Translations under genes and position numbers: made by a program
In this document: positions 1 to 64,000 of the stretch, piece by piece
Position numbering within the stretch: position 1 is the stretch's first letter
Layout: each line of letters starts with the position of its first letter
Notes under the pieces: model-generated
What the model saw: only the letters and a program-made list of their open reading frames with translations
Told to the model about the DNA's origin: nothing
The model's database searches: none
DNA from: Phenylobacterium sp. NIBR 498073
Lineage (GTDB): Bacteria; Pseudomonadota; Alphaproteobacteria; Caulobacterales; Caulobacteraceae
Direction of reading: 5' to 3'
NCBI RefSeq assembly: GCF_027286305.1
Contig: NZ_CP114599.1
Span: 1,054,001 to 1,118,000, forward strand
Length of the DNA: 64,000 bases

Positions 1-803
1 GCAAGCCGGTCACGCGGGTGTTCGTCACCCACATGCACCCCGACCACATCGGCATGGCCGGCTGGCTGACCCGCAAGTTCCAGTGCCGGCTGTGGATCAG
101 CCGGCTGGAGTTCCTGATGTGCCGCTCGCTGGCGGCCGACACCGGCCGCGAGGCGCCGGCCGAGGCGCTGGACTTCTACCGCGCGGCCGGCTGGGACGAC
201 GATGCGCTGGAGGACTACCGCGCCCGCTTCGGCGGCTTCGGCAAGGGGCTGCACGCGCTGCCCGACACCTTCCGGCGACTGTCCGACGGCCAGGTGGTGG
301 AGATCGGCGGGCGGCCCTGGGAGGTGGTGGTCGGATCCGGCCATTCCCCTGAGCATGTCTGCCTCTGGCAGAAGGACCTGAAGCTGTTCATCAGCGGCGA
401 CCAGGTGCTGCCGAAGATCTCCTCGAACGTCTCGGTGTTCCCGACCGAGCCGGACGGCGACCCGCTGACCGAGTGGCTGACCACCCTGGCGGCGATCAAG
501 GACCGGGTGGACGACGAGGTGCTGGTGCTGCCGGCGCACAACGAGCCGTTCTATGGCCTGCACGCGCGCATCGACCACCTGATCGGCGGCCATGAGCGCG
601 GGCTGGCGCGGCTGCGCAAGCTGATCGCCGAACCGAAGCGGGCGGTCGACGTGTTCTCGGTGCTGTTCCGCCGCAAGATCGACCAGCGGGTGCTGGGCAT
701 GGCCACCGGCGAGAGCCTGGCGCACCTCAACTGTCTGATGACCCGCGGCGAGGCGACCGCGCAAGCCGACGAGGCCGGGGTGATCTGGTACCGGGCGGCG
801 TAG
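1..803 (+). CDS. MBL-fold metallo-hydrolase, 5' end outside window
   Basis: The reading frame is open from the first bases, so the N-terminus is missing. The visible 267 residues begin at the metal-binding motif HMHPDH, which is the HxHxDH signature of zinc metallo-beta-lactamase-fold hydrolases. It continues with a GSGHSPEH block (third metal histidine) and a GDQVL block (bridging aspartate). After the catalytic domain comes a C-terminal region ending in an L-N-x-L-M-x-x-G-E-A-x-x-x-D-E-A-G-V-I-W-Y pattern, like the small winged-helix tail of the LACTB2/YqgX-type hydrolases. Such enzymes cleave thioesters or other esters, but the substrate cannot be read from the sequence. The crotonase-SDR operon that follows would fit a CoA-thioester role; this is inference. 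Confidence 0.85.
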   Translation, partial: KPVTRVFVTHMHPDHIGMAGWLTRKFQCRLWISRLEFLMCRSLAADTGREAPAEALDFYRAAGWDDDALEDYRARFGGFGKGLHALPDTFRRLSDGQVVEIGGRPWEVVVGSGHSPEHVCLWQKDLKLFISGDQVLPKISSNVSVFPTEPDGDPLTEWLTTLAAIKDRVDDEVLVLPAHNEPFYGLHARIDHLIGGHERGLARLRKLIAEPKRAVDVFSVLFRRKIDQRVLGMATGESLAHLNCLMTRGEATAQADEAGVIWYRAA

Positions 804-816
804 GGCGGCCTTACGG

Positions 817-955
817 TGTCATCCCGGAAAGCGCGCGGCGCTTGTCCGGCATCCATTCGCGCCGGAGTGGGCGAATGGGGCGCGGCAGAGCCGAGTTCTG
901 ATCTATCCGGTGTTCATGGGGCCCGGTCTTCGGCTGCGCCGAAACCGGGATGACA
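817..955. repeat. Palindromic intergenic repeat, family A copy 1
   Basis: This roughly 139-bp element is bounded by inverted ends TGTCATCCCGG and CCGGGATGACA. Inside the right end is a hairpin built on CCCGGTCTTCGGC / GCCGAAACCGGG. The left end is degenerate in this copy. Related elements lie at 6046, 15295 and 38175. It sits between the MBL gene and the crotonase gene and codes for nothing recognisable. Confidence 0.8.
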
Positions 956-1027
956 CAGGAAAAATAGCGCTTCGATCCTTGCCCTGCGCCGCGTTAGCAT
1001 ACGGCGTAAGTCTAGGAGCGCATTTCA

Positions 1028-1807
1028 ATGTCCGACCATATTCTGATCGAGAAGTCCGGCGGGGTCCTGACCCTGACCATGAACCGTCCCGACAAGAAGA
1101 ACGCCCTGACCCGGGCGATGTACCAGGCGCTGGGCGACGCCATCGATCAGGCCGAGTTCGACAAGGACGTGCGCTGCGTCCTGATCCAGGCCAACGGCGA
1201 CATGTTCACCGCCGGCAACGACATCAGCGACTTCGCGGCGGTCAACGCCGGCGAGTCGTCGGCCAACGAGGCGCGGCGCGGCGGCAACCCGCTGCTGGCG
1301 GCGCTGGCGCGGGCCAAGACCCCGCTGATCGCGGCGGTGAACGGCCGTGCGGTGGGCGTGGGCACCACCATGCTGCTGCACTGCGACCTGGTCTATGTGG
1401 CCGAGAACGCGCTGCTGACCACGCCGTTCGTGAACCTGGCGCTGGTGCCGGAGGCGGCCTCCAGCATCACCCTGCCGAGCCGCATCGGCCATGCGCGGGC
1501 GTTTGCGATGTTCGTGCTGGGCGAGGCGGTCGACGCCAAGAAGGCGGTCGATTGGGGTATCGCCAACGAGGTCGTGCCGCTGGACCAGCTGCGCGCCCGG
1601 GCCCGCGCCGCCGCCGAGGCCGTCGCCGCCCGCCCGCCGGCCGCGGTGGTGATCACCAAGGCGCTGATGCGCGACGAGACGGCCCTGTCTCAGCGCATGG
1701 ACGAGGAGGGGACGCACTTCGCCGCCCAGCTGAAGTCCGCCGAGGCCAAGGAGGCGTTCGCCGCCTTCGCCGAGAAGCGCGTTCCCGACTTCAGCAAGGT
1801 GTCCTGA
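1028..1807 (+). CDS. Enoyl-CoA hydratase/isomerase (crotonase family)
   Basis: A 259-residue crotonase-fold protein acting on CoA thioesters of unsaturated fatty acids. The first oxyanion-hole strand is FTAGND (residues 60-65) and the second is the glycine pair around 110-112. The block LVPEAASS (139-146) has the Pro-Glu-x-x-Ser-Ser pattern seen in delta3,delta2-enoyl-CoA isomerases, so an isomerase is at least as likely as a hydratase. The ATG at 1028 is preceded by TAGGAGCG at a good distance. It leads an operon with two SDR genes: the next start is only 3 bases after its stop. Together they look like a lipid or steroid side-chain oxidation set. Confidence 0.9.
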   Translation: MSDHILIEKSGGVLTLTMNRPDKKNALTRAMYQALGDAIDQAEFDKDVRCVLIQANGDMFTAGNDISDFAAVNAGESSANEARRGGNPLLAALARAKTPLIAAVNGRAVGVGTTMLLHCDLVYVAENALLTTPFVNLALVPEAASSITLPSRIGHARAFAMFVLGEAVDAKKAVDWGIANEVVPLDQLRARARAAAEAVAARPPAAVVITKALMRDETALSQRMDEEGTHFAAQLKSAEAKEAFAAFAEKRVPDFSKVS

Positions 1808-1810
1808 CCC

Positions 1811-2770
1811 ATGATCCGCTCCCGCTTCGGCGCCTTCACCCCCGCCCGCGTGGTGGCCGGTGACCACGATCTCTCCGGCCGCAACGTCATCGTCACCGGC
1901 GGGGCGAGCGGCATCGGCTACGAGACGGCCAAGGCGCTGGCCGCGGCGGGGGCGGACGTCATGCTGGCGGTCCGCGACCGTTCGGCCGGCGAGAAGGCGG
2001 CCGTGGCCATCAACGAGGCGATCGGGGCCGACAATGTCGTGGCCGGGACGCTGGACCTGGCCAGCCTGGCGAGCGTCGGCTCGTTCGTCGACGCCTGGGG
2101 CGACCAGCCGCTGGACATCCTGATCAACAACGCCGGGGTGATGGCCACGCCCCTGCTGCGGACCGCCGAGGACCTGGAGCTGCAGATCGGCACCAACCAC
2201 TTCGGCCACTTCGTGCTGGCGGTGGGGCTGACGCGGGCGCTGCTGAACGCCGCCGAGGACGAGCGCACGGCGCGGGTGGTGGCGCTGTCCTCGATCGGCC
2301 ACCGGCGCAGCGACATCCATTGGGACGACCCCAACTATCTGAGCCGGCCCTACGACAAGTGGGAGGCCTATGGGCAGTCGAAGACCGCCAACTCGCTGTT
2401 CGCGGTCGGCTACAACGCCCGCTTCGAGGAGCACGGCATCACCGCCAACGCGGTGATGCCGGGCGGCATCATGACTCCGCTGCAGCGCTACCTTCCCAAG
2501 GAGGAGATGGTGGCGATGGGCTGGATGGACGAGGAGGGCAATGTCCGCGAGGGCTTCAAGACCCCCGAGCAGGGCGCCTCGACCAGCGTCTGGGCCGCGG
2601 TCGGCGAGGAGCTGGAGGGGATCGGCGGGCTCTACCTGGAGGACTGCGCCGAGGCGCCGCCCTGGAACAAGGACAACCCGATGAAGGGCGTGATGCCCTA
2701 CGCCATCGATCCTGACGCCGCCGACCGGCTGTGGGCGCTGTCGGAAGAGATCACGGGAGTGACGGCATGA
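1811..2770 (+). CDS. Short-chain dehydrogenase/reductase, retinol-dehydrogenase-like
   Basis: A 319-residue classical-type SDR. The NAD(P) motif TGGASGIG is at residues 29-36, NNAG at 106-109, the catalytic serine near 160 and YGQSK (Y187, K191) completes the active site. The length and the leader of about 20 residues before the Rossmann fold match the RDH/WW-domain-oxidoreductase-like subgroup, which oxidises or reduces hydrophobic alcohols and ketones. It starts 3 bases after the crotonase gene and its stop overlaps the next SDR start (ATGA), so the three genes are probably one transcript. The natural substrate is not evident. Confidence 0.9.
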   Translation: MIRSRFGAFTPARVVAGDHDLSGRNVIVTGGASGIGYETAKALAAAGADVMLAVRDRSAGEKAAVAINEAIGADNVVAGTLDLASLASVGSFVDAWGDQPLDILINNAGVMATPLLRTAEDLELQIGTNHFGHFVLAVGLTRALLNAAEDERTARVVALSSIGHRRSDIHWDDPNYLSRPYDKWEAYGQSKTANSLFAVGYNARFEEHGITANAVMPGGIMTPLQRYLPKEEMVAMGWMDEEGNVREGFKTPEQGASTSVWAAVGEELEGIGGLYLEDCAEAPPWNKDNPMKGVMPYAIDPDAADRLWALSEEITGVTA

Positions 2771-3624
2771 GCCTGAACGGCAAGACGCTCTTCATCACCG
2801 GGGCCAGCCGCGGCATCGGCCTGGCCATCGCGCTGCGGGCCGCCAGGGACGGGGCGAACATCGCCATCGCCGCCAAGACCGCCGAGCCGCACAAGCACCT
2901 GCCAGGCACGATCTACACCGCCGCCGAGGAGATCGAGAAGGCCGGCGGCAAGGCGCTGCCGCTGATCGTCGACGTCCGCGACGAGGCCAGCGTCTATGAG
3001 GCGGTCGAGAAGACCGCCGCTGCGTTTGGCGGGATCGACGTCTGCGTCAATAACGCCTCGGCCATCCAGCTCACCGGCACCCTGGCCACTGACATGAAGC
3101 GCTACGACCTGATGAACCAGGTCAATGCGCGCGGCACGTACCTGACGTCGAAGGCCTGCATCCCGCACCTGAAGAAGGCGGCCAATCCGCACGTGCTTAT
3201 GCTGTCGCCCCCGCTGGACATGAGTCCCAAGTGGTTCCAGGGGCACGTGGCCTACACCATGGCCAAGTTCGGCATGAGCATGTGCGTGCTGGGAATGGCC
3301 GAGGAGTTCCGCGAGGACGGGATCGCCTTCAACGCCCTGTGGCCGCGCACCGGCATCGCCACGGCTGCGATCCAATTCGCGCTGGCCGGCGAGGAGGGTA
3401 TGAAGGCCTGCCGCACGCCGGAGATCATGGCCGATGCTGCCCATGCGATCTTCGAGAAGCCGAGCCGCGAGTTCACCGGCAACTTCCTGATCGACGACAG
3501 CTTCCTCTACGCGGAGGGCGAGCGGGACTTCGACAAGTACCGGGTCGATCCGACCGCGCGGCTGATGCCGGACTTCTTCGTGCCCGAGAGCAGCAAGCCG
3601 CCGCCGGGCGTGGTGGTGGGGTGA
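2767..3624 (+). CDS. Short-chain dehydrogenase, HSDL2-like
   Basis: A 285-residue SDR. TGASRGIG lies at residues 11-18, NNAS (in place of NNAG) at 95-98, and the active-site residues are S147, Y163 and K167. The stretch LSPPLDMSPKWF before the tyrosine and the long C-terminal tail ending in DFFVPE resemble the N-terminal dehydrogenase domain of hydroxysteroid-dehydrogenase-like protein 2, without the sterol-carrier domain of the animal protein. The start at 2767 overlaps the previous stop as ATGA, which decides it over longer in-frame alternatives. Role: NAD(P)-dependent oxidation of an acyl or sterol substrate, inferred from family and operon. Confidence 0.9.
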   Translation: MSLNGKTLFITGASRGIGLAIALRAARDGANIAIAAKTAEPHKHLPGTIYTAAEEIEKAGGKALPLIVDVRDEASVYEAVEKTAAAFGGIDVCVNNASAIQLTGTLATDMKRYDLMNQVNARGTYLTSKACIPHLKKAANPHVLMLSPPLDMSPKWFQGHVAYTMAKFGMSMCVLGMAEEFREDGIAFNALWPRTGIATAAIQFALAGEEGMKACRTPEIMADAAHAIFEKPSREFTGNFLIDDSFLYAEGERDFDKYRVDPTARLMPDFFVPESSKPPPGVVVG

Positions 3625-3655
3625 CGCAATTGCGTTGCCTATGGGGGAACTAGGT

Positions 3656-3994
3656 TCAGCGCTTCTTCCCGACCTTGGCGCGCATCGCCGCGTCGAGGGC
3701 CCGCGTGGCCCAGGCGGTCAATTCGTCGGGGTCTTCGAGGGCTTCGAGCGGCAGCGTCCAGTAGCTCATCGCCTTGTCGCCGCCGAACGGCTTGAAGGGC
3801 TCGCAGCCGGCGGCCTCGAAGTCGGGGACGCTGACCGCGTCCGCCTTGAAGTAGAGCACGTCGTCGGCGATGAGGGCGAAGAACAGCTCATGGCGCGAGA
3901 GGCCGACGCCGCCGAACATCCGGCGGTGAGTGATCCCGCCGAGGGACGTGAGCTGCTCGAGCACGTAGTCGAGGAAGTCGGGAGAGACGGGCAT
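3656..3994 (-). CDS. TfoX N-terminal domain protein
   Basis: A protein of about 112 residues, MPVSPDFLDYVLEQL at the N-terminus, with the core RRMFGGVGLSRHELFFALI typical of the TfoX/Sxy N-terminal domain and a conserved Y-F-K-A-D strand. It lacks the C-terminal helix-hairpin-helix half of full-length Sxy, as is common for alphaproteobacterial members whose function is unknown. The ATG at 3994-3992 is chosen because it matches the family start; a TTG ten codons upstream is possible. This ATG shares bases with the ATG of the divergent acetyltransferase (the palindrome CATG). Confidence 0.8.
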   Translation of the reverse strand: MPVSPDFLDYVLEQLTSLGGITHRRMFGGVGLSRHELFFALIADDVLYFKADAVSVPDFEAAGCEPFKPFGGDKAMSYWTLPLEALEDPDELTAWATRALDAAMRAKVGKKR

Positions 3995-4499
3995 GGGCCA
4001 GGAGAAGACCGCCGCGGCGGCCAAGGTGCAAGTGCGGCCGGCGAGCCCGGCGGACGCCAGCCTGATCTACGGCTTCATCCGCGGCCTGGCCGAGTACGAA
4101 AAGCTGCTGCACGAGGTCGAGGCGACGCAGGCCGATGTCGAGGCGGCGCTGTTCGGGGAGACCCCGCGGGCGTTCTGCGACATCGCCGAGGCCGACGGGA
4201 CGCCGGTCGGCTTTGCGCTGTGGTTCTACAACTATTCGACCTTCCGCGGCCGGCACGGGATCTATCTGGAGGACCTGTTCGTGGTCCCGCAGGCGCGGGG
4301 CCTCGGGGCGGGCAAGGCGCTGCTGCGGCGGCTGGCGCAGCGTTGCCAGGACGAGGGGCTGGCGCGGCTGGAGTGGTCGGTGCTGGACTGGAACGCGCCG
4401 TCGATCGCGTTCTACGACTCGCTGGGGGCCAGCGCGCAGACCGAGTGGATCGTGCGGCGGCTGACGGACGGGCCGCTGAAGGCGCTGGCGGAGAGCTAG
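3993..4499 (+). CDS. GNAT N-acetyltransferase, diamine-acetyltransferase-like
   Basis: A 168-residue acetyl-CoA-dependent N-acetyltransferase. The block LEDLFVVPQARGLGAGKALL is the acetyl-CoA-binding motif A (R/Q-x-x-G-x-G/A), and DWNAPSIAFYDSLGA is motif B with the tyrosine used as general acid in the family. The pattern E-Y-E-K-L near residues 40-44 and the overall layout resemble the spermidine/spermine (SAT1) acetyltransferase group, so a polyamine or amino-acid amine is a plausible substrate, not proven. GGGAGA precedes the ATG at a good distance. The gene ends with a 4-base overlap with the convergent membrane-protein gene. Confidence 0.85.
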   Translation: MGQEKTAAAAKVQVRPASPADASLIYGFIRGLAEYEKLLHEVEATQADVEAALFGETPRAFCDIAEADGTPVGFALWFYNYSTFRGRHGIYLEDLFVVPQARGLGAGKALLRRLAQRCQDEGLARLEWSVLDWNAPSIAFYDSLGASAQTEWIVRRLTDGPLKALAES

Positions 4500-4846
4500 A
4501 GCTTCAGGCCGAATCTTGGGCCGAGCCAGGTCATCGCGAAGTAGAGGCCGATGGTCAGGATGCAGCCGATGGCGAGGGCCGGCCAGAAGGTCACGCCGCG
4601 GCGCAGCAGCGCGGGAATCAGCAGGAACATCGGCAGCGAGGGCAGCACGAACCAGAAGGTGCCTTCGGCGTGGGCGGCCATCCGCTGGACGTCGTGGGTA
4701 TCGCGCCACAGCCACATCATGCCGAGGATGGACACGAGCGGCAGGGAGGCGACCAGGGCGCCGAAGCCGGGGCTGCGCTTGGCGATCTCGGACACCGCCG
4801 CGATGATTGCGCCCGACAGCAGCGCCTTGATGATCAGATAGCCCAC
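4496..4846 (-). CDS. DUF3147 family inner-membrane protein
   Basis: A 116-residue protein with four predicted membrane helices and almost no soluble part. The central block V-A-S-L-P-L-V-S-I-L-G-M-M-W and the loop W-R-D-T are characteristic of the DUF3147 family, small bacterial membrane proteins of unknown function. It lies between the GNAT gene (4-base convergent overlap) and the cation-efflux gene on the same strand (28 bases upstream), but the sequence does not show that it belongs to that transcript's function. Confidence 0.75.
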   Translation of the reverse strand: MGYLIIKALLSGAIIAAVSEIAKRSPGFGALVASLPLVSILGMMWLWRDTHDVQRMAAHAEGTFWFVLPSLPMFLLIPALLRRGVTFWPALAIGCILTIGLYFAMTWLGPRFGLKL

Positions 4847-4874
4847 GCCCGAACTCCCCCCAGTTCTCGAGGCG

Positions 4875-5564
4875 TTAGGCGCCAGCCTGCAGCCTCAGTT
4901 CGCCGCGAGCTTGCCGGATGATCGACGTGGCGGTCGAGAGGAACAGGCTGGCCATGATCGCGGCGACCGCCAGGTCGGCCCATTTCGTGGCCGTGTAGGC
5001 GACGATGCCGGCGGCGCAGAGCACGGCGACATTGCCGATGGCGTCGTTGCGCGAGCAGAGCCAGACCGAGCGGACATTGGCGTCGCCGTCGCGGAAGCGC
5101 AGCAGCAGCAGGGCGGAGATGACGTTGGCGCTGAGCGCCAGGGCACCGACCCAGCCCATGGTCACCGCGTCGGGCGCGCCGTCGACGAAGGTGCGCCAGA
5201 GCGCGGCGGCCAGGACGTAGACGCCCATCAGGGCGAGACTGACGCCCTTGACCAGGGCCGCCTTCGATCGGAACGCCAGGCTTTGAGAGAGGGCGAACAG
5301 CGACAGGCCGTAGGTGGCCGCGTCGCCGGCGAAGTCGAGGGCGTCGGCCTGTAGGGCCATGGAGCCGGCCAACTGGCCCTGGACCACCTCGAGGCCGAAC
5401 ATGCCGGCGTTCAAGGCCAGCACGATCCAGACGGCGCGGCGGAAGGCGGGAGAGCCGTTCTCGACGGCGGCGGCGGTGGCTTCGCAGCCGCAGCCGGCGG
5501 TGGCGCAGGCGGCCCCTTCGGGGGCGGGCGGCGGCGCCTTGCGGTGGACGATCTCGTAGGTCAT
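4875..5564 (-). CDS. Cation diffusion facilitator, short form
   Basis: A 229-residue CDF-family metal/proton antiporter of the inner membrane. Six membrane helices are predicted. The helix-2 metal site appears as D77-x3-D81 (DALDFAGD) and helix 5 carries N173-D174-x3-N178. The cytoplasmic C-terminal domain of standard CDF proteins is absent: the protein ends right after helix 6. The N-terminus has a cysteine cluster (C20, C25, C27) that could bind the metal. It is divergent from a MerR regulator with cysteines of the Zn/Cd/Pb type, so export of one of those ions is the likely role. Confidence 0.87.
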   Translation of the reverse strand: MTYEIVHRKAPPPAPEGAACATAGCGCEATAAAVENGSPAFRRAVWIVLALNAGMFGLEVVQGQLAGSMALQADALDFAGDAATYGLSLFALSQSLAFRSKAALVKGVSLALMGVYVLAAALWRTFVDGAPDAVTMGWVGALALSANVISALLLLRFRDGDANVRSVWLCSRNDAIGNVAVLCAAGIVAYTATKWADLAVAAIMASLFLSTATSIIRQARGELRLQAGA

Positions 5565-5579
5565 GCCTAAGTGATGGAT

Positions 5580-5601
5580 CCTATAGTCACTATAGGAGCA
5601 A
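5580..5601 (-). promoter_or_regulatory. MerR operator/promoter for the CDF gene
   Basis: The sequence CCTATAGTCACTATAGG (5580-5596) is a perfect 8+1+8 palindrome, very like CadR/PbrR/ZntR operators, which share the CTATAGT core. On the minus strand TTGCTC (5601-5596) could be the -35 element of a promoter with the long 19-20-bp spacer used by MerR activators. It lies in the 44-bp gap between the divergent starts of the CDF and MerR genes. The identification rests on pattern and position. Confidence 0.8.
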
Positions 5602-5608
5602 GCGGCGA

Positions 5609-6031
5609 ATGACGGGCGACCTTTCGATCGGCGAACTTTCGCGCCGGGCTGGCGTGAAAGTGACCACCATCCGCTTCTACGAAGGCGCCGGGCTGATGCC
5701 CAAGCCGCCGCGCAGCGAGGGCGACCGGCGGCTCTATGACGATGGGCACGTGCGGCGGCTGAGCTTCATCCGGCACGCCCGCGAGCTGGGCTTCGAGATG
5801 GACGACCTGCGCACGCTGCTGGAGCTCAGCGACAGTCCGGACGGGTCGTGCGGGCCGGTCGACGAGATCGCCGGCCGGCACCTGGCCGCGGTCGAGGCGA
5901 AGATCGCCAAGCTGACAGCGCTGAAGGGCGAGCTGGCGCGGATGCTGAAGAGCTGCAGGCATGGGGCGGTGGCCGAGTGCCGGGTGATCGAGGCGCTGGC
6001 CGACCATTCGCACTGCGGCGGTGAGCACTAA
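5609..6031 (+). CDS. MerR-family metal-responsive regulator, CadR/ZntR/PbrR-like
   Basis: A 140-residue MerR protein. The winged helix starts at SIGELSRRAGVKVTTIRFYE (residues 6-25), followed by a coiled-coil dimer helix and a C-terminal metal loop. The metal-site residues are C81, C116, H118 and C124, the arrangement seen in Zn/Cd/Pb sensors such as ZntR and CadR; CueR and MerR proper differ. C136 in a short tail SHCGGEH may add a ligand. It is divergent from the CDF transporter across a 17-bp palindrome and probably activates it when the ion is in excess. Confidence 0.9.
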   Translation: MTGDLSIGELSRRAGVKVTTIRFYEGAGLMPKPPRSEGDRRLYDDGHVRRLSFIRHARELGFEMDDLRTLLELSDSPDGSCGPVDEIAGRHLAAVEAKIAKLTALKGELARMLKSCRHGAVAECRVIEALADHSHCGGEH

Positions 6032-6045
6032 GCGGCCTTCAGGGG

Positions 6046-6179
6046 TGTCATCCCGGTTTGCGAAGCAAGACCGGGCCCCATTCGCGCTGGGCTGGCTGAA
6101 TGGGGCGGGGCCATGCGCTGTCTGAAGGATCGGGTGTTCATGGGGCCCGGTCTTCGGCTGCGCCGAAGCCGGGATGACA
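6046..6179. repeat. Palindromic intergenic repeat, family A copy 2
   Basis: About 134 bp with ends TGTCATCCCGG / CCGGGATGACA. This copy keeps both internal hairpins: CCCGGTTTGCGAAGCAAG with ACCGGG on the left, and CCCGGTCTTCGGCTGCGCCG with AAGCCGGG on the right. It lies between the convergent ends of the merR and tetR genes and may also terminate transcription. Confidence 0.85.
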
Positions 6180-6193
6180 CGTGAGGTCGCGCG

Positions 6194-6745
6194 TTAGCCA
6201 GCCTCGGCGATCGCTAGCCGCAGGTTGGTCTCCAGCAGTTCGTCGGCCAGCGGGCCGTCGGGGACGGCTCTGGCCAGCATCAGGGCGCCGGCCATGCGGG
6301 TGACGACGCCCAGGGCGCGGGCGCGGCGGTCCGGGGTGTCGGGGAGGCGGGCCTCCACCGAGGCGATCATCTGCTCGACGCCGCCGGCGAAGGCGGCCTT
6401 CACATCGTCTGATCCACGGCCGGCGTCGCCGCCGAGCGCGGCGGCGGGGCAGCTCCTGCCCGGGGCCTTGCGGGCGGCCTGAGAGAGGTAGTGGGTCAGC
6501 ATCTCGGCCAGGTCGCGGGCGCGTTCGCGGTGGCCGGCCATGGCGGCGAAGGCGCTTTCCAGCGCCAGGGCGGCCAGGGCGTCCTTGGACGCGAAGTGGT
6601 TGTAGAAGCCGCCGTGGGTGAAGCCGGCCGCCTTGGAGAGGTCGCCGACGCTGACCCCGTCGAAGCCGCGCTCGCGGAACAGGGTCGAGGCCGCCCCGAC
6701 GATGCGTTCGCGGTTTTCCTGCGCCTGCGCCTTGCTGATCTTCAT
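6194..6745 (-). CDS. TetR-family transcriptional repressor
   Basis: A 183-residue TetR protein. The helix-turn-helix is at about residues 32-51 (VSVGDLSKAAGFTHGGFYNH), with the typical G-x-F-Y-x-H-F ending. A cysteine in G-R-S-C-P near residue 100 matches a TetR subgroup that responds to electrophiles or unsaturated carbonyls; this is an inference. The ATG at 6745 is preferred because it follows AAGAGGCAG and starts the domain properly; upstream in-frame codons read through the operator. The divergent tautomerase gene across a 19-bp palindrome is the probable target. Confidence 0.87.
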   Translation of the reverse strand: MKISKAQAQENRERIVGAASTLFRERGFDGVSVGDLSKAAGFTHGGFYNHFASKDALAALALESAFAAMAGHRERARDLAEMLTHYLSQAARKAPGRSCPAAALGGDAGRGSDDVKAAFAGGVEQMIASVEARLPDTPDRRARALGVVTRMAGALMLARAVPDGPLADELLETNLRLAIAEAG

Positions 6746-6756
6746 CGGCCTGCCTC

Positions 6757-6794
6757 TTGACGTCTCTGCGGACTCAATGATGATAATCATCATT
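6757..6794 (+). promoter_or_regulatory. TetR operator over the tautomerase promoter
   Basis: AATGATGATAATCATCATT (6776-6794) is a perfect 9+1+9 palindrome. A TTGACG box (6757-6762) lies about 18 bases before TGATAA, so the palindrome would cover the -10 region of a promoter running towards the tautomerase gene. Position between two divergent starts and the size are typical of a TetR operator. Confidence 0.75.
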
Positions 6795-6816
6795 ATTGAA
6801 GTCAAGGAGCCGGCCC

Positions 6817-7254
6817 ATGCCGCTATGGAAGATTTATCACCCGGTGGGAGCGTTCAGCCTGGAGGACAAGAAGGGGTTGTCGGAGGCGATCACCGCGCTC
6901 TACGCCCGCGGCCTGCCGAAGTTCTATGTCGGGGTGGTGTTCCAGGAAGTGGCCGCCGACTCGTTCTTCATCGGCGGCGAGAGCGTCGACAATTTCGTGC
7001 GGATCTGGATCGACCACATCGCCCGGACCATGCCGACGGCGGAGATCCGCGCGAAGTTCATCGAGATGGTCGATGTGGCGCTGGCCCCCTATGTGCGCGA
7101 CCGGGGGCTGAACTGGGAGTACCACATCGACGAGACGTCGTATGAGCTGTGGTCGATCCAGGGCTACCGGCCGCCCTTGCCGGGGACTGAGGACGAGATC
7201 CGCTGGCGGGCGGAAAACAAGCCGAGCCCGGTGGGGCCGCGGGAGGTGGCGTGA
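6817..7254 (+). CDS. Tautomerase-superfamily protein, cis-CaaD-like
   Basis: A 145-residue protein starting MPLWKIYHP. The proline directly after the initiator methionine is the catalytic N-terminal base of the tautomerase superfamily. The size (about twice a 4-oxalocrotonate tautomerase monomer) and the tail with YELWSIQGYRPPLPGTE match the cis-3-chloroacrylic-acid-dehalogenase/Tautomerase_3 group. It may tautomerise or hydrate an unsaturated carbonyl compound; dehalogenation is not implied. The start is set by Pro-2 and by the AAGGAG site just upstream. It is divergent from, and probably controlled by, the TetR gene. Confidence 0.82.
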   Translation: MPLWKIYHPVGAFSLEDKKGLSEAITALYARGLPKFYVGVVFQEVAADSFFIGGESVDNFVRIWIDHIARTMPTAEIRAKFIEMVDVALAPYVRDRGLNWEYHIDETSYELWSIQGYRPPLPGTEDEIRWRAENKPSPVGPREVA

Positions 7255-7262
7255 CCCCGCCA

Positions 7263-7376
7263 CCGCTCGTCCCGGCGAAGGCCGGGATCCAAGCGGGGTA
7301 TCCGTTGCGCTCAGATCGCCAAGCAAAGCGCGGCCGCTGACCCGGCTTGGGCCCCGGCCTTCGCCGGGGTGAGCGG
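7263..7376. repeat. Inverted-end intergenic repeat, family B
   Basis: A 114-bp element whose ends are inverted copies: CCGCTCGTCCCGGCGAAGG at the left, and the complement of CCGCTCACCCCGGCGAAGG at the right. The hairpin core is CCCCGGCCTTCGCCGGGG. It fills the gap between the tautomerase gene and the next, convergent gene. Only this one copy was seen in the window. Confidence 0.7.
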
Positions 7377-7384
7377 CGAGATGT

Positions 7385-7783
7385 TCAGACCGAGATGTCG
7401 ATGATCATCGGCTTGGCCGGTTCGCCGCGCTTGGCGGCTTCGGCGGCCTCGGTATTGAGGGCCTGTTCCATGGCCTCCTTCACCAGACGGGCGACCTCGC
7501 TGTCGATGGTCGCCGGGTCGGCGTCGGGGTTCGCTGAGCGGACCTCGGCTTCGATCTTTTCCTTCAGCTTTTCGAGCTTCTGCTCCTGGGCCCAGGCGTA
7601 GATGCCCTTTTCGCGAATCTCGTCGAGGACGGCGCGCTGGCTGGACTTGGCGAGCTCGGCTTTGCGCGCAGCTTCGGCCGCCGCGGAGGGTTTTGCCGAG
7701 TCGGTTTTGCCGAGCTGGCCGATCTTGCTCAGCGTGTCGGTGGCGAAAAGGCCGTCTACGAGGTTTGAACTGCCGACTTGCAT
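7385..7783 (-). CDS. Hypothetical protein, 132 aa, charged helical
   Basis: Not recognised. It starts MQVGSSNLVDGLFATDTLS and is mostly alpha-helical and rich in Ala, Glu and Lys, with a likely coiled coil around residues 40-100 (EKLKEKIEAEV region). It ends in the hydrophobic-acidic tail MIIDISV. AAGGAG precedes the ATG at 7783; a longer upstream reading is rejected because it runs into the divergent GNAT gene's leader. The 96-residue gene at 8456 has a similar build and a similar last residues pattern (VVDLRV), and the two flank one GNAT gene. Confidence 0.6.
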   Translation of the reverse strand: MQVGSSNLVDGLFATDTLSKIGQLGKTDSAKPSAAAEAARKAELAKSSQRAVLDEIREKGIYAWAQEQKLEKLKEKIEAEVRSANPDADPATIDSEVARLVKEAMEQALNTEAAEAAKRGEPAKPMIIDISV

Positions 7784-7852
7784 GCGGAGGCTCCTTGACT
7801 GGGCTATGCTGGAGCAAAGGCCGGGCCAACCGGCGGTAGAGGAGGAAACCCC

Positions 7853-8455
7853 ATGAGCGCCCCGCCCATGACGGTGCTGCAGGTCAGCGCAGAGGAGGAG
7901 GCGGCGATCCGCGCCGCGGTGCGCGGCGCCGGCGGCGCAGAGATGGTCATCGCCGGGCCGCAGCACGTGGCGGGACTGACGGCGCTGCTGGCCGACCCGA
8001 AGGTCTCGGACCCGATCTACGACCTGCCGCGGCCGATCAACGAGGCCAATGTCGGTCGTTGGGTGGCGGACAGCGAGGCGCTGCGCCAGCGGGGCGAGTG
8101 CATCCTGAGCGTGTCGCTGGACGAGGCCGGGGCCGTCGCCGGCTATTCACGGTTCACGGTCTGGCCGGACCGCTCGGCGGCAGAGATCGCCGGGGCGCGG
8201 CGGGCGGACCTGCAGAATTCCCACAGCGGCAAGGCCGGCGTGGCGCGTTCGATCGCCTTCATGTTCGAGCAGCTGGGCGTGCGGCTGATCGCGCTGACCG
8301 CGGCGCTGGACAATGTGCGCTCGGCCGCCTCGATCGATGCGGCGGGCTTTCGGCGGATGGGCGAGATCGACAGCGTGCGGCCGGACGGGACGACGCGCCG
8401 CTCGCTCTACTGGGAGATGACCCGCGAGGAGTGGGTGCGCCGGCACCGGCTGTAG
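7853..8455 (+). CDS. GNAT-family N-acetyltransferase
   Basis: A 200-residue protein of the RimJ/RimL-type acetyltransferase group. The region QNSHSGKAGVARSIAFMFEQ corresponds to the acetyl-CoA-binding motif, followed by ALDNVRSAASIDAAGFRRMGE, the usual N-x-x-S-x-x-x-x-x-x-x-G-F motif B. The substrate is unknown. A strong ribosome site AGAGGAGG precedes the ATG. It is divergent from the 132-residue gene and directly abuts the convergent 96-residue gene (stop codons 1 base apart). Confidence 0.8.
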   Translation: MSAPPMTVLQVSAEEEAAIRAAVRGAGGAEMVIAGPQHVAGLTALLADPKVSDPIYDLPRPINEANVGRWVADSEALRQRGECILSVSLDEAGAVAGYSRFTVWPDRSAAEIAGARRADLQNSHSGKAGVARSIAFMFEQLGVRLIALTAALDNVRSAASIDAAGFRRMGEIDSVRPDGTTRRSLYWEMTREEWVRRHRL

Positions 8456-8746
8456 TCAGACGCGCAGGTCGACGACCGCCCCGGATGGATCGCGGCCCTG
8501 GGCGGCGCGTTGGTCGGCCGCGCGCCGGGCGTCGTCCTCAAGGATCTTCTGGAAGTCGCCGGCGGCCATGCCGGCGAGCGTCTTCCTGAGCTTCTCTTCC
8601 TCTTCCGGCGTCAGCGTCCGGTCGGGCCTTGCCGGCTCCTCGATGCGCAGCTTGCCGGAGTTCTCGCTCTCCTTGGCCTTGCCGGCGGGGGAGGCGAACT
8701 GCGGCTGGGCGTACCAGCTGGCGGGGCCGACGTTGCTCACGGACAT
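8456..8746 (-). CDS. Hypothetical protein, 96 aa
   Basis: Not recognised. A soluble, charged protein of 96 residues: a variable N-terminal 30 residues (MSVSNVGPASWYAQPQF), then a helical part with TLTPEEEEKLRKTLAGM and a tail GAVVDLRV. The AGGAG box 5-6 bases before the ATG supports a real gene. Its layout (disordered start, helical middle, short hydrophobic/acidic C-terminal strand) resembles the neighbour at 7385, so the two may be distant paralogues; similarity is too weak to be sure. Confidence 0.55.
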   Translation of the reverse strand: MSVSNVGPASWYAQPQFASPAGKAKESENSGKLRIEEPARPDRTLTPEEEEKLRKTLAGMAAGDFQKILEDDARRAADQRAAQGRDPSGAVVDLRV

Positions 8747-8832
8747 GGGGCGCTCCTGACGAAGGGACGCCTGGCGCTAAGCAAGTTTCGGGCCAAAATC
8801 CTTGCCGCGTAAGCGATTGCGCGGGTGCAAAG

Positions 8833-8863
8833 AAAAAGCGGCGGCCCCGTGAGGAGCCGCCGC
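8833..8863 (-). terminator. Rho-independent terminator of the SDR gene
   Basis: On the minus strand GCGGCGGC (8863-8856) pairs with GCCGCCGC (8845-8838) over a 10-base loop, followed by five T. It starts 27 bases after the stop of the SDR gene at 8890. Confidence 0.85.
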
Positions 8864-8889
8864 CTTGAAGTCCTAAGCTACCTGGCCGA

Positions 8890-9825
8890 TCAGCCGGCCT
8901 TGGCCGGGGCCGCGTCGCCGCCCTGGCTCGCCAGCGGCGGGCGCGAGAGCGGGGTGAACTTCGGCTCCATCTTCGGAATGGCTTCCGAGAGGATGGACTG
9001 CACCGTCCAGCCTTCTTCCTTGGTCACGGTCTCGACCGGACGCGGCTGGCTGTAGAGGATGATGTTCTCGCCCGAGGCGCCGAAGATCTGGCCCGAGACG
9101 CTGGCCGCAGCCGGGGTGATCATGGCGACGGAGAAGCGGGCCGGCTGGTCGGCGCGGATCTTCTCGGCCATCACCGCGCGGCGGGCGGCGGCGGCTTCGT
9201 CCTTCACCGGCACCGACTGGGTCATGCGGGTCCAGGCGACCGGAGCCAGGCAGTTGGAGCGCACGTTGTTGCGCGCGCCTTCCATGGCGATGATCCGCGA
9301 CAGGCCGGCGATGCCCATCTTGGCCGCGCCGTAGTTGGCCTGGCCGATGTTGCCGAGCAGGCCCGAGGTCGAGGTGAAGAACATGTAGGCGCCGTCGTTC
9401 TGTTCGCGGAACAGCTCGATGGTGGCGCGGGCGACGTTGAACGAGCCGCGCATGTGGACGGCGATGACCGCGTCCCATTCAGCTTCGGTCATCTTGTGGA
9501 ACATCACGTCGCGCAGGATGCCGGCCGGGTTGATCACCGCGTGCAGGCCGCCGAATTCCTTCTTGGCCTGCTCGACCATGCCGTAGACGGCGTCGAGGTC
9601 GGTGACGCTGTCGGAGTTGGAAACCGCTTCGCCGCCCGCGGCGCGGATTTCCTGAGCAACCTGTTCGGCCGGACCCGCCGAACCTTCGTCCTCGCCCTTG
9701 AGGCCGCCGCCGAGGTCGTTGACCACGACCTTCGCGCCTTCGGCGGCCGCGATCAGCGCGCAGTCACGGCCAATGCCGTTGCCGCCGCCGGTGACCAGAA
9801 CAACTTTCCCTGAAAGCGAACCCAT
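8890..9825 (-). CDS. Short-chain dehydrogenase, MFE-2/HSD17B4-like
   Basis: A 311-residue SDR. TGGGNGIG is at residues 12-19, followed by the acidic NAD-binding ND-L-GGG at 36-41. NPAG (99-102) replaces NNAG, the serine is at about 154, and Y165/K169 complete the catalytic set. The long insertion after the second strand and the C-terminal 60-residue extension match the (3R)-hydroxyacyl-CoA dehydrogenase units of multifunctional beta-oxidation enzyme type 2. It follows an MFS exporter gene by 32 bases and probably shares its transcript. AGGGAG precedes the ATG. Confidence 0.88.
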   Translation of the reverse strand: MGSLSGKVVLVTGGGNGIGRDCALIAAAEGAKVVVNDLGGGLKGEDEGSAGPAEQVAQEIRAAGGEAVSNSDSVTDLDAVYGMVEQAKKEFGGLHAVINPAGILRDVMFHKMTEAEWDAVIAVHMRGSFNVARATIELFREQNDGAYMFFTSTSGLLGNIGQANYGAAKMGIAGLSRIIAMEGARNNVRSNCLAPVAWTRMTQSVPVKDEAAAARRAVMAEKIRADQPARFSVAMITPAAASVSGQIFGASGENIILYSQPRPVETVTKEEGWTVQSILSEAIPKMEPKFTPLSRPPLASQGGDAAPAKAG

Positions 9826-9857
9826 CGATCAATCTCCCTAAAAGAATGGCGTTGTTG

Positions 9858-11117
9858 TTATTCGAGCCGGTCGGCCTTGCGCAAGGCGGGAAACAGTTTC
9901 GCCCAGACCCCGGTGACGATCAACGCGGCGACGCCGCCCGAGACCGCGGCGCCGACCGCGCCCATGAAGCGGGCCGCCACGCCGGTGCGGAACTCGCCCA
10001 GCTCGTTCGAGGCACCGATGAACAGCGAGGAGACGGCGGCGACGCGGCCGCGCATCTGGTCGGGAGTGACGATCTGCACCAAGGTCTGGCGGACATAGAC
10101 GCTGAGCATATCGGCGCCGCCGAGCACGGCCAGGGCCACGACCGACAGCCAGAAGCTCTGCGACAGCCCGAAGACGACGGTCGCGAGCGCGAAGATCGCC
10201 ACGCCGACGAACATGATCGGCCCGGCGTTGGTGCGGATCGGATGGGCGGCCAGCCACATGGCGACCAGGGTGGCGCCGATGGCCGGGCCGGCGCGCAGCA
10301 TGCCGAAGCCCTCGGCCCCGACGTGCAGGACGTCGCGGGCGTAGACCGGCAGCAGGGCCGTCGCCCCGCCCAGCAGCACGGCGAACAGGTCCAGCGAGAT
10401 CGCCCCGAAGACGATCTTGTTGTGCCAGACGTAGCCCAGGCCCTCCTTGATCAGGGTCCAGCGCGAGCCGGCCTGGGCCACCGGCTTGGTGTTCATGGCG
10501 ATCAGCGAGACGGTGAGCACGGCGACCAGATAGAGGCCGCTGGTGGTCCCGTAGGCGACGGCCGGCGAGATCGAGACCAGGGCGCCGCCAAGCGCCGGGC
10601 CGATGATCGAGCCGCCCTGCCAGGCCAGCGAATTCCAGGCGATGGCGCGCGGCAGCAGGCTGCGCGGCACCAGCATAGGGCCCATGGCGGTGCCGGCCGG
10701 GCCCATGAAGGCGCGGCTGGTCCCGAACAGCACGGCGACGCCCAGCAGCAGCGGGATGGTGGCGAACCCGAACAGGCTGGCGGCCAGCAGCAGCAGCACC
10801 GAGGCGATTTCGCCGGCGTAGCAGAGCTGGAGGATGCGCTTGCGGTCGTAGCGGTCGGCGGCCTCGCCGGCCCACAGCGCCAGCAGCAGCACCGGGATGA
10901 AGGTCACCAGCCCGATCATGCCGACATAGAAGGCCGACTGGGCGACGCTGTGGGTCTCGCGGGCCACGGCGTAGACCTGCCAGCCGAGCGCCACGCTCTG
11001 GATCTGCACGCCGAGGGTCGAGGCCACGCGGGTCGACCAGAACAGCATGTAGTCGCGGTGGGCTAGGAGCTCGCGGGCGGTGGTCGGCTGGTCGGCGGCG
11101 TCGGTCGGTTCAGACAT
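9858..11117 (-). CDS. MFS transporter, MFS_3/EntS-like
   Basis: A 419-residue integral membrane protein with 12 predicted helices. The N-terminal FWSTRVASTLGVQIQSVALGW and the loop A-D-R-Y-D-R-K-R-I-L between helices 2 and 3 are the signature of the MFS_3 branch (enterobactin exporter EntS and relatives). It probably exports a small molecule; the substrate is unknown. The downstream SDR gene is 32 bases away on the same strand. The upstream gap to the divergent GNAT gene is about 250 bp and contains no recognisable gene. Confidence 0.87.
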   Translation of the reverse strand: MSEPTDAADQPTTARELLAHRDYMLFWSTRVASTLGVQIQSVALGWQVYAVARETHSVAQSAFYVGMIGLVTFIPVLLLALWAGEAADRYDRKRILQLCYAGEIASVLLLLAASLFGFATIPLLLGVAVLFGTSRAFMGPAGTAMGPMLVPRSLLPRAIAWNSLAWQGGSIIGPALGGALVSISPAVAYGTTSGLYLVAVLTVSLIAMNTKPVAQAGSRWTLIKEGLGYVWHNKIVFGAISLDLFAVLLGGATALLPVYARDVLHVGAEGFGMLRAGPAIGATLVAMWLAAHPIRTNAGPIMFVGVAIFALATVVFGLSQSFWLSVVALAVLGGADMLSVYVRQTLVQIVTPDQMRGRVAAVSSLFIGASNELGEFRTGVAARFMGAVGAAVSGGVAALIVTGVWAKLFPALRKADRLE

Positions 11118-11365
11118 GCGAGCTCGGTACTCGAGGACGGCGAAGGCCGGGCAACTTGGACCGCGACGACCTGCGCCGCAACGCGCGATTGACGCGGGCC
11201 CGTCATGGCCTTATGCGCCGCGCTTCCAACGTGAACGATCTGGAAGACGTCCATGCGACGCCAGCGACGAACCGGGCGCGCCCGCCGCGCCAGCTAGAGC
11301 CCCGCTCGCCTGCGCCGATGCGCGTTGGCGGCGGCCCCCGTCGCCTTCCGCCCGCAAAGACGTCC

Positions 11366-11851
11366 ATGATCGTTCCCGCCGAACAGGCCCTTACCTACAC
11401 CCAAGAAGACCCCGCCGACGAAGCCGCCATCGAGGCGCTGCTGGACCATGCCTTCGGGCCCGGCCGCTTCGTGAAGGCGTCCGAGCGCGTGCGCGAGTTC
11501 GCCGAGTTTCGCCCCGACATGTCGTTCTGCGCCTGGGACCAGGGCGCCCTGGTCGGCGTCGTGCGGATGTGGAAGGTGCATGTGGGCGGCGCGCCCGCGA
11601 TCTTCCTGGGGCCGCTGGCGGTGCAGGCCGAGGGCCGCAAGTTCGGCGTCGGCGGCGAACTGGTGCAGCGCGCCTGCGCCGCGGCGCAAGCCGCCGGCTA
11701 TCCGGTGCTGCTGGTCGGCGATGCGCCCTATTTCAGCCGCTTCGGCTTCTCGGCCGCGCCCTGCAAGGGCGTGCGGATGCCCGGGCCGGTCGACCAGCGC
11801 CGGGTGCTGGCGCGCGGCGTGGACTTGCTGGACGGGCCGGTCACGGCCTGA
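11366..11851 (+). CDS. GNAT acetyltransferase, YhbS-like
   Basis: A 161-residue protein of the YhbS-type GNAT group. The motif FLGPLAVQAEGRKFGVGGELV carries the acetyl-CoA loop R-K-x-G-V-G-G, and VLLVGDAPYFSRFGFSAA is the typical Y-x-x-F-G-F segment. The ATG at 11366 fits the family length; a longer in-frame extension is Pro/Arg-rich and looks non-coding. A possible promoter is TTGACG (11189-11194) and TATGCG (11212-11217) with a 17-base spacer. The target molecule is unknown. Confidence 0.82.
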   Translation: MIVPAEQALTYTQEDPADEAAIEALLDHAFGPGRFVKASERVREFAEFRPDMSFCAWDQGALVGVVRMWKVHVGGAPAIFLGPLAVQAEGRKFGVGGELVQRACAAAQAAGYPVLLVGDAPYFSRFGFSAAPCKGVRMPGPVDQRRVLARGVDLLDGPVTA

Positions 11852-11857
11852 GCCCGT

Positions 11858-12040
11858 CTAGGCGAAGGTGCGCGAGGTCGCGTCTTTCCGCCGACGGATT
11901 GCGCGAACCTTATTGAACGCGGCCAGTGCGATGGCGAGCGGGTAGCCGATCCAGGGCGCCCAGTGCTGCTCCATGAGGCCCCCCGCAGTCGCCGCGACCA
12001 CGATCCCGATGGCGACCCAAATGAAAAAGTTCGGCCCCAA
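11858..12040 (-). CDS. Small two-helix membrane protein, 60 aa
   Basis: Not recognised. Sixty residues with two hydrophobic stretches (residues 5-24 and 30-44) and a basic tail KVRAIRRRKD, consistent with a small inner-membrane protein. It would start at a TTG 5 bases after the stop of the DUF1801 gene, so translation may be coupled. The weak start codon and lack of a clear ribosome site keep the confidence low. Confidence 0.4.
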   Translation of the reverse strand: MGPNFFIWVAIGIVVAATAGGLMEQHWAPWIGYPLAIALAAFNKVRAIRRRKDATSRTFA

Positions 12041-12045
12041 GACGC

Positions 12046-12441
12046 TCAGCCCTTCTTCGGCTTCTTCTTCGAGGCGCTGTTGAGCGCGGCGGCGGCCTGA
12101 ACCAGGGTCTTGAAGGCCTCTTCGTCCAGGGCTGCGCCCTGCGGGATGTCGATGGCGCGGCGGACGTTTCCCTCAAGGCTGGAGTTGAACAGGCCGGCGG
12201 GGTCGTCGAGGGCGGCGCCCTTGGCGAAGGTCAGCTTGACGTAAGCCTTGTAGGTCTCGCCGGTGCAGATGATGCCGTCATGCGACCAGACCGGCGTGCC
12301 GCGCCACTTCACTTCCTCGACGACCTCCGGGACCGCCTGGTGGATCAGGGCGCGGACGCGGGCGAGGGTCTCGCCGCGCCAGTCGCCGAGCGCAGCGATG
12401 CGAGCGTCGATCTCGGCGGAGGCGGTGTCGGTCGGCGTCAT
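12046..12441 (-). CDS. DUF1801 family protein
   Basis: A 131-residue protein with the DUF1801 core: V-R-A-L-I-H-Q-A-V-P-E-V-V-E-E-V-K-W near residues 29-46 and the strand W-S-H-D-G-I-I-C-T near 52-60. The C-terminus is lysine-rich (SKKKPKKG). The fold is of the SRPBCC/YdhG-like type and function is unknown; members are often near stress genes. It is divergent from the DUF1285 operon, with about 127 bp between the starts. Confidence 0.75.
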   Translation of the reverse strand: MTPTDTASAEIDARIAALGDWRGETLARVRALIHQAVPEVVEEVKWRGTPVWSHDGIICTGETYKAYVKLTFAKGAALDDPAGLFNSSLEGNVRRAIDIPQGAALDEEAFKTLVQAAAALNSASKKKPKKG

Positions 12442-12568
12442 GTGGCGTGTCCTTCGGCGGCGGGCGCCACCTTGCGGCGAATGAAACGACGATGTCGAGG
12501 CGCGCGATCCATGCGTCTTGTGGAAGAACCCCGTTGAGGCGACGCGCGCGGGTCCTTACCTTTGCCGC

Positions 12569-13144
12569 ATGGGAGAGACGACGACGAAGCCCGGCCTCGA
12601 GGGCGTAATCGCAGCGGCCAAGCAGGCGCCTGGGCGCGGCTTGCCGCCGGTGCACCTGTGGAACCCGGCCCACTGCGGCGAGATCGACATCGTGATCCGC
12701 AAGGACGGGACCTGGTTCCACGAGGGCACGCCGATCGGGCGCGAGGCGCTGGTGCGGCTGTTCTCGACCGTGCTGCGCAAGGACCCCGACGGCTTCCACC
12801 TGGTGACCCCGGTGGAGAAGATGAAGATCACCGTCGAGGATGCGCCGTTCATCGCCACGCGGGTGGACCGCGAGGGCGAGGGGCTGACGTTCCTGACCAA
12901 TGTCGGCGACGAGGTGGTCGCAGGTCCTGAGAACGAGATCCGGGTGGAGATGGACGCCGTGACCGGCGAGCCGCGGCCCTATCTGCACGTGCGGCGCGGG
13001 CTGGAGGCTCTGATCGCCCGGCCGGTGTTCTATGAGCTGGTCGAGCTGGCCCAGGAGCGCGACACCCCCGAGGGGCCGCGCCTGGGGGTCGAATCGAACG
13101 GCGCCTGGTTCCCGATCGGCCCGGCCGGAGCCCACCAGCTGTGA
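12569..13144 (+). CDS. DUF1285 family protein
   Basis: A 191-residue soluble protein. The block PVHLWNPAHCGEIDIVIRKDG followed by T-W-F-H-E-G-T-P-I is the hallmark of DUF1285 proteins (two beta domains, function unknown). It is the first gene of a four-gene run in which every junction overlaps: its TGA shares bases with the GTG of the NUDIX gene. The start at 12569 (ATGGGAGAG) gives the family length; a GTG-type extension upstream adds non-conserved residues. Confidence 0.82.
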   Translation: MGETTTKPGLEGVIAAAKQAPGRGLPPVHLWNPAHCGEIDIVIRKDGTWFHEGTPIGREALVRLFSTVLRKDPDGFHLVTPVEKMKITVEDAPFIATRVDREGEGLTFLTNVGDEVVAGPENEIRVEMDAVTGEPRPYLHVRRGLEALIARPVFYELVELAQERDTPEGPRLGVESNGAWFPIGPAGAHQL

Positions 13145-13782
13145 GCCCGAACGCGCCGCCGGACGAAATGCGCGAGTGGATCGCCGGCCATCTCGATCCG
13201 CTCGACGGCGAGCCGGCGAGCACGGTCGCGTCCGATTTCGACCTGGGGCCGAACGCCTTTCCCAACGAGCCGGTCAGCCTGAAGCCGGCGGCGGTGCTGG
13301 TCGGGCTGATCGAGCGCCCCTTCGGCTATTCGGTGCTGCTGACCCGGCGGGCCGACACCCTGCGCAGTCACACCGGCCAGATCGCGCTGCCGGGCGGTCG
13401 CTCCGATCCGGGCGAGACCAGCCCGATCACCGCCCTGCGCGAGGCGCACGAGGAGGTGGGGCTGGCCCCGGACTACGTGACCCTGGCGGGGCTGTCCTCG
13501 CCGTACCGGACGGGGACGGGGTTCCTGGTGACGCCGGTGGTGGGGTTCATCCAGCCGGGGTTCTCGCTGACGCCCAACCCGGCCGAGGTGGCCGACATCT
13601 TCGAGACGCCGTTCGGGTTCCTGATGGACCCGGCCAACCACGAGCGGCACGAGCGCCAGGGACCCGACGGCCAACTGCGCCGTTTTTACGCCATGACCCA
13701 CGAGGATCGCTTCATCTGGGGCGCGACGGCCGGGATGCTGCGGGCGCTCTACGACCGGCTCTACGGGGCGGCGGTTGCTTAG
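13141..13782 (+). CDS. NUDIX hydrolase, CoA-pyrophosphatase type
   Basis: A 213-residue NUDIX enzyme. The NUDIX box runs G-G-R-S-D-P-G-E-x7-R-E-A-H-E-E-V-G (about residues 84-107), and the preceding LLTRRADTLRSHTGQIALP is the NuCoA motif that marks coenzyme-A diphosphatases such as NudL. It would cleave CoA or derivatives to phosphopantetheine and 3',5'-ADP. The GTG start overlaps the previous stop (GTGA). The co-transcribed CCA-adding enzyme gene is a conserved neighbour of this family in alphaproteobacteria. Confidence 0.9.
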   Translation: MSPNAPPDEMREWIAGHLDPLDGEPASTVASDFDLGPNAFPNEPVSLKPAAVLVGLIERPFGYSVLLTRRADTLRSHTGQIALPGGRSDPGETSPITALREAHEEVGLAPDYVTLAGLSSPYRTGTGFLVTPVVGFIQPGFSLTPNPAEVADIFETPFGFLMDPANHERHERQGPDGQLRRFYAMTHEDRFIWGATAGMLRALYDRLYGAAVA

Positions 13783-14050
13783 GGAGCTGGCCCCGCGGCT
13801 GCTGCTGATCGCAGCCCCCTTCGTCATCTGGTTCATCTGGCGCGGCGTGGCGCTGCGCACGGGGCGGCCGATGGGGGCGACGCCGTGGACCTGGCTGGTG
13901 GCGATCGCCGGGGTGCTGCTGGCGGCTTCGCTGCTGGCGACCGGTCTTTTCCATGGCGACAACCGCGGGGAGACCTATGTTCCTGCGGAGGTCGAGGCCG
14001 GCGGCCATGTGGCGCCGGGACATTTCGAGAAGAAGGCGCCCGCGAAGTGA
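13775..14050 (+). CDS. DUF6111-like small membrane protein
   Basis: A 91-residue protein with two membrane helices (about residues 7-24 and 38-60) and a short soluble tail rich in Gly, Glu and His. It begins at a TTG that overlaps the end of the NUDIX gene by 8 bases and ends by overlapping the CCA-transferase start. The size, helix pattern and position between nudL-like and CCA genes match the DUF6111 family found at this place in alphaproteobacteria. Function unknown. Confidence 0.7.
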   Translation: MLRELAPRLLLIAAPFVIWFIWRGVALRTGRPMGATPWTWLVAIAGVLLAASLLATGLFHGDNRGETYVPAEVEAGGHVAPGHFEKKAPAK

Positions 14051-15291
14051 CGCAGAGCATCGGCGAAAAGCCCTGGATGAAGCCCGCCGCGCCGGTCATG
14101 GAGGCGCTGGAGGCGGTCGGCGGGGCGGGCTGCGCGCGGTTCGTCGGCGGGGCGGTGCGCAACGCCCTGTTGGGCGCGCCGGTGGGCGATGTCGACATCG
14201 CCTGCACCCTCACCCCCGACCAGGCGACCAAGGCGCTGGAGGCGGCCGGGATCAAGGTCGCGCCGACCGGAGTGGACCATGGCACGGTCACCGCCATCGT
14301 CGGCGGCGAACCCTTCGAAGTGACGACCCTGCGCCGCGACGTCGAGACCGACGGGCGGCGGGCGGTGGTGGCCTTCACCCAGGACTGGGGCGAGGACGCC
14401 CAGCGCCGCGACTTCACGATGAACGCGGTCTATGCCGACCGGCTGGGGAACCTGACCGATCCGACGGGGACCGGCGTGGCCGACGCCCAGGCCGGGAGGC
14501 TGGTGTTCGTGGGCGATCCTGCGACCCGGATCGCCGAGGATTCGCTGCGCATCCTGCGCTATTTCCGGTTCCTGGCCTGGTACGGCAAGGGCGAGCCGGA
14601 CGCCGCGGCGCTGGCCGCCTGCGAGGCCGGGCGCGAGCTGATGAGCAATCTGGCCGCCGAGCGCGTGGCCAAGGAGCTGCTGAAGCTGTTGGCGGCCTAC
14701 GATCCGCGGCCGGCGACGGCGCTGATGGCCAAGACCGGGGTGCTGACCCGCCTGCTGCCGAGCGCCACGGATCTGACGGCGTTCAACCAGCTGATCGAGG
14801 TCGAGACCGAGCAGCTGTTCACCTGCGACCCGCTGCTGCGGCTGGCGACCCTGCTGCCAGGCAACGAGGTCGGCGTCGGCAAGGCGGCCGAAGCCTTGCG
14901 GCTTTCCAACGACCAGCGCGACCGGCTGGTGGCGGCGATGGGCAAGACCCCGCGCATCACCTCGTGGATGAGCCCGCGCGAGAGCCGTCGGGCGGTTTAC
15001 CGAATCGGCGTGCAGGCGTTCAGCGACCGCATCAAGCTGGCCTGGTCGCGTTCGGAGCGGTCGGCGGCCACGCACCAGTGGCGCGGCCTGTTGGCGCTGG
15101 CCGAGAGCTGGACCCCGCCGCCGTTCCCGCTGACCGGCGAGGACGTGCTGAAGTCGGGCGTGCCCAAGGGGCCGATGGTCGGCCAGGTGCTGCGCGAGGT
15201 CGAGGACTGGTGGATCGACCACGATTTCATCGACGACAAGTTCTCGGCCATCGAGAAGCTGAAGGCCGTGGCCCAGGGCATGGCGTACTAG
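14047..15291 (+). CDS. cca: CCA tRNA nucleotidyltransferase
   Basis: A 414-residue class II nucleotidyltransferase that adds or repairs the 3' CCA end of tRNA. The catalytic head has FVGGAVRNALLG, then the D-V-D-I metal-binding aspartates, the ETDGRRA motif and the R-R-D-F-T-M-N-A-V nucleotide block. The RNA-binding motif R-I-A-E-D-S-L-R-I-L-R follows. The GTG at 14047 overlaps the previous stop as GTGA and adds 10 residues before an internal ATG at 14077; the coupled GTG is preferred. It closes the DUF1285-NUDIX-DUF6111 operon; a family A repeat follows 3 bases after its stop. Confidence 0.93.
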   Translation: MTQSIGEKPWMKPAAPVMEALEAVGGAGCARFVGGAVRNALLGAPVGDVDIACTLTPDQATKALEAAGIKVAPTGVDHGTVTAIVGGEPFEVTTLRRDVETDGRRAVVAFTQDWGEDAQRRDFTMNAVYADRLGNLTDPTGTGVADAQAGRLVFVGDPATRIAEDSLRILRYFRFLAWYGKGEPDAAALAACEAGRELMSNLAAERVAKELLKLLAAYDPRPATALMAKTGVLTRLLPSATDLTAFNQLIEVETEQLFTCDPLLRLATLLPGNEVGVGKAAEALRLSNDQRDRLVAAMGKTPRITSWMSPRESRRAVYRIGVQAFSDRIKLAWSRSERSAATHQWRGLLALAESWTPPPFPLTGEDVLKSGVPKGPMVGQVLREVEDWWIDHDFIDDKFSAIEKLKAVAQGMAY

Positions 15292-15294
15292 ACG

Positions 15295-15436
15295 TGTCAT
15301 CCCGGCTGGAGCGAAGCGGAAGGCCGGGATCCATTCGCACCGTTCGCGCTCATCAGGGCGCGGATTTCGCCTCGTCCTGGTCCATCCGGTGTTCATAGGT
15401 CCCGGTCTTCGGCCAAAGGCCGAAACCGGGATGACA
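15295..15436. repeat. Palindromic intergenic repeat, family A copy 3
   Basis: About 142 bp between TGTCATCCCGG and CCGGGATGACA. The right-end hairpin reads CCCGGTCTTCGGCCAAAGGC then CGAAACCGGG; the left-end hairpin is CCGGCTGGAGCGAAGCGG then AAGGCCGGG. It separates the cca gene from the amidotransferase gene and could act as a terminator. Confidence 0.85.
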
Positions 15437-15459
15437 ATTGAGTTTGAGGTTCAAGCTTC

Positions 15460-16158
15460 ATGAAACTCGGCATCCTGGAGACCGGCGCGCCGCCGGAGGA
15501 GATCCGCGGGCGGTACGGCAGCTATCCGTCGATGTTCCGGCGGCTGTTCGGCGAAAGCGCCTATGACTACGCCGTCTACGACGTGGCGGCCGGCGAGATG
15601 CCGACAGGGGTCGACGCGTGCGGGGCGTGGCTGGTGACGGGCTCGTCGGCGGGCGCCTACGATCCCGAGCCGTGGATCGCGCCGCTGGAGGATTTCCTGC
15701 GCGCGGCCAAGGGACAGGCGCCGCTGGTCGGGATCTGCTTCGGCCACCAGATCATGGCCCAGGCGTTCGGCGGCAAGGTGATCAAGTCGCCGAAGGGCTG
15801 GGGGCTGGGCCTGCAGCGCTATCGGCTGGCCGAGAGCCTGCCCTGGATGGACAGCGGCGAACCGATCGCCGTGCCGGGATCGCACCAGGACCAGGTGGTC
15901 GAGGCGCCGCCCGGCGCGCGGGTGATCGGCGGCAACGAGTTCTGCGAGTTCGGGATGCTGGACTATGGCGAAGGCCGGGCGGTCTCGCTGCAGCTGCATC
16001 CGGAGTTCGAGCCCGACTACGCAAAGGCGCTGATCGAGACTCGGCGCGGGACGCGGCTGACGGTTGAGGAGGCCGACCGCGCGGTGATGAGCTACGAGCA
16101 GCCCGACGACCGCCAGCGGGTCGGCGGCTGGCTGCAGCGGTTCATCGAGACCGCCTAG
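15460..16158 (+). CDS. Class I glutamine-amidotransferase-like protein
   Basis: A 232-residue stand-alone type 1 amidotransferase domain (GMP-synthase-like group). The nucleophile elbow is GICFGHQ with C93, and the triad is completed by H180 and E182 in the LHPEFE block. The N-terminal loop is followed by VTGSSAGAYDPEPWI, as in the group that includes gamma-glutamyl-transferring or GuaA-like proteins without a synthetase partner. No partner subunit is next to it, so the reaction is not defined. Starts 24 bases after the repeat. Confidence 0.83.
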   Translation: MKLGILETGAPPEEIRGRYGSYPSMFRRLFGESAYDYAVYDVAAGEMPTGVDACGAWLVTGSSAGAYDPEPWIAPLEDFLRAAKGQAPLVGICFGHQIMAQAFGGKVIKSPKGWGLGLQRYRLAESLPWMDSGEPIAVPGSHQDQVVEAPPGARVIGGNEFCEFGMLDYGEGRAVSLQLHPEFEPDYAKALIETRRGTRLTVEEADRAVMSYEQPDDRQRVGGWLQRFIETA

Positions 16159-16184
16159 GGCCTCCGGGCGCCGCTGGGCGGCGC

Positions 16185-16400
16185 GCACCCCTCACCCGAC
16201 CTCTCCCCTTGAAAGGGGAGAGGGGAAGGATGGTGCGTCTGCGAGGCTGCGTTCCTCTCCCCCGCGGGGGAGAGGGTAGGGTGAGGGGGCGAGGCGTCTC
16301 CGCTCTCACTGAGGCCGAAGGGCACCGCTGACGCGACGCGGACCCCTCACCCAGCCTCTCCCCTTGGAAGGGGAGAGGGGAAGTCGGAGGGCTGTGTCCT
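16185..16400. repeat. Pyrimidine/purine hairpin repeats, family C cluster
   Basis: This gap of about 260 bp holds three hairpins: CTCTCCCCTTGAAAGGGGAG at 16200-16220, CTCTCCCCCGCGGGGGAGAG at about 16255-16275, and a CTCTCCCCTTGG..GGGGAG copy at about 16357-16380. The neighbouring bases CCCCTCACCC and GGGTGAGGGG form larger inverted repeats. It lies between the convergent ends of the amidotransferase and hemF genes. Similar blocks occur near 26070, 27340 and 50170. Confidence 0.75.
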
Positions 16401-16419
16401 CTTCGGAGCTTGGGCGTCG

Positions 16420-17298
16420 CTAGATCCAGCTGACCATCGGCGGCATCGAGGACAGGATGGTGTCGATGTTGCCGCCGGCCTTGAGGCCGAACATGGTGCC
16501 GCGGTCGTAGAGCAGGTTGAACTCGACGTAGCGGCCGCGGCGAACCAGCTGTTCCTGGCGGTCGGCCTCGGTCCAGGGTTCGTCCATGTGGTGGCGGACG
16601 ATCTTCGGATAGACGTCAAGGAAGGCCTCGCCGACCGCGCGGGTGAAGGCGAAGTCCTTTTCGAAGTCGCCGCTGTTGTGGCGGTCGTAGAAGATGCCGC
16701 CGATGCCGCGGGGCTCCTTGCGGTGGGGCAGGTAGAAGTACTCGTCGCACCAGGCCTTGTACTTGCCGTACCACTCAGGATCGTAGGGATCGCAGGCGGC
16801 CTGCATGGCCGCGTGGAACAGCTTGGTGTCGTCGGCCTCCTGGTTGCGCTGGGCGTCGAGCATCGGCGTCAGGTCGGCGCCGCCGCCGAACCAGCTTTCC
16901 GCCGTCGACAGGAAGCGGGTGTTCATGTGCACGGTCGGCACGCGCGGCGAGACCGGATGCACGATCAGGCTGATGCTGGCCGAGACATAGGTCGGGTCCT
17001 GGTCGGCGCCGGGCATCTGGGCCGCCATCTCCGGCGAGAAGCGGGCCAGGGCCGCAGAGGTGTGCACCCCGGCCTTCTCGAACAGCCGGCCCTTGAGGTG
17101 GCCGCCGATCCCGCCGCCGGTTCCGGTCTCACGCGTCCAGGGGCGGGATTCGAACTGGCCGGGCGCGCCGGGATAGAGGTCGGCCGGGGCTTCCTCTTCC
17201 AGCCGTTCGAGCTCGGCGAAGATTCGAGTCTGCAGGCTTTCGAACCATTCCTTGGCGCGGTCGCGCCGGGTTTCGATCTCGGGAGAAATGTTGGTCAT
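16420..17298 (-). CDS. hemF: Oxygen-dependent coproporphyrinogen III oxidase
   Basis: A 292-residue enzyme that oxidatively decarboxylates two propionates of coproporphyrinogen III to give protoporphyrinogen IX, in aerobic haem synthesis. Family signatures are clear: WTRETGTGGGIGG near residue 54, VHMNTRFL, WFGGGADLTPM near 136, the KAWCDEYFYLPHRKEPRGIGGIFYD region (given in part) and VEFNLLYDRGTMFGLKAGGN near the C-terminus. Histidines in V-H-M-N and P-H-R-K are the catalytic candidates. It is preceded by trmL 12 bases upstream on the same strand and lies back to back with the haem-requiring petABC operon. Confidence 0.95.
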   Translation of the reverse strand: MTNISPEIETRRDRAKEWFESLQTRIFAELERLEEEAPADLYPGAPGQFESRPWTRETGTGGGIGGHLKGRLFEKAGVHTSAALARFSPEMAAQMPGADQDPTYVSASISLIVHPVSPRVPTVHMNTRFLSTAESWFGGGADLTPMLDAQRNQEADDTKLFHAAMQAACDPYDPEWYGKYKAWCDEYFYLPHRKEPRGIGGIFYDRHNSGDFEKDFAFTRAVGEAFLDVYPKIVRHHMDEPWTEADRQEQLVRRGRYVEFNLLYDRGTMFGLKAGGNIDTILSSMPPMVSWI

Positions 17299-17310
17299 CG
17301 CGTACCGCAG

Positions 17311-17778
17311 TCAGGAAATTTGCATGGGCTTAGGAAATTGATCGGTCTGCCGCAACGCCTCCGAAAGGCCGATGGCGGCCGAAACGGTGACGTTCAGCGA
17401 GCGCCGGCCGGGCGTCAGCGGAATGAAGACGCGAGCGTCGGAGGCGTCGTGAACCTCGTCCGGGACGCCGAGGCTTTCGCGGCCGAACAGCAGGATGTCG
17501 TCGGGCCGAAAGGCGAATTCGTGCAATGGCTGCGCGGCCTTAGTGGAGAACAGCACTATGCGGGCGGCGCCCTTGGCGGCCTGAAAATCGCTCCAACCGG
17601 CATGGCGCACGACATCGGCAGGTTCGCCGTAATCCATGGCCGCGCGGCGGATCGCCTTGTCGGAAAGCGGGAAACCACAAGGCTCTATGACGTGTACGGG
17701 CACCCCCATACAGGCGCCGAGGCGAAGGGCCGCGCCAAGGTTTTGCGGAATGTCCGGTTGAAAAAGCGCGAGCAGCAT
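17311..17778 (-). CDS. trmL: tRNA (cytidine(34)-2'-O)-methyltransferase
   Basis: A 155-residue SPOUT-class methyltransferase that 2'-O-methylates the wobble base of tRNA-Leu. The start MLLALFQPDIPQNLGAALRL is the classic N-terminus of the TrmL/CspR family. The trefoil-knot motifs follow: LLFGRESLGVPDEV and IPLTPGRRSLNVTVSAA. The ATG at 17778 is preferred over a GTG six codons upstream because family members begin with this segment. It is 12 bases upstream of hemF and probably co-transcribed. The gap to petA holds the promoters of both units. Confidence 0.9.
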   Translation of the reverse strand: MLLALFQPDIPQNLGAALRLGACMGVPVHVIEPCGFPLSDKAIRRAAMDYGEPADVVRHAGWSDFQAAKGAARIVLFSTKAAQPLHEFAFRPDDILLFGRESLGVPDEVHDASDARVFIPLTPGRRSLNVTVSAAIGLSEALRQTDQFPKPMQIS

Positions 17779-17934
17779 TCTAAGCGGTCCAGCCACGGGA
17801 TTAGCCGGGGCCAGGGGCGAATCACGGAAGGGTGGGGTGCGAGATGCAATCCAACTGTCTTCCGCGGGTTTGCCCGGCGCCAGCGTTCAGTTCCGGTGGC
17901 CCTTACCAGAACCGCTGGCAGGGGTCGAAGGCGG

Positions 17935-17962
17935 GATCACTCCGGAATTATCCGTAGTGATC
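17935..17962. promoter_or_regulatory. 28-bp inverted repeat upstream of petA
   Basis: GATCACT c CGGA atta TCCG t AGTGATC is a near-perfect dyad: 26 of the 28 positions pair. It lies 46-73 bases before the petA start. A second hairpin, GGGCCGCG-gtcg-CGCGGCCC (17967-17986), sits between it and the ribosome site GAAGGG. The dyad could be an operator for the bc1 operon or an RNA leader structure; the sequence alone cannot decide. Confidence 0.5.
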
Positions 17963-18007
17963 TGACGGGCCGCGGTCGCGCGGCCCCAAACGAAGGGTAG
18001 CTTTAAG

Positions 18008-18562
18008 GTGGCCGACACCGTCGCGGGCGCAAATCCCGATACGCATGCCGCGGGCGACGACCCGAACCGGCGTGATTTCATTCATATTGCGGCGGCGGCC
18101 GCGGCCGGCGGCGCTGTCGCGGGCCTCGCTTGGCCGTTCATCGACCAGATGAACCCGTCCGGCGATACGCTGGCCCTGGCGTCGGTCGAATTCGACCTGA
18201 CCAAGGTCGAGGAAGGCCAGCAGGTCACCATCAAGTGGCGCGGCAAGCCGCTGTTCATCCGCAATCGGACTGGCGCGGAGATCGCCAAGGCCATTAAGGA
18301 TGACGGCGCGAGCATGCCCGATCCGCAGAAGGACGAAGACCGTCACAAGCCGGGCAAGGCCCAATGGCTCGTGCTGGTCGGCACCTGCACGCACCTCGGC
18401 TGCGTGCCGACGTTCGGCGGCGGCGACTACGGCGGCTGGTTCTGCCCGTGCCACGGTTCGCACTACGACGTGTCGGGCCGCATCCGTAAGGGTCCGGCGC
18501 CGAAGAACCTGGCGGTGCCCGACTACACCTTCCTTTCCGACACCAAGGTCAAGGTGGGCTGA
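18008..18562 (+). CDS. petA: Ubiquinol-cytochrome c reductase iron-sulfur subunit (Rieske)
   Basis: A 184-residue Rieske protein of the cytochrome bc1 complex, which passes electrons from ubiquinol to cytochrome c1. The N-terminus [16 protein letters not shown] (residues 20-35) is an uncleaved Tat-type signal anchor. The [2Fe-2S] cluster ligands are C127 and H129 in CTHLGC and C146 and H149 in CPCHGSHYD; the C132-C148 disulfide pair is present. The GTG start follows GAAGGG. It is the first gene of petABC; petB starts 6 bases after its stop. Confidence 0.97.
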
Positions 18563-18567
18563 CCCAG

Positions 18568-19887
18568 ATGAGCGGACATTCCAATTACGAACCGAAGACC
18601 GGCATCGAGCGTTGGCTCGACACCCGTCTGCCTGTCGTGCGCCTGGCGTACGACTCGATGATCGACTTCCCGACCCCGAAGAACCTGAACTACTGGTGGA
18701 CCTTCGGCGGCATCCTGGCGGTCTGTCTCGGCATCCAGCTGGTCACCGGCATCGTGCTGGCCATGCACTACGTGCCGCACGTCGACCACGCCTTCGCCTC
18801 GGTCGAGCGCATCATGCGTGACGTCAACTACGGTTGGCTGATCCGCTACATGCACGCCAACGGCGCCTCGATGTTCTTCATCGCGGTCTACATCCACATG
18901 TTCCGCGGGCTGTATTACGGCTCGTACAAGGCTCCGCGCGAAGTGCTGTGGATCCTGGGCTGCGTGATCTACCTGCTGATGATGGCCACCGCCTTCATGG
19001 GCTACGTGCTGCCCTGGGGTCAGATGTCCTTCCACGGCGCCGTCGTGATCACCAACCTGTTCGGCGCGCTGCCGGTCGTGGGGGAAGCGATCACCACCTG
19101 GCTGTGGGGCGGCTTCGCGGTCGACAACCCCACCCTGAACCGCTTCTTCTCGCTGCACTTCCTGCTGCCGTTCATGATCGCGGGCGTCGTCGGCCTGCAC
19201 ATCTGGGCGCTGCACGTCCCGGGCAACAACAACCCGACCGGCGTGAACGTGAAGTCGAAGGAAGACACCGTTCCCTTCCATCCGTACTACACGGTGAAGG
19301 ACGGCTTCGCGATCGTGGTGTTCCTGATCCTGTTCGCGACCTTCGTGTTCTACAACCCGAACGCCCTCGGCCACGCCGACAACTATATCCCCGGCAACCC
19401 GCTGGTGACCCCGGCGCACATCGTTCCCGAATGGTACTTCCTGCCGTTCTACGCGATCCTGCGCGCGGTTCCCGACAAGCTGGGCGGCGTGATCCTGATG
19501 TTCGGCGCCATCGCGGTGCTGTTCGTCCTGCCCTGGCTCGACACCTCCAAGGTGCGCTCGATGCGCTACCGGCCGACCGCGAAGCTGTACTTCTTCATCT
19601 TCCTGCTGGCCTGCCTGGTGCTCGGCTACTGCGGTGGTCAGCTGCCGGACAACCACGTGATCCCGGGTCTGTCGACCTTCAAGCTGGGCGACGCCGACCT
19701 GAACTCGATGGTGTGGCTGTCGCGGGTCGCGACCCTGTACTACTTCGCCTACTTCCTGGTCATCCTGCCGATCCTGGGCCTCACCGAGACCCCGCTTCCG
19801 CTGCCGGAATCGATCAGTGAACCTGTGCTTTCGCATCCTGCCAACGCGCCGGCCGGCGCCGCGGCTTCGCCTGAAAAGAGGGGTTGA
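18568..19887 (+). CDS. petB: Cytochrome b of the bc1 complex
   Basis: A 439-residue membrane protein with eight helices that holds haems bL and bH and the Qo and Qi quinone sites. Histidine ligands are visible in the helix around H-A-N-G-A-S-M-F-F and I-H-M-F-R-G and in the later [22 protein letters not shown] region (quoted in parts). The Qo-site motif PEWY is present in [12 protein letters not shown]. The C-terminus is Pro/Ala-rich. It lies between petA and petC with very short gaps, so the operon is tight. Confidence 0.97.
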
Positions 19888-19894
19888 GCCTAAG

Positions 19895-20743
19895 ATGCTG
19901 CGTAAAGGTATCGCGCTCGCGGCGCTTGGCTTGGCCGTTCTCGCGGCCCCGGCGGCTCAGGCCGCCGGCGGCGCCCTGCCGCCGAAGCACGTGGAATTCA
20001 GCTTCGAAGGTCCGTTCGGCAAGTTCGATCAGGCTGAGCTGCAACGGGGCTACAAGGTCTATCGGGAGGTCTGCTCGGCCTGCCACTCGATGAACCTGAT
20101 GTACTTCCGGAACCTCGGCCAGAAGGGCGGGCCGTTCTACGATCCGAAGTACAAGAACCCGAACGACAACCCGTATGTGAAGTCGATCGCCAAGGACTAT
20201 CAGATCAAGGACATCGACTCGGAAACGGGTGATGTGATCGAGCGTCCGGGCACCTCGGCCGACAAGTTCCCGTCGCCCTTCCCGAACGAAGCGGCGGCGC
20301 GGGCCTCGAACGGCGGCGCCTACCCGCCGGACCTGTCGGTGATGGCCAAGGCGCGTCACAACGGGCCGCAGTACATCTACTCGCTGCTCACCGGCTACAA
20401 GAACCCGCCCGCGGGTCTGAAGGTCGGCGTCGGCCAGCACTACAACCCGTACATGGCCGGTGACGTCACCGCGTCGTGGTCGGGCCCGCACGACAAGGTC
20501 CCGCCCGGCGGCTTCATCGCCATGGCCCCGCCGCTGGCGGCCGGCCAGGTGACGTTCGACGACGGCACCAAGTCGACGCTGGAGCAACAGGCCAAGGACG
20601 TTGCGGCCTTCATCGCCTGGGCTTCCGAGCCCAAGATGGAAGAGCGCAAGGCCTTCGGCATGGCTGCGATGATCTACCTCTTCATTTTCGCGGGCCTGCT
20701 GTACGCCAGCTACCGCAAGATCTGGAAGAACGTCGCCCACTAG
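19895..20743 (+). CDS. petC: Cytochrome c1
   Basis: A 282-residue periplasmic c-type cytochrome with a cleavable signal peptide (residues 1-24, ending AAQAA). The haem-binding C60-S-A-C-H64 and the sixth ligand M210 in GGFIAMAPPLAAG are visible. A single C-terminal membrane helix (about 257-275) anchors it. The ATG at 19895 is chosen because a proper signal peptide starts there; the in-frame extension upstream overlaps petB and lacks one. A strong terminator follows. Haem attachment needs the Ccm system, which is not in this window. Confidence 0.97.
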   Translation: MLRKGIALAALGLAVLAAPAAQAAGGALPPKHVEFSFEGPFGKFDQAELQRGYKVYREVCSACHSMNLMYFRNLGQKGGPFYDPKYKNPNDNPYVKSIAKDYQIKDIDSETGDVIERPGTSADKFPSPFPNEAAARASNGGAYPPDLSVMAKARHNGPQYIYSLLTGYKNPPAGLKVGVGQHYNPYMAGDVTASWSGPHDKVPPGGFIAMAPPLAAGQVTFDDGTKSTLEQQAKDVAAFIAWASEPKMEERKAFGMAAMIYLFIFAGLLYASYRKIWKNVAH

Positions 20744-20770
20744 GGCGCTGCGCTTCCGACGAATTGGAAA

Positions 20771-20798
20771 GGCCCCGGAGCGATCCGGGGCCTTTTTT
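20771..20798 (+). terminator. Terminator of petABC
   Basis: GGCCCCGG (20771-20778) pairs with CCGGGGCC (20785-20792) over a 6-base loop, followed by six T. It begins 28 bases after the petC stop. Confidence 0.93.
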
Positions 20799-20871
20799 CG
20801 TCACCCCCGCCTTGCTTGACTTTGCGTCGCCCGAAAATCAACGATACGCCAAATGCTGGCGGAGGGCCGCG

Positions 20872-22641
20872 ATGGGTACCGGGTTCAAGACTGCGGCGCT
20901 CGCCGGATTGGGGCTGTCGTTGACGAGCCTTTCCTTCGAGGCGCCGATCTCCCCGCAGGTGCTAGCCGCCCTCGATCCGACGCTGATCGCCTCGTCGATC
21001 TGCGGAAATCCCAAGACCGCCGGGGGGCTGAGCCGCAGCCTGCTGCTGGCCCGGGCGGTGGCCGCGCCGGCCAGCCAGGCCGGGCCGATCCCGCTCTACG
21101 AGGACCTGACGACCTCGCCGTTTCCGCTGACCACCGCCACCTCGCAGGCCAAGCGGTACTTCAGCCAGGGCCTGCTGCTGACCTACGGCTTCAACCATGC
21201 CGGGGCGGTGCGCTCGTTCCGCGAGGCCCAGCGGCTCGATCCGACCTGCGCGATGTGCTGGTGGGGCGAGGCCATGGCGCTGGGACCCAACATCAATGCC
21301 CCCATGGACGAGCGCGACCGCGATGCGGCCTTGGCGGCGATGGACAAGGCCATGGCGCTGCGCGAGCGCGCCTCGCCGATGGAGCGGGCGCTGATCGAGG
21401 CGGTGGCGAAACGCTATTCGCGCGATCCGAAGGCCGACCGCGCGGCGCTGGACGGCGCCTATGCCGACGCCATGCTGGAGGTCGCCCGCCGCTTCACGGC
21501 CGACGACGACGTCGCGCTGCTGGCCGCCGAGGCGGTGATGGACACCACGCCCTGGAACTACTGGGAGCCCGACAAGAAGACCCCGGTCGGGCGCAGCGGC
21601 GAGGCAGTGCGGCTGGTCGAGACGGTGATCGCCCGCAATCCAGGCCACGTCCAGGCCGGCCACCTCTATATCCACCTGCTGGAGGCCGCCGACGCCCAGC
21701 GGGCCGAGGCCGCGGCCGACCGGCTGGGCGCCCCGACCGCGCCCAGCGCCGGGCACCTGGTGCACATGCCCTCGCACATCTACCAGGCGCGCGGCCGCTA
21801 CGCGGACTCGATTCGGGTGAACGTGGCGGCGGCGCGGGCCGACGAGGCGTATATCCGCAGCGCCGGCGACCACAGCCTGGTGCGATACGGCTACTACCCG
21901 CACAACGTGCACTTCATCGTCACCTCGGCCCAGTTGGCCGGCGACATGGAGACCGCGATCAGCGAAGCCGAGCGCCTGCGCATGCTGATGGACACCGACA
22001 CCTCGGCGAAGATCGGCTGGGTGCAGATCATCGAGGCCGCGCCCTACCTGGCGATGGCGCAGTTCGCGGCCCCCGAGGCGATCCTGGCGATGCCGACGCC
22101 CGACGCGCGCCTGCCGTACGCCACGGCGATGCGCCACTACGCGCGGGCGGTGGCCTACGCCCAGCAGCGCAACAAGGTCGGCTTCGACGGCGAGATCGCG
22201 GCGATGGACGCCCTGACCAAGGCCGACGCCTTCGCCGACCTGACCGCCCAGCTGGTGCCGGCGGTCGATCTCGTGGCCATGGCCCAGGAGGTGGCCCGCG
22301 GGCGGTTCTCGACCGCTGAAGGCCGCTATGACGAGGCCGCCGGCCACTACCGCCAGGCCATCGCCATCGAGGGCCGCATTCCCTACACCGAGCCGCCGTA
22401 CTGGTACTATCCGGTCAACCAGTCGTTGGGCGCGGCGCTGTTCCTGGCGGGCAAGCCAGCCGAGGCCAGCGAGGCGTTCCGCGCGGCCCTGGCGCAGTCG
22501 CCGCGCAACGGCTGGGCGCTGTACGGCCTGGCCCGGAGCGAGGATGCGCTAGGACGCAAGGCCGAGGCCGAGGCGGCCCGCCAGGCCTTCGTGCGGGCCT
22601 GGGCCGGCCAGCCGCAGTGGCTGAGGATGGAGCGGCTGTAG
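20872..22641 (+). CDS. TPR-repeat protein, secreted or periplasmic
   Basis: A 589-residue protein. The first 40 residues include a hydrophobic segment, so export is possible. Tetratricopeptide-type helix pairs are visible: a repeat near residue 100 (FNHAGAVRSFREAQRLDPTCAMCWWGEA is quoted only as its start FNHAGAVRSF), and two near the C-terminus (AAGHYRQAIAIEG and EASEAFRAALAQSPRNGWAL). The block H-L-Y-I-H-L-L-E-A and H-M-P-S-H-I-Y is typical of a widespread family of TPR proteins of unknown role. The ATG at 20872 has GGAGGG upstream; an in-frame extension back into petC is not used. Confidence 0.78.
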   Translation: MGTGFKTAALAGLGLSLTSLSFEAPISPQVLAALDPTLIASSICGNPKTAGGLSRSLLLARAVAAPASQAGPIPLYEDLTTSPFPLTTATSQAKRYFSQGLLLTYGFNHAGAVRSFREAQRLDPTCAMCWWGEAMALGPNINAPMDERDRDAALAAMDKAMALRERASPMERALIEAVAKRYSRDPKADRAALDGAYADAMLEVARRFTADDDVALLAAEAVMDTTPWNYWEPDKKTPVGRSGEAVRLVETVIARNPGHVQAGHLYIHLLEAADAQRAEAAADRLGAPTAPSAGHLVHMPSHIYQARGRYADSIRVNVAAARADEAYIRSAGDHSLVRYGYYPHNVHFIVTSAQLAGDMETAISEAERLRMLMDTDTSAKIGWVQIIEAAPYLAMAQFAAPEAILAMPTPDARLPYATAMRHYARAVAYAQQRNKVGFDGEIAAMDALTKADAFADLTAQLVPAVDLVAMAQEVARGRFSTAEGRYDEAAGHYRQAIAIEGRIPYTEPPYWYYPVNQSLGAALFLAGKPAEASEAFRAALAQSPRNGWALYGLARSEDALGRKAEAEAARQAFVRAWAGQPQWLRMERL

Positions 22642-22645
22642 CCGC

Positions 22646-23422
22646 CTAGCCGGCCGGCGCGAGGAGCAGCTTGCCGCCCGGAAAGTCGAAGCGCAGGCGC
22701 CAGCGGGCGAGCAACGGCGCGCCGATGATCCCGTCGGCCTCCGTGTCGGCGAGTCCGCTGGGAAGGTTCTCGAACAGGGTTCCGGCGAAGGACGCCGCGC
22801 GCAGCTGGGCCCGGGTCTCGCCGTAGGGGAGCAGGTCCTGCGGCTTGGCCGCCCCGGGGACGGATGCGAGGCTTTCAGAGACACGCACGGCGGTGTCCGA
22901 GCCGGTGGAAATCACGAAGTCGCCGGCCAGGGCCCTGGGGCCGTCGGCGACTGCGGCGTGGGCGGTGGCGACCCCGCCGGCGAGGCGCAGCGGCACCTGG
23001 CGGACGGCGGCGCGCACGCGCGGGGCCTGGGCGCGCGGATAGATGGCGACCTTGCAGGGCGCGAAGCTGACCTCGACCACATAGGCCGACAGCAGGTCCG
23101 CGCCGATCACCCCGGCGATCGGGGTCGGGAAGGCGTAGGTCCGGGCGTCCAGGTCGGCGATCACGAACGGACGGTCGGGCAGGGTGAGGCCGGCGATGCG
23201 GACCGGGCCGCGCTGGTCCGGCTCGACCAGGCCGGCCCCCTGGGCCTTGGTCTCGTGCAGCTGGGTGATGGCGGAACCGGTGTCGAGGATGTAGTCGCCG
23301 GCCAGGCCGTCGATGGAGGCTGGAGCAACGATCACCCCCTGCTCGAACCAGCAGGCGGTTTCGCCAGCGTGGGCGGCGACCGGCAGGGCAGCGGCGGCGA
23401 GAGCCAGGACGAGGGGCTTCAT
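22646..23422 (-). CDS. Retropepsin-like aspartyl protease, duplicated, one active Asp
   Basis: A 258-residue exported protein with a signal peptide (cleavage after AAHA, residue 19). Two retropepsin-like halves are visible. The first has ILDTGSAITQLH with catalytic D47 and the flap/core block GVIGADLL at about 104-111. The second has VISTGSDTAVRVS, where S172 replaces the aspartate, and GIIGAPLL. Such a tandem would form a pseudo-dimer with only one catalytic aspartate, so it may be inactive or unusual. The gene is convergent with the TPR gene, 4 bases apart. Confidence 0.75.
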   Translation of the reverse strand: MKPLVLALAAAALPVAAHAGETACWFEQGVIVAPASIDGLAGDYILDTGSAITQLHETKAQGAGLVEPDQRGPVRIAGLTLPDRPFVIADLDARTYAFPTPIAGVIGADLLSAYVVEVSFAPCKVAIYPRAQAPRVRAAVRQVPLRLAGGVATAHAAVADGPRALAGDFVISTGSDTAVRVSESLASVPGAAKPQDLLPYGETRAQLRAASFAGTLFENLPSGLADTEADGIIGAPLLARWRLRFDFPGGKLLLAPAG

Positions 23423-23580
23423 GGGATCCCGGGGGGAGAGAGCGCCGGGGCGCTTGGCGGCCCCTTTGTCTGCAGCATAGACGTGGATCGCAGCTGCGGC
23501 GACGGGCAGCGCGTGGGGCGCGGCGGCTAAAGCGGCGATTGGGCCTTACCCCTGCCGCAACGATCCCCTAAGTCGGAGCC

Positions 23581-24057
23581 ATGAGCTTCATCAAGCCCTG
23601 GCGGGACTTCCGGCGGATGCAGGACGTGGCGGTCGGCGCGGCGGTGCTGATCTATGCCGGGGCGGTGGTGAACGCCTTTCGGGTGCTGCCGGGCGGCGTC
23701 GAGCTGATCGCCCAGCGCACCCTGATCTGGCCCGGCGTGTTCCTGATCGCGTCGCTGGCCGCGCCGCTGCTGATCGCGCCGCTGAAGCGCGGGCTGGCGC
23801 GCTATGTGTGGCTGAGCTTCCAGGCCGGGTTCGGCCAGACGCCGGTCTCGGTGCTGACGGGGGTCGGGCTGCTGGCGGCCGCGGCGCTGTTCATCTACTG
23901 GCAGGTCTGGGCGGTCGGTCATGGCGGCCGCTATCCGGCCGGCGTGTTCTCCGGCTATGCGGCCGGGATCGGCATCCTGGCGGCCCAGGCGATCCTGGTG
24001 CGGGCGCTGGAGACGGTGCCGGAAGTCCGCAAGCAGATCGAGGAGCGCGAGCCTTAG
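23581..24057 (+). CDS. Hypothetical inner-membrane protein, 158 aa
   Basis: Not recognised. Four predicted membrane helices (about residues 17-33, 48-65, 89-108 and 120-140) with a basic N-terminus MSFIKPWRDFRRMQD and a charged tail VRKQIEEREP. No motif ties it to a transport or enzyme family. The GGAG-like sequence CGGAGCC precedes the ATG. It stands alone between the divergent retropepsin gene and the convergent GNAT gene. Confidence 0.65.
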   Translation: MSFIKPWRDFRRMQDVAVGAAVLIYAGAVVNAFRVLPGGVELIAQRTLIWPGVFLIASLAAPLLIAPLKRGLARYVWLSFQAGFGQTPVSVLTGVGLLAAAALFIYWQVWAVGHGGRYPAGVFSGYAAGIGILAAQAILVRALETVPEVRKQIEEREP

Positions 24058-24065
24058 GATTTTTG

Positions 24066-24120
24066 AATTTAGAGCATCTTGCTCGCCGAACCGGTGTCCA
24101 CTTCGGCGGAAATGGCTCTA
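24066..24120. repeat. Short intergenic palindrome, family D-like
   Basis: TTTAGAGCATCTTGCTCG at the left, and GGAAATGGCTCTAG at the right, with an inner CCGAA/TTCGG pair. It resembles the tagagc-type palindromes at 37157 and fills the gap between the convergent membrane-protein and GNAT genes. Confidence 0.5.
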
Positions 24121-24630
24121 GCCGGCGGCGGGCTGGTCGAACTCCAGGTGCAGCCGCAGGGTGGGCAGGCCGAATTCGTCCTGCTCCTCGCCGACCACGA
24201 CGAAGCCGAGCTTTTCCAGGATGCGCCAGGAGGCGAGGTTGGCCGGGTCGATAGTCGCGTCCACAGCCTCCGCCTCGGGCGAGCAGGCGGCCAGCAGGCC
24301 GCGGGCCGCCTCGGTGGCGTAACCCAGACCCCAGTAGGCGCGGGCGAAGCCGTAGATCAGCTCCAGGCGATTGGGATGCGGCGTGGGGATAAGGCCGACC
24401 CAGCCGATCAGGACGTCGCTGTCGCGCAGCACCACGGCGCGGCTGCCGACCTCGCTGATCTTCAGGCTGGCGGCGGCGTTGTTGATCCAGAGCGCGGTGG
24501 CCGCCCGGCTGAGCGGCACGCCGTCGCCGACATGGGCCATGACCTGCGGATCGGCGGCGATCGCGCAGAGGGCGTCGAGGTCGCTGGTCGCCAGCGGCCG
24601 GAGCCGCAGCCTGGTGGTTTCGAGTATCAC
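24118..24630 (-). CDS. GNAT-family N-acetyltransferase, RimJ/RimL type
   Basis: A 170-residue acetyltransferase starting MILETTRLRLRPL, the standard N-terminus of the RimJ/RimL group. The acetyl-CoA motif is YGFARAYWGLGYATEAARGL (W-G-x-G-Y/A-T-E-A), followed by DATIDPANLASWRILEKLGF (N-x-x-S-x-x-x-L-E-K-x-G-F). The substrate may be a protein N-terminus, an amino acid or a drug; nothing here decides. Its ATG overlaps the stop of the dienelactone hydrolase gene (ATGA), so it is the last gene of a three-gene operon. Confidence 0.85.
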   Translation of the reverse strand: MILETTRLRLRPLATSDLDALCAIAADPQVMAHVGDGVPLSRAATALWINNAAASLKISEVGSRAVVLRDSDVLIGWVGLIPTPHPNRLELIYGFARAYWGLGYATEAARGLLAACSPEAEAVDATIDPANLASWRILEKLGFVVVGEEQDEFGLPTLRLHLEFDQPAAG

Positions 24631-25307
24631 GCCGAACTTCGCCCCCCGCCGTTGTTGGAGAACAGGGCCAGGGTCCGCAGGCGCGCCAGCCGGGCGCTGT
24701 CGGCGTCATAGTCGGCCCGCCGGTCGGACACGAAGCCGTGGCCGGCCGGATAGAGATGGATCGGGATCTCGGGATGGCGCTCGCCGATCTCCTCGACCCG
24801 CTCGGGCGGGATCGAGGCGTCGGTCTTGCCGAAGTGCAGGATGATCGGAACCTTGGGCGTTTCGTCCTTCAGCTCGCTGATCCGCCGGCCGTAGAAGCTG
24901 GCCGCGGCCGAGAGGCCGGTGCAGCGGCAGGCCGCCAGCCAGGTCGCCGCTCCGCCCCAGCAGAAGCCGGTGACAAAGACCGGGGCCTTCAGGGCGTCGA
25001 TGGCGGCCTGGGCGTCGCCGGCCACCTGGTCCCAGGGCGTGGCTTGCGAGTACTCGACGCCCCTGGCGATGGCCGCTTGGCTGTAGTCGGCCTGGAAGCC
25101 CGGCTCGAGGCGGTCGTAGAACGAGGGCGCGATGGTCTCATAGCCGTCGGCGGCGAACGCGTCGGCCAGCTCCCGGATGTGCGCGGTGACCCCGAAGATC
25201 TCCTGGATCAGCAGCAGCCCGCCGCGGCGGGCGTCGGTCGGCCGGGCGTGGTACGCGCCGAGCTCGAAGCCGTCGAAGGGGCTCTTGAGGGTGATCTGCT
25301 CGCCCAT
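24627..25307 (-). CDS. Dienelactone hydrolase family protein (copy 1)
   Basis: A 226-residue alpha/beta hydrolase. The nucleophile elbow is GFCWGG with C116, the acid is D163 in GKTDASIPP and the histidine is H190 in YPAGHGF; E36 in QEIFGV is the residue that activates the cysteine in dienelactone hydrolases. Enzymes of this group open lactones in aromatic-ring degradation, but many act on other esters. A second copy lies 3 bases upstream on the same strand, pointing to tandem duplication. The downstream GNAT gene overlaps its stop. Confidence 0.88.
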   Translation of the reverse strand: MGEQITLKSPFDGFELGAYHARPTDARRGGLLLIQEIFGVTAHIRELADAFAADGYETIAPSFYDRLEPGFQADYSQAAIARGVEYSQATPWDQVAGDAQAAIDALKAPVFVTGFCWGGAATWLAACRCTGLSAAASFYGRRISELKDETPKVPIILHFGKTDASIPPERVEEIGERHPEIPIHLYPAGHGFVSDRRADYDADSARLARLRTLALFSNNGGGRSSA

Positions 25308-25310
25308 GCT

Positions 25311-25979
25311 TCACGCGTTCTCGAACAGCTCGCGGGTGCGGGCGCGGGCGAGGTCGGCGGCCTCTTCGTTGTAGCGCTCGGGGCTGTCGTTGTTGAAGCC
25401 GTGGCCGGCGCCTTCGTAGATGTAGACAGGGACGTCGGGATTGTGTTCGCGCACGGCCTTCTCGACCTCGTCGGCCGGAATCCCAGGATCGGTGTGGCCA
25501 AGGTGGACGATGGTCGGGCAAAGCGGCCGGAGTGCGGCGTTGGCCTGCACGAGGCTGCCATAATAGCTGGAGGCCGCGGCGATTCCCTCGACCTTGGCCG
25601 CGGTCAGCCAGGTGAGCGAGCCGCCGTAGCAATAGCCGACCACGAACACCTTGCCGCGTTCGGCCAGGAAGTCGCGGCAGGCGGCGATGTCGGTGAGCGC
25701 CTGGTCCAGCGGCGTGGCGCGCGCGTGGGCGACGCCGGCGGTCATGCCCGCGGCGTCGTGGGCGGCGGTGAAATGGCGTTCGCGGCGGTCGTAGAGCGAG
25801 GGGGCGATGGCCTCGTAGCCGGCCTTGGCCCAGCGTTCGACGTCGGCGCGGATGTGCCGGTCGATGCCGAAGATTTCCTGAAGCACGATGACCCCGCCCT
25901 TGCGCGGGGTGAAGGCCTGCTCGTGGTAGGCCGAAAAGTCGAAACCGTCCGCGCCCCGAAGGGTGATCGTCTCGCCCAT
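25311..25979 (-). CDS. Dienelactone hydrolase family protein (copy 2)
   Basis: A 222-residue alpha/beta hydrolase, paralogous to its downstream neighbour. Active-site residues are E35 (LQEIFGI), C117 (GYCYGG), D164 (GHTDPGIP) and H193 (GAGHGF). GGGAGA precedes the ATG at 25979, and this gene leads the operon. Both copies keep all catalytic residues, so neither looks decayed; they probably differ in substrate. Confidence 0.88.
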   Translation of the reverse strand: MGETITLRGADGFDFSAYHEQAFTPRKGGVIVLQEIFGIDRHIRADVERWAKAGYEAIAPSLYDRRERHFTAAHDAAGMTAGVAHARATPLDQALTDIAACRDFLAERGKVFVVGYCYGGSLTWLTAAKVEGIAAASSYYGSLVQANAALRPLCPTIVHLGHTDPGIPADEVEKAVREHNPDVPVYIYEGAGHGFNNDSPERYNEEAADLARARTRELFENA

Positions 25980-26059
25980 GCGTTTCTCCCGTCTTGTTAG
26001 ACGCGAGCTAAGCAGAGAACCACAGCGCGGGGGAGGGATAGCGGCGCGGAAAGTCGCGC

Positions 26060-26100
26060 CGCACCTGGTTTCTCCTCTCCCCGGGGGGAGAGGGAACGCA
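26060..26100. repeat. Family C hairpin
   Basis: The block CTCCTCTCCCCGGGGGGAGA with flanking GGG is an inverted repeat of the family C type. It lies in the gap between ychF and the dienelactone hydrolase operon. Confidence 0.5.
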
Positions 26101-26111
26101 TCGTGTGGGCC

Positions 26112-27209
26112 TCAGACGTTGAAGCGGAAGTTCATCACGTCGCCGTCCTTGACGACGTATTCCTTGCCTTCGGCCCGCAGCTTGCCGGCGTCACGGGCTC
26201 CGGCCTCGCCCTTGAGGTTCACATAGTCCTCGTAGGCGATGGTTTCGGCGCGGATGAAGCCCTTTTCGAAGTCGGTGTGGATCACGCCGGCCGCCTGCGG
26301 GGCGGTGTCGCCCTTGTGGATGGTCCAGGCGCGGGCTTCCTTGGGGCCGACCGTGAAATAGGTCTGCAGGCCCAGCAGGTGGTAGGCCTCGCGGATCAGC
26401 TTGTTGAGGCCCGGCTCGGTCAGGCCGAGGGTTTCCAGGAATTCGGCGCGTTCGGCCTCGTCCAGCAGGGCGATTTCGCTCTCGATCTGGGCCGAGATCA
26501 CCACATGGTCGGCGCCGTCGCGCTTGGCGCGCTCGGCGACCTGGTTCGACAATTCGTTGCCGGTGGCGGCCGAGGCTTCGTCGACGTTGGAGACGTAGAG
26601 CGCCGGCTTGGAGGTCAGCAGCTGCAGCATCCGCCAGGCCTTGTCGTCCTCGGCGGAAACCTGCGCCTTGCGGGCCGGGCGGCCGGCGTTGAGTTCGGCC
26701 AGGGCGACATTGACCAGGCGCAGGGTCTGGGCGCTTTCCTTGTCGCCGGTCTTGGCGCGCTTTTCGAGGTTGGCGACGCGCTTTTCGAGGCTCTCGAGGT
26801 CGGCGAGCATCAGCTCGGTCTCGATGGTCTCCAGGTCGGCGAGCGGGTCGATCTTGCCTTCGACGTGGGTGATGTCGTCGTCGATGAAGCAGCGGGCGAC
26901 GAAGGCCACGGCGTCGCAGTCGCGGATGTTGGCCAGGAACTGGTTGCCCAGGCCCTCACCCTTGGAGGCGCCGCGCACCAGGCCGGCGATGTCGACGAAG
27001 TTCATCCGCGCCGGAATGATCTCCTTGGACGGGATGACCGCGGCCAGGGCGGTCAGGCGCGGCTCGGGCACGGCCACGTCGCCGGTGTTCGGCTCGATGG
27101 TGCAGAACGGATAGTTGGCGGCCTGGGCCGCGGCCGTCTGGGTGAGCGCGTTGAAGAGGGTCGACTTGCCGACGTTGGGCAGGCCGACGATCGCGACTTT
27201 GAGAGCCAT
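26112..27209 (-). CDS. ychF: Redox-regulated ATPase YchF
   Basis: A 365-residue Obg-family P-loop protein that hydrolyses ATP rather than GTP and associates with ribosomes. The Walker A motif is GLPNVGKST (residues 8-16); the base-specificity segment is Y-V-S-N-V-D-E (N-x-x-E, the YchF form, in place of NKxD). A coiled-coil region and the C-terminal TGS domain (ending DVMNFRFNV) complete the known layout. It lies downstream of pth, the usual order, though about 280 bp of repeats separate them. Confidence 0.96.
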   Translation of the reverse strand: MALKVAIVGLPNVGKSTLFNALTQTAAAQAANYPFCTIEPNTGDVAVPEPRLTALAAVIPSKEIIPARMNFVDIAGLVRGASKGEGLGNQFLANIRDCDAVAFVARCFIDDDITHVEGKIDPLADLETIETELMLADLESLEKRVANLEKRAKTGDKESAQTLRLVNVALAELNAGRPARKAQVSAEDDKAWRMLQLLTSKPALYVSNVDEASAATGNELSNQVAERAKRDGADHVVISAQIESEIALLDEAERAEFLETLGLTEPGLNKLIREAYHLLGLQTYFTVGPKEARAWTIHKGDTAPQAAGVIHTDFEKGFIRAETIAYEDYVNLKGEAGARDAGKLRAEGKEYVVKDGDVMNFRFNV

Positions 27210-27329
27210 GGGGAGAGCTGTTCCTGAAATTCGAGCCGGCGACCTAGCACGTTAGGGGGCAAGGCCCAAGGGGCGGGGGCTTCCGGCCGTAGATCCTCCC
27301 GCTCTGGGGCGGGCGGCTGGAGGGGAGCG

Positions 27330-27480
27330 TCTGGAACGGCTCCCTCGCCCCCTTGGGGGGAGAGGGCTGGGGTGAGGGGGACTGTTGACTCAGCAGAGCG
27401 CCGCTCCGCGCCGTCAACCCCTCACCTAACCTCTCCCCTCAAGCTGGGAGAGGAACTGGCATTGCTGCCTCCGGGGGGAG
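27330..27480. repeat. Family C hairpin repeats between pth and ychF
   Basis: Two hairpins: CCTCGCCCCCTTGGGGGGAG at about 27344-27363, and CTCTCCCCTCAAGCTGGGAG at about 27433-27453. Surrounding CCCCTCACC and GGTGAGGGG segments pair at larger distance. They fill most of the 277-bp gap between pth and ychF and may end or weaken read-through. Confidence 0.65.
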
Positions 27481-27487
27481 AAGCGCG

Positions 27488-28099
27488 TTAGGCGCGGCCT
27501 CTGGGCACGTCGCTCTTGTCGGCGGGGGCCAGGCGCATGACCTCGGTCTGGTATTTCTCGTCCTCGCCCTCGGCGAGCAGGGGGGCGGCGTCGGCGAGCG
27601 CGCGCAGCAGCGCCTCGACCCAGGCCTGATCGACCTTGTGGAAGTCGGAAAGCACGTGGCCCTGGACGCGGTCCTTGTGGCCCGGGTGGCCGACGCCGAG
27701 GCGGGCTCGGCGGAAGTCGGGGCCGATATGGGCGGTGAGCGAGCGCACGCCGTTGTTGCCGGCCGCGCCGCCGCCCAGCTTCATGCGGAAGCGGCGAGGC
27801 GCCATGTCGATCTCGTCGTAGAACAGCACGAGGTCGGCAGGCTTGAGCTTGTAGAACTTCAACGCCTCGGCCACGGAGCGGCCGCTCTCGTTGTAGTAGG
27901 TCTGAGGCTTGAGGATCAGGGTGCGGACCGGGCCGCTGGGGGTTTCGATCTCACCCTCGCGTACGAGGGCGGAGAAACGGGATCGTTCGGGACCGAAGCG
28001 CCAGCGGCGCGCGATCTCGTCAACGGCCATGAAGCCGATGTTGTGCCGGTTGCCCGCATAGCGGGCTCCCGGGTTGCCCTGGCCGGCCAGGACGAGCAT
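27488..28099 (-). CDS. pth: Peptidyl-tRNA hydrolase
   Basis: A 203-residue enzyme that releases tRNA from peptidyl-tRNA dropped by the ribosome. The N-terminal GQGNPGARYAGNRHNIGF contains the catalytic histidine (R-H-N) and the conserved asparagine (G-N-P-G). Further family blocks are PQTYYNESGRSV, L-V-L-F-Y-D-E-I-D and GGGAAGNNGVRSL. A C-terminal tail of about 20 residues is charged and not conserved. It begins 29 bases after rplY and is probably co-transcribed with it. Confidence 0.95.
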   Translation of the reverse strand: MLVLAGQGNPGARYAGNRHNIGFMAVDEIARRWRFGPERSRFSALVREGEIETPSGPVRTLILKPQTYYNESGRSVAEALKFYKLKPADLVLFYDEIDMAPRRFRMKLGGGAAGNNGVRSLTAHIGPDFRRARLGVGHPGHKDRVQGHVLSDFHKVDQAWVEALLRALADAAPLLAEGEDEKYQTEVMRLAPADKSDVPRGRA

Positions 28100-28128
28100 G
28101 CGCTGCCCCCTAACCGGCCGTCAGGGAC

Positions 28129-28737
28129 TTAGCCTTCGGCTTCGCCGGCGGCTTCTTCAGCGGCTTCCGAGGCGCTCGCGGCCGAACCGGCGATGGTGGC
28201 GATCACGAAATCGCGGTCGACGGTCGCGGTGACGCCCTTCGGCAGCTCGAAGGCGCCGATGCGGATGGTGTCGCCGATTTCCAGGCCGGTCAGGTCGAAG
28301 ACCAGCTCTTCCGGAATGGCGTCGGCCGGGCAGGCCAGCTCGACTTCGTGACGGACGACGTTCAGCGTGCCGCCCTTCTTCAGGCCGGGCGAGGCTTCCT
28401 GGTTCTTGAAGTGAACCGGGACCGAGATCTTGATCGTCTGGTGCGCGTCGACGCGGAACAGGTCGAAGTGCATCGGCTCGTCGGTCACCGGGTGCATGTC
28501 GACGACCTTGGCGATCACCGGCTGGGTTTCATTGCCGTGCTTCAGGGTCACCAGGTGGCCCAGCAGCTTGCCGGTGTAGAGCGCCTTGCGGAACTCGTTC
28601 GACTTGACGGTGATCGCCACGGGATCCTTGTCGCCGCCGTACAGCACGCCGGGGACCAGACCCTCACGACGGGCGGCGCGCGCACCACCGGTTCCAATGC
28701 GCTCGCGCAGTTCAACGTTCAGGATGATATCGGCCAT
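28129..28737 (-). CDS. rplY: 50S ribosomal protein L25 (general stress protein CTC form)
   Basis: A 202-residue 5S-rRNA-binding protein of the large subunit. The N-terminal L25 domain (ELRERIGTGGARAARREG, then VPGVLYGG) is followed by the C-terminal beta domain of the CTC type, and an Ala/Glu-rich tail. It precedes pth, the usual order prs-rplY-pth-ychF. A 9-bp hairpin CGCCGCGCG / CGCGCGGCG (28782-28759) followed by a short T-rich stretch lies in its leader and could regulate expression. Confidence 0.95.
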   Translation of the reverse strand: MADIILNVELRERIGTGGARAARREGLVPGVLYGGDKDPVAITVKSNEFRKALYTGKLLGHLVTLKHGNETQPVIAKVVDMHPVTDEPMHFDLFRVDAHQTIKISVPVHFKNQEASPGLKKGGTLNVVRHEVELACPADAIPEELVFDLTGLEIGDTIRIGAFELPKGVTATVDRDFVIATIAGSAASASEAAEEAAGEAEG

Positions 28738-28815
28738 GGCCTCGCCTCAAAACGAAGCCGCCGCGCGAAGACCCGCGCGGCGACGGAACGACCCGTAAGG
28801 GCCGAAAGGTGCGCG

Positions 28816-28844
28816 TAGATACACAAAACCCCCGCCCGTGGCAA
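28816..28844 (-). promoter_or_regulatory. Candidate rplY promoter inside a terminator
   Basis: On the minus strand TTGCCA (28844-28839) and TATCTA (28821-28816) are 17 bases apart. The -35 box would lie in the loop and arm of the upstream gene's terminator. Assigned by match to a -35/-10 pattern and by the need for a start point before rplY; no direct proof. Confidence 0.35.
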
Positions 28845-28855
28845 CGGGCTGGGGG
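28825..28855 (-). terminator. Terminator of the lipoprotein gene
   Basis: On the minus strand, CCCCC and GCCCGT pair with ACGGGC and GGGGG around a 4-base loop with one bulged base, followed by TTTT. It starts 9 bases after the stop at 28864. Confidence 0.85.
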
Positions 28856-28863
28856 AAGGATTT

Positions 28864-29907
28864 CTAACCCTTTTTCGCCGGCTTCTTCGTCGCAGGCTTC
28901 TTGGCCGGGGTCGGCTTGTAGCTGGCGTTCTCGCGAACGGTCGGCACGAAGCGCGGTTCGAACGGCTCGGGCTGGCCCGAGGCTTTGATGACGCAACGGG
29001 CGGTGTCCATCATCGCGTGCTGGCCCAGGCAGAAGACGTCCTCGTAGTGCGGCTTGGACACGGCCAGGCACTGGTAGAGGTTCAGCTTGGCCATGTTGGC
29101 GCAGGAGGCGACGTTCGGCTCGACCATGATGGCGTTGAGCGTGGCGACGTTCGGTTCGCTGGCCTCGCCGAGCACGGCCAGGGCGGCGACGGCGAGACTG
29201 CGAATCACCGCCGGGGTGAACGGCGGGGCGGCCGAGGTTCCGGTGACGCCGAGCGGCTGGGCGCCGGCGATCGCCTGCTGCAGGCGGGTGGTCTGGGCGA
29301 GGTCGCCGGCGGCGGGGGTCGAGCCGAGCAGCTTGGCCTGGGACAGGCGCGCGTCGCGGCCGACGACGTCGGCCTTGGACCAGGACTGCTTCTGCACGTC
29401 GTAGGCGGCCTGCTTCACGGTCTTGCCGGCCTGGTAGAACTTGTTTCCGTCCTCGCCGAGGGCGGCGATCACGGCGCCGGCGCCGCTGGACGAGCCGGGC
29501 AGGCCGACCACGTAGGCCGGGTCCTTCATGATCTCGTAGGCGATCTGCTGGCGTTGGGCGGCGGCGCCCGCGTACTGCCGGACGCCGGCGACGAAGGTCG
29601 GGTCCTGCAGGGCGACGATGGCCCCATAGGCGATGGCGCCCTTCAGGAACTGCTTGGGCTCATAGGAGGCGGCGACCTTCAGCCCCTCGGCGACCATCTG
29701 GCCGTCGACGAACGCAGGCGAGATCGCGGCGGCCTTGTCCACATAGTAGCGGTAGGCCGAAGCCTGCTCGATGACGCTGGGCGCCAGGCTCACGGCCGGG
29801 GCCGGCGGCTCCGCCGGCTTGGGCGGCGGCGGCTCGGCGCACGAGGCCAGAATTGTGGCGAATGCGATAGCGACGGCCGTCAGGCCCGCGCGAGAAGCCG
29901 AAATCAT
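28864..29907 (-). CDS. Hypothetical lipoprotein, 347 aa
   Basis: Function not recognised. The N-terminus is a lipoprotein signal with lipobox LASC (C22) followed by AEPPPPKPAEPPAP, a Pro-rich linker. The body is helical and Ala-rich, with repeated PSVIEQASAYRYYVDKAA-like segments and four cysteines near the C-terminus (region NVASCANMAKLNLYQC and VFCLGQ). The tail is Lys/Pro-rich (KKPATKKPAKKG), a pattern often seen in proteins that touch peptidoglycan or DNA. It interrupts the usual prs-rplY order. Confidence 0.75.
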   Translation of the reverse strand: MISASRAGLTAVAIAFATILASCAEPPPPKPAEPPAPAVSLAPSVIEQASAYRYYVDKAAAISPAFVDGQMVAEGLKVAASYEPKQFLKGAIAYGAIVALQDPTFVAGVRQYAGAAAQRQQIAYEIMKDPAYVVGLPGSSSGAGAVIAALGEDGNKFYQAGKTVKQAAYDVQKQSWSKADVVGRDARLSQAKLLGSTPAAGDLAQTTRLQQAIAGAQPLGVTGTSAAPPFTPAVIRSLAVAALAVLGEASEPNVATLNAIMVEPNVASCANMAKLNLYQCLAVSKPHYEDVFCLGQHAMMDTARCVIKASGQPEPFEPRFVPTVRENASYKPTPAKKPATKKPAKKG

Positions 29908-30175
29908 CCAGTGCCTTCCCCAGGATATAAGGCGTGGGAGCCTAGTCCCTCCAGCGGGCGAGAATGTGACCGCGAGGGGTTAACGAGGCTTAACCAAACC
30001 GAGGCTCAGTCAGGGTCTGACGCTTTTGTGACCTGTCGCGCCGACCAGGGCGGGAACATAGGATCAGGCCGGCGGGCGGTCGATGACCGCCGCGGCGGTG
30101 GGCCGTTTAGCCGCGGGCGCGTCGGGGCCGACGGCCAGGCCGCGGCGGCGCGAAGGCCGCCGCAGATCGTCCAGG
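29908..30175. other. Gap between lipoprotein gene and prs: no gene seen
   Basis: This 268-bp gap contains a GC-rich stretch with short inverted repeats (GGCGGTCGATGACCGCC near 30075) and no open frame with a plausible ribosome site. It presumably holds the lipoprotein gene's promoter and the end of the prs transcript. Confidence 0.4.
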
Positions 30176-31111
30176 TCAGTCAAAGAGCTTGGAGACCGAC
30201 TCTTCGTTGGCGATGCGGCGGATGGCTTCGCCCAGCAGCTTGTCGCAGCTGACGTAGCGGATCTTGCCGCCTTCGAGGGCGCGGTCGGGGGCCGGGATGG
30301 AGTCGGTCATCACCAGCTCCTTGAGCACCGAGCCGTTGACCCGTTCGACCGCCGCGCCGGACATCACGCCGTGGGTGACATAGGCCGAGACCTCGGTCGC
30401 GCCTGCGTCGATCAGCGCCTGGGCGGCGTTGCAGAGCGTGCCGCCGCCGTCGATCATGTCGTCGAACAGGATGCAGCGGCGGCCGTCGACGTCGCCGATG
30501 ACGTTGGCGACTTCGCTCTTGCCGGGGCCCGAGCGGCGCTTGTCGACGATGGCCAACTCGGCGTTGAGGCGCGAGGCGACGGCCAGGGCGCGGACCACGC
30601 CGCCGACGTCCGGCGAGACGATCATGATCTCGGACGGCTTCTCGTAGTTTTCCTTGATGTCGGTGGCCAGCAACGGCGCCGAGATCAGGTTGTCGGTCGG
30701 GATGTCGAAGAAGCCTTGGATCTGGCCGGAGTGCAGGTCCATGGTCAGGACCCGGTCGGCGCCGGCGCGCTCGATCAGGTTGGCGACCAGCTTGGCCGAG
30801 ATCGGCGTGCGGCCGCCGGTCTTACGGTCCTGACGGGCGTAGCCGAAATAGGGCATCACCGCGGTTATCCGCCGGGCCGAGGCGCGTTTCAGCGCGTCGA
30901 TGCAGACCAGCAGCTCCATCAGGTTGTCGTTGGCGGGATAGTTGGTCGACTGAAGGATGAAGACGTCCTCGCCGCGGACATTTTCGTCGATGGTCACCCA
31001 GACCTCGTTGTCGGCGAAGCGCTTGACCTGCGCGCGGGTGAGGGGGAGGTCGAGGCGCGAGGCGACAGCCTCCGCCAGCGCACGGTTGGAGTTGCCAGCC
31101 AGCAGCTTCAT
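30176..31111 (-). CDS. prs: Ribose-phosphate pyrophosphokinase
   Basis: A 311-residue PRPP synthase, which makes 5-phosphoribosyl 1-pyrophosphate from ribose 5-phosphate and ATP. The N-terminus [17 protein letters not shown], the [13 protein letters not shown] flexible loop, the [14 protein letters not shown] metal/ATP block and the PRPP loop [11 protein letters not shown] are all present. The start at 31111 is set by the family N-terminus; the open frame continues far upstream (to 33607) but that part is an antisense artefact. It normally leads the rplY-pth-ychF group. Confidence 0.96.
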
Positions 31112-31270
31112 CGGTCCCCCAGGGGCAGGTATCGGTAATTGCCGGGCTTTTAGCAGGCGAGGGCCGGGGGGCAAGGGCTCAGAACAGCGCAGGACGAGAT
31201 CGCATAACAATCTTGCGGGTTGGCAGGGTTCGTCTCGCGGCGTGGCGACGCTTGGTTTACGTTGCGCGCC

Positions 31271-32347
31271 ATGCCCAAAATCGGACTCCCGGCCTGGACC
31301 TGGCTCTCCCCCATCATCGGCTCGCTGCTGCTTTTCGGATCTAAGCTCGGCGGGCCGTACGACATAGTTCTGGCGATCGGCCTGGTGGCCTGCGTCCTGG
31401 CTGCGGTCCACCATGCCGAAGTGGTGGCCCACAAGATCGGCGAGCCCTACGGCACACTGGTGCTGGCGGTCGCGGTGACGGTGATCGAGGTTTCGCTGAT
31501 CGTCTCCCTGATGCTGTCCAGCGGCCCGGCCGGCGCGGGGCTTGCCCGCGACACGGTGTTCGCCGCGATCATGATCATCCTCAATGGCCTGGTGGGTCTG
31601 TGCCTGTTGCTCGGCGGCGCGCGCCACATGGAGCAGCGTTATGGCCAGGCCGGGGTCAGCGCGGCGCTGGCGACCCTGGCGGCGCTCGCGGTGCTGACCA
31701 TGGTGCTGCCCAACTACACGACCTCGGCCGCCGGCCCGGTCTATTCGAACAGCCAACTGGCCTTCGTCGGCCTGGTGTCGCTGGTGCTCTACGGAACCTT
31801 CGTGCTGGTGCAGACCATGCGCCACCGCGACTACTTCCTGCCGACCGGCGCAGCGGCCCACGACGAGGAGGCCCACGCCGCGCCGCCGACCGCCCTGGCG
31901 GCCTGGGTGAGCCTGGGTCTGCTGGTGGTGGCGCTGGTGGCCGTGGTGCTGCTCGCCAAGGCGCTGGCCCCGACGCTGGAGGCCGCGGTCGCCAACGCCG
32001 GCGCGCCCAAGGCGGTGGTCGGGGTGATCATCGCGGCCCTGGTGCTGGCGCCCGAGAGCCTGGCCGCCGTGCGCGCGGCGCGGGCCGACCGTCTGCAGAC
32101 CAGCCTCAACCTGGCTCTCGGCTCGGCGCTGGCCTCGATCGGCCTGACCATCCCGGTGGTGGCGGTCGTCTCGCTGGTGATGGGCTGGCCGCTGTCGCTG
32201 GGTCTCGACGCCAAGGCCATGGTTCTGCTGATGCTGACCTTGCTGGTCACGACCCTGTCGCTGGCCACCGGCCGCACCACGGTGCTGCAGGGCGTCGTGC
32301 ACCTGGTGCTGTTCGCGGTCTACTTGTTCACGACAATTGTGCCTTGA
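31271..32347 (+). CDS. Ca2+/H+ antiporter-like protein (ChaA/CaxA type)
   Basis: A 358-residue membrane protein with about 11 helices. Two internally related halves carry the conserved acidic motifs of the CaCA superfamily: [20 protein letters not shown] in the first, and [19 protein letters not shown] with [13 protein letters not shown] in the second. The layout matches ChaA-type sodium/calcium-proton antiporters. It would help calcium, sodium or potassium exit at alkaline pH. The ATG at 31271 is preferred over an in-frame upstream start. The MscS-type channel gene follows 75 bases downstream. Confidence 0.85.
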
Positions 32348-32422
32348 TCCATTCCTGAGCTGTCGCGTTTGTTGACGGACCCAGGCCGGCGCGGCCGGCG
32401 CAAGTTCGAGAATAATCGAGAC

Positions 32423-33496
32423 ATGATGGAGTGGATGGAGGGCGTTGCGCCCTCGTGGCTGCCTGCGTGGCTGCTCAGTCTGGTGGTTCTGGCGGCCGGC
32501 GCGGCGCTGGCGCTGGCGGCCCACCAGGTGCTGGTGACGATCGTTCGGCGGCTGATCGCCTCGCGCGACGAGTTCTGGCGCGAGCTGGTCATCCGGACGC
32601 GGCGCCCCAGCCGGCTGGCGGCGCTGATCCTGGGCCTGGGCGCGGCCGCACCGCTGGCGAGGCTGGGGCCAACGGAGCTCGACGTGCTCGGCCGCGTGCT
32701 GCTGATCGGCTTCATCGTGCTGTGCGGTTGGGCGGCGCTGACGGCGCTGGACATCGCCACGCTGATCTATACGCGCCGCTTCCGGGTCGACGTCGAAGAC
32801 AACCTGCTGGCCCGCAAACACATCACCCAGACCCGCATCCTGCGGCGCACGGCCGCCGGTCTGATCGTCGTGCTGACCATCGCCTTTGCGCTGATGACCT
32901 TCAACGGCGTGCGCCAGTACGGGGTCAGCCTGCTGGCCTCGGCCGGGGCGGCCGGGATCATCGCCGGCCTGGCGCTGCAGCCGTACCTGACCAACCTGAT
33001 CGCCGGCATCCAGATCGCCACCACCCAGCCGATCCGGCTGGACGACGCGGTGATCGTCGAGGGCGAGTGGGGCCGCATCGAGGAGATCGGCTCGACCTAT
33101 GTGGTGGTCAAGCTGTGGGACTGGCGCCGGATGGTGCTGCCGCTGACCTATTTCATCCAGAAGCCGTTCCAGAACTGGACCCGCGAGAACGCGTCGCTGA
33201 TCGGCACGGCGATGGTCTATGTCGACTACTCGGCCCCGATCGAAGTGCTGCGCCGGAAGCTCGAGGAGATCGCCGCGGCCTCGCCGCTGTGGGACCGCGA
33301 CGTGGTCAACCTGGCGGTGACCGAGCTTAGCGAGCGGACGATGCAGGTCCGCTGCCTGACCAGCGCGCGCAACGCGGGAGAGGCCTTCGACCTGCGGTGC
33401 GAGGTGCGCGAGAAGATGGTGGCGTTCCTGCAGGCCGAACTGCCGCACGCGCTGCCGCGCGAGCGGTTCGACATGCGGGCGGCCGCGCCGACCTAG
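32423..33496 (+). CDS. Mechanosensitive ion channel, MscS family
   Basis: A 357-residue protein with three or four membrane helices at the N-terminus, then the pore-lining segment [20 protein letters not shown] and the beta-domain start [20 protein letters not shown]. The Gly/Ala-rich helix with a Q-P-x-L-x-N-x-x-A-G ending is the MscS pore signature. It opens under membrane tension to release solutes. Start at 32423 (two adjacent ATGs) without a strong ribosome site. The stop overlaps the convergent pgeF gene by 4 bases. Confidence 0.88.
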
Positions 33497-34281
33497 TCGA
33501 GGGCGATGGCCGACATCAGCCGGCCGAAGTCCGGTTCGCCGCGCTTGAAGGCCCGGCGGTTGGAGAAGAACAGCGCCTCCTCGGCGCAGGTGTCGCGGCC
33601 CAGCCACTCGCAGGCGCCGACGCCGGCCCGGCGCAGGCGGTGCAGGACGTAGCCCGGCAGGTCGAACATCGCCTTGTCGGGCGTCTCGCCGGGCTCGAAG
33701 AACTCGACGTTCTCGGCGGCTTCGGCCGTGAACGCGTCAAGAAACTCCAGGCCGACCTCGTAGGAGGCCTGGGCGATGCAGGGACCGACGACGGCGACGA
33801 TGTCGGCGGGGCGGGCGCCAAGTTCCTGCATCTTCAGGACGGTGGCCCCGGCGATGCCCGCGAGCGCGCCCTTCCAGCCGGCGTGAGCGGCGGCGACGAC
33901 GCCGGCCTTGGGATCGGCGAACAAGATCGGCGCGCAATCGGCGGCCAGGGCGCCGCAGGCCACGCCAGGACGATTGGCGACGACGCCGTCAGCCTGGGGC
34001 CGTTCGCCGTTCCAGGGCCTGTCGGCGATCAGGGCGGTGGCGGAGTGGACCTGGTAGCAGCTGTTGAGCGCCCCTTCGGGCAGGCCGAAATGCTCGGCGG
34101 CGCGGCGGCGGTTCTCTATCACGTCGTCGGGCGCGTCCTTGGAGCCGCGGCCGACATTGAGGCTGGCGTAGAGGCCGGTCGAGACCCCGCCCTGGCGCGT
34201 GAAGAAGGCGTGGCGGATCCCGGCCAGATCGAGCAGCGGCGAGGTCAGGACGGGCAGGGTCTGGATAGTCTGGTCGGTCAC
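33493..34281 (-). CDS. pgeF: Peptidoglycan editing factor PgeF (laccase-domain protein)
   Basis: A 262-residue YfiH/DUF152 protein that removes wrongly incorporated residues from peptidoglycan precursors. Copper/zinc-ligand blocks typical of the family are present: [31 protein letters not shown] (with A-H-A-G-W-K-G), and [13 protein letters not shown]. It is the last gene of the lgt-midA-pgeF operon; its ATG overlaps the midA stop (ATGA), an order conserved in alphaproteobacteria. Confidence 0.9.
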
Positions 34282-35333
34282 GTCAGCGTCTCGAAGGCCG
34301 GCGGTTCGAAACCGGCGGAGTGAATGCAGGCGGCCTTGAACAGCTCGCCCATCTGATCGGGCGAGACGAGGCGTTCGAGTTGGCGCTCGATCACGTCGCC
34401 GAGGTCAGGGCGGGCGTTGGCCAGGGCCTCGGCGCGGGCGCCGACCCCGAGCCGGACGAGCAACTCGCCCTGGGTCAGGATCTGCGGGGTCTGGGCGCCG
34501 CGGGCGGCGGCGGCGGCCATCACCGCCGGAAAGTCGGCGTGGACGGTGAGATCGGCCTCGCCCGGTCCGGCCAGCGGACTTTCCTTCTGGTGCCGGCGTA
34601 GGGCCTGGAGCGTGTCGCCGAAACCGGGCGCCGCGCGGCCGTAGTCGATGAGCAGGGCCGCGCCGCCGTCGGCCACGACGCGCAGCGCCAGCGCCTCGCC
34701 CAGCGCGGCCTGGGCCGGGGAGTGCTCGAGGATCGCCCCGACCGGGGCCAGGCGGTCGATTCCCGGCGCGCCCGCCATGCCGAAGGCCAGGGCGCCGGCG
34801 TTGTCGAGACCGACCATGCGCTCGGCCCAGCCCTTTTCGGTGCGCACGTACTGGCGGGCCGGCAGGCAGTCGAGCAGCTCATTGGCGATGAGGATCAGCG
34901 GCGCCTCGCCGGGGACTTCGTCCAGGGAACCGGCCCAGGAGACATGATCTCCGAGCGTCTGGCGCTGGCGGTCGCGCAGCGGCTGGGAGACCTCGACCAG
35001 CCAGACGTCGGCGGCTTCGGTGAACTCGCGCGAGAGCCGGGCGGCGCGTAGCAGGTCGCTCATCAGGGTGCCGTCGCCGGGGCCCATCTCGACCAGCCGG
35101 AACTGCGCCGGGCGGCCGAGGCGGCTCCAGGTCTCGACCGCCCAGAGGCCGATCAGCTCGCCGAACATCTGGCTGACCAGCGGGGCGGTGATGAAGTCGC
35201 CGGCTTCGCCGAGCGCCGGGCGGGTCGCGTAGTAGCCGTAGTCCGGGTCGTGGAGGCAGGCGTGCATGTACTGGGCGACGCTCATCGGCCCGCTGGCCCG
35301 GATCTGGGCCGTCAGGCGGTCGCGCAGGCTCAT
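34278..35333 (-). CDS. Class I SAM-dependent methyltransferase, MidA/NDUFAF7 family
   Basis: A 351-residue methyltransferase. The N-terminal MSVAQYMHACLHDPDYGYY and D-F-I-T-A-P-x-x-S-Q-M-F-G-E are hallmarks of the family whose mitochondrial member NDUFAF7 dimethylates an arginine in complex I subunit NDUFS2. The SAM-binding EMGPGDGTLMSDLLRA is clear, followed by IANELLDCLPARQY. A role in NADH dehydrogenase assembly is likely from homology. It sits between lgt and pgeF with start-stop overlaps on both sides. Confidence 0.9.
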   Translation of the reverse strand: MSLRDRLTAQIRASGPMSVAQYMHACLHDPDYGYYATRPALGEAGDFITAPLVSQMFGELIGLWAVETWSRLGRPAQFRLVEMGPGDGTLMSDLLRAARLSREFTEAADVWLVEVSQPLRDRQRQTLGDHVSWAGSLDEVPGEAPLILIANELLDCLPARQYVRTEKGWAERMVGLDNAGALAFGMAGAPGIDRLAPVGAILEHSPAQAALGEALALRVVADGGAALLIDYGRAAPGFGDTLQALRRHQKESPLAGPGEADLTVHADFPAVMAAAAARGAQTPQILTQGELLVRLGVGARAEALANARPDLGDVIERQLERLVSPDQMGELFKAACIHSAGFEPPAFETLT

Positions 35334-36214
35334 GGCGTCTCGGTCTTGGCTTGGCCAGGCGGCGGGGCGGCCTCAGTCGCCAGCGGTTCACGCATGCCGC
35401 GCCAGATCAGGTAGAGGCCGCCGATCACCATCGGCGCCGACAGCATCATCCCCATGGTCAGGCCGAACGGGAAATGCTGCAGGTAGCGGTCCGGCTCGCG
35501 GAAGTTCTCCACGAAGGTGCGGAAGACGGCGTAGCCCAGCAGGAAGATCCCGGCCACGACGCCGCGCCGCTGGAGCAGGCCGGCGCGATGGGTCGCCCAG
35601 CGCAGGATGAGGAAGAGAACGACGCCTTCCAGCGCTGCTTCGTAGAGCTGGCTGGGGTGGCGCGGGGTGACGCCGTCAGCCTGGGGGAAGATGAACGCCC
35701 ACGGGACGTCGGACGGACGGCCCCAGAGCTCGCCGTTGATGAAGTTGGCGATGCGCCCGAAGAACAGCCCGATCGGCGCGCAGGCGGTGACCGCGTCGCC
35801 GAGACGCAGCACGTCGATCTTATTGACGTAGGAAAAGCCGAACACGGCGATCAGCACGCCGAGCGCGCCGCCGTGGAAGCTCATCCCGCCTTCCCAGACC
35901 TTCACGATCTGCAGCGGGTCCTGGAGCACGATCTGGGGGGTGTAGAAGAACACGTGGCCGAGCCGGCCGCCGAGAATGATGCCGAGCGTGATCCAGAGGA
36001 TCAGGTCGTCGACCTGGGCCGGCGTGGCCGGCGCGCCGCGGGGCCCCCACAGCGCCTGATTCTTCATCATCCCCGCGACATAGCGCCACCCCAGCAGGAT
36101 GCCGGCCACATAGGCCAAGGCGTACCAGCGGATTGCGAAAGGCCCGATCTGGACGAGGACCGGGTCAAAATCGGGGAATGGCAAGGCGGGCGTCTCCGAA
36201 TGCTTCGCGATCAA
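35330..36214 (-). CDS. lgt: Prolipoprotein diacylglyceryl transferase
   Basis: A 294-residue inner-membrane enzyme with seven helices that transfers diacylglycerol from phosphatidylglycerol to the lipobox cysteine of lipoproteins. The signature GLFFGRIANFINGELWGRP is complete, and the H-x-S-Q-L-Y-E-A-x-x-E-G-V motif follows. The N-terminal 45 residues include FAIRWYALAYVAGILLGWRY, a standard start. It leads the operon with midA and pgeF. Lipoprotein substrates exist in the window (for example the gene at 28864). Confidence 0.95.
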   Translation of the reverse strand: MIAKHSETPALPFPDFDPVLVQIGPFAIRWYALAYVAGILLGWRYVAGMMKNQALWGPRGAPATPAQVDDLILWITLGIILGGRLGHVFFYTPQIVLQDPLQIVKVWEGGMSFHGGALGVLIAVFGFSYVNKIDVLRLGDAVTACAPIGLFFGRIANFINGELWGRPSDVPWAFIFPQADGVTPRHPSQLYEAALEGVVLFLILRWATHRAGLLQRRGVVAGIFLLGYAVFRTFVENFREPDRYLQHFPFGLTMGMMLSAPMVIGGLYLIWRGMREPLATEAAPPPGQAKTETP

Positions 36215-36267
36215 GGTTTAGACGAGAAGCCCTTCGCTTTCATCCCCCGGCGGGCCATATAGGGCCC

Positions 36268-36513
36268 ATGCAGACTCAGAACCCCTTTCTGGACGAGTTC
36301 GCCAAGCTGACCAGCGCGGCGATGGGCCTGGCCCAGACGGCCGGAGACGAAGCCAAGGCGGCGTTCCGCGCCCAGGCCGATCGCTTCGTGGCCGATTTCG
36401 ACCTCGTCCGCCGCGACGACCTCGACGCCCTCAAGGCCGAGATCGCGGCGCTGCGCGCCGAGGTGGCCGAGCTGAAGCAGCAGGCGCCCAAGAAGGCTGC
36501 GAAGAAAGACTAG
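36268..36513 (+). CDS. ubiK: Ubiquinone biosynthesis accessory factor UbiK family protein
   Basis: An 81-residue coiled-coil protein. It begins MQTQNPFLDEFAKLTSAAMG and contains a heptad-rich second half (FDLVRRDDLDALKAEIAALR, then AEVAELKQ), the layout of the UbiK/YqiC (BMFP) family, which assists the Ubi enzymes near the membrane. The tail is Lys/Ala-rich. It is divergent from lgt, 53 bases away. The symbol is assigned from family pattern, not from experimental work in this lineage. Confidence 0.75.
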   Translation: MQTQNPFLDEFAKLTSAAMGLAQTAGDEAKAAFRAQADRFVADFDLVRRDDLDALKAEIAALRAEVAELKQQAPKKAAKKD

Positions 36514-36655
36514 GTCTCGATACACGCGAATGTGGCTCGCTCGGGAAAAGAAACCCGATGACGCGAACGCCGCGAAGCAGCTTACTTTCAATATCGCAGG
36601 CGATTCGATGGCCGGCCCGGCCGCGGACGCCCTCTGCGAAAGGACCTCTGGTCTA

Positions 36656-37159
36656 ATGGACACCTCTCAGCCTGACGAAGACGTCCTGGTCACTCTCGAC
36701 CCGCTAGACGTGGTCGAGCATGTGCTGACCGCCGAAAACCTGCAGTTCGATCGTACGGAAGACGGCGATCTCGCCTTTGCGCTGACCGGCGACTGGAAAG
36801 ACTACGAACTGTGGTTCGCCTGGCGTCCGGAAGCGGACTGCCTGCAACTTTGTCTTTCGGTGAACCTGCAAGCCACGCCCGAGCAGAAGGCGGCTGCCTA
36901 CGAGCTGATCTCCACCCTGAACCAGCGCGTCTGGCTGGGCCATTTCGAAGTCTGGGACGACGGCGAGATCATCTTCCGCCACTCGATGGCGCTTATGACC
37001 GGCGAGCGTCCGAGCCTGGCCCAGGCCGCGGCGATGATCGACGTGGCGATGGAGGCGGCCGACCGCTTCTATCCGGCGTTCGACTTCCTGGTGCGCGGGT
37101 CGAAGTCGGCGGCCGACGCCGTGGCCGCCTGCATGTTCGAGACCGTCGGCGAAGCCTAG
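36656..37159 (+). CDS. YbjN domain-containing protein
   Basis: A 167-residue protein of the YbjN family (fold related to type III secretion chaperones). Core features: L-D-P-L-D-V-V-E-H-V-L-T near residue 14, W-F-A-W-R-P-E-A-D-C-L-Q-L and LNQRVWLGHFEVWDDGEIIFRHSM (parts quoted). Function unknown; E. coli YbjN affects motility and stress responses. The ATG at 36656 fits the family; in-frame upstream residues do not. A palindromic repeat begins inside its stop codon. Confidence 0.82.
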   Translation: MDTSQPDEDVLVTLDPLDVVEHVLTAENLQFDRTEDGDLAFALTGDWKDYELWFAWRPEADCLQLCLSVNLQATPEQKAAAYELISTLNQRVWLGHFEVWDDGEIIFRHSMALMTGERPSLAQAAAMIDVAMEAADRFYPAFDFLVRGSKSAADAVAACMFETVGEA

Positions 37160-37334
37160 AGCGTGACAGCTTCAAGTGGAAGCCGGTTGAAGCGGCCGTC
37201 ACGCTCTAAGTTCTTGAAGATAGACTCTTTTTGTCCGGTTCAGGTGATTCCGCCTGAACCGGAAAGGGTCTAGGCGTCGCCGAGCGAAACCATTAGAGCG
37301 TGATGGCCGCCGGACCGCGCCGGCTGTCACGCTT
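37157..37334. repeat. Three tagagcgtga-type palindromes, family D cluster
   Basis: Three hairpins fill the ybjN-proC gap: TAGAGCGTGAC with GTCACGCTCTA (37157-37208), TAGACTCTTT with AAAGGGTCTA around CCGGTTCAGG / CCTGAACCGG (37221-37272), and TAGAGCGTGATGG with GCTGTCACGCTT (37294-37334). The third ends 11 bases before the proC ATG and would be in the proC leader. Confidence 0.75.
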
Positions 37335-37345
37335 GAGGTTTTCCG

Positions 37346-38140
37346 ATGACGCCGATCCTGATGCTGGGCGCCGGCCGCATGGGCGGGGCGCTGATCGAGG
37401 GCTGGCGCATGGCCGGGGCCTTCCAGGCCTCCGATCTGCTGATCCGCGAACCCTATTCAAACCCGACCTTGGAGGCGGCCCAGGCGGCCGGCGCGCGCGT
37501 CAATCCGCCGAACGCCGAGCTGGCGCAGGCGCAAACCGTGGTGCTCGCGGTCAAGCCGCAGCTGTGGCGCGAGGCGGCCGCCCAGGTCGCCGGTCACCTG
37601 GCCCCCGACGCGGTGATCGTCTCGATCGCCGCCGGCGTGCGCGCGGCCGACATCTCGCAGGCGTTCGGCGGCCGCGCGGTGGCGCGGATCATGCCGACCA
37701 CGGCGGTCGCGGTCTGCCAGGGCACGGCCAGCATCTTTGCGGCCGACGGCGAGGCCAAGGCCCGGGCCCACGCGCTGTTTTCGCCGGTCGGGACGGTGGT
37801 CGATGTCGCCGACGAGGAGCTGATGCACGCGGCGACCGGAGTGTCCGGCTCGGCGCCGGCCTATCTCTACGCCTTCGTCGAGGCGCTGGAGGCGGCTGGC
37901 GCGGCGGCCGGGCTGCCGGCCGCCGACAGCGCCCGGCTGGCGCGTTCGACGATCGCCGGCGCCGCGGCGCTGATGGCCCGCAGCGGCGAGGAGCCGGCCG
38001 AACTGCGCAAGCAGGTCACCTCGCCCGGCGGGACCACCCAGGCGGCGCTGGAGGTGCTGCTGGCCGACGGCGGCTTCCCGGACCTGTTGCGCGAGGCGGT
38101 GGCTGCGGCGGCGCGGCGCTCGAAGGAACTGGGCGGGTAG
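37346..38140 (+). CDS. proC: Pyrroline-5-carboxylate reductase
   Basis: A 264-residue enzyme that reduces 1-pyrroline-5-carboxylate to proline with NAD(P)H. The Rossmann motif MLGAGRMGGALIEGW is at residues 5-19, and the C-terminal signature reads TGVSGSAPAYLYAFVEAL, then VTSPGGTTQAALEVL near residue 223. Length and motifs are standard. A cluster of palindromes lies just before it, so its translation or transcript stability could depend on them. The next gene is convergent and separated by a family A repeat. Confidence 0.95.
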   Translation: MTPILMLGAGRMGGALIEGWRMAGAFQASDLLIREPYSNPTLEAAQAAGARVNPPNAELAQAQTVVLAVKPQLWREAAAQVAGHLAPDAVIVSIAAGVRAADISQAFGGRAVARIMPTTAVAVCQGTASIFAADGEAKARAHALFSPVGTVVDVADEELMHAATGVSGSAPAYLYAFVEALEAAGAAAGLPAADSARLARSTIAGAAALMARSGEEPAELRKQVTSPGGTTQAALEVLLADGGFPDLLREAVAAAARRSKELGG

Positions 38141-38174
38141 GGCGCCTCCCGGTCCTGGGGGTATGCATATCAGG

Positions 38175-38307
38175 TGTCATCCCGGTTTCGGCGTAGCCGA
38201 AGACCGGGACCCATGAACACCCGATCCATCAAAAGCCGTCGCGGCCTCTCCTTGCCCTGCAGCTCGGCGCGAATGGTCCCGGTCTTGCTTCGCAAACCGG
38301 GATGACA
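38175..38307. repeat. Palindromic intergenic repeat, family A copy 4 (inverted)
   Basis: About 133 bp with the same TGTCATCCCGG / CCGGGATGACA ends as copies at 817, 6046 and 15295 but in the opposite orientation: the ccc-atgaacac end comes first. Hairpins are CCCGGTTTCGGCGTAGCCG with AAGACCGGG, and GGTCCCGGTCTTGCTTCGCA with AACCGGG. It lies between the convergent proC and DUF2147 genes. Confidence 0.85.
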
Positions 38308-38327
38308 CCATCCATCAGGGGGAGCTC

Positions 38328-38750
38328 CTAGCTCGCGCGCTTCCAGGTCTGGGCCTGGCAGACGACGGCGACGCAGCCCTCGACTTTGAGCGTGCCGTCG
38401 GGATTGGCGCTCATCTTCGAGCCGTAGGTCTTGCCCGAGTTGGGATCGTAGATCTTGCCGCTGGTCCATTTGCCGGCGCCGGCCGGCTTGAAGTCACGGA
38501 TCATCAACATGCCCATGATCGGGCGGCTGCGCAGGGACGCGTCGGGATTGTTGGCGTCCTTGGCGCCCGGCGTCTTCAGCCAGGCGACCTGGCCGCACAT
38601 TTTGGACTTGTCGCTGGCGCAGGGGGCGACCTTGACCTTGGCGGTGCCGGCCTGGACCAGCCACAGGCCCTCGACCGGATCGGCGGCCAGGGCGGGCGAG
38701 GCGATCGCGACGGCCAGGGCGGTCGCGGCGGCGAGGCGGACTAGGGACAT
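38328..38750 (-). CDS. DUF2147 family exported protein
   Basis: A 140-residue periplasmic protein with a signal peptide (cleavage after ALAA, residue 23). The pattern DPVEGLWLVQ at the mature start, a middle W-x-S-G-K-I-Y-D-P-x-S-G-K-T-Y and two cysteine pairs (C44/C52 and two near the C-terminus) fit DUF2147, a small beta-rich (lipocalin-like) family of unknown function. It lies just downstream of the sensor-kinase gene (48 bases), but a link is not shown. Confidence 0.82.
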   Translation of the reverse strand: MSLVRLAAATALAVAIASPALAADPVEGLWLVQAGTAKVKVAPCASDKSKMCGQVAWLKTPGAKDANNPDASLRSRPIMGMLMIRDFKPAGAGKWTSGKIYDPNSGKTYGSKMSANPDGTLKVEGCVAVVCQAQTWKRAS

Positions 38751-38798
38751 CGGGAACTCCTCCGGCGGTGGCGCGCGGCGGAGACTGACCGAACCCGG

Positions 38799-40151
38799 TT
38801 ATCCAGGCAACCTGACAATCGCCCTAAGGCCGCCCAGCGGTGAGCGGTCGAGCACGATGTCGCCGCCGTGGCTGCGGGCCACGTCACGGGCGATGGCGAG
38901 CCCCAGGCCGACGCCCTTCTCGTTCTGGTTCCGGGAGTCGTCGAGTCGGTTGAACGCCTTGAAGGCGTCCTCGTAGCGGCCCTCTGAGATGCCGGGGCCA
39001 TCGTCGTCGACGACGATCTCGACCCCGCCCGAAGTGCGCGGCGCGGCGGCGACCTGGACGGTCTCGCCATGGGCCGCGGCGTTCATGATCAGGTTGGAGA
39101 GCGCCCGCTTCAGCGCGTTGGGGCGCACCGCGGCCAGCAGGTCCGGATCGGCGTCCACCCGCACCTGGGCCCCCGCGCGCACGGCGCCTTCACTGACCTC
39201 GTCGATCAGCGACTTCAGGTGGACGGTCTCGACGGCCTCGCCGCCTTCGCCACGAGCGAAGGCGAGGTACTCGTCGATCATGTGCTCCATCTCGGCCAGG
39301 TCGCGCTTCATCTCGGCCGTGCGCGGTCCGGGCTCGGCCAGGGCGAGCTCCAGCTTCAGGCGGGTCAGCGGGGTGCGCAGGTCGTGGCTGACGCTGGCCA
39401 GCAGGGCGGTGCGCTGGTCGATGTGGCGCTGGATGCGCGACTTCATGGCCAGGAAGGCCTGCGCCGCCTGACGCACCTCGCGCGCGCCGCTGGGCTTGAA
39501 GGTGGGCGCATCGACGCCCTTGCCGAAGGCGTCGGCGGCGGTGGCCAGGCGCTCGATGGTGCGGGTCTGGTTGCGGATGAACAGGATGGCGATGGCGGTC
39601 AGCAGGATCGTCGCCATGGCCAGCCACAGCACGAAGATGTGGCCCTGGGTGGCGAAGGCGCGGTCGCGGGGGGCGAGGATGCGGATCACCCCCTGGTCGA
39701 TCTTCACCCGGATGTCGACATAGGCCGGGTAGCGGGTGGTATCGAACCAGTAGGGGGCGTCCAACCGCTGGGAGAGCGCCCGGTCGATCGCCCGGTCGAC
39801 GACGGCGAAGGCGTTGGTGCGCCGGCCCTGCGGCAGCTCGCGGCCCGGCTGCAGGGCGATTGAGAGGTTCAGCGATTTCTCCGCCCGGTCGGCGATCGTC
39901 GCCATGGTCTGGGGGCTGGGATCGTCCTGATAGCTTTCGACCGCCCAGGCGACCTCGCCGGCTAGGCCGTCGGACAGCCGGCTGGTGACGGTCTGCCAGT
40001 GGGCGTCGAAGAAGATCCAGGTCACTGCGATCTGCATCAGCGCCACCGGCAGCACGATGATCAGCAGCGAGCGGCCGAACAGCGAGGTCGGCAGGCTGCG
40101 CTTGATCAGCCGCTGCACCAGGCGCGGTTCGAGGCGGCGGGGAAGTTTCAC
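38799..40151 (-). CDS. Sensor histidine kinase, EnvZ-like
   Basis: A 450-residue membrane kinase. Two membrane helices (about residues 27-48 and 171-193) frame a periplasmic domain of about 120 residues; a HAMP linker follows (about 194-245). The phospho-accepting H256 is in LASVSHDLRTPLTRLK. The ATP-binding boxes are N357 (NLIMNAA), DDDGPGIS (382-389) and GVGLGLAI (413-420). It lies downstream of the petR-like response-regulator gene, separated by a 148-bp hairpin repeat, and is its probable partner. Confidence 0.9.
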   Translation of the reverse strand: MKLPRRLEPRLVQRLIKRSLPTSLFGRSLLIIVLPVALMQIAVTWIFFDAHWQTVTSRLSDGLAGEVAWAVESYQDDPSPQTMATIADRAEKSLNLSIALQPGRELPQGRRTNAFAVVDRAIDRALSQRLDAPYWFDTTRYPAYVDIRVKIDQGVIRILAPRDRAFATQGHIFVLWLAMATILLTAIAILFIRNQTRTIERLATAADAFGKGVDAPTFKPSGAREVRQAAQAFLAMKSRIQRHIDQRTALLASVSHDLRTPLTRLKLELALAEPGPRTAEMKRDLAEMEHMIDEYLAFARGEGGEAVETVHLKSLIDEVSEGAVRAGAQVRVDADPDLLAAVRPNALKRALSNLIMNAAAHGETVQVAAAPRTSGGVEIVVDDDGPGISEGRYEDAFKAFNRLDDSRNQNEKGVGLGLAIARDVARSHGGDIVLDRSPLGGLRAIVRLPG

Positions 40152-40154
40152 TTT

Positions 40155-40280
40155 CCGGTTCCTCCCCTCTTGGGGGAGGTGGATCGACGCAAAGCGTCGA
40201 GACGGAGGGGGACTGCTCTTGCGGAGTCAAAGTCCCCCTCAGTCAGCCGTTCGGCTGACAGCTCCCCCAGAGGCGGAGCA
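40155..40280. repeat. Hairpin repeat between the kinase and regulator genes
   Basis: About 125 bp with CCTCCCCTCTTGGGGGAGG at the left, a GACGCAAAGCGTC hairpin, AGTCCCCCTCAGTCAGC and a GCCGTTCGGC hairpin. GGGGGAC and GTCCCCC segments pair over about 30 bases. It resembles family C in composition. Confidence 0.6.
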
Positions 40281-40299
40281 ATTATGCGGCGCCCAGCCA

Positions 40300-41007
40300 T
40301 CAATCGGGCGCCAGCAGGTAGCCGACGCCGCGGACGGTCTGCAGGTAGCGCGGGGTCTTGGGATCGTTCTCGATCTTGCGGCGCAGGCGGGTGACCTGGA
40401 CGTCGACGGCGCGGCCGGAGGGATCGACGGTCTCGCGGGCCAGTTCCAGGCGATCGACGGGCTCGTGCGGGTTGCGGGCCAGGCGGCGCAGCAGCGCCAC
40501 CTCGGCCTCGGTCAGGCGCACCGGGACGCCGCCGCGGCTCAGCTCTCCCCGCTCCAGGTCGAAGGCGCAGGCGCCGAGCGAAAGGCTGCCGTTGGCGGCG
40601 CCGGCCGGGCGCTGGTCGGAGCGGCGCAGGATCGCTTCGATCCGCAGCAGCAGCTCCTCGGGCTCGAACGGCTTGGCCAGGTAGTCGTCAGCGCCGAGCT
40701 TCAGGCCCTCGATGCGGTCCTCGGCCAGGCCGCGGGCGGTCAGCATCAGCACCGGGGTGCGGCCGGCCGCGCCCTTGCGTTCGCGCAGCCAGCGGACGAG
40801 CGAGAAGCCGTCCTCGCCGGGCATCATCACGTCGAACACCGCCAGGTCGAAGTCGATGGTCTCGATCAGGCTGCGGGCGTGGGCGCCGCCGGGCGCGGTG
40901 GTCACGCGGAAGCCGTGCCGGGTCAGGTACTGCTTGAGCAGGTCGCGGATGCGGTCGTCGTCGTCGACCACCAGCAGGTGACGTTCGGCAGTCTCGACCG
41001 CGGCCAT
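40300..41007 (-). CDS. petR: OmpR-family response regulator, PetR-like
   Basis: A 235-residue two-domain regulator. The receiver has the acidic pocket D-D-D-D at 15-18, phospho-acceptor D59 and K112; the C-terminal winged helix has the V-T-R-L-R-R-K-I-E motif and ends YLQTVRGVGYLLAP. The start overlaps the stop of the petP-like gene by one base (TGATG). In Rhodobacter the petP-petR pair sits next to the bc1 operon and is needed for growth, and it is often linked to ilvE, as here. The symbol is assigned from this arrangement and family. Confidence 0.75.
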   Translation of the reverse strand: MAAVETAERHLLVVDDDDRIRDLLKQYLTRHGFRVTTAPGGAHARSLIETIDFDLAVFDVMMPGEDGFSLVRWLRERKGAAGRTPVLMLTARGLAEDRIEGLKLGADDYLAKPFEPEELLLRIEAILRRSDQRPAGAANGSLSLGACAFDLERGELSRGGVPVRLTEAEVALLRRLARNPHEPVDRLELARETVDPSGRAVDVQVTRLRRKIENDPKTPRYLQTVRGVGYLLAPD

Positions 41008-41483
41008 CAGGCGCCTCCGCTCTTCATCCGACCGCCGGCCAGGGCCGACAGGATCTGCCTGGCGCCGGCCACGCCGTCCAGGCCGCCCATCCGATAGGAC
41101 CGGGCGAGCTGGGCGCGCAAGCGTTCTGAGATGCGGTCCTCGAAGGCTGCGCCGGCCTGCGTCAGGCTGACGGCGCGGCGGCGGCCGTCGAGGTCGCCGG
41201 CGATTTTCTCGGCCAGGCCCTTGGCCTCAAGGTCGGCGACGATGCGGCTGGCGGCCTGCTTGGAGAGGCTGGTCAGGTGGGCCAGTTCCTGCACCCCGAC
41301 CCCCGGCCGGCGCTTGAGCAGAAAGGCCGCGCGCCAGTGCGAGCGGCCAAGACCGAGGGCTGATTCCGTCTCCAGTCCGGCGTCGACGCCGGCCCATAGC
41401 GCGGCCTCGGCGAGCAGCAGCATTTCGAGCCCGCCGTCGAGTTCCTCGTCGCGCAGAATGAGCCTTGGATCGGCTGCGACCAT
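41007..41483 (-). CDS. petP: MarR-family regulator, PetP-like
   Basis: A 158-residue MarR protein. The winged helix is visible in VQELAHLTSLSKQAASRIVA, then LEAKGLAEKIAGDLDGRRRA, with the wing D-x-R. The N-terminal helix includes W-A-G-V-D-A-G-L-E-T-E-S-A-L-G-L-G-R-S-H-W-R-A-A-F. This N-terminus and the coupling to the response-regulator gene match PetP of Rhodobacter. It is divergent from ilvE, with 81 bp between the starts. The true target genes are not known here. Confidence 0.75.
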   Translation of the reverse strand: MVAADPRLILRDEELDGGLEMLLLAEAALWAGVDAGLETESALGLGRSHWRAAFLLKRRPGVGVQELAHLTSLSKQAASRIVADLEAKGLAEKIAGDLDGRRRAVSLTQAGAAFEDRISERLRAQLARSYRMGGLDGVAGARQILSALAGGRMKSGGA

Positions 41484-41505
41484 TACACTTTGAAACCCAT
41501 TTTGT

Positions 41506-41534
41506 TTGACGCAGGGGGCAAGGAAGTCTGTAAG
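41506..41534 (+). promoter_or_regulatory. Candidate ilvE promoter
   Basis: TTGACG (41506-41511) and TGTAAG (41529-41534) are separated by 17 bases and lie upstream of the strong ribosome site AAAGGAGGAC (41547-41556). Assigned by match only. Confidence 0.4.
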
Positions 41535-41564
41535 GGGGCCAGATTGAAAGGAGGACTTTCCCTC

Positions 41565-42452
41565 ATGTCTCTAGTGCCCTTTGACGATCGCGACGGATGG
41601 ATCTGGCTGGACGGCCAGTTCGTGCCCTGGCGCGAGGCGAAGGTGCACGTACTGACCCACGGCCTCCATTACGCCTCGGCGGTGTTCGAAGGCGAGCGGA
41701 TGTATGGGGGAGAGATCTACAAGCTGCGTGAACATACCGAGCGTCTGTTCAAGTCGGCCGAGATGCTGGACTTCGAAATCCCCTTCACGGTGGAGGAGAT
41801 CGACCAGGCCTGCAAGGACACCTGCGCCAAGAACGGCCTGACCGACGCCTATCTGCGTCCGATCGCCTGGCGCGGTTCGGAGATGATCGGGGTCTCGGCC
41901 CAGAACACCAAGATCCACGTCGCCATCGCGGTGTGGGACTGGCCGAGCTACTTCAGCCCGGAAGAACGCGCCAAAGGCATCCGCCTGACCTGGGCCAAGT
42001 ACAAGCGCCCGTCGCCGGAGACCGAGCCGGTCCACGCCAAGGCCACCGGCCTCTACATGATCTGCACCATCTCCAAGCACGCCGCCGAGAAGGCCGGCTA
42101 CACCGACGCGATGATGCTCGACTATCGCGGCTACATCGCCGAGAGCACGGGTTCGAACGTGTTCTTCGTCAAGGACGGCGCGCTGCACACCCCGACCCCG
42201 GACTGCTTTCTGAACGGGATCACCCGCCAGTCGGTGATCGCGCTGGCCAAGTCCAAGGGCATCGAGGTGATCGAGCGCCACATCAAGCCGGAGGAGCTGG
42301 CGGGCTTCACCGAATGCTTCGTGGTCGGCACCGCCGCCGAGGTGACCCCGGTCGGCGAGATCGGCGAATACCGGTTCACGCCGGGCGCCCTGTCGCTGGG
42401 CCTGGCCGATGACTACGCCCGCATGGTGCGCCGCGAGAGCGTGCCGGCCTAA
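41565..42452 (+). CDS. ilvE: Branched-chain amino acid aminotransferase
   Basis: A 295-residue PLP enzyme of fold type IV that makes or breaks down Leu, Ile and Val by transamination with 2-oxoglutarate. Landmarks: HVLTHGLHYASAVFEGER near residue 28, the PLP-lysine region VHAKATGLYMICTISK, then GYIAESTGSNVFFVKDG and the ITRQSVIALAKSKGI block. The start is fixed by the strong AAAGGAGG site; a longer in-frame reading is unlikely. A rho-independent terminator follows. Divergent from petP, as in other alphaproteobacteria. Confidence 0.93.
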   Translation: MSLVPFDDRDGWIWLDGQFVPWREAKVHVLTHGLHYASAVFEGERMYGGEIYKLREHTERLFKSAEMLDFEIPFTVEEIDQACKDTCAKNGLTDAYLRPIAWRGSEMIGVSAQNTKIHVAIAVWDWPSYFSPEERAKGIRLTWAKYKRPSPETEPVHAKATGLYMICTISKHAAEKAGYTDAMMLDYRGYIAESTGSNVFFVKDGALHTPTPDCFLNGITRQSVIALAKSKGIEVIERHIKPEELAGFTECFVVGTAAEVTPVGEIGEYRFTPGALSLGLADDYARMVRRESVPA

Positions 42453-42479
42453 GCGGCCCCACGATCACGCAGACAAGTT

Positions 42480-42510
42480 CGCCGCCTGGATCGTTCCAGG
42501 CGGCGTTTTT
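42480..42510 (+). terminator. Terminator of ilvE
   Basis: CGCCGCCTGGA (42480-42490) pairs with TCCAGGCGGCG (42495-42505) over a 4-base loop, followed by TTTTTGTTT. It lies 28 bases after the ilvE stop. Confidence 0.93.
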
Positions 42511-42761
42511 GTTTCTGAGCCCGATGACGAATGGGGATGGGGGGATTCGCCCTCCAGCCGCCCCTGGACCGTCGCTCGCGCTCCCCCGCAGCAGCGCCAG
42601 ACCAGGTTGGCTACGAACCCCCCCGCGCCGTCGCCCCCCATGGCGTCGACGAGGGCCGATGCTGCCAAAGCAGGGGGAGGGGGTCTAGTGCGGGGGCGCC
42701 ACAGGCCGGGCGCGACAACGGCCGCGCCGCCCTTTCGAGCGGCGCGGCGCTGCGATTGCCG
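42511..42761. other. Gap after ilvE: no gene seen
   Basis: After the ilvE terminator about 210 bp of very GC-rich DNA contain no open frame with a ribosome site. A 10-bp perfect stem, GCCGCGCCGC / GCGGCGCGGC (42721-42748), lies 14 bases after the stop of the convergent gene at 42762 and could end its transcript, although no T run follows. Confidence 0.5.
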
Positions 42762-43160
42762 TCAAATCAGCCAGGTGTTCGGCCGCGGATAGGCCTGGTC
42801 CTGCGAAACGTAGACCAGACCGATGATGCAGCGGACGGCGAACCAGACCCCGACCGCGCCCCAGAGGAAGAGGAACAGCATCAGGAACGGGATCCCGATC
42901 AGCACCAGGGACAGCACCGCGCTGATCCCGATCAGCAGGCCCAGCGACAGGAAGATCGCCAGCCCGATCCAGAAGGTGCGGATCTGGAAGTCGTAGTGGC
43001 TCCGCATCCGCGGGCCGGCCTTGTCGAGGTTGATGTAGGCCACCACCAGTCCAACCAGGATGGTCAGGCCGTTCACCAGCCCGAGCAGGTAGAGGCCGTA
43101 GACCACTGCCGGCAGGACGCGGTCCTCGGTCGTCACAACGGTGGTTTCGGTTTGGCTCAA
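42762..43160 (-). CDS. Small multi-helix membrane protein, COG3671/DUF4870-like
   Basis: A 132-residue inner-membrane protein with four predicted helices. The block VYGLYLLGLVNGLTILVGLV, the loop A-Y-I-N-L-D-K-A and S-H-Y-D-F-Q-I-R-T-F-W are the signature of COG3671-type proteins of unknown function (also hit by DUF4870-like models, by my recollection). It has a Thr-rich N-terminus (MSQTETTVVTTEDR). No link with its neighbours is visible. Confidence 0.72.
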   Translation of the reverse strand: MSQTETTVVTTEDRVLPAVVYGLYLLGLVNGLTILVGLVVAYINLDKAGPRMRSHYDFQIRTFWIGLAIFLSLGLLIGISAVLSLVLIGIPFLMLFLFLWGAVGVWFAVRCIIGLVYVSQDQAYPRPNTWLI

Positions 43161-43255
43161 TTCAGTCTCCCAAGCGAAATGCCTGAACAGGATGTGGCCC
43201 TGATCAGCGCGAATTCCAGCTTAATTCGCGTTCATGTCGCTTGGTCGGGCGGCGA

Positions 43256-43732
43256 TTACCGCGGCTTGCGCCCCAGCCACGGCAGCACCGCGGCGCCCAG
43301 GATCACCACGAAGACCAGCCGCGCGGCCAGGGCGACGCCCAGCAACCAGGCTCCGGCGACGCCGGCGGCCAGCAGCACGGCCGCCGCGCCGACCGCCATC
43401 AGGCCCATGATCCAGAGCACGGCTTCGGCGTTCGGCGAGGGGCGGCGGATCGGGCGGTCAGGGGCGGCCTGGGACAGGGCCGTCAGAAACGCCTCGAAGG
43501 TCTCGGCCTGGTCCTGCGGGCGCAGGGCCTCGCCATAGGTGAGGGCCGGGATGGTCAGGCGGCGGCGCTGGAACTGCAGCACCGCGCCGCGGCCGGCGCG
43601 GGTGACGCCGCGCAACTCGGCCAGCGGGAAGCGGCGCTCGCGCCCGGTGCGGCGCTCGACGATGGCGGATTTCTCGATCGTCCAGACGGTTTCGCCCTGC
43701 AGCGGCGAGAGGCGCGCGGCGTAGCTGGCCAT
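43256..43732 (-). CDS. Hypothetical membrane-anchored protein, 158 aa
   Basis: Not recognised. The first 90 residues are soluble and beta-rich (VWTIEKSAIVERRTGRERRF, then FPLAELRGVTRAG), like a PH-type or bPH domain by eye; two hydrophobic helices follow (about residues 106-125 and 128-150). The start overlaps the folB stop by one base (TGATG), so it is translated with folB. A role in folate metabolism is not implied. Confidence 0.65.
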   Translation of the reverse strand: MASYAARLSPLQGETVWTIEKSAIVERRTGRERRFPLAELRGVTRAGRGAVLQFQRRRLTIPALTYGEALRPQDQAETFEAFLTALSQAAPDRPIRRPSPNAEAVLWIMGLMAVGAAAVLLAAGVAGAWLLGVALAARLVFVVILGAAVLPWLGRKPR

Positions 43733-44079
43733 CAGCCCCGGACGACGGTGATCTCGACCCCGGCGGCGGCGGCGTGGGGCGCCAACGCCTGCGGCTTTTC
43801 CACCCGCACGCGGGCGCGCATCACTCGCGGATCGGCGAGGCAGGCGCGGGCCAGGCGCTCGGCGAAGTCCTCGACCAGCTGGATGTGGCCGGCGGCGGCG
43901 ATGGCGCGCGCCGACTCCCCGATCGTCTCGTAGTTGACGGTGTCGGCCAGGCGCGTGGCGCCGGCGGTCGGCACGTCGAGCTCGACATCGACGATCAGCG
44001 GCTGGGAGGCGCCCTTCTCGTGGGCGTAGACGCCGATCTCGGCATCGACCTTCAGGCCGGTGACGAACACCTTGGTCAT
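43732..44079 (-). CDS. folB: Dihydroneopterin aldolase
   Basis: A 115-residue enzyme of folate synthesis that splits 7,8-dihydroneopterin to 6-hydroxymethyl-dihydropterin. Family landmarks: the N-terminal VFVTGLKVDAEIGVYAHEKG, D-T-V-N-Y, and the catalytic L-V-E-D-F-A-E-R-L-A segment, then R-V-R-V-E-K-P. The ATG at 44079 gives the family length; a longer reading has a non-conserved, Pro/Ser-rich start. It lies downstream of the folM-like reductase gene and is probably co-transcribed (95-bp gap). Confidence 0.92.
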   Translation of the reverse strand: MTKVFVTGLKVDAEIGVYAHEKGASQPLIVDVELDVPTAGATRLADTVNYETIGESARAIAAAGHIQLVEDFAERLARACLADPRVMRARVRVEKPQALAPHAAAAGVEITVVRG

Positions 44080-44174
44080 GACCACGCGTCCCTGCGGCTC
44101 GGGGGACGGAGCCTCAGGCGAACTTTGCTGCAACGATGGAAGAACCAAGGGGGCTCCGTTCCCGGGGAAGCGGC

Positions 44175-44909
44175 TCAGGCCAGGTGCTGGCCCGCGTCGA
44201 CGGCGATCATCTGGCCCGTCACCGACCTTGCGTCAATGAGGTACCGCAGCGCATGGCCGATCTCGGCCGGATCGACCGGGCGCTTGAGCAGGGTGCCTGC
44301 GACTTCGTCATCGAAATCGCTGCCCTGCTGGTGGATCGAGGGCAGGGTGGGGCCAGGGCCGATGCCGTTGACCCGGATGCGCGGGGCCAGCTCCTGGGCC
44401 AGCATCTGGGTGGCCGCCCAAAGCGCGCTCTTGGACAGCGAGTAGCTGAAGAATTCGGGGCCGGGCGCGAACACCCGCTGGTCCAGGATGTTGACGATCT
44501 GGCCCGTGCGATCGGCCGGCAGCCGGCGGGCGAAGGCCTGGGCCAGCACCAGGGGGCTGCGCAGGTTCGTCTCCAGGTGGGCGTCCCAGGAGGCGCGGTT
44601 CATGCTGGCGAAGGCGTCGTTCTCGAACACCGAGGCGCAGTTGACCAGCAGGGTGACGGGGCCGAGTTCGCTCTCGGCCGCGCCGACCAGCGGGGCGGTG
44701 GCCCCCTCGTCGCGCAGGTCGCAGGCGTGGATGGAGGCCTTGCGGCCGCGGGCGCGGACGTCGGCCGCGGCGGCCTCGGCGTCGTCGTCGATTGTGCGGA
44801 CGTGGATGGCGACATCGAAACCCGCGTCGGCGGCGGCCTGGGTCAGGACCCGGCCGATCCTGCGCGAACCCCCGGTGATGAGGGCCGCGCCGCGCGCGGT
44901 GTCAGCCAA
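44175..44909 (-). CDS. SDR, FolM/pteridine-reductase-like
   Basis: A 244-residue SDR. The cofactor motif is TGGSRRIG (residues 13-20): the arginine pair after the glycine is typical of NADPH-dependent pteridine reductases (PTR1, FolM). N-C-A-S replaces N-N-A-G; the active-site tyrosine is in FFSYSLSKSAL. With folB next door, reduction of dihydrofolate or dihydromonapterin is the likely role. The residue just before the tyrosine block is D-Q-R instead of a serine-rich loop, as in the family. Start at 44909. Confidence 0.82.
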   Translation of the reverse strand: MADTARGAALITGGSRRIGRVLTQAAADAGFDVAIHVRTIDDDAEAAAADVRARGRKASIHACDLRDEGATAPLVGAAESELGPVTLLVNCASVFENDAFASMNRASWDAHLETNLRSPLVLAQAFARRLPADRTGQIVNILDQRVFAPGPEFFSYSLSKSALWAATQMLAQELAPRIRVNGIGPGPTLPSIHQQGSDFDDEVAGTLLKRPVDPAEIGHALRYLIDARSVTGQMIAVDAGQHLA

Positions 44910-44918
44910 CGAGCGCCC

Positions 44919-44999
44919 TTAGTCGAGCCGGCCGAACTCGAAGTAGTTCAGCCCGCCGATGACGACGATGAAGGCAAGGATGGTCAAGATCGCGGTCAT
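44919..44999 (-). CDS. 26-residue membrane microprotein
   Basis: A very short gene, below usual annotation limits: 26 residues, one hydrophobic helix (ILTILAFIVVIGGLNYF) and the polar end EFGRLD. GGAG precedes the ATG at a normal distance (CGGAGCTTGCT). It lies 9 bases upstream of the folM-like gene on the same strand, so it could be the leading cistron. The combination of clean ribosome site and amphipathic composition suggests a real membrane peptide; function unknown. Confidence 0.5.
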   Translation of the reverse strand: MTAILTILAFIVVIGGLNYFEFGRLD

Positions 45000-45061
45000 A
45001 GCAAGCTCCGGCGTTATGGGACCGGCTTTAGAGCGGGCGGGGGGCGTTCGCAAGGGGGAGG

Positions 45062-45480
45062 TCAGGGCCGCGGGCCGACACCCGGCGGCAGCGGGCCGCT
45101 GGCGCCCTCGGCCACCACCCAGTCGCGGAAGGCTACGGCGAGAGGATCGGGCGTCGCGCGGGCCCGCACAAACACGCAAGGAGTCAGCGCCTGGACGAAG
45201 CCGAACGGCGCCAGCGGCGCGCCGCTCTCGATCTCGGCCTTGACGGCGAACCAGGAGCCGATGGCGCAGCCCAGGCCCGCTGCGCCCTGCAGATAGCGAG
45301 CGAACTCGATGACGCCCGTGGGCGCGGGCAGATCGACGCCGGCCGCCTGCTCCCATTCGCCCGGATAGGTCCGTGAGATCAGGCGGGGCATACGCATATT
45401 GCGCGGGCCAATCGCCGTGCGCATGACGCTGGCGAGGGCGCCTGGCAGGGGCTGGCCTTCGCGCTCGATCCGAAGACCTA
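45062..45480 (-). pseudogene. LysR-type regulator remnant, C-terminal part
   Basis: The minus-strand frame ends with a stretch like the C-terminal half of a GcvA-type LysR substrate-binding domain: AAGVDLPAPTGVIEFARYL, AAGLGCAIGSW, APLAPFGF and AFRDWVVAEG. The N-terminal helix-turn-helix is absent; upstream sequence is non-coding in that sense and soon overlaps the gene at 45587. The frame is open to 45718, but residues before about 45480 look unrelated. The likeliest reading is a decayed lysR gene; a short expressed protein from an ATG at 45424 cannot be excluded. Confidence 0.5.
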
Positions 45481-45586
45481 CGGGGAGTGAGGCCGGCCTG
45501 TCCGGCGAGGGAACCGGAAGCCGCCTCAAGCCTTTGCTTTGGCGGGGCGTCGCCCTGCGGCTTCGCCCGACGGCAGGAGCATCTAG

Positions 45587-45895
45587 ATGATTAAAGACCA
45601 GGAGTCCTTCGAGGCGGCCCTTCAGCGGGTGGCGGACCTTCTGGAACACCCCCCGGCGCACGGCAGCCGGGAGGACCACGAGTTCCTTCAGCTGCTGCAC
45701 GACATCGAGGTCTTTCATCCGACCGCGCTGACGGCGCCGCCGGATTCGAACTTCGCCCAGCTTGGCCGCGACGCGAAGGCGCTGATGTCGCGGGCCAACG
45801 ACTTCCAGGCCAAGCGCGAGGCGCGCGAGAAGCGGGAAAAGTGGATGACCTTCCCCGAGGACGGCGAAGGCATCGGACCGACGACGGGCGTCTAG
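45587..45895 (+). CDS. Hypothetical protein, 102 aa, helical
   Basis: Not firmly recognised. The N-terminal 45 residues (MIKDQESFEAALQRVADLLE, then a D-H-E-F-L-Q-L-L motif) resemble the N-terminal helices of HigA-type antitoxins, but no helix-turn-helix domain follows. The second half is charged and helical with a Lys/Glu/Arg repeat (KREAREKREKW). It could be an antitoxin-derived protein without DNA-binding domain. A ribosome site AGGAGCATC lies 6-12 bases before the ATG. No toxin gene is adjacent. Confidence 0.55.
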   Translation: MIKDQESFEAALQRVADLLEHPPAHGSREDHEFLQLLHDIEVFHPTALTAPPDSNFAQLGRDAKALMSRANDFQAKREAREKREKWMTFPEDGEGIGPTTGV

Positions 45896-45900
45896 CGCCT

Positions 45901-46437
45901 TTAGAACTTGCGCACGTAGGCCACGGCCCAGGCGTCGGCGGGGGCGTCGTCGCCGAACTCGTGGCGGGTGTAGTCGATCCGCACCCCGTTGGCGCCGGCG
46001 AAGAAATACTGCGCGCCGACGCCGAAGCTGAAGGCGTCTTCGGTGCGGTCTACGTCCATGGATTGGCCGAGATAGCTGGCCTTGGTGTTGAGCTTGGCGT
46101 AGCCGAAGCCCAGCCGGGCGAAGACCTCGGCGTTCTCGGTGATCGGCAGGAAGCCCACCGCGTAGAGTCCCGCCTGGTGCTGGAGTTCCTCACTCCAGGC
46201 GTAGCCGAGGACGGGCATGTCGACCTGGTCGTCATCGACGCCGAAGGCAAGCTCGCCTTCAATTCCCAGGTGCGGCGCGAGGCGCGCGCCGAAGCGGCCC
46301 TGGACGGCGCCCAGACTCGTGTCGAGCTGCTTGGTTTCGAACTGCGCATAGCCGAGCGAGCCATAGAGATCTGCGGCGTGGGCCGAACCGGCGACGGCGC
46401 ATGCGGCGGCGAGCAGCGGCAGCTGAGTGAGTTTCAT
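45901..46437 (-). CDS. Outer-membrane beta-barrel protein
   Basis: A 178-residue exported protein with a signal peptide (cleavage after SAHA, residue 21). The mature part alternates polar and hydrophobic residues in eight strand-like stretches (DLYGSLGYAQFE, VFARLGFGYAKL, FGVGAQYFF) and ends with an aromatic residue (AYVRKF), as required for Bam-mediated assembly. It is an eight-stranded OmpA/OmpX/Opa-like barrel of unknown function. Convergent with the gene at 45587. Confidence 0.82.
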   Translation of the reverse strand: MKLTQLPLLAAACAVAGSAHAADLYGSLGYAQFETKQLDTSLGAVQGRFGARLAPHLGIEGELAFGVDDDQVDMPVLGYAWSEELQHQAGLYAVGFLPITENAEVFARLGFGYAKLNTKASYLGQSMDVDRTEDAFSFGVGAQYFFAGANGVRIDYTRHEFGDDAPADAWAVAYVRKF

Positions 46438-46567
46438 GGGCGCTCCCTAGCGGTGTGTTTTCATTTTGTCGCACCTTATGCGGGTGTCGTTGGGGCGGAA
46501 AGATGTCCGTCGCTTGCCCAATCCCGACTGCGCAGGCCAAGCTGGCGAAAACGCCGGAGGAAACGCC

Positions 46568-47515
46568 ATGCCCCTATCGCCCATCGCGCCGGGCGACCTG
46601 ACCAAGGTCGCCGTGGGGATCGATCGTCCGGAGGACGTCGTGGTCGGCCCGGGCGGGCGGGTCTTCGCGTCCGACCACCAGTGCGCGGTGGCCGAGATCT
46701 TTCCCGACGGCTCGTTCAAGCGGATGGGTCCCAAGGGCGGGGCACCGAACGGGATCAACATGGACCGCCAGGGCCGGGTGCTGATCGCCAATTTCGGCAT
46801 CTATGACCGCGAGGACGGGCCGCTGCAGCGGTTCGATCCGGCGACGGGAGCGCACGAGACCCTGCTGACGGAAGTCGGCGGGCGGCGGCTGACCAGCGCC
46901 AACTATCCGGTGATCGACCGGGCCGGGAACATCTGGTGCGCCAACTCCACCCATGCCGAGACTTGGCCGCAGGCGCTGGACGGACGCGCCGACGGCTTCA
47001 TCTTCGTGCTGCGGCCGGACGGCTCGAGCGAGGTCGTGGCCGAGGGGCTGAAGTTCCCGAACGGCATGGCCCTGTCGGCCGACGAGCAGTACCTGTTCTG
47101 CGCCCAGACCAGCGGGGCGGACGTGCTGCGTTTTCCGGTCCACGCGGGCGGCAAGCTGGGGGCCGGCGGCCGCTACGGGCCGGTGCTGGGCAAGCTGCAG
47201 GCCCCGGGCCCCGGGGTCGATCACAACGATCTCGGCTACACTGACGGGATAGGTCTCGACGCCGAAGGCAATCTCTGGGTCTGCCTGCCGGCCGCCAACA
47301 AAGTGGTGGCGATCACGCCGGCGCTGGAGGTGACGACGGTGATTCACGATCCGTCGGGCGAGGTGGTGAACCATCCGACCAACGTCACTTGGGGCGGCCC
47401 GGACCTGAAGGACCTTTACATCGGCTCGATCCGGGCCGGTTATGTCCTGAAGGGCCGCAGCCCGGTTGCGGGACAGCCTCACGTGCACCAATTGGAGGGG
47501 CGGGTTTCGGCCTGA
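46568..47515 (+). CDS. SMP-30/gluconolactonase-family protein
   Basis: A 315-residue six-bladed beta-propeller. Metal and active-site patterns of the family are present: R-P-E-D-V-V-V (glutamate ligand) at the start, the G-A-P-N-G-I-N-M-D block, L-K-F-P-N-G-M-A-L-S near the middle (asparagine ligand), and Y-T-D-G-I-G-L-D (aspartate). Members hydrolyse aldonolactones or other lactones. GGAGGAAAC precedes the ATG. It stands alone, upstream of the aldehyde-dehydrogenase operator. Confidence 0.85.
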   Translation: MPLSPIAPGDLTKVAVGIDRPEDVVVGPGGRVFASDHQCAVAEIFPDGSFKRMGPKGGAPNGINMDRQGRVLIANFGIYDREDGPLQRFDPATGAHETLLTEVGGRRLTSANYPVIDRAGNIWCANSTHAETWPQALDGRADGFIFVLRPDGSSEVVAEGLKFPNGMALSADEQYLFCAQTSGADVLRFPVHAGGKLGAGGRYGPVLGKLQAPGPGVDHNDLGYTDGIGLDAEGNLWVCLPAANKVVAITPALEVTTVIHDPSGEVVNHPTNVTWGGPDLKDLYIGSIRAGYVLKGRSPVAGQPHVHQLEGRVSA

Positions 47516-47527
47516 ATTCCTCAGGGT

Positions 47528-47564
47528 TTGAAGGTTGCCTCTTCCACAGTGATCAATGATCACT
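47528..47564 (+). promoter_or_regulatory. Palindromic operator before the aldehyde dehydrogenase gene
   Basis: AGTGATCAATGATCACT (47548-47564) is a perfect 8+1+8 palindrome 76 bases before the ALDH start. TTGAAG (47528-47533) and ATCAAT (47552-47557) with an 18-base spacer make a possible promoter whose -10 box would be covered. The repressor is not adjacent; a TetR-type protein elsewhere is an inference. Confidence 0.6.
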
Positions 47565-47639
47565 AAAATGCTTGTTTGAAGCCGTCGGGGGATCTCGTCG
47601 GCGCGCCAATAATCCAACGAACGCCTCCGGGAGGACGTC

Positions 47640-49079
47640 ATGCGCGAGTACCTGCAGTTCTATATCGACGGTCAATGGGTCGATCCGGTCGAACCCAAGA
47701 CGCTCGACGTCATCAACCCGGCGACCGAGAAGGTCGCAGGCAAGATCTCGCTTGGCTCGGCGGCCGATGTGGACAAGGCCGTGAAGGCCGCCCGCAAGGC
47801 GTTCGCGACCTGGTCGCAGACCACCCGCGAAGAGCGTATGGATGTGCTGAACCGCATCCTGGCCGAGTACCAGAAGCGCTTCGGCGACCTGGCCGTCGCG
47901 GTCACCGAGGAAATGGGCGCCCCGGCCAGCCTGGCTCAGCGCGCGCAGGTTCCGATCGGCATGGGGCACCTGGGCACCGCGGTGGCGGTGCTGAAGGACT
48001 ACAAGTTCACCGAGGACCGCGGACCGACGATGATCGTCAAGGAACCGATCGGCGTCTGCGGCTTCATCACCCCCTGGAACTGGCCGCTGAACCAGATCGT
48101 CTGCAAGGTGGCCCCGGCCATCGCGACCGGCTGCACCATGGTGCTGAAGCCGTCGGAAGTGGCGCCGTTCACCGGCCACATCTTCGCTGAGATCATGCAT
48201 GCCGCCGGCGTGCCGGCCGGCGTGTTCAACCTGGTCCAAGGCGACGGCGTCGGCGTCGGCGTGCCGCTGTCGAGCCATCCGGACGTGGACCTGATCTCGT
48301 TCACCGGTTCGACCCGCGCCGGCATCGAGGTGGCCAAGAACGCCGCCCCGACCGTCAAGCGCGTGGCGCAGGAACTGGGCGGCAAGAGCCCGAACATCGT
48401 CCTGGACGACGACGCCTTCGCCAAGGGCGTGGGCCGCGGCGTGGCCACGGTGATGACCAACTCCGGCCAGTCCTGCAACGCCCCGACCCGCATGCTGGTC
48501 CCGCAAAAGCGTATGGACGAGGCGATCGCGGTGGCGAAGGAAGCGGCCGCCCAGGTCACCGTCGGCGATCCGAACGGCAACAGCCAGCTCGGCCCGGTGG
48601 TCTCCGAAGTGCAGTTCAATAAGATCCAGAAGCTGATCCAGGCCGGCATCGACGAGGGCGCGACCCTGGTCGCCGGCGGCGTCGGCCGTCCGGAGGGCCT
48701 GGACGTCGGCTACTATGTCAAGCCGACCGTGTTCGCCAACGTCACCCCGGACATGACCATCGCCAAGGAAGAGATCTTCGGCCCGGTGCTGTCGATCCTC
48801 GGCTACGAGAATCTCGACCAGGCCGTCCAGATCGGTAACGACACCGAGTACGGCCTGGCCGCCTACGTTCAGGCGGCCGACCTCGCCAAGGCCCGCGAAG
48901 TGGCGTCCAAGCTGCGCGCCGGCCAGGTGTCGATCAACGGCGGCGGCGGCGACCTGATGGCGCCGTTCGGCGGCTACAAGATGAGCGGCAACGGGCGCGA
49001 GTGGGGCGATTTCGCCTTCAACGAGTTCCTCGAAGTGAAGGCCGTCCTCGGCTACGCGCCGAAGGAAGCCGCCGAGTAA
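47640..49079 (+). CDS. NAD(P)-dependent aldehyde dehydrogenase
   Basis: A 479-residue ALDH-superfamily enzyme oxidising an aldehyde to its acid. Catalytic residues are C279 (SGQSCNAP), E245 (QELGGKSPN) and N147 (PWNWPL); the cofactor loop is FTGSTRAG (221-228). The NSGQSCNAPTR form, in place of NAGQ-C-T, is common in betaine/phenylacetaldehyde-type relatives. Substrate unknown. A palindromic operator lies upstream and a strong terminator downstream, so it is probably a single-gene transcript. Confidence 0.92.
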   Translation: MREYLQFYIDGQWVDPVEPKTLDVINPATEKVAGKISLGSAADVDKAVKAARKAFATWSQTTREERMDVLNRILAEYQKRFGDLAVAVTEEMGAPASLAQRAQVPIGMGHLGTAVAVLKDYKFTEDRGPTMIVKEPIGVCGFITPWNWPLNQIVCKVAPAIATGCTMVLKPSEVAPFTGHIFAEIMHAAGVPAGVFNLVQGDGVGVGVPLSSHPDVDLISFTGSTRAGIEVAKNAAPTVKRVAQELGGKSPNIVLDDDAFAKGVGRGVATVMTNSGQSCNAPTRMLVPQKRMDEAIAVAKEAAAQVTVGDPNGNSQLGPVVSEVQFNKIQKLIQAGIDEGATLVAGGVGRPEGLDVGYYVKPTVFANVTPDMTIAKEEIFGPVLSILGYENLDQAVQIGNDTEYGLAAYVQAADLAKAREVASKLRAGQVSINGGGGDLMAPFGGYKMSGNGREWGDFAFNEFLEVKAVLGYAPKEAAE

Positions 49080-49122
49080 GGACGACGACGCCTCTTCCTT
49101 CAGGAAGGGACCATCCTTGAGG

Positions 49123-49157
49123 CGGGCCGGCGAGAGAGGATCTTGCCGGCCCGTTTT
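49123..49157 (+). terminator. Terminator of the aldehyde dehydrogenase gene
   Basis: CGGGCCGGC (49123-49131) pairs with GCCGGCCCG (49145-49153) over a 13-base loop, followed by TTTT. It lies 44 bases after the stop. Confidence 0.88.
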
Positions 49158-49225
49158 CATAAGACATTTCAACGGCCCCCGCGTGAGAAGGCCGTGCGCT
49201 GAGCGCAGTCATTAGGAAGAACCAG

Positions 49226-50158
49226 ATGCTCGACCCCAACTTCAAAGCGATGATCGACGCGGCCGCCGAGCAGGCCGCGAACGCCCCGCCGCTGGACGCC
49301 GTGCCGCCCGCCATGATCCGCATGGGCTACCAGATGCAGCGCAAGGCGACCGACCAGAACCCGCCGCAGGACGTCACGACCAAGGACCTGCAGGTCGGCG
49401 GCGGAGCCGGTTCGATCCCAGCGCGGCTGTACACCCCGGCGGGCGCCCAGACCCCGAGCGGCGGCCTGGTCTATTTCCACGGCGGCGGCTTCACCATCGG
49501 CGACCTGGAGACCCATGACGGCCACTGCAGGCGGCTGGCCTCGCTGGCCGGCGTGCGGGTGCTGGCGATCGACTACCGGCTGGCGCCGGAGCATCCGTTC
49601 CCGGCCGGCCACGACGACGCGCTGGCGGCGACCAAGTGGGCGTTCGACCACGCCGCCGAACTGGGCATGGATCCCAAGCGCATCGCGGTCGGCGGCGACT
49701 CGGCCGGCGGCAACCTGGCGGCCTCGGTCTCCATCGACCTGAAGAACGATCCGGCCCGCAAGATCGCCTTCCAGCTGCTGCTCTATCCGGGCATCTGGCC
49801 GGAGGTGGAGACAGCCTCGCGCAAGGAGCTGGACGGGCCGATCCTGACCAAGGCGGCGCTGGCCTGGTTCGACAAGTCGCTGGCCGCGATCGGCCATGCA
49901 CAATCGGGCCGCGCCTTCCTGGGCGGCGCCAAGCTGAGCGGCGACCTGCCGCCGGCCCTGGTGGTGACGGCTGGGTTCGACCCGCTGAAGGACGAGGGCC
50001 GCGACTATGCCCGCCGCCTGACCGAGGCCGGTGTTTCGGCGACCCACGTCGAGTATCCGGGGCTGATCCACGACTTCTACGTCATGCCCGACGTCTCGCC
50101 GGCGGTGCATGAGGCGGTGAAGGAAACCGCTGCGGCGCTGAAGGCGGCGGTGGGATAG
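49226..50158 (+). CDS. Alpha/beta hydrolase, hormone-sensitive-lipase family
   Basis: A 310-residue esterase of the HSL/bacterial family IV. The oxyanion motif HGGGF is at 85-89, the nucleophile S159 in GGDSAGG, and the histidine is in GLIHDFYVM near the C-terminus; the acid is in FDPLKDEG. Members hydrolyse short acyl esters and some are triterpene or steroid esterases. The ATG at 49226 is preceded by AGGAAG. It follows the ALDH terminator, so it is likely separately transcribed. Confidence 0.9.
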   Translation: MLDPNFKAMIDAAAEQAANAPPLDAVPPAMIRMGYQMQRKATDQNPPQDVTTKDLQVGGGAGSIPARLYTPAGAQTPSGGLVYFHGGGFTIGDLETHDGHCRRLASLAGVRVLAIDYRLAPEHPFPAGHDDALAATKWAFDHAAELGMDPKRIAVGGDSAGGNLAASVSIDLKNDPARKIAFQLLLYPGIWPEVETASRKELDGPILTKAALAWFDKSLAAIGHAQSGRAFLGGAKLSGDLPPALVVTAGFDPLKDEGRDYARRLTEAGVSATHVEYPGLIHDFYVMPDVSPAVHEAVKETAAALKAAVG

Positions 50159-50164
50159 GCGGCA

Positions 50165-50192
50165 GCTAACCCCTCCCCCTTTGGGGGAGCAA
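50165..50192. repeat. Family C hairpin
   Basis: CCCCTCCCCCTTTGGGGGAG lies between the convergent ends of the esterase and bioA genes. It is a short GC-rich hairpin like those at 16200 and may serve as a two-way terminator. Confidence 0.5.
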
Positions 50193-51461
50193 TTAGAGGT
50201 CCGACAGCACCTTGCGGATCGCGCCGGTGAGCTGGGCGAGTTCGGCGTCGGTGGTGACGTAGGGCGGGGTCAGGTAGACGACCTTGCCCATCGGGCGGAT
50301 CCAGCAGCCATGCTCGGCGAAGGCCATGCAGAGCGGGCCGCTTTCGACGTGGCGGTCGAACTCGACGACGCCGATGGCCCCGTAGGTGCGCACGTCGACG
50401 ACGCCGGGGGCGGCGCGGCAGGGCTCCAGCCCGGAGGCCAGGGCGGCGTTGATGCGCGCGACGTCGGCCTTCCACTGGCCGGTCTCGAAGAGGTCGAGGC
50501 TGGCGTTGGCGGCGGCGCAGGCCAGCGGGTTGGCCATGTAAGTCGGGCCGTGCATCAGGGCCGCGCCGGCGTCGTCGGACCAGAAGGCCTCGAACACCCG
50601 GCTGCGGGCGATGGCCGCCGAGAGCGGCAGGGTGCCGCCGGTCAGCGCCTTGGACAGGGTGACGATGTCGGGCGTCACGCGCGAGCCGGAACAGGCGAAC
50701 AGGTCGCCGGTGCGGCCGAAGCCGACGAAGATCTCGTCGAAGACCAGCAGCAGGTCGTGCTTGTCGGCCAGCCGGCGCAGGGTGCGCAGCACCTCGTCGG
50801 AATGGAACAGCATGCCGCCGGCGCCTTGAATGCGCGGCTCGACGATGATCGCGGCGATCTCGCCGGCCTTCTCACCCATCAGGGCGTCGAGGGCCGCTTC
50901 CGAGGCGGCGTCGACCGGCAGGGCGGTGACGATCTGAGACGGCATCACCCCGGAAAACAGGCTGTGCATGCCCTCATCGGGATCGCAGATGGTCATCGTC
51001 GCCAGGGTGTCGCCGTGATAGCCGCCCTGGAACGACAGGAACCGGGTGCGGCCGGCTACGCCGCGATTGATCCAGTACTGCAGCGCCATCTTCATGGCGA
51101 TCTCAACCGCCACCGAGCCGCTTTCGGCGAAGAAGACGTGGTTGAGGTCGCCGGGCAGCAGGCCTGCAAGCCGGGAGGCCAGCCGATAGGCCGGTTCGTG
51201 CGCCAGGCCGCCGAACATCACGTGCGGCGCGCGCTCCAACTGCGCGGTCACCGCCGCGCGGATGTGCGGATGATTGTAGCCGTGACAGGCGGTCCACCAG
51301 GAGGCGACGCCGTCGATCAGTTCGCGGCCGTCCTCCAGGATGATCCGCGCGCCTTCGGTGCGGGCCACCGCCAGCGGCGCGGGCGCCGTCTTCATCTGAC
51401 AATAGGGGCGCCAGACGTTGCGGGCGCCTTGGGTAAGCCAGTCCGGTGTCGGGAAAGTCAT
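50193..51461 (-). CDS. bioA: Adenosylmethionine-8-amino-7-oxononanoate aminotransferase
   Basis: A 422-residue PLP enzyme that makes 7,8-diaminopelargonate in biotin synthesis, using S-adenosylmethionine as amino donor. Landmarks: VWRPYCQMKTAPAPL, the W-W-T-A-C-H-G-Y-N-H-P region, A-E-S-G-S-V-A-V-E-I-A-M-K-M-A, the DEIFVGFGRTG aspartate block and the PLP lysine in LSKALTGG. The ATG at 51461 fits the family; upstream in-frame codons overlap bioF on the other strand. Divergent from bioFD across 49 bp. Confidence 0.94.
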   Translation of the reverse strand: MTFPTPDWLTQGARNVWRPYCQMKTAPAPLAVARTEGARIILEDGRELIDGVASWWTACHGYNHPHIRAAVTAQLERAPHVMFGGLAHEPAYRLASRLAGLLPGDLNHVFFAESGSVAVEIAMKMALQYWINRGVAGRTRFLSFQGGYHGDTLATMTICDPDEGMHSLFSGVMPSQIVTALPVDAASEAALDALMGEKAGEIAAIIVEPRIQGAGGMLFHSDEVLRTLRRLADKHDLLLVFDEIFVGFGRTGDLFACSGSRVTPDIVTLSKALTGGTLPLSAAIARSRVFEAFWSDDAGAALMHGPTYMANPLACAAANASLDLFETGQWKADVARINAALASGLEPCRAAPGVVDVRTYGAIGVVEFDRHVESGPLCMAFAEHGCWIRPMGKVVYLTPPYVTTDAELAQLTGAIRKVLSDL

Positions 51462-51510
51462 GAGCCGTGGCTTTAACCGAACGCCGGCCTCGTGCATACC
51501 GCGCGCCGTG

Positions 51511-52662
51511 ATGGACAGCCTGACCGCCTTCGCCCAGTCCAAGCTCGATGCGCTCGAGGCGCGCAGCTTGAAGCGCACCCTGGTCCCGACCCGCCGGTTG
51601 GACGGGTTGTGGGTCGAAAGGAATGGACGGCGGCTGCTGTCGTTCTCGTGCAACGACTACCTGAACCTGTCGCATCATCCGGCCGTGAAGGCCGCGGCGC
51701 TGGCGGCGGTCGAGGAGCACGGGGTCGGATCGGGCGCCTCGCGGCTGGTGACCGGCGACAACCCGATCTTCGGCGAGCTCGAGGCGCGGCTGGCGGCGCT
51801 CAAGGGCGCAGAGGCCGCCTGCGTGTTCGGCTCGGGTTACCTGGCCAATTCGGGGATCATTCCGACCGTCGTCGGCGAGGGCGACCTGATCCTGATCGAT
51901 GACCTGGCCCACGCCTGCATCTGGTCGGGCTCGCAGCTGTCGCGGGCGAAGATCGTACCGTTCGCCCACAACGACGTCGCCGATCTGGCGGCGAAGCTGG
52001 CCGCCTATCGCGGCGAGGCGGACCGCGCGCTGATCGCCACCGACGGGGTGTTCTCGATGGACGGCGACGTCGCGCCGCTGGACGAGATCAGCGCCCTGGC
52101 CCAGGCGAACGACGCCTGGCTGCTGGTCGACGACGCGCACGGGCTGGGCGTGGTCGGCGAGGGACGCGGGACAGCGGCGATGTTCCCCACCGCCAAGGTC
52201 GACCTGGCGATGGGCACCTTCTCCAAGGCGCTGGGCGGTTATGGCGCCTATGTCTGCGCCAGCGCCCCGGTGATCGACTTCATCAAGACCCGCACACGCA
52301 CGGTGGTCTACACGACCGGCCTGCCGCCGGCGAACGCGGCCGCGGCGCTGGCGGCGCTGGACGTGATCGCTGCGGAGCCGCAGCGGGTGGCCGCGGTGCT
52401 GGCCAAGGCGCGGCGCTTTACGCGAGCGCTGAACCTGCCGCTGGCGACCAGCGCGGTGGTGCCGATCGTGCTGGGCGAGGCGGGCCGCACCCTGGCGGCG
52501 GCGCAGGCGCTGGAGGCGCAGGGCTTCCTGGTGGTGGCGATCCGCCCGCCGACCGTGCCGGCCGGTACGGCGCGGCTGCGGGTGGCGTTCACCGCCGGAC
52601 ATCCGGATGAAGAGATCGATCGCCTGGCGGCGGCGGTGCGCCCGCTGATGGAGGAGGCCTGA
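51511..52662 (+). CDS. bioF: 8-amino-7-oxononanoate synthase
   Basis: A 383-residue alpha-oxoamine synthase that condenses pimeloyl thioester with alanine. Key blocks: SCNDYLNLSHHPAVK, GVGSGASRLVTGDN, D-D-A-H-G-L-G-V-V-G and the PLP lysine in GTFSKALGGYGAY. The start is an ATG directly after a GTG (both in frame); the ATG gives the family N-terminus. bioD follows with a one-base overlap (TGATG). The very short gap to divergent bioA leaves little space for control sites; no BioR or BirA motif was seen. Confidence 0.94.
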   Translation: MDSLTAFAQSKLDALEARSLKRTLVPTRRLDGLWVERNGRRLLSFSCNDYLNLSHHPAVKAAALAAVEEHGVGSGASRLVTGDNPIFGELEARLAALKGAEAACVFGSGYLANSGIIPTVVGEGDLILIDDLAHACIWSGSQLSRAKIVPFAHNDVADLAAKLAAYRGEADRALIATDGVFSMDGDVAPLDEISALAQANDAWLLVDDAHGLGVVGEGRGTAAMFPTAKVDLAMGTFSKALGGYGAYVCASAPVIDFIKTRTRTVVYTTGLPPANAAAALAALDVIAAEPQRVAAVLAKARRFTRALNLPLATSAVVPIVLGEAGRTLAAAQALEAQGFLVVAIRPPTVPAGTARLRVAFTAGHPDEEIDRLAAAVRPLMEEA

Positions 52663-53321
52663 TGCGCCAGCTGTTCGTCACCGGCGCCCATACCGACGTC
52701 GGCAAGACCTATGTCGCCTGCGCCATGCTGCGCGCGGCCCGCGCCAAGGGCCTGAGCGTCGCGGCGCTGAAGCCGGCGGTGAGCGGGATAGACGAGGCCG
52801 ACTGGGCGCAGAGCGATCCGGGACGGCTGCTGGCGGCGATGGGCCGGCCGCTGACCCTGGCCGAGCTGGACGCCATCGCGCCGCTGCGCTTCACCGCCCC
52901 GCTGTCGCCGCCGATGGCCGCGCGGCGCGAGGGCGTGGACCTGCGGATCTCGACCCTGACCGACTTCTGCCGGGCCGGACTGGCGGCCAGCGCCGCGGAC
53001 CTGATGCTGGTCGAGGGCGCCGGCGGGGTGATGTCGCCGATGGCCGAGGACGGCACCGGCCTCGACCTGATGGCGACGCTCGGCCTGCCCAGCGTGGTGG
53101 TCGGCGGATCGTATCTTGGCGCGATCAGCCATACCCTGACGGCGATCGAGACCCTGCGTGCGCGCGGCCTGCCGATCGCCGCGGTGGTGGTCAGCCAGAG
53201 CGGCGAGCCGGACGCGCCGGACTTCGCCCAGACGGTGGACAGCGTGGCCGCCTTCGCCGGCGAGGTGAGGATCATCGCCGCCGCGCGGGGCGAGGAGCTC
53301 TGGGCGCGCGAGCTGGTCTGA
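52662..53321 (+). CDS. bioD: Dethiobiotin synthetase
   Basis: A 219-residue P-loop enzyme that closes the ureido ring of dethiobiotin with CO2 and ATP. The Walker A motif is FVTGAHTDVGKTY (residues 4-16); the catalytic lysine is in L-K-P-A-V-S-G; the L-V-E-G-A-G-G-V-M-S-P motif (about 125-135) is the third family block. Its start overlaps bioF. bioB is not in the window, so the last step is encoded elsewhere. Confidence 0.93.
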   Translation: MRQLFVTGAHTDVGKTYVACAMLRAARAKGLSVAALKPAVSGIDEADWAQSDPGRLLAAMGRPLTLAELDAIAPLRFTAPLSPPMAARREGVDLRISTLTDFCRAGLAASAADLMLVEGAGGVMSPMAEDGTGLDLMATLGLPSVVVGGSYLGAISHTLTAIETLRARGLPIAAVVVSQSGEPDAPDFAQTVDSVAAFAGEVRIIAAARGEELWARELV

Positions 53322-53369
53322 GGCCGCGCCCCGCCTGAGGCGTTCTGCTGCGCGGGGAGCGGATGGGCG

Positions 53370-54557
53370 CTAGTCGTTGGCCTCATTGCGCTGGCGCTGG
53401 GCGTAGGCGAGCACGCCCATGCCTACCAGCGCCGAGAGGATCGAACCGGCGATGACGCCCATGCGCACCTCGGTCTGGGCCAGGGTGTCGTTGGGGTCGA
53501 AGGCCAGGCCGCCGATGAACAGACTCATGGTGAAGCCGACGCCGCAGAGCAGCGAGACGCCGTAGAGCTCCAGCCACTTGGCGCCGGTGGGGCGGCGGGC
53601 CAGCTTCAGACCGATCACCGCCGCCGAGAAGCCGAAGACGCCGATCTGCTTGCCGACGAACAGGCCCATGGCGATGCCGAGCGGCACCGGGTTGGCCAGG
53701 GTCGAGAGCGACAGACCCTGGAACGAGAAGCCGGCCGCGGCGAAGGCGAACAGCGGCAGGATCAGGTAGGCGACATAGGGGTGCAGGCTCTCCATGAAGT
53801 GCTTCAGCGGCCCCTCATGGCCCGGCTTGCGCGGGTCGATCGGCACGGTCATGGCCGCGGCGACCCCAGCCAGCGAGGTGTTCACCCCACTCTTCAGGCA
53901 GAAGGCCCAGGCAAGCGCGAAACAGGCCGCGTAGAACAGGTAGGGCGCCGATTTCCACTTCGACATCAGCGCCATCAGGGCGATGGAGGCGGCCGCCCCG
54001 CCCAGGGCGTACATGTTGACCTCGGAGGTGAAGAGAATGGCGATCAGCGCCACCGCGCCGAGGTCGTCGGCGATGGCCAGGGTCAGCAGGAAGATCCGCA
54101 GCGAGGACGGCAGCCGCGGCCCGGCCACGGCCAGCGCCGCCAGGGCGAAGGCGATGTCGGTGGCGGTTGGGGTCGGCCAGCCCTGCGGGGCGCCCCCCTG
54201 GCCGAGGTTGAGCATCAGATAGACCCCGGCCGGGGCGATCATGCCGCCGAGCGCGGCCAGCACCGGCAGGGCCAGGCGGCGGGGATTAGATAGCTCGCCG
54301 CGCAGGATCTCGTGTTTGATCTCAAGCCCGACGACGAAGAAGAAGATCGCCATCAAGCCTTCCTTGATCCATCGGTAGACCGGCTTGGCCTCGTGGAAGG
54401 CCCCGATCTGGATGGTGATCTCGTGCTTGATGAAGGCGAAGTAGTGATCGGCCCAGGGCGAGTTGGCCAACGCCACGGCCAGCAGCGCGGCGGTGGTCAA
54501 GATCACGCCTGAAGCCGTTTCGGTCTTCAGGAAGTCCAGGGTCAGTCGTCTCGCCAT
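53370..54557 (-). CDS. nhaA: Na+/H+ antiporter NhaA
   Basis: A 395-residue, 12-helix electrogenic antiporter. The N-terminal signature SGVILTTAALLAVALANSPW, the K-E-G-L-M-A-I-F-F-F-V-V-G-L-E-I-K segment, P-T-A-T-D-I-A-F-A (T-D-I-A-F) and the paired aspartates in LAIADDLGAVALI are all present. It exports sodium or lithium in exchange for protons at alkaline pH. The ATG at 54557 is chosen because GGAG lies 7 bases before it; an ATG five codons upstream is the alternative. Divergent from selO. Confidence 0.93.
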   Translation of the reverse strand: MARRLTLDFLKTETASGVILTTAALLAVALANSPWADHYFAFIKHEITIQIGAFHEAKPVYRWIKEGLMAIFFFVVGLEIKHEILRGELSNPRRLALPVLAALGGMIAPAGVYLMLNLGQGGAPQGWPTPTATDIAFALAALAVAGPRLPSSLRIFLLTLAIADDLGAVALIAILFTSEVNMYALGGAAASIALMALMSKWKSAPYLFYAACFALAWAFCLKSGVNTSLAGVAAAMTVPIDPRKPGHEGPLKHFMESLHPYVAYLILPLFAFAAAGFSFQGLSLSTLANPVPLGIAMGLFVGKQIGVFGFSAAVIGLKLARRPTGAKWLELYGVSLLCGVGFTMSLFIGGLAFDPNDTLAQTEVRMGVIAGSILSALVGMGVLAYAQRQRNEAND

Positions 54558-54633
54558 GGCTCCGGTTACCATGCGGGCGCCGCGTGAAATACCTCAATCG
54601 GTCGTTGCTGGCGTCGATGTGATCGCGCATCTG

Positions 54634-56055
54634 ATGGACATGCCCGTCTCGCCCGCCTATCGCCCCGATCCGCATGTCCAGGACCTCGGACCGGTGTTCT
54701 TCGATCCGGTGGCGGCGGCCGATTTCCCGATGACTTTCCTGCGCTTCCGCAATGACCGGGCCGCGGCCAGCGTGGGACTCGACGCGCTGAGCGACGACGA
54801 ATGGGTGGCGCACTTCGGCCGTTTCGAGCCGCTGCCGGGGCAGCTGAGCGCCCCTCTGGCCATGCGCTATCACGGCCACCAGTTCCGTGTTTACAACCCC
54901 GACCTTGGCGACGGCCGCGGCTTCACCTTCGCCCAGATGCGCGAGGTCGGGACCGGGCGGCTTCTGGAGCTGGGGACCAAGGGTTCAGGGACGACGCCCT
55001 GGTCGCGGGCCGGCGACGGACGGCTGACCCTGAAGGGCGGGGTGCGCGAGGTGCTGGCCACGGCGATGCTCGAGGCGCTGGGCGTGCCGACCTCGCGCTC
55101 GTTCTCGCTGATTGAGACCGGCGAACAGCTGATGCGCGGCGACGAGCCGAGCCCGACCCGATCCTCGGTGCTGGTGCGGCTCTCGCACAGCCACGTCCGG
55201 TTCGGGACCTTCCAGCGCCAGGCCTATCTGCAGGACGCGGCCGCCACTACGCGTCTGGTCGAGCATGTGGTCGAGCTCTACTACCCAGAGCTGGGGAACG
55301 CTCCGGACAAGGGTGCGGCGCTGCTGGAAGCCGTGGCCGGACGCGCGGCGCGGCTGACTGCGCGCTGGATGGCCGCCGGGTTCGTGCACGGGGTGCTGAA
55401 TACCGACAACATGAACATCACCGGCGAGAGCTTCGACTACGGCCCCTACCGGTTCCTGCCGCACAACGACCCGAACTTCACGGCCGCCTATTTCGACACC
55501 GCCGGGCTGTACAGCTTCGGCCGCCAGCCCGAGGCGGTGTTCTGGAACCTGCAGCAGCTGGCCGGGTGCCTGGCGCAGGTCAGTCCCGACGAGCCGCTGA
55601 TCGCGGCGCTGAACGGATTTGGGCCGCGCTATCGCCGGGAGTTGGCCGGGGCGCTGCTGAACCGCCTGGGGCTGCAGCGCGGCGAGGCGGCCAGGGAGGT
55701 GGCTTTCGCCAACGCCACGTTCCGCGCCATCGCCCAGGGCGGCGAGCGCCTGCGCTGGGAGCCGTTCTTCTTCGACTGGTTCTGCGGCGACGAGGCCCGG
55801 GCGCTGGCGAGCGCGCGCGGCGACATCTACGGCGGGGAGGACTTCGCCGAGTTCCGCGAACTGCTGAAGGGCTTTGCGCCCGAGCGGCCCGAGCGGCTGG
55901 CCGATCCGTACTTCGCAAGTCCTGAGCCGCAGGAACTGCTGATCGATGAGATCGAGGCGATCTGGGCGGATATCGCCGAGCGGGACGATTGGAGCGCGTT
56001 CCACGCCAAGCTGGCGGCGATCGAGGCGGCGCGGACCGCCTGGGCGCTGAGCTAG
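54634..56055 (+). CDS. selO: Protein adenylyltransferase SelO (YdiU) family
   Basis: A 473-residue pseudokinase-fold enzyme that AMPylates Ser/Thr/Tyr of proteins and is linked to redox stress. The flipped-ATP-binding features are visible: LELGTKGSGTTPWSRAGDG, L-K-G-G-V-R-E, and the metal-binding HGVLNTDNMNITGESFDYGP. The ending lacks the selenocysteine of eukaryotic forms. Start among ATGs at 54634 and 54640 (MDMPVS or MPVSPAYRPDP) is uncertain; no good ribosome site is near. Divergent from nhaA. Confidence 0.9.
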   Translation: MDMPVSPAYRPDPHVQDLGPVFFDPVAAADFPMTFLRFRNDRAAASVGLDALSDDEWVAHFGRFEPLPGQLSAPLAMRYHGHQFRVYNPDLGDGRGFTFAQMREVGTGRLLELGTKGSGTTPWSRAGDGRLTLKGGVREVLATAMLEALGVPTSRSFSLIETGEQLMRGDEPSPTRSSVLVRLSHSHVRFGTFQRQAYLQDAAATTRLVEHVVELYYPELGNAPDKGAALLEAVAGRAARLTARWMAAGFVHGVLNTDNMNITGESFDYGPYRFLPHNDPNFTAAYFDTAGLYSFGRQPEAVFWNLQQLAGCLAQVSPDEPLIAALNGFGPRYRRELAGALLNRLGLQRGEAAREVAFANATFRAIAQGGERLRWEPFFFDWFCGDEARALASARGDIYGGEDFAEFRELLKGFAPERPERLADPYFASPEPQELLIDEIEAIWADIAERDDWSAFHAKLAAIEAARTAWALS

Positions 56056-56116
56056 GCGCTGGGAACCATCGCCGCCGCGCCGGGTTGCCCCTGCCTCAGC
56101 AGGAGGAGTGTTCGTC

Positions 56117-56437
56117 ATGCCTCGCGGAGACAAGTCGAAATACACCGACAAGCAGGAACGCAAGGCCGACCATATCGCGCAAGGCTACGAAGCCAGGGGC
56201 GTGCCCGAGAAGGAGGCCGAGCGCCGGGCCTGGGCGACGGTCAACAAGGACGACGGCGGCGGCAAGGCGCCGGGCGGTTCGGGCCGCGGCAAGCACACCG
56301 GCCATCCGGCGGCGCACAAGGGCGGTCGGAAGGGCGGGGCGGCTTCAGCCGGTCGCACAGCCGCCGAGCGCTCGGCGTCGGCCAAGAAGGCCGCGGCGAC
56401 CCGCAAGCGCAACGCCGAGCATCACGCGGCGCATTGA
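56117..56437 (+). CDS. Lys/Ala/Gly-rich small protein, 'plasmid stabilisation'-type
   Basis: A 106-residue basic, low-complexity protein. The first 45 residues (MPRGDKSKYTDKQERKADHI, then Y-E-x-R-G-V-P-E-K-E-A-E-R-R-A-W-A-T-V-N) are a conserved helical motif found in small proteins annotated as plasmid-stabilisation-like; the rest is Gly/Lys/Ala/Ser/Arg-rich and histone-H1-like. It may bind DNA or act in stress protection. AGGAGGAG precedes the start. Its stop is 4 bases from the convergent tetR stop. Confidence 0.75.
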   Translation: MPRGDKSKYTDKQERKADHIAQGYEARGVPEKEAERRAWATVNKDDGGGKAPGGSGRGKHTGHPAAHKGGRKGGAASAGRTAAERSASAKKAAATRKRNAEHHAAH

Positions 56438-56440
56438 GGA

Positions 56441-57109
56441 CTAGAGGATCGTCAGATCCACTTGCGAAGATTGGGCCTCGACCGCGTCGAGCCGCGCGGG
56501 ATCGGCGAGCAGGGCGCGCAAGGCGAAGCGGGCGCTCGCCCTGGCCTGCGCCTGAGGGGAGGCCGGCAGCGTGGCCAGGACGCTGGTCTCGCTCATCTGC
56601 AGCATCTGTTCAGCGGCCAGGTCGGGCAGGTCGCACTGCAGCGCCCCGCTCGCCAGTCCCGCCTCGATCAGCCGCCGATAGTGAGCGACCAGCGCCGCGC
56701 GCGCCTGCTGCGCCGGCCCAAACTGCGGCTTTTGCAGTTCCGGCAGGTAGAAGATCGCCGGCAACGTCCGGTCTACCGAAGCGACGAGAGCTGCTTCCTC
56801 AAACAGGCTCTTGAACAGCGCGACTTCGGGCGGGAGGGCCAGGGCCGCCAGACGCGCGTAGAAATCGAGCGAAGGGGCGGCGAGATAGACCACCAGTTCG
56901 TTCAGCAGCGCGTCCTTGTTGGGGAACAGATTGAACAACGAGGCCGGCGCCGCGCCCAGCGCCTGGGCGATCATGCGGATGCTGGCGCCGGTGTAGCCCT
57001 CGGCGCTGATGAGCCGCGCGGCGGCCAGGAGCGCCTCGTCGCGGGTCAGGTGGGGCCGCCCGTCGCCGCGCGGGCGGCCGACGGGGCGACGGGCGGGCGT
57101 CGGCGTCAT
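56441..57109 (-). CDS. TetR-family transcriptional regulator
   Basis: A 222-residue TetR protein with an Arg/Pro-rich N-terminal extension (RRPVGRPRGDGRPHLTRDE). The helix-turn-helix lies near residues 41-60 (ASIRMIAQALGAAPASLFNL), with the family F-N-L-F-P-N-K-D-A-L pattern. The ATG at 57109 is used; the open frame continues through the operator region. It is divergent from a Rieske oxygenase gene, which it probably represses through the AT-rich palindrome between them. Confidence 0.87.
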   Translation of the reverse strand: MTPTPARRPVGRPRGDGRPHLTRDEALLAAARLISAEGYTGASIRMIAQALGAAPASLFNLFPNKDALLNELVVYLAAPSLDFYARLAALALPPEVALFKSLFEEAALVASVDRTLPAIFYLPELQKPQFGPAQQARAALVAHYRRLIEAGLASGALQCDLPDLAAEQMLQMSETSVLATLPASPQAQARASARFALRALLADPARLDAVEAQSSQVDLTIL

Positions 57110-57142
57110 GGAAATCCCATACTCCCGACGGCGTAATCCGTC

Positions 57143-57171
57143 CAATTTAAAACGATCGATCAAAATAATTG
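57143..57171. promoter_or_regulatory. Possible TetR operator between tetR and the oxygenase gene
   Basis: An AT-rich stretch, unusual for this genome, contains CAATT (57143-57147) and AATTG (57167-57171) around a central GATCGATC (57154-57161). The symmetric layout and position between divergent starts suggest an operator or promoter, but the outer arms are short. Confidence 0.4.
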
Positions 57172-57224
57172 ACTCCCGGTCCTTCGGCGACGTATCGAGC
57201 GACAACGCCAAGGGAGGCGACGAG

Positions 57225-58352
57225 ATGGAAGCGAGCCTATTGCCCGGCCTCAGCGCCGAGGAGATCGCGCGGTCGCGGCGGCAGCTGGAAGACGCCTGGA
57301 CGCTGCCTGCCGCCGCCTATGTGCGTCAGGATATCCATGCGCTGGAGACCGAGCGGATCCTGCGGCGCAGCTGGACGCCGCTGGCGCGTGTGGACCAGGT
57401 CCCTGAGCCCGGCGACTTCATCGCCATGGACCTGGCCGGCCAGCCGGTGCTGTTGGTGCACGGCTTGGACGGGACGTTCCGGGTGATGGCCAATGTCTGC
57501 CGTCACCGGGCCGCGCCAGTCGCGCAGGGGACGGGGCGGCGAAAGCTGTTCACCTGCCCCTATCACGCCTGGAGCTACGACACCGAAGGACGGCTGGCGG
57601 CCGCGCCGCTGATGGAGGGGGCGAGGGATTTCCCCTCCGACGACTGCCGCCTCACCCAGTTCCGCAGCGAGGTGTGGGAAGGCTTCGTGATGGCCAATCT
57701 CGACCCGCAGGCGCCCCCCTTCGCGCCGCAGGTCGAGAGCCTGCGCCGCTACTTCGAGGCGTTCGGCGTCGGCGACATGGTGGTCGCGCGAACCCTCACC
57801 TACGACAGCGGTTGGAACTGGAAGGTTCTCGTCGAGAATTTCATGGAGGCCTACCACCACCTGGCCGCCCACGCGCAGACCCTGGAACCGGGGTTTCATG
57901 CCCGGGATTCCTCGGTTCCCGACAATGACGGGCCCTGGTCAATCCTGCACATGCCGGCAGCGGCGCCCGATCCCGGCCGTCCGCGGCTGGTCCAGGGCCT
58001 GCCGGACTGGCAGGCCGGGGCGCTGTTCGCGGCGGTGGCGTTCCCGCACTTCATGTTCGCGCTGCATGGCGACGGCATGGCCTGGTACCAGGTCCTGCCC
58101 ACTGCGGGCGACCGCTTCGTGCTGAAGATCCACGTCTGCGTTCCGCGCCATGTGCTCGAGATGGAGGGGGCTGACGACGTGCTGGCGCATCTGGAGCAGG
58201 CGACGGCGGCGATCCATGCTGAGGACATCGTCGTCAACGACCTCGTCTGGCGCGGCCTGAACGCACCGGCGAGCGGCCAGGGGCGACTCTCGCCGCTGGA
58301 GCGGTCGATCTGGCAGATGAACCAGTGGTGGCTGGCCCGGATGGGCGCCTAG
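57225..58352 (+). CDS. Rieske non-haem iron ring-hydroxylating oxygenase, alpha subunit
   Basis: A 375-residue oxygenase component. The Rieske cluster ligands are C92, H94 (C-R-H-R), C111 and H114 (C-P-Y-H). The mononuclear iron site includes H211 and H216 in ENFMEAYHHLAAH. It belongs to the group that demethylates or hydroxylates small molecules (choline, carnitine, aromatic acids or related), where a separate reductase supplies electrons; no reductase is adjacent. AGGGAGG precedes the ATG. Likely induced through the divergent TetR. Confidence 0.9.
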   Translation: MEASLLPGLSAEEIARSRRQLEDAWTLPAAAYVRQDIHALETERILRRSWTPLARVDQVPEPGDFIAMDLAGQPVLLVHGLDGTFRVMANVCRHRAAPVAQGTGRRKLFTCPYHAWSYDTEGRLAAAPLMEGARDFPSDDCRLTQFRSEVWEGFVMANLDPQAPPFAPQVESLRRYFEAFGVGDMVVARTLTYDSGWNWKVLVENFMEAYHHLAAHAQTLEPGFHARDSSVPDNDGPWSILHMPAAAPDPGRPRLVQGLPDWQAGALFAAVAFPHFMFALHGDGMAWYQVLPTAGDRFVLKIHVCVPRHVLEMEGADDVLAHLEQATAAIHAEDIVVNDLVWRGLNAPASGQGRLSPLERSIWQMNQWWLARMGA

Positions 58353-59236
58353 GCGCGTCGGCGCGAGGCGGCCTGGGACAGGACCACGCCGAAGAGGGCG
58401 ATGGCGCCGCCCAGCGCCTGCAGCGGACCGAGCGCTTCGGAGAACAGCAGCCAGCCGAGCAGGGCGGCGACCACCGGCTGGATCAGCACCACCACCGAGG
58501 CGGTGGCGGCCGGCAGCCGGCCGAGCGCCCAGGCGATCGAGCCCTGGCCAGCGACGTGCATGACCCCCAGGCCGAGGACTGCGCCCCAGCCGCCGAGCGT
58601 CAGCGGCAGGACGTTCTCGCCCATCAGGACGGCGGCGACCAGCAGCAGCGGGGCGCTGGCGGCGCTGGACCAGAACATCACCCGCGCAGCCCCGACGCTG
58701 CGGCGGGCGGCGCTGATGGCCAGGAAGTATAGCGCGTACCAGAGCGCCGTGGTCAGGGCCAAGGTGTCGCCCAGCGGCGGGTTGGCGCCGGGCGCGTGGG
58801 CGCCACGTCCGACGGCCATCAGCCAGGCGCCGGCGACGGCCAGGGTCACGGCGGCGACGAACAGCTTGGCCGGCCGCTGCTTGAGGAAGATCCAGGCCGC
58901 GGCGGTGACCACCACTGGCGTCAGGTTGGTCAGCACCGTGGCGTTGGCCACCGAGGTGAAGTGGATGCTGTAGTGCCAGAAGCCGAGGTCGCAGGCGAAG
59001 GCCAGGCCCGCCAGCAGGGCGAAGCGGTTGGGGCGTCCGACCCCGCCGTCGGTGCGCAGCGCCATCAGGCCGAGCAGCGGCATGGCGAAGGCCACGCGCC
59101 AGAAGCCGACCGCGGCCGGGCCGGCGTCGGCCAGCCGCACCAGGATCGGCGCCAGGCCGATGATCGCCGCGCCGGCGACCAGCACCGCCAGCGCCTGGGC
59201 CTGGCCGCGGTCGCGCGAGGCCGTCATCTCAGTCAA
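58349..59236 (-). CDS. EamA/DMT-superfamily exporter
   Basis: A 295-residue membrane protein with ten helices in two EamA repeats. The first repeat begins VAGAAIIGLAPILVRL, with F-W-R-V-A-F-A after it; the second ends PVVAALLGWLLFSEALGPLQ. Such carriers export amino acids, nucleosides or other metabolites; the substrate is unknown. It overlaps the end of gluQ by 8 bases if the first ATG is used, or 2 less triplets at the next. Convergent 4-base overlap with the oxygenase gene. Confidence 0.85.
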   Translation of the reverse strand: MTEMTASRDRGQAQALAVLVAGAAIIGLAPILVRLADAGPAAVGFWRVAFAMPLLGLMALRTDGGVGRPNRFALLAGLAFACDLGFWHYSIHFTSVANATVLTNLTPVVVTAAAWIFLKQRPAKLFVAAVTLAVAGAWLMAVGRGAHAPGANPPLGDTLALTTALWYALYFLAISAARRSVGAARVMFWSSAASAPLLLVAAVLMGENVLPLTLGGWGAVLGLGVMHVAGQGSIAWALGRLPAATASVVVLIQPVVAALLGWLLFSEALGPLQALGGAIALFGVVLSQAASRRRA

Positions 59237-60074
59237 ATCCCATCTCCGCTCGCAGCTCGCCGGGGCTCACGCCGCGGGCGCGCAGGTCGCGCAGCGTCTC
59301 GGCGTGGTCGCGCTTGGCGAAACGCTTTCCATCGGGACCGGTCAACAGGCGATGATGGCGATAGATGGGCGTCGGCAGGTCGAGCAAGGCCTGCAGCAGC
59401 CGCTGGACGTGCGCGGCCTCGAACAGATCCTGTCCGCGGATCACGTGGGTGACGCCCTGCAGCGCGTCGTCGACCACGACGGCCAGATGGTAGGCGACCC
59501 CGACGTCCTTGCGCGCCAGCACGACGTCGCCGCCCGCCAGGCCCGGGTCGATGGCGACGGTCCCATGCTCGCCGCCGGGGCCTTCGCCTTCCTCGACGAA
59601 ACTCAGCGGGCGGCCGGCGAGGGCCTGCTCGGCGGCGTCGAGCGAGAGCCGCCAGGCGAAGGGGCTGCCGGCGGCCAGGCGCTCGGTTTCCTCAAGGGGC
59701 GGCAGCGGCCCGCCGCGGAAGGTCTCGGCCCGCCCGTGCGGGGCGCTGGCGGCGGCCTGGGCCAGTTCCTTGCGGGTGCGGAAGCAGCGATAGGTCAGGT
59801 GGTCGGCGGTGAGCGCGGCGAGGGCGGCTTGATAGTCGTCGAGATGCTCGGACTGGCGGCGGACCGGGGATTCCCAGGCGATGCCGAGCCAGTCGAGGTC
59901 CTCGTAGATGGCGTCCTCGAACTCGCGCCGGCTGCGGGTGACGTCGATGTCCTCGATGCGCAGGATGAAGCGCCCGCCCACGGCGCGAGCGGCCTCGAAC
60001 GCGGTCAGGGCCGAAAAGGCGTGGCCACGATGCAGGTAGCCGGTCGGCGAGGGGGCGAAGCGGGTGACGAACAC
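59229..60074 (-). CDS. gluQ: Glutamyl-Q tRNA(Asp) synthetase
   Basis: A 281-residue truncated class I synthetase that attaches glutamate to queuosine of tRNA-Asp. The HIGH-type motif is LHRGHAFSA (H-R-G-H) at about 14-21, and the KMSKS-type motif is GKRFAKRDHA. It lacks the anticodon-binding domain of GltX. The zinc-binding cysteines of E. coli GluQRS are mostly missing: the segment reads Y-R-C-F-R-T-R without the second C-x-C pair. A TetR gene lies 10 bases upstream on the same strand. Confidence 0.9.
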   Translation of the reverse strand: MFVTRFAPSPTGYLHRGHAFSALTAFEAARAVGGRFILRIEDIDVTRSRREFEDAIYEDLDWLGIAWESPVRRQSEHLDDYQAALAALTADHLTYRCFRTRKELAQAAASAPHGRAETFRGGPLPPLEETERLAAGSPFAWRLSLDAAEQALAGRPLSFVEEGEGPGGEHGTVAIDPGLAGGDVVLARKDVGVAYHLAVVVDDALQGVTHVIRGQDLFEAAHVQRLLQALLDLPTPIYRHHRLLTGPDGKRFAKRDHAETLRDLRARGVSPGELRAEMGFD

Positions 60075-60084
60075 CCGATCAGCT

Positions 60085-60714
60085 TTATCCCTGGTGGGTC
60101 TTGCCGAAAATGCCCATGTGCTCGAACACGCCGCGCAGGAAGGCGTCGTCGCCGCCCAGCGACTCCTTCAGATGGTCGAACTGCCGGAAGGAAAACATCT
60201 CGGCCAGGCCGTGAGCCGCGCTCCAGGCCGCGGTCGTGGCCAGCTCGAGTTCCTGTTCGTCCATCGGGCCGGCGCCGGCCTCGATCAGGGTGTCGCGCAC
60301 CTGACAGTAGGCGCTGTCGTTCTGCGCGTGGACGTGCTCGGGCAGGCTGTCCTTGTCGCGCGAGCAGTCGTACATCACCCGATAGAGGGCGGGGTTGTCG
60401 CGGGCGAAGCGGACATAGGCGACGCCAAGCGAGGTGAGCTTGTCGCGCACCGAGGTCTGGCTGGCGCGGGCCTGGGTCATCTGATCGTTGAGCAGGTCCC
60501 ACCCCTCGTGGGCGACGGCCTCGAGCAGATCGCTCTTGTCCTTGAAGTGGTGGTAGGGCGCGGCCGGGCTGACCCCGGCTTCGCGCGCCACGGCCCGCAG
60601 CGACAGCGCCGTCGGCCCCTCGGACTCCAGCAGCCGCTGGGCCGCGTCGATCAGCGCGCGGCGCAGGTCGCCATGGTGGTAAGGGCGATTGTCGGCGGCT
60701 GCAGCTTCTCTCAT
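60085..60714 (-). CDS. TetR-family repressor with WHG C-terminal domain
   Basis: A 209-residue repressor. The helix-turn-helix is at about residues 37-57 (LSLRAVAREAGVSPAAPYHH), followed by F-K-D-K-S-D-L-L. The C-terminal domain contains AAWSAAHGLAEM, the W-x-x-x-H-G signature of the WHG type. The ATG at 60714 is 21 bases from the first of two 19-bp palindromes in the divergent promoter region. The likely targets are its own gene, the microprotein gene at 60848 and the second microprotein gene at 62254, all near the same palindrome type. gluQ follows 10 bases downstream. Confidence 0.88.
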   Translation of the reverse strand: MREAAAADNRPYHHGDLRRALIDAAQRLLESEGPTALSLRAVAREAGVSPAAPYHHFKDKSDLLEAVAHEGWDLLNDQMTQARASQTSVRDKLTSLGVAYVRFARDNPALYRVMYDCSRDKDSLPEHVHAQNDSAYCQVRDTLIEAGAGPMDEQELELATTAAWSAAHGLAEMFSFRQFDHLKESLGGDDAFLRGVFEHMGIFGKTHQG

Positions 60715-60734
60715 AGCGGTCACTCTAAAACTGA

Positions 60735-60785
60735 ATCTGGACGCCGTAAAGATCATCTTGACGACGTTCAGATCGCTGTTATCTT
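60735..60785. promoter_or_regulatory. Tandem 19-bp TetR operators with divergent promoters
   Basis: Site 1 is ATCTGGACGCCGTAAAGAT (60735-60753) and site 2 is ATCTTGACGACGTTCAGAT (60755-60773). They share the pattern ATCTGnACGnCGTnCAGAT and are centred 20 bp apart, so on the same face of DNA. Site 2 covers a TTGACG box (60758-60763) with TATCTT (60780-60785) 16 bases on, towards the microprotein. Site 1 covers a TTTACG box on the other strand (60750-60745), towards the tetR gene. Confidence 0.82.
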
Positions 60786-60847
60786 AGCGGTGTTCAAATT
60801 ACAAAGCCCTCGCTCCCCCGAGGGTGCCAACTTGGAAGGTGTGTGTG

Positions 60848-60961
60848 ATGTCTCTCGCTCGTTTCCATCGTTTCGAACGTCTCTTCGACCGTATTGCGCC
60901 GGTCGTGCTGATCGCCCTGAGCGTCAGCCTTGCGGGCGCTACGCTCGCTGTCGGCGCGTAA
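60848..60961 (+). CDS. Membrane microprotein, 37 aa
   Basis: A 37-residue gene too short for normal annotation. An N-terminal basic part with R-F-x-R-F-E-R-L-F-D is followed by one hydrophobic helix (APVVLIALSVSLAGATLAVG). It is clearly related to the 35-residue protein at 62254: both have R-[LI]-F-D, then V-V-x-I-A-x-S-x-x-L-A-G-A-T-x-x-V-G-A, with 16 of 30 aligned residues identical. AAGGTG lies before the ATG. It is preceded by tandem TetR-type operators and followed by a strong terminator, so it is a complete small transcript. Confidence 0.72.
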   Translation: MSLARFHRFERLFDRIAPVVLIALSVSLAGATLAVGA

Positions 60962-60987
60962 ACGGCCGATCTTCCAGTCAGTGTCGA

Positions 60988-61015
60988 AAGGGGGCCGGCT
61001 TCGGCCCCCTTTTTG
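60988..61015 (+). terminator. Terminator of the first microprotein gene
   Basis: AGGGGGCCG (60989-60997) pairs with CGGCCCCCT (61002-61010) over a GCTT loop, followed by TTTTTG. It lies 28 bases after the microprotein stop and supports a separate, very short mRNA. Confidence 0.92.
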
Positions 61016-61065
61016 TTGCGCGATCCTCTAAGGGCAGGGCCTTATCCAGTCTCGGGGAGGGGCGG

Positions 61066-62121
61066 ATGTCTCGCGATCTACTTGGCGACATGTTCGGCGC
61101 GCTGGCGACTGATCGCCAGGAGGCGGCGCGCGTGGCGTTGCGACAGGTGGCCGGTCGGCGGTCGATTTCCAGCCTCTCGTCGGTATCGGGCGGTGCGTCG
61201 GGCGCAGCGATATTCCGCGCCGAGATCGAGGGGCGGAGCTATCTGCTGCGGGTGGAGGGCCCCGAGCTTCCGGGCTTGCCGCGCAATCCACATCGGCACG
61301 AATGCGCGCGGCTGGCCGCCGAGGCCGGGATCGCCCCGGCCATTCGCCATCTCGACGAGACGTCGGGGGTCATGGTGACCGACTTCGTCGAAGCGCAGCC
61401 ATTGGAGGCGTTTCCAGGAGGAGAGCTGGCGCTGGCGCGGGCGCTCGGCGAGCTTGTCCATCGGGTCCAGTCCGGCCCCGCGTTCCCGCCGCTGGTCGAC
61501 TATCTGGAGTTGATGGAACGACGGCTGGCAGGTCTTGTAACCTCTGGGCGGTTCGTCGCCGGGGCTCTGGACCCCCATGGTGAGCGTCTCGCGGCCATCC
61601 GGCTGGCGCGGCAGGAAGAGCCGCCGTCGCTGGCGCCGAGCCACAACGACCCCAATCGCGGCAACATCCTGTTCGACGGTCAGAGACTCTGGCTGATCGA
61701 CTGGGAGTCCGCCTACCGCAACGACCCTTTCGTAGACGTCGCGATCATGCTCGACAGCCTGGCGAGCGGCCCCGCGTTCGAGGCCGGCCTGCTGGAGGCC
61801 TGGCTCGGCCGGGCCCCGAACGCGACCGATCGGCGGCGTCTGGAACTGGCCCGTTCGCTCGCGCGACTCTACATGGCCTGCTTCCTGCTCGACATCGGAC
61901 CGCCGGCGGCTGCGGCCGCCGCCATCGACGCGCTGGATCCGGCCGACGTGCTAGGGGCGATCATCGCCGGCAGGCTGGCCCCGGGCACGCCCGAGACGGC
62001 GCAGGCTCTGGGGCGGATCTATCTGAGCGGCTTCCTGACTGGCGCGGCCGTGCCGGGTCTGGCCGCGGCCGTCTCCGCCGCCATGGGACTGCCGAAGGCG
62101 AGCTGGGACCCGCCTGCATAG
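61066..62121 (+). CDS. Choline/aminoglycoside-type phosphotransferase
   Basis: A 351-residue protein kinase-like-fold phosphotransferase. The catalytic loop is PSHNDPNRGNILF (H193, N194, D195, N200) and the magnesium motif is LWLIDWESA (D212), close to bacterial choline/ethanolamine kinases (LicA type). The N-lobe has S-G-G-A-S-G-A-A-I-F and the nucleotide lysine appears replaced in L-L-R-V-E-G. GGGGAGG precedes the ATG. It lies between the two microprotein genes and has no palindrome of its own; an open frame extending upstream to 60064 is not used. Confidence 0.83.
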   Translation: MSRDLLGDMFGALATDRQEAARVALRQVAGRRSISSLSSVSGGASGAAIFRAEIEGRSYLLRVEGPELPGLPRNPHRHECARLAAEAGIAPAIRHLDETSGVMVTDFVEAQPLEAFPGGELALARALGELVHRVQSGPAFPPLVDYLELMERRLAGLVTSGRFVAGALDPHGERLAAIRLARQEEPPSLAPSHNDPNRGNILFDGQRLWLIDWESAYRNDPFVDVAIMLDSLASGPAFEAGLLEAWLGRAPNATDRRRLELARSLARLYMACFLLDIGPPAAAAAAIDALDPADVLGAIIAGRLAPGTPETAQALGRIYLSGFLTGAAVPGLAAAVSAAMGLPKASWDPPA

Positions 62122-62143
62122 TTCCATGCATTTCTGAATAGCT

Positions 62144-62204
62144 TACATTGTAAAATGTATCTGTACATCGTTCAGATGTGGGCCTATCTAAACATCGTCC
62201 AGAT
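62144..62204 (+). promoter_or_regulatory. Paired TetR-type operators before the second microprotein gene
   Basis: Two 19-bp palindromes, ATCTGTACATCGTTCAGAT (62159-62177) and ATCTAAACATCGTCCAGAT (62186-62204), match the pattern at 60735-60773; they agree with each other at 16 of 19 positions. Just before them TACATT-gtaa-AATGTA (62144-62159) is another small dyad in AT-rich DNA and may hold the promoter. They start 95 bases before the ATG at 62254. Confidence 0.75.
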
Positions 62205-62253
62205 GGACCTGGGCCGGCGCCGCCGCCCCGGATCAACCAAGGGAGTGCAGATC

Positions 62254-62361
62254 ATGACCATCCTCAGCCAACTCGGCCGCATCTTCGACGCCAGCGTCAG
62301 CGTCGTCTTCATCGCCATCAGCCTGGGCTTGGCCGGCGCCACCGCCGTAGTTGGCGCCTGA
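62254..62361 (+). CDS. Membrane microprotein, 35 aa (paralogue)
   Basis: A 35-residue gene with an N-terminal amphipathic part (TILSQLGRIFDA) and one hydrophobic helix ending L-A-G-A-T-A-V-V-G-A. It is paralogous to the 37-residue protein at 60848. AAGGGAG precedes the ATG at a normal distance. The longer in-frame reading from 62155 runs through the operators and is rejected. A GC-rich dyad (CCCCGTCCG with CGGACGGGG, about 62378-62410) follows but has no T run. Confidence 0.7.
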   Translation: MTILSQLGRIFDASVSVVFIAISLGLAGATAVVGA

Positions 62362-62580
62362 TGCTTGGGCAGCGCGCCCCGTCCGCCCGGACCTGCGCCT
62401 CCGGACGGGGCCGCCGAGCTTCATTTCATGGAGCTGTCTCAAAAACCGGCCTATAATTCCCTGGCTACGGGAATTCCCCCAGTGGGCGATTCGCCGAGCG
62501 CTCGGATCGCGAAAGGGGGCCTGTCTTCAGTCTCTACGCGTACGACATAGGGGGGACCGCCCCCGCCCGGAGGGCCGACC
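62362..62580. other. Gap between the second microprotein and the HNH gene
   Basis: About 219 bp without a convincing gene. It contains the GC-rich dyad after the microprotein, a GGGAATTCCC palindrome at about 62469-62478, and GC-rich DNA leading to the HNH start. No promoter was assigned. Confidence 0.4.
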
Positions 62581-63141
62581 ATGCAGGTGCTTAACCACCC
62601 GCCGTCCGGCTGGCCCTGCCTTGTGCTGAATGCGGACTTCCGTCCCCTCAGCTACTATCCGCTGTCCCTCTGGCCGTGGCAGGAGGTGATCAAGGCGGTG
62701 TTCCTCGATCGCGTCGACGTCGTCTCGACCTACGATCAGGAAGTCCACTCTCCATCCTTCGCGATGAAGCTGCCCAGCGTGGTGTCGCTCAAGCACTACG
62801 TGCCGCAGGATCGGCCGCCGGCCTTCACCCGCTTCAACCTGTTCCTGCGCGATGCCTTCAGCTGCCAGTATTGCACGGCCGGCGAGGAGCTGACCTTCGA
62901 CCACGTGGTGCCGCGCTCGCGCGGCGGGCGCACGACCTGGGAAAACATCGTCACGGCCTGCGCGCGCTGCAACCTGATGAAGGGCGGGCGCACCCCGCAC
63001 GAGGCGCACATGCACCCGTTCAATGCGCCGCGCCGCCCGAGCGCTCACGAGCTGCAGGAGCGCGGCCGCAGGTTCCCGCCGCATCACCTGCACAAGAGCT
63101 GGCTCGACTACCTCTACTGGGACATCGAGCTGGAGGCCTAG
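62581..63141 (+). CDS. HNH endonuclease
   Basis: A 186-residue protein with the HNH core: zinc cysteines C95 and C98 (CQYC), catalytic D107-H108 in TFDHVVPRSRGG, N122 in W-E-N-I-V, and the second cysteine pair C127/C130 in ACARCN. The N-terminal 85 residues (VLNADFRPLSYYPLSLWPW) are the usual extension of the stand-alone HNH family common in Alphaproteobacteria, which has no known restriction partner. It is convergent with the monooxygenase gene with a 4-base overlap. Confidence 0.9.
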   Translation: MQVLNHPPSGWPCLVLNADFRPLSYYPLSLWPWQEVIKAVFLDRVDVVSTYDQEVHSPSFAMKLPSVVSLKHYVPQDRPPAFTRFNLFLRDAFSCQYCTAGEELTFDHVVPRSRGGRTTWENIVTACARCNLMKGGRTPHEAHMHPFNAPRRPSAHELQERGRRFPPHHLHKSWLDYLYWDIELEA

Positions 63142-64000
63142 ATCAGCATCGAGTTCGGCGGCAGGCCGATCAGGCTGCGGCCGTGCAGCTCATTGGCGGT
63201 GTCGACGTCGAAGACGACGTGGCTCGACAGCACGTTGAGGTCGCGCACCGACCGCTGGAACGGCTGGTCAAGCATCTGGGCGCTGGAGCCGGCGGATTCG
63301 CCGAGCAGCGCGACCGCCTCGCGGCAGACCGAGACGGCGTAGGCGATCAGGGCGCGGGTGCGCACTCGTTCGGCCACCTGTTCATCGCCCCCCAGCGCGC
63401 CGGCCGCGACGTTGTCGCGACCGGCCTGGCGGATGATCCCCTCGGCGGCGTCGATCATGGCGCTGGCCCGGCCGAGCCGCATCTGGGCGGCGGGCTTGTC
63501 GCCCTGGTTGGAAAGGCCGCCCATTCGCACGTGGCCGGCCAGTCGTTCGCGATAGGCGCCGAGCGCGCAGCGCGCCGCCCCCACCGCCGAGATCGCCGCC
63601 GTCATCGCCAGGAACGGCAGCATCGGCATGCTGTAGATCGGGTTCGCATAGCCGCGGGAGCCGGGCCCGCGGCCGGCGGCGATCAGATCGAAGCGCGCGG
63701 TGCGCGCCTCCGGCACGAAAAGGTTCTGGACGACGATGTCGTTGCTGCCGGTGCCGACCATGCCGGCGACGCGCCAGGTGTCGAGCACGCGGGCGTCCCC
63801 GGCCGGCAGCAGGCAGCTCAGCAATCGCGGCGGCCCCTCGTCGCCGGTCAGCAGCGCGCTGCCGACGATCCAGTCGGCGTGCATGACGCCGGTGCCCCAT
63901 TTCCAGTGCGCGGTGACCTTGTAGCCGCCGGGGACGCGCACGGCCTGGCCGGGCGGGGCGCTGACCACCGGGGCGACGACATAGGGATAGTCGCCGCCGA
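63138..64000 (-). CDS. Acyl-CoA-dehydrogenase-fold flavin monooxygenase, N-terminus outside window
   Basis: The frame runs through the window's end, so the N-terminus is missing. The visible 287 residues include VPGGYKVTAHWKWGTGVMHADWIVG, here quoted as its parts GGYKVTAHWKWGTG and H-A-D-W, the flavin-facing beta-domain pattern of the HsaA/DszC/HpaB-like oxygenase group rather than of classical acyl-CoA dehydrogenases. The C-terminal four-helix part ends with H-V-V-F-D-V-D-T-A-N-E-L-H-G-R. Such enzymes hydroxylate aromatic or sulfur compounds with reduced FMN from a separate reductase. Substrate unknown. Confidence 0.82.
   Translation of the reverse strand, partial: GGDYPYVVAPVVSAPPGQAVRVPGGYKVTAHWKWGTGVMHADWIVGSALLTGDEGPPRLLSCLLPAGDARVLDTWRVAGMVGTGSNDIVVQNLFVPEARTARFDLIAAGRGPGSRGYANPIYSMPMLPFLAMTAAISAVGAARCALGAYRERLAGHVRMGGLSNQGDKPAAQMRLGRASAMIDAAEGIIRQAGRDNVAAGALGGDEQVAERVRTRALIAYAVSVCREAVALLGESAGSSAQMLDQPFQRSVRDLNVLSSHVVFDVDTANELHGRSLIGLPPNSMLI

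Follow-up and report, generated by a model that had tools for sequence, protein, structure and literature searches.

Why should a TetR-family regulator gene stand back to back with an open reading frame of only 37 codons, and why should a second frame, of 35 codons, follow on the same strand? An earlier note on this DNA had proposed that one repressor controls a small peptide regulon at the membrane, possibly in response to a lipid or choline-type ligand. The regulon is strongly supported by comparative genomics, candidate binding sites included, whereas the lipid/choline ligand is not. The window, meaning the whole stretch of 64,000 nucleotides that was analysed, covers positions 1054001–1118000 of a 4.29 Mb genome (G000 in the comparisons). 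Gene order is a glutamyl-Q tRNA synthetase gene, the TetR gene (minus strand), the 37-codon frame, an APH-type phosphotransferase gene, the 35-codon frame, and an HNH gene. The positions proposed for TetR, the kinase, both small frames, and four palindromes are all borne out by the sequence. The features of the locus are as follows:

60085–60714, minus strand: gene for a TetR/AcrR-family regulator with a WHG-type C-terminal domain, 209 aa from ATG 60714 (Pfam, ortholog alignment)
60735–60753, unstranded: candidate operator O1, ATCTGGACGCCGTAAAGAT, in the TetR-proximal part of the divergent region (palindrome scan, alignment)
60755–60773, unstranded: candidate operator O2, ATCTTGACGACGTTCAGAT, including the −35 element TTGACG at 60758–60763 (palindrome and promoter scans)
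60781–60799, unstranded: weaker candidate operator O3, ATCTTAGCGGTGTTCAAAT, overlapping the −10 element TATCTT at 60780–60785 (sequence, promoter scan)
60807–60824, plus strand: predicted leader hairpin CCCUCG-CUCCCC-CGAGGG (compensated stem changes, constant loop, fold)
60836–60850, plus strand: initiation motif AAGGTGTGTGTGATG, seen in eight genomes at microprotein genes only
60848–60961, plus strand: microprotein 1, 37 aa (HMM E 5.7e-18, the sequence itself being in the profile; family-level purifying selection)
60987–61014, plus strand: predicted intrinsic terminator 3′ of microprotein 1 (sequence and fold; missed by the pattern scan)
61066–62121, plus strand: APH-family phosphotransferase, a lineage-specific insert outside the module (domain scores, locus comparison)
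62126–62158, unstranded: upstream element (ATGC..GAATA plus TTACATTGTAAAATGT) of the type seen at copies away from TetR
62159–62177, unstranded: candidate operator O2 of copy 2, ATCTGTACATCGTTCAGAT (palindrome scan)
62186–62204, unstranded: candidate operator O3 of copy 2, ATCTAAACATCGTCCAGAT, over a −10-like TATCTA at 62185–62190 (palindrome scan; −10 read from the sequence)
62254–62361, plus strand: microprotein 2, 35 aa (HMM E 1.2e-12, the sequence itself being in the profile)

The regulator scores above the Pfam cut-offs for both the TetR_N helix-turn-helix (PF00440, 53.8 bits vs 24) and TetR_C_33, the WHG domain (PF13305, 53 bits vs 26.8). Based on ortholog alignment, 60714 is most likely its start and is favored over ATG 60756 because the latter runs TetR codons through an operator; for several close relatives, public gene predictions take a longer start that gives 223 aa. 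An AlphaFold model (pLDDT 84.6, pTM 0.80; 33 sequences) was compared with the PDB and matched best to 3on2 (E 3.7e-7, TM-score 0.74 by query length), which confirmed the fold alone and gave no ligand hint. This nearest solved structure, from Rhodococcus, has the same domains and fold and is itself titled a protein of unknown function. Listings from searches of open-licence PMC yielded neither a WHG TetR with membrane microprotein targets nor a published description naming the TetR–microprotein module.

The two small frames are paralogous, as had been claimed. The ORF lister, which takes the first possible start, gives frames of 45 aa (GTG 60824) and 68 aa (ATG 62155); the starts that give 37 and 35 codons were set by aligning relatives and by where the ribosome site lies. 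In the window's own genome, a profile built from 28 microproteins finds only these two copies, with the next match at E 0.95. The loci compared gave 133 copies, counted as distinct by leader and frame. Among 56 copies of 37 codons, 128 pairs with 72–96% DNA identity gave a pN/pS of 0.38 in the frame vs 1.40 and 1.77 in the other two frames, and pN was below pS in 127 of these pairs, which share ancestry and are not independent. Judged by these substitution patterns, the microprotein frames are under purifying selection.

The proteins have a regular layout. Their last 18 residues lack K, R, D, and E in 132 of the 133 copies, the distance from an Asp to the C-terminus is exactly 23 residues in 106 of the 128 distinct proteins, and the first 16 residues have a mean net charge of only +0.43. 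When these 106 proteins were reduced to 66 under 80% identity, small residues followed the Asp at +11 (66/66), +15 (65/66), +17 (65/66), and +22 (60/66). Helical periodicity was not significant in either the small-residue or the entropy pattern (permutation p 0.99 and 0.40), and a packing face of the helix is therefore only suggested. Neither peptide matches a Pfam or NCBIfam family up to E 0.1, and the one PDB match found with the profile (E 2.4) was taken as chance. Public names, read for 120 of 237 matches, are almost only “hypothetical protein”; among the matches listed, one cluster is also labelled in UniRef with a name starting “DedA family.” For C. crescentus, 94 small CDSs of less than 50 aa are reported (PMC4117421).

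The pair of repressor gene and divergent microprotein gene recurs across many Caulobacteraceae genomes. A TetR ortholog (E ≤ 1e-30) is present in 86 of 149 family genomes, and the microprotein profile matches at E ≤ 0.01 in 79, all of which also have TetR; none of the 63 family genomes without TetR has such a match. The seven TetR genomes without a profile match (G043, G051, G071, G082, G091, G116, and G123) each have a small hydrophobic ORF of the family pattern divergent from TetR, and a divergent microprotein stands beside TetR in 86/86 genomes, at a gap of 129–412 bp (median 182). With the single 37-aa query at E ≤ 1, 92 of the 149 genomes match, some of them without TetR; these TetR-less matches were taken as chance, the best one (E 0.039) lying inside a 596-aa frame. 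An exact-pattern scan of named genomes gave 63 stretches, 55 with TetR, the other eight coming from four unrelated organisms (L065, L067, L071, and L072) or lying near the edge of the available DNA (L069, L087, L095, and L098).

A spread beyond the family was considered and rejected. At class level, 10 of 385 genomes match at E ≤ 0.01, and the eight hits from outside the family align only in part, within open frames of 176–511 aa. At order level, 26 of 200 match at E ≤ 0.001; 25 are in the family, and the 26th is a stretch of 19 residues in a 527-aa frame. No convincing small ORF was found outside Caulobacteraceae in these 385 class and 200 order genomes. Within the family, five relatives (G144, G108, G132, G039, and G103) have extra microprotein copies amid unrelated genes, most of which also show the CTCCCC hairpin, the initiation motif, and a site resembling the operator.

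As had been described, two 19-bp palindromes precede each microprotein gene (60735–60753 and 60755–60773; 62159–62177 and 62186–62204). Allowing up to one mismatch on both strands, their pattern matches seven times in the window vs not once in 100 dinucleotide shuffles. The palindromes are rare in the genome as a whole: the scan that the note had called for, run at the same stringency, listed the four window sites and one other (G000:C1:4221578), and a looser pattern without mismatch returned the four sites and two other places. Copy 1 has the third, weaker operator over its −10; its −35 lies inside O2, and the −10 leads into O3. A promoter scan of this region found one promoter-like site vs 0.2 expected.

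The arrangement was surveyed in 127 of the 133 copies, six having too little upstream DNA for O2. An O3 site (at most three mismatches to the O3 model) lies over the −10 in 121 of the 127, and an O2 site lies 24–29 bp before O3, over the −35, in 100; the O2–O3 spacing is 26–27 bp in 106, O2 contains TTGAC in 78, and the O2 match is poor in 27. By sequence comparison, candidate operators are thus present and conserved at the promoters of the TetR and microprotein genes, and the loss of frames or palindromes in related genomes, which would have spoken against the regulon, is not seen. Across 12 genomes, 41 of 51 distinct operator places by manual tally are at microprotein or TetR promoters; the other ten include one decayed cassette (L150) and one efflux promoter (L151). 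In the decayed cassette (1230–1354, G144), the upstream dyad, the operator, and part of the leader are kept and the microprotein ORF is gone. Two weak microprotein matches (L139 and L142), of 18 regions compared, have no operator within 260 nt.

Copies away from TetR often have an additional upstream element, found in 31 of 49 such copies (as GCATA, GCATT, or GTATA) vs 0 of 81 TetR-side copies (GCATA alone), in an imperfect split made by short strings, where several of the 49 in fact adjoin TetR (for example, L031, L033, and the first copy of L165). At many non-TetR copies (62126–62158; L132–L149), the element takes the form of a further conserved dyad, ATGC(N6)GCATA, 5′ of the operator; in the copies listed, that operator lacks TTGAC. 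This dyad is possibly an activator site.

The strict pattern TCTTGACRNCGTNNAGAT, without mismatch, has 37 occurrences, spread over 30 of the 101 genus genomes, and therefore undercounts the sites and cannot delimit the regulon. By our count, 26 of these places are microprotein promoters (21 by HMM; L211 by eye, its ORF ending at a contig end; and G000, G088, G118, and G128 from the family search). Five are one identical coding site, an enolase by eye (L199, L200, and L227 inspected), and six are promoters of an efflux operon.

The efflux promoters may bear on the ligand. The operator is found at the −35 of this tripartite efflux operon in 5–6 of the 101 genus genomes (L151, L182, L192, L223, L225, and, more weakly, L183), one of the six places (G699) ending at a contig end and being assigned by its flank. 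The operon encodes a NodT-type outer-membrane factor (TIGR01845) and, as called by eye in G098, an HlyD/EmrA-like protein and an EmrB-like transporter. When 26 related pump promoters (L151 and 25 of 26 pump matches, the C-terminal piece L195 being left out) were compared with the first operator pattern, five had at most two mismatches, one had three, and 20 had at least four; the best site at the pump promoter of the window genome (L180) has six, i.e. the efflux operator is absent there. A different dyad, ACCGTAC or GTACGGT, is present at 22 of the 26, and another regulator therefore normally serves the pump operon; L151, L182, and L183 lack the usual ACCGTAC dyad in the 160 nt read. The efflux link depends on promoters that are homologous to one another and have a −35 in common; the operators found there hint at a xenobiotic ligand for TetR.

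Taken as a working model, inner-membrane peptides with a single helix would be under the control of a ligand-released TetR and would modulate a membrane protein; we consider this somewhat more probable than all other readings taken together. The dedicated TetR, probably self-repressing, would occupy the 19-bp palindromes at the −35 and −10 of every promoter concerned and so keep its own gene and at least one short transcript silent, until a small ligand, perhaps a hydrophobic or antimicrobial compound, releases the repressor. Each short monocistronic mRNA, with a 5′ hairpin in many copies, would then yield a protein of 30–45 residues, in which a charged N-terminal segment (FERxFDR) precedes a single membrane helix whose length is fixed, with 23 residues following the conserved Asp. 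The peptide would insert with its N-terminus inside, and its helix, with small residues at fixed places, may pack on a larger inner-membrane protein and alter its activity or stability. AcrZ, CydX, and KdpF are single-helix accessory peptides of membrane complexes that act by packing on a large membrane protein, as we propose here. The microproteins resemble them in their 30–50 residues and predicted single membrane helix. AcrZ, CydX, and KdpF have known partners; the microproteins match no Pfam or NCBIfam family.

The leader of many copies raises an alternative, namely a dual-function RNA that encodes the microprotein as its second product and whose CUCCCC loop would pair with G-rich sites, either in Shine–Dalgarno regions or in a G-rich sRNA. 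CTCCCC lies at most 110 nt upstream of the frame in 75 of the 133 copies (60 distinct windows), and a stem of at least 5 bp (G–U allowed) closes it in 67 vs 0.03 expected from mononucleotide shuffles. Stem pairs 1–5 are formed in 60, 59, 59, 58, and 55 of the 60 windows, with C–G, G–C, T–A, and A–T all occurring; these counts were made on ungapped windows, because the MAFFT leader alignment had moved stems with other closing bases one column out of register. In total, 291 of 300 cells are paired; when the 3′ arms were shuffled 1000 times, a control that ignores relatedness, the count averaged 225 and never exceeded 240. By this comparison of leaders, about half of the copies have a hairpin with a constant CUCCCC loop and compensated stems. 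In the approximately 1.0 Mb of DNA examined, 54 distinct stems of this kind are in leaders and five elsewhere (overlaps included), two of the five directly 3′ of a microprotein stop codon (L035 and L119). At up to one mismatch, AAGGTGTGTGTNATG has 18 matches across eight genomes, every one of them at a microprotein start.

C. crescentus offers parallels for such an RNA: SisA–D work via an anti-SD stretch (PMC12559287) and GsrN works via a 5′ C-rich loop (PMC5869019). The alphaR8/SisA–D RNAs expose a stretch rich in C and U that can pair with G-rich RNA (PMC12559287), and the CUCCCC loop might do likewise; unlike these sRNAs, it belongs to the 5′ leader of a gene that codes for a protein, and no Rfam family matches it, the search of 60600–62600 giving only two matches, to eukaryotic RNAs and far under the gathering score. 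Against an RNA function, moreover, 58 of the 133 copies, including window copy 2 and copies in other lineages, lack CTCCCC in the 110 nt upstream, selection acts on the frame itself, and the dyad at 60807–60824 scores terminator-like when read on the minus strand. We regard a dual-function RNA as unlikely. A combined version, in which TetR-released short transcripts deliver a membrane microprotein and a trans-acting CUCCCC hairpin as a paired envelope response, linked in some species to the drug-efflux operon, seems to us rather unlikely; if true, one repressor would launch peptide and RNA together.

The microproteins may instead be growth or division inhibitors that TetR holds off and that are released under stress, as with Caulobacter SidA and DidA, which have other regulators. 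Their size, the single hydrophobic helix, and operators over both promoter elements would suit such a role, and small inner-membrane division inhibitors are known in C. crescentus (PMC4211646). SidA and DidA, likened here by description, are very small inner-membrane proteins from the same bacterial family with a dedicated transcriptional signal, the former SOS-induced and the latter SOS-independent, and both act on the divisome (PMC4211646); the microproteins differ from them in their TetR regulator, their paralogs, and the hairpin in many leaders. Conservation is wide and under purifying selection, and a genome may have several copies (as many as nine matches in G103, where some lie at contig ends); both facts fit a tolerated function better than a poison, and we hold the inhibitor reading to be quite doubtful.

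The remaining alternative ties the peptides to the neighboring kinase. This kinase, taken for a LicA-like choline kinase in the earlier note, turns out to be a generic phosphotransferase of the APH type (64.9 bits for PF01636 vs a cut-off of 23.2) whose choline kinase score falls below threshold (PF01633, 14.9 bits, cut-off 29). Nor is it conserved with the module: among the 24 loci with two or more microprotein copies on one strand, it lies between copies in only two, the window genome and L042, where it is 88% identical over 337 aa, its only other occurrence among the loci compared. Gaps between copies are 144–389 bp in 21 of the 24. At L010 (1615–2433, G118), a minus-strand hypothetical protein occupies the kinase position, so that one gap has two different inserts. 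The single terminator of the note is indeed present 3′ of copy 1 and stands between it and the kinase; no U-tailed terminator was seen 3′ of copy 2. A lipid or choline response shared with the kinase, suggested by its adjoining the microproteins in the window and L042, is thus very improbable and largely refuted, because the kinase is a lineage-specific insert preceded by a terminator and relatives keep the rest of the module without it.

Returning to the model of a repressor with membrane peptides, the comparison defines a conserved microprotein family, delimits it taxonomically to the bacterial family of the model organism Caulobacter, and assigns to it a likely regulator, candidate operators, and an RNA element in the leader. 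The hairpin makes a combined RNA/protein function testable. Deletion of TetR should turn the peptides on and so point to their membrane partner.
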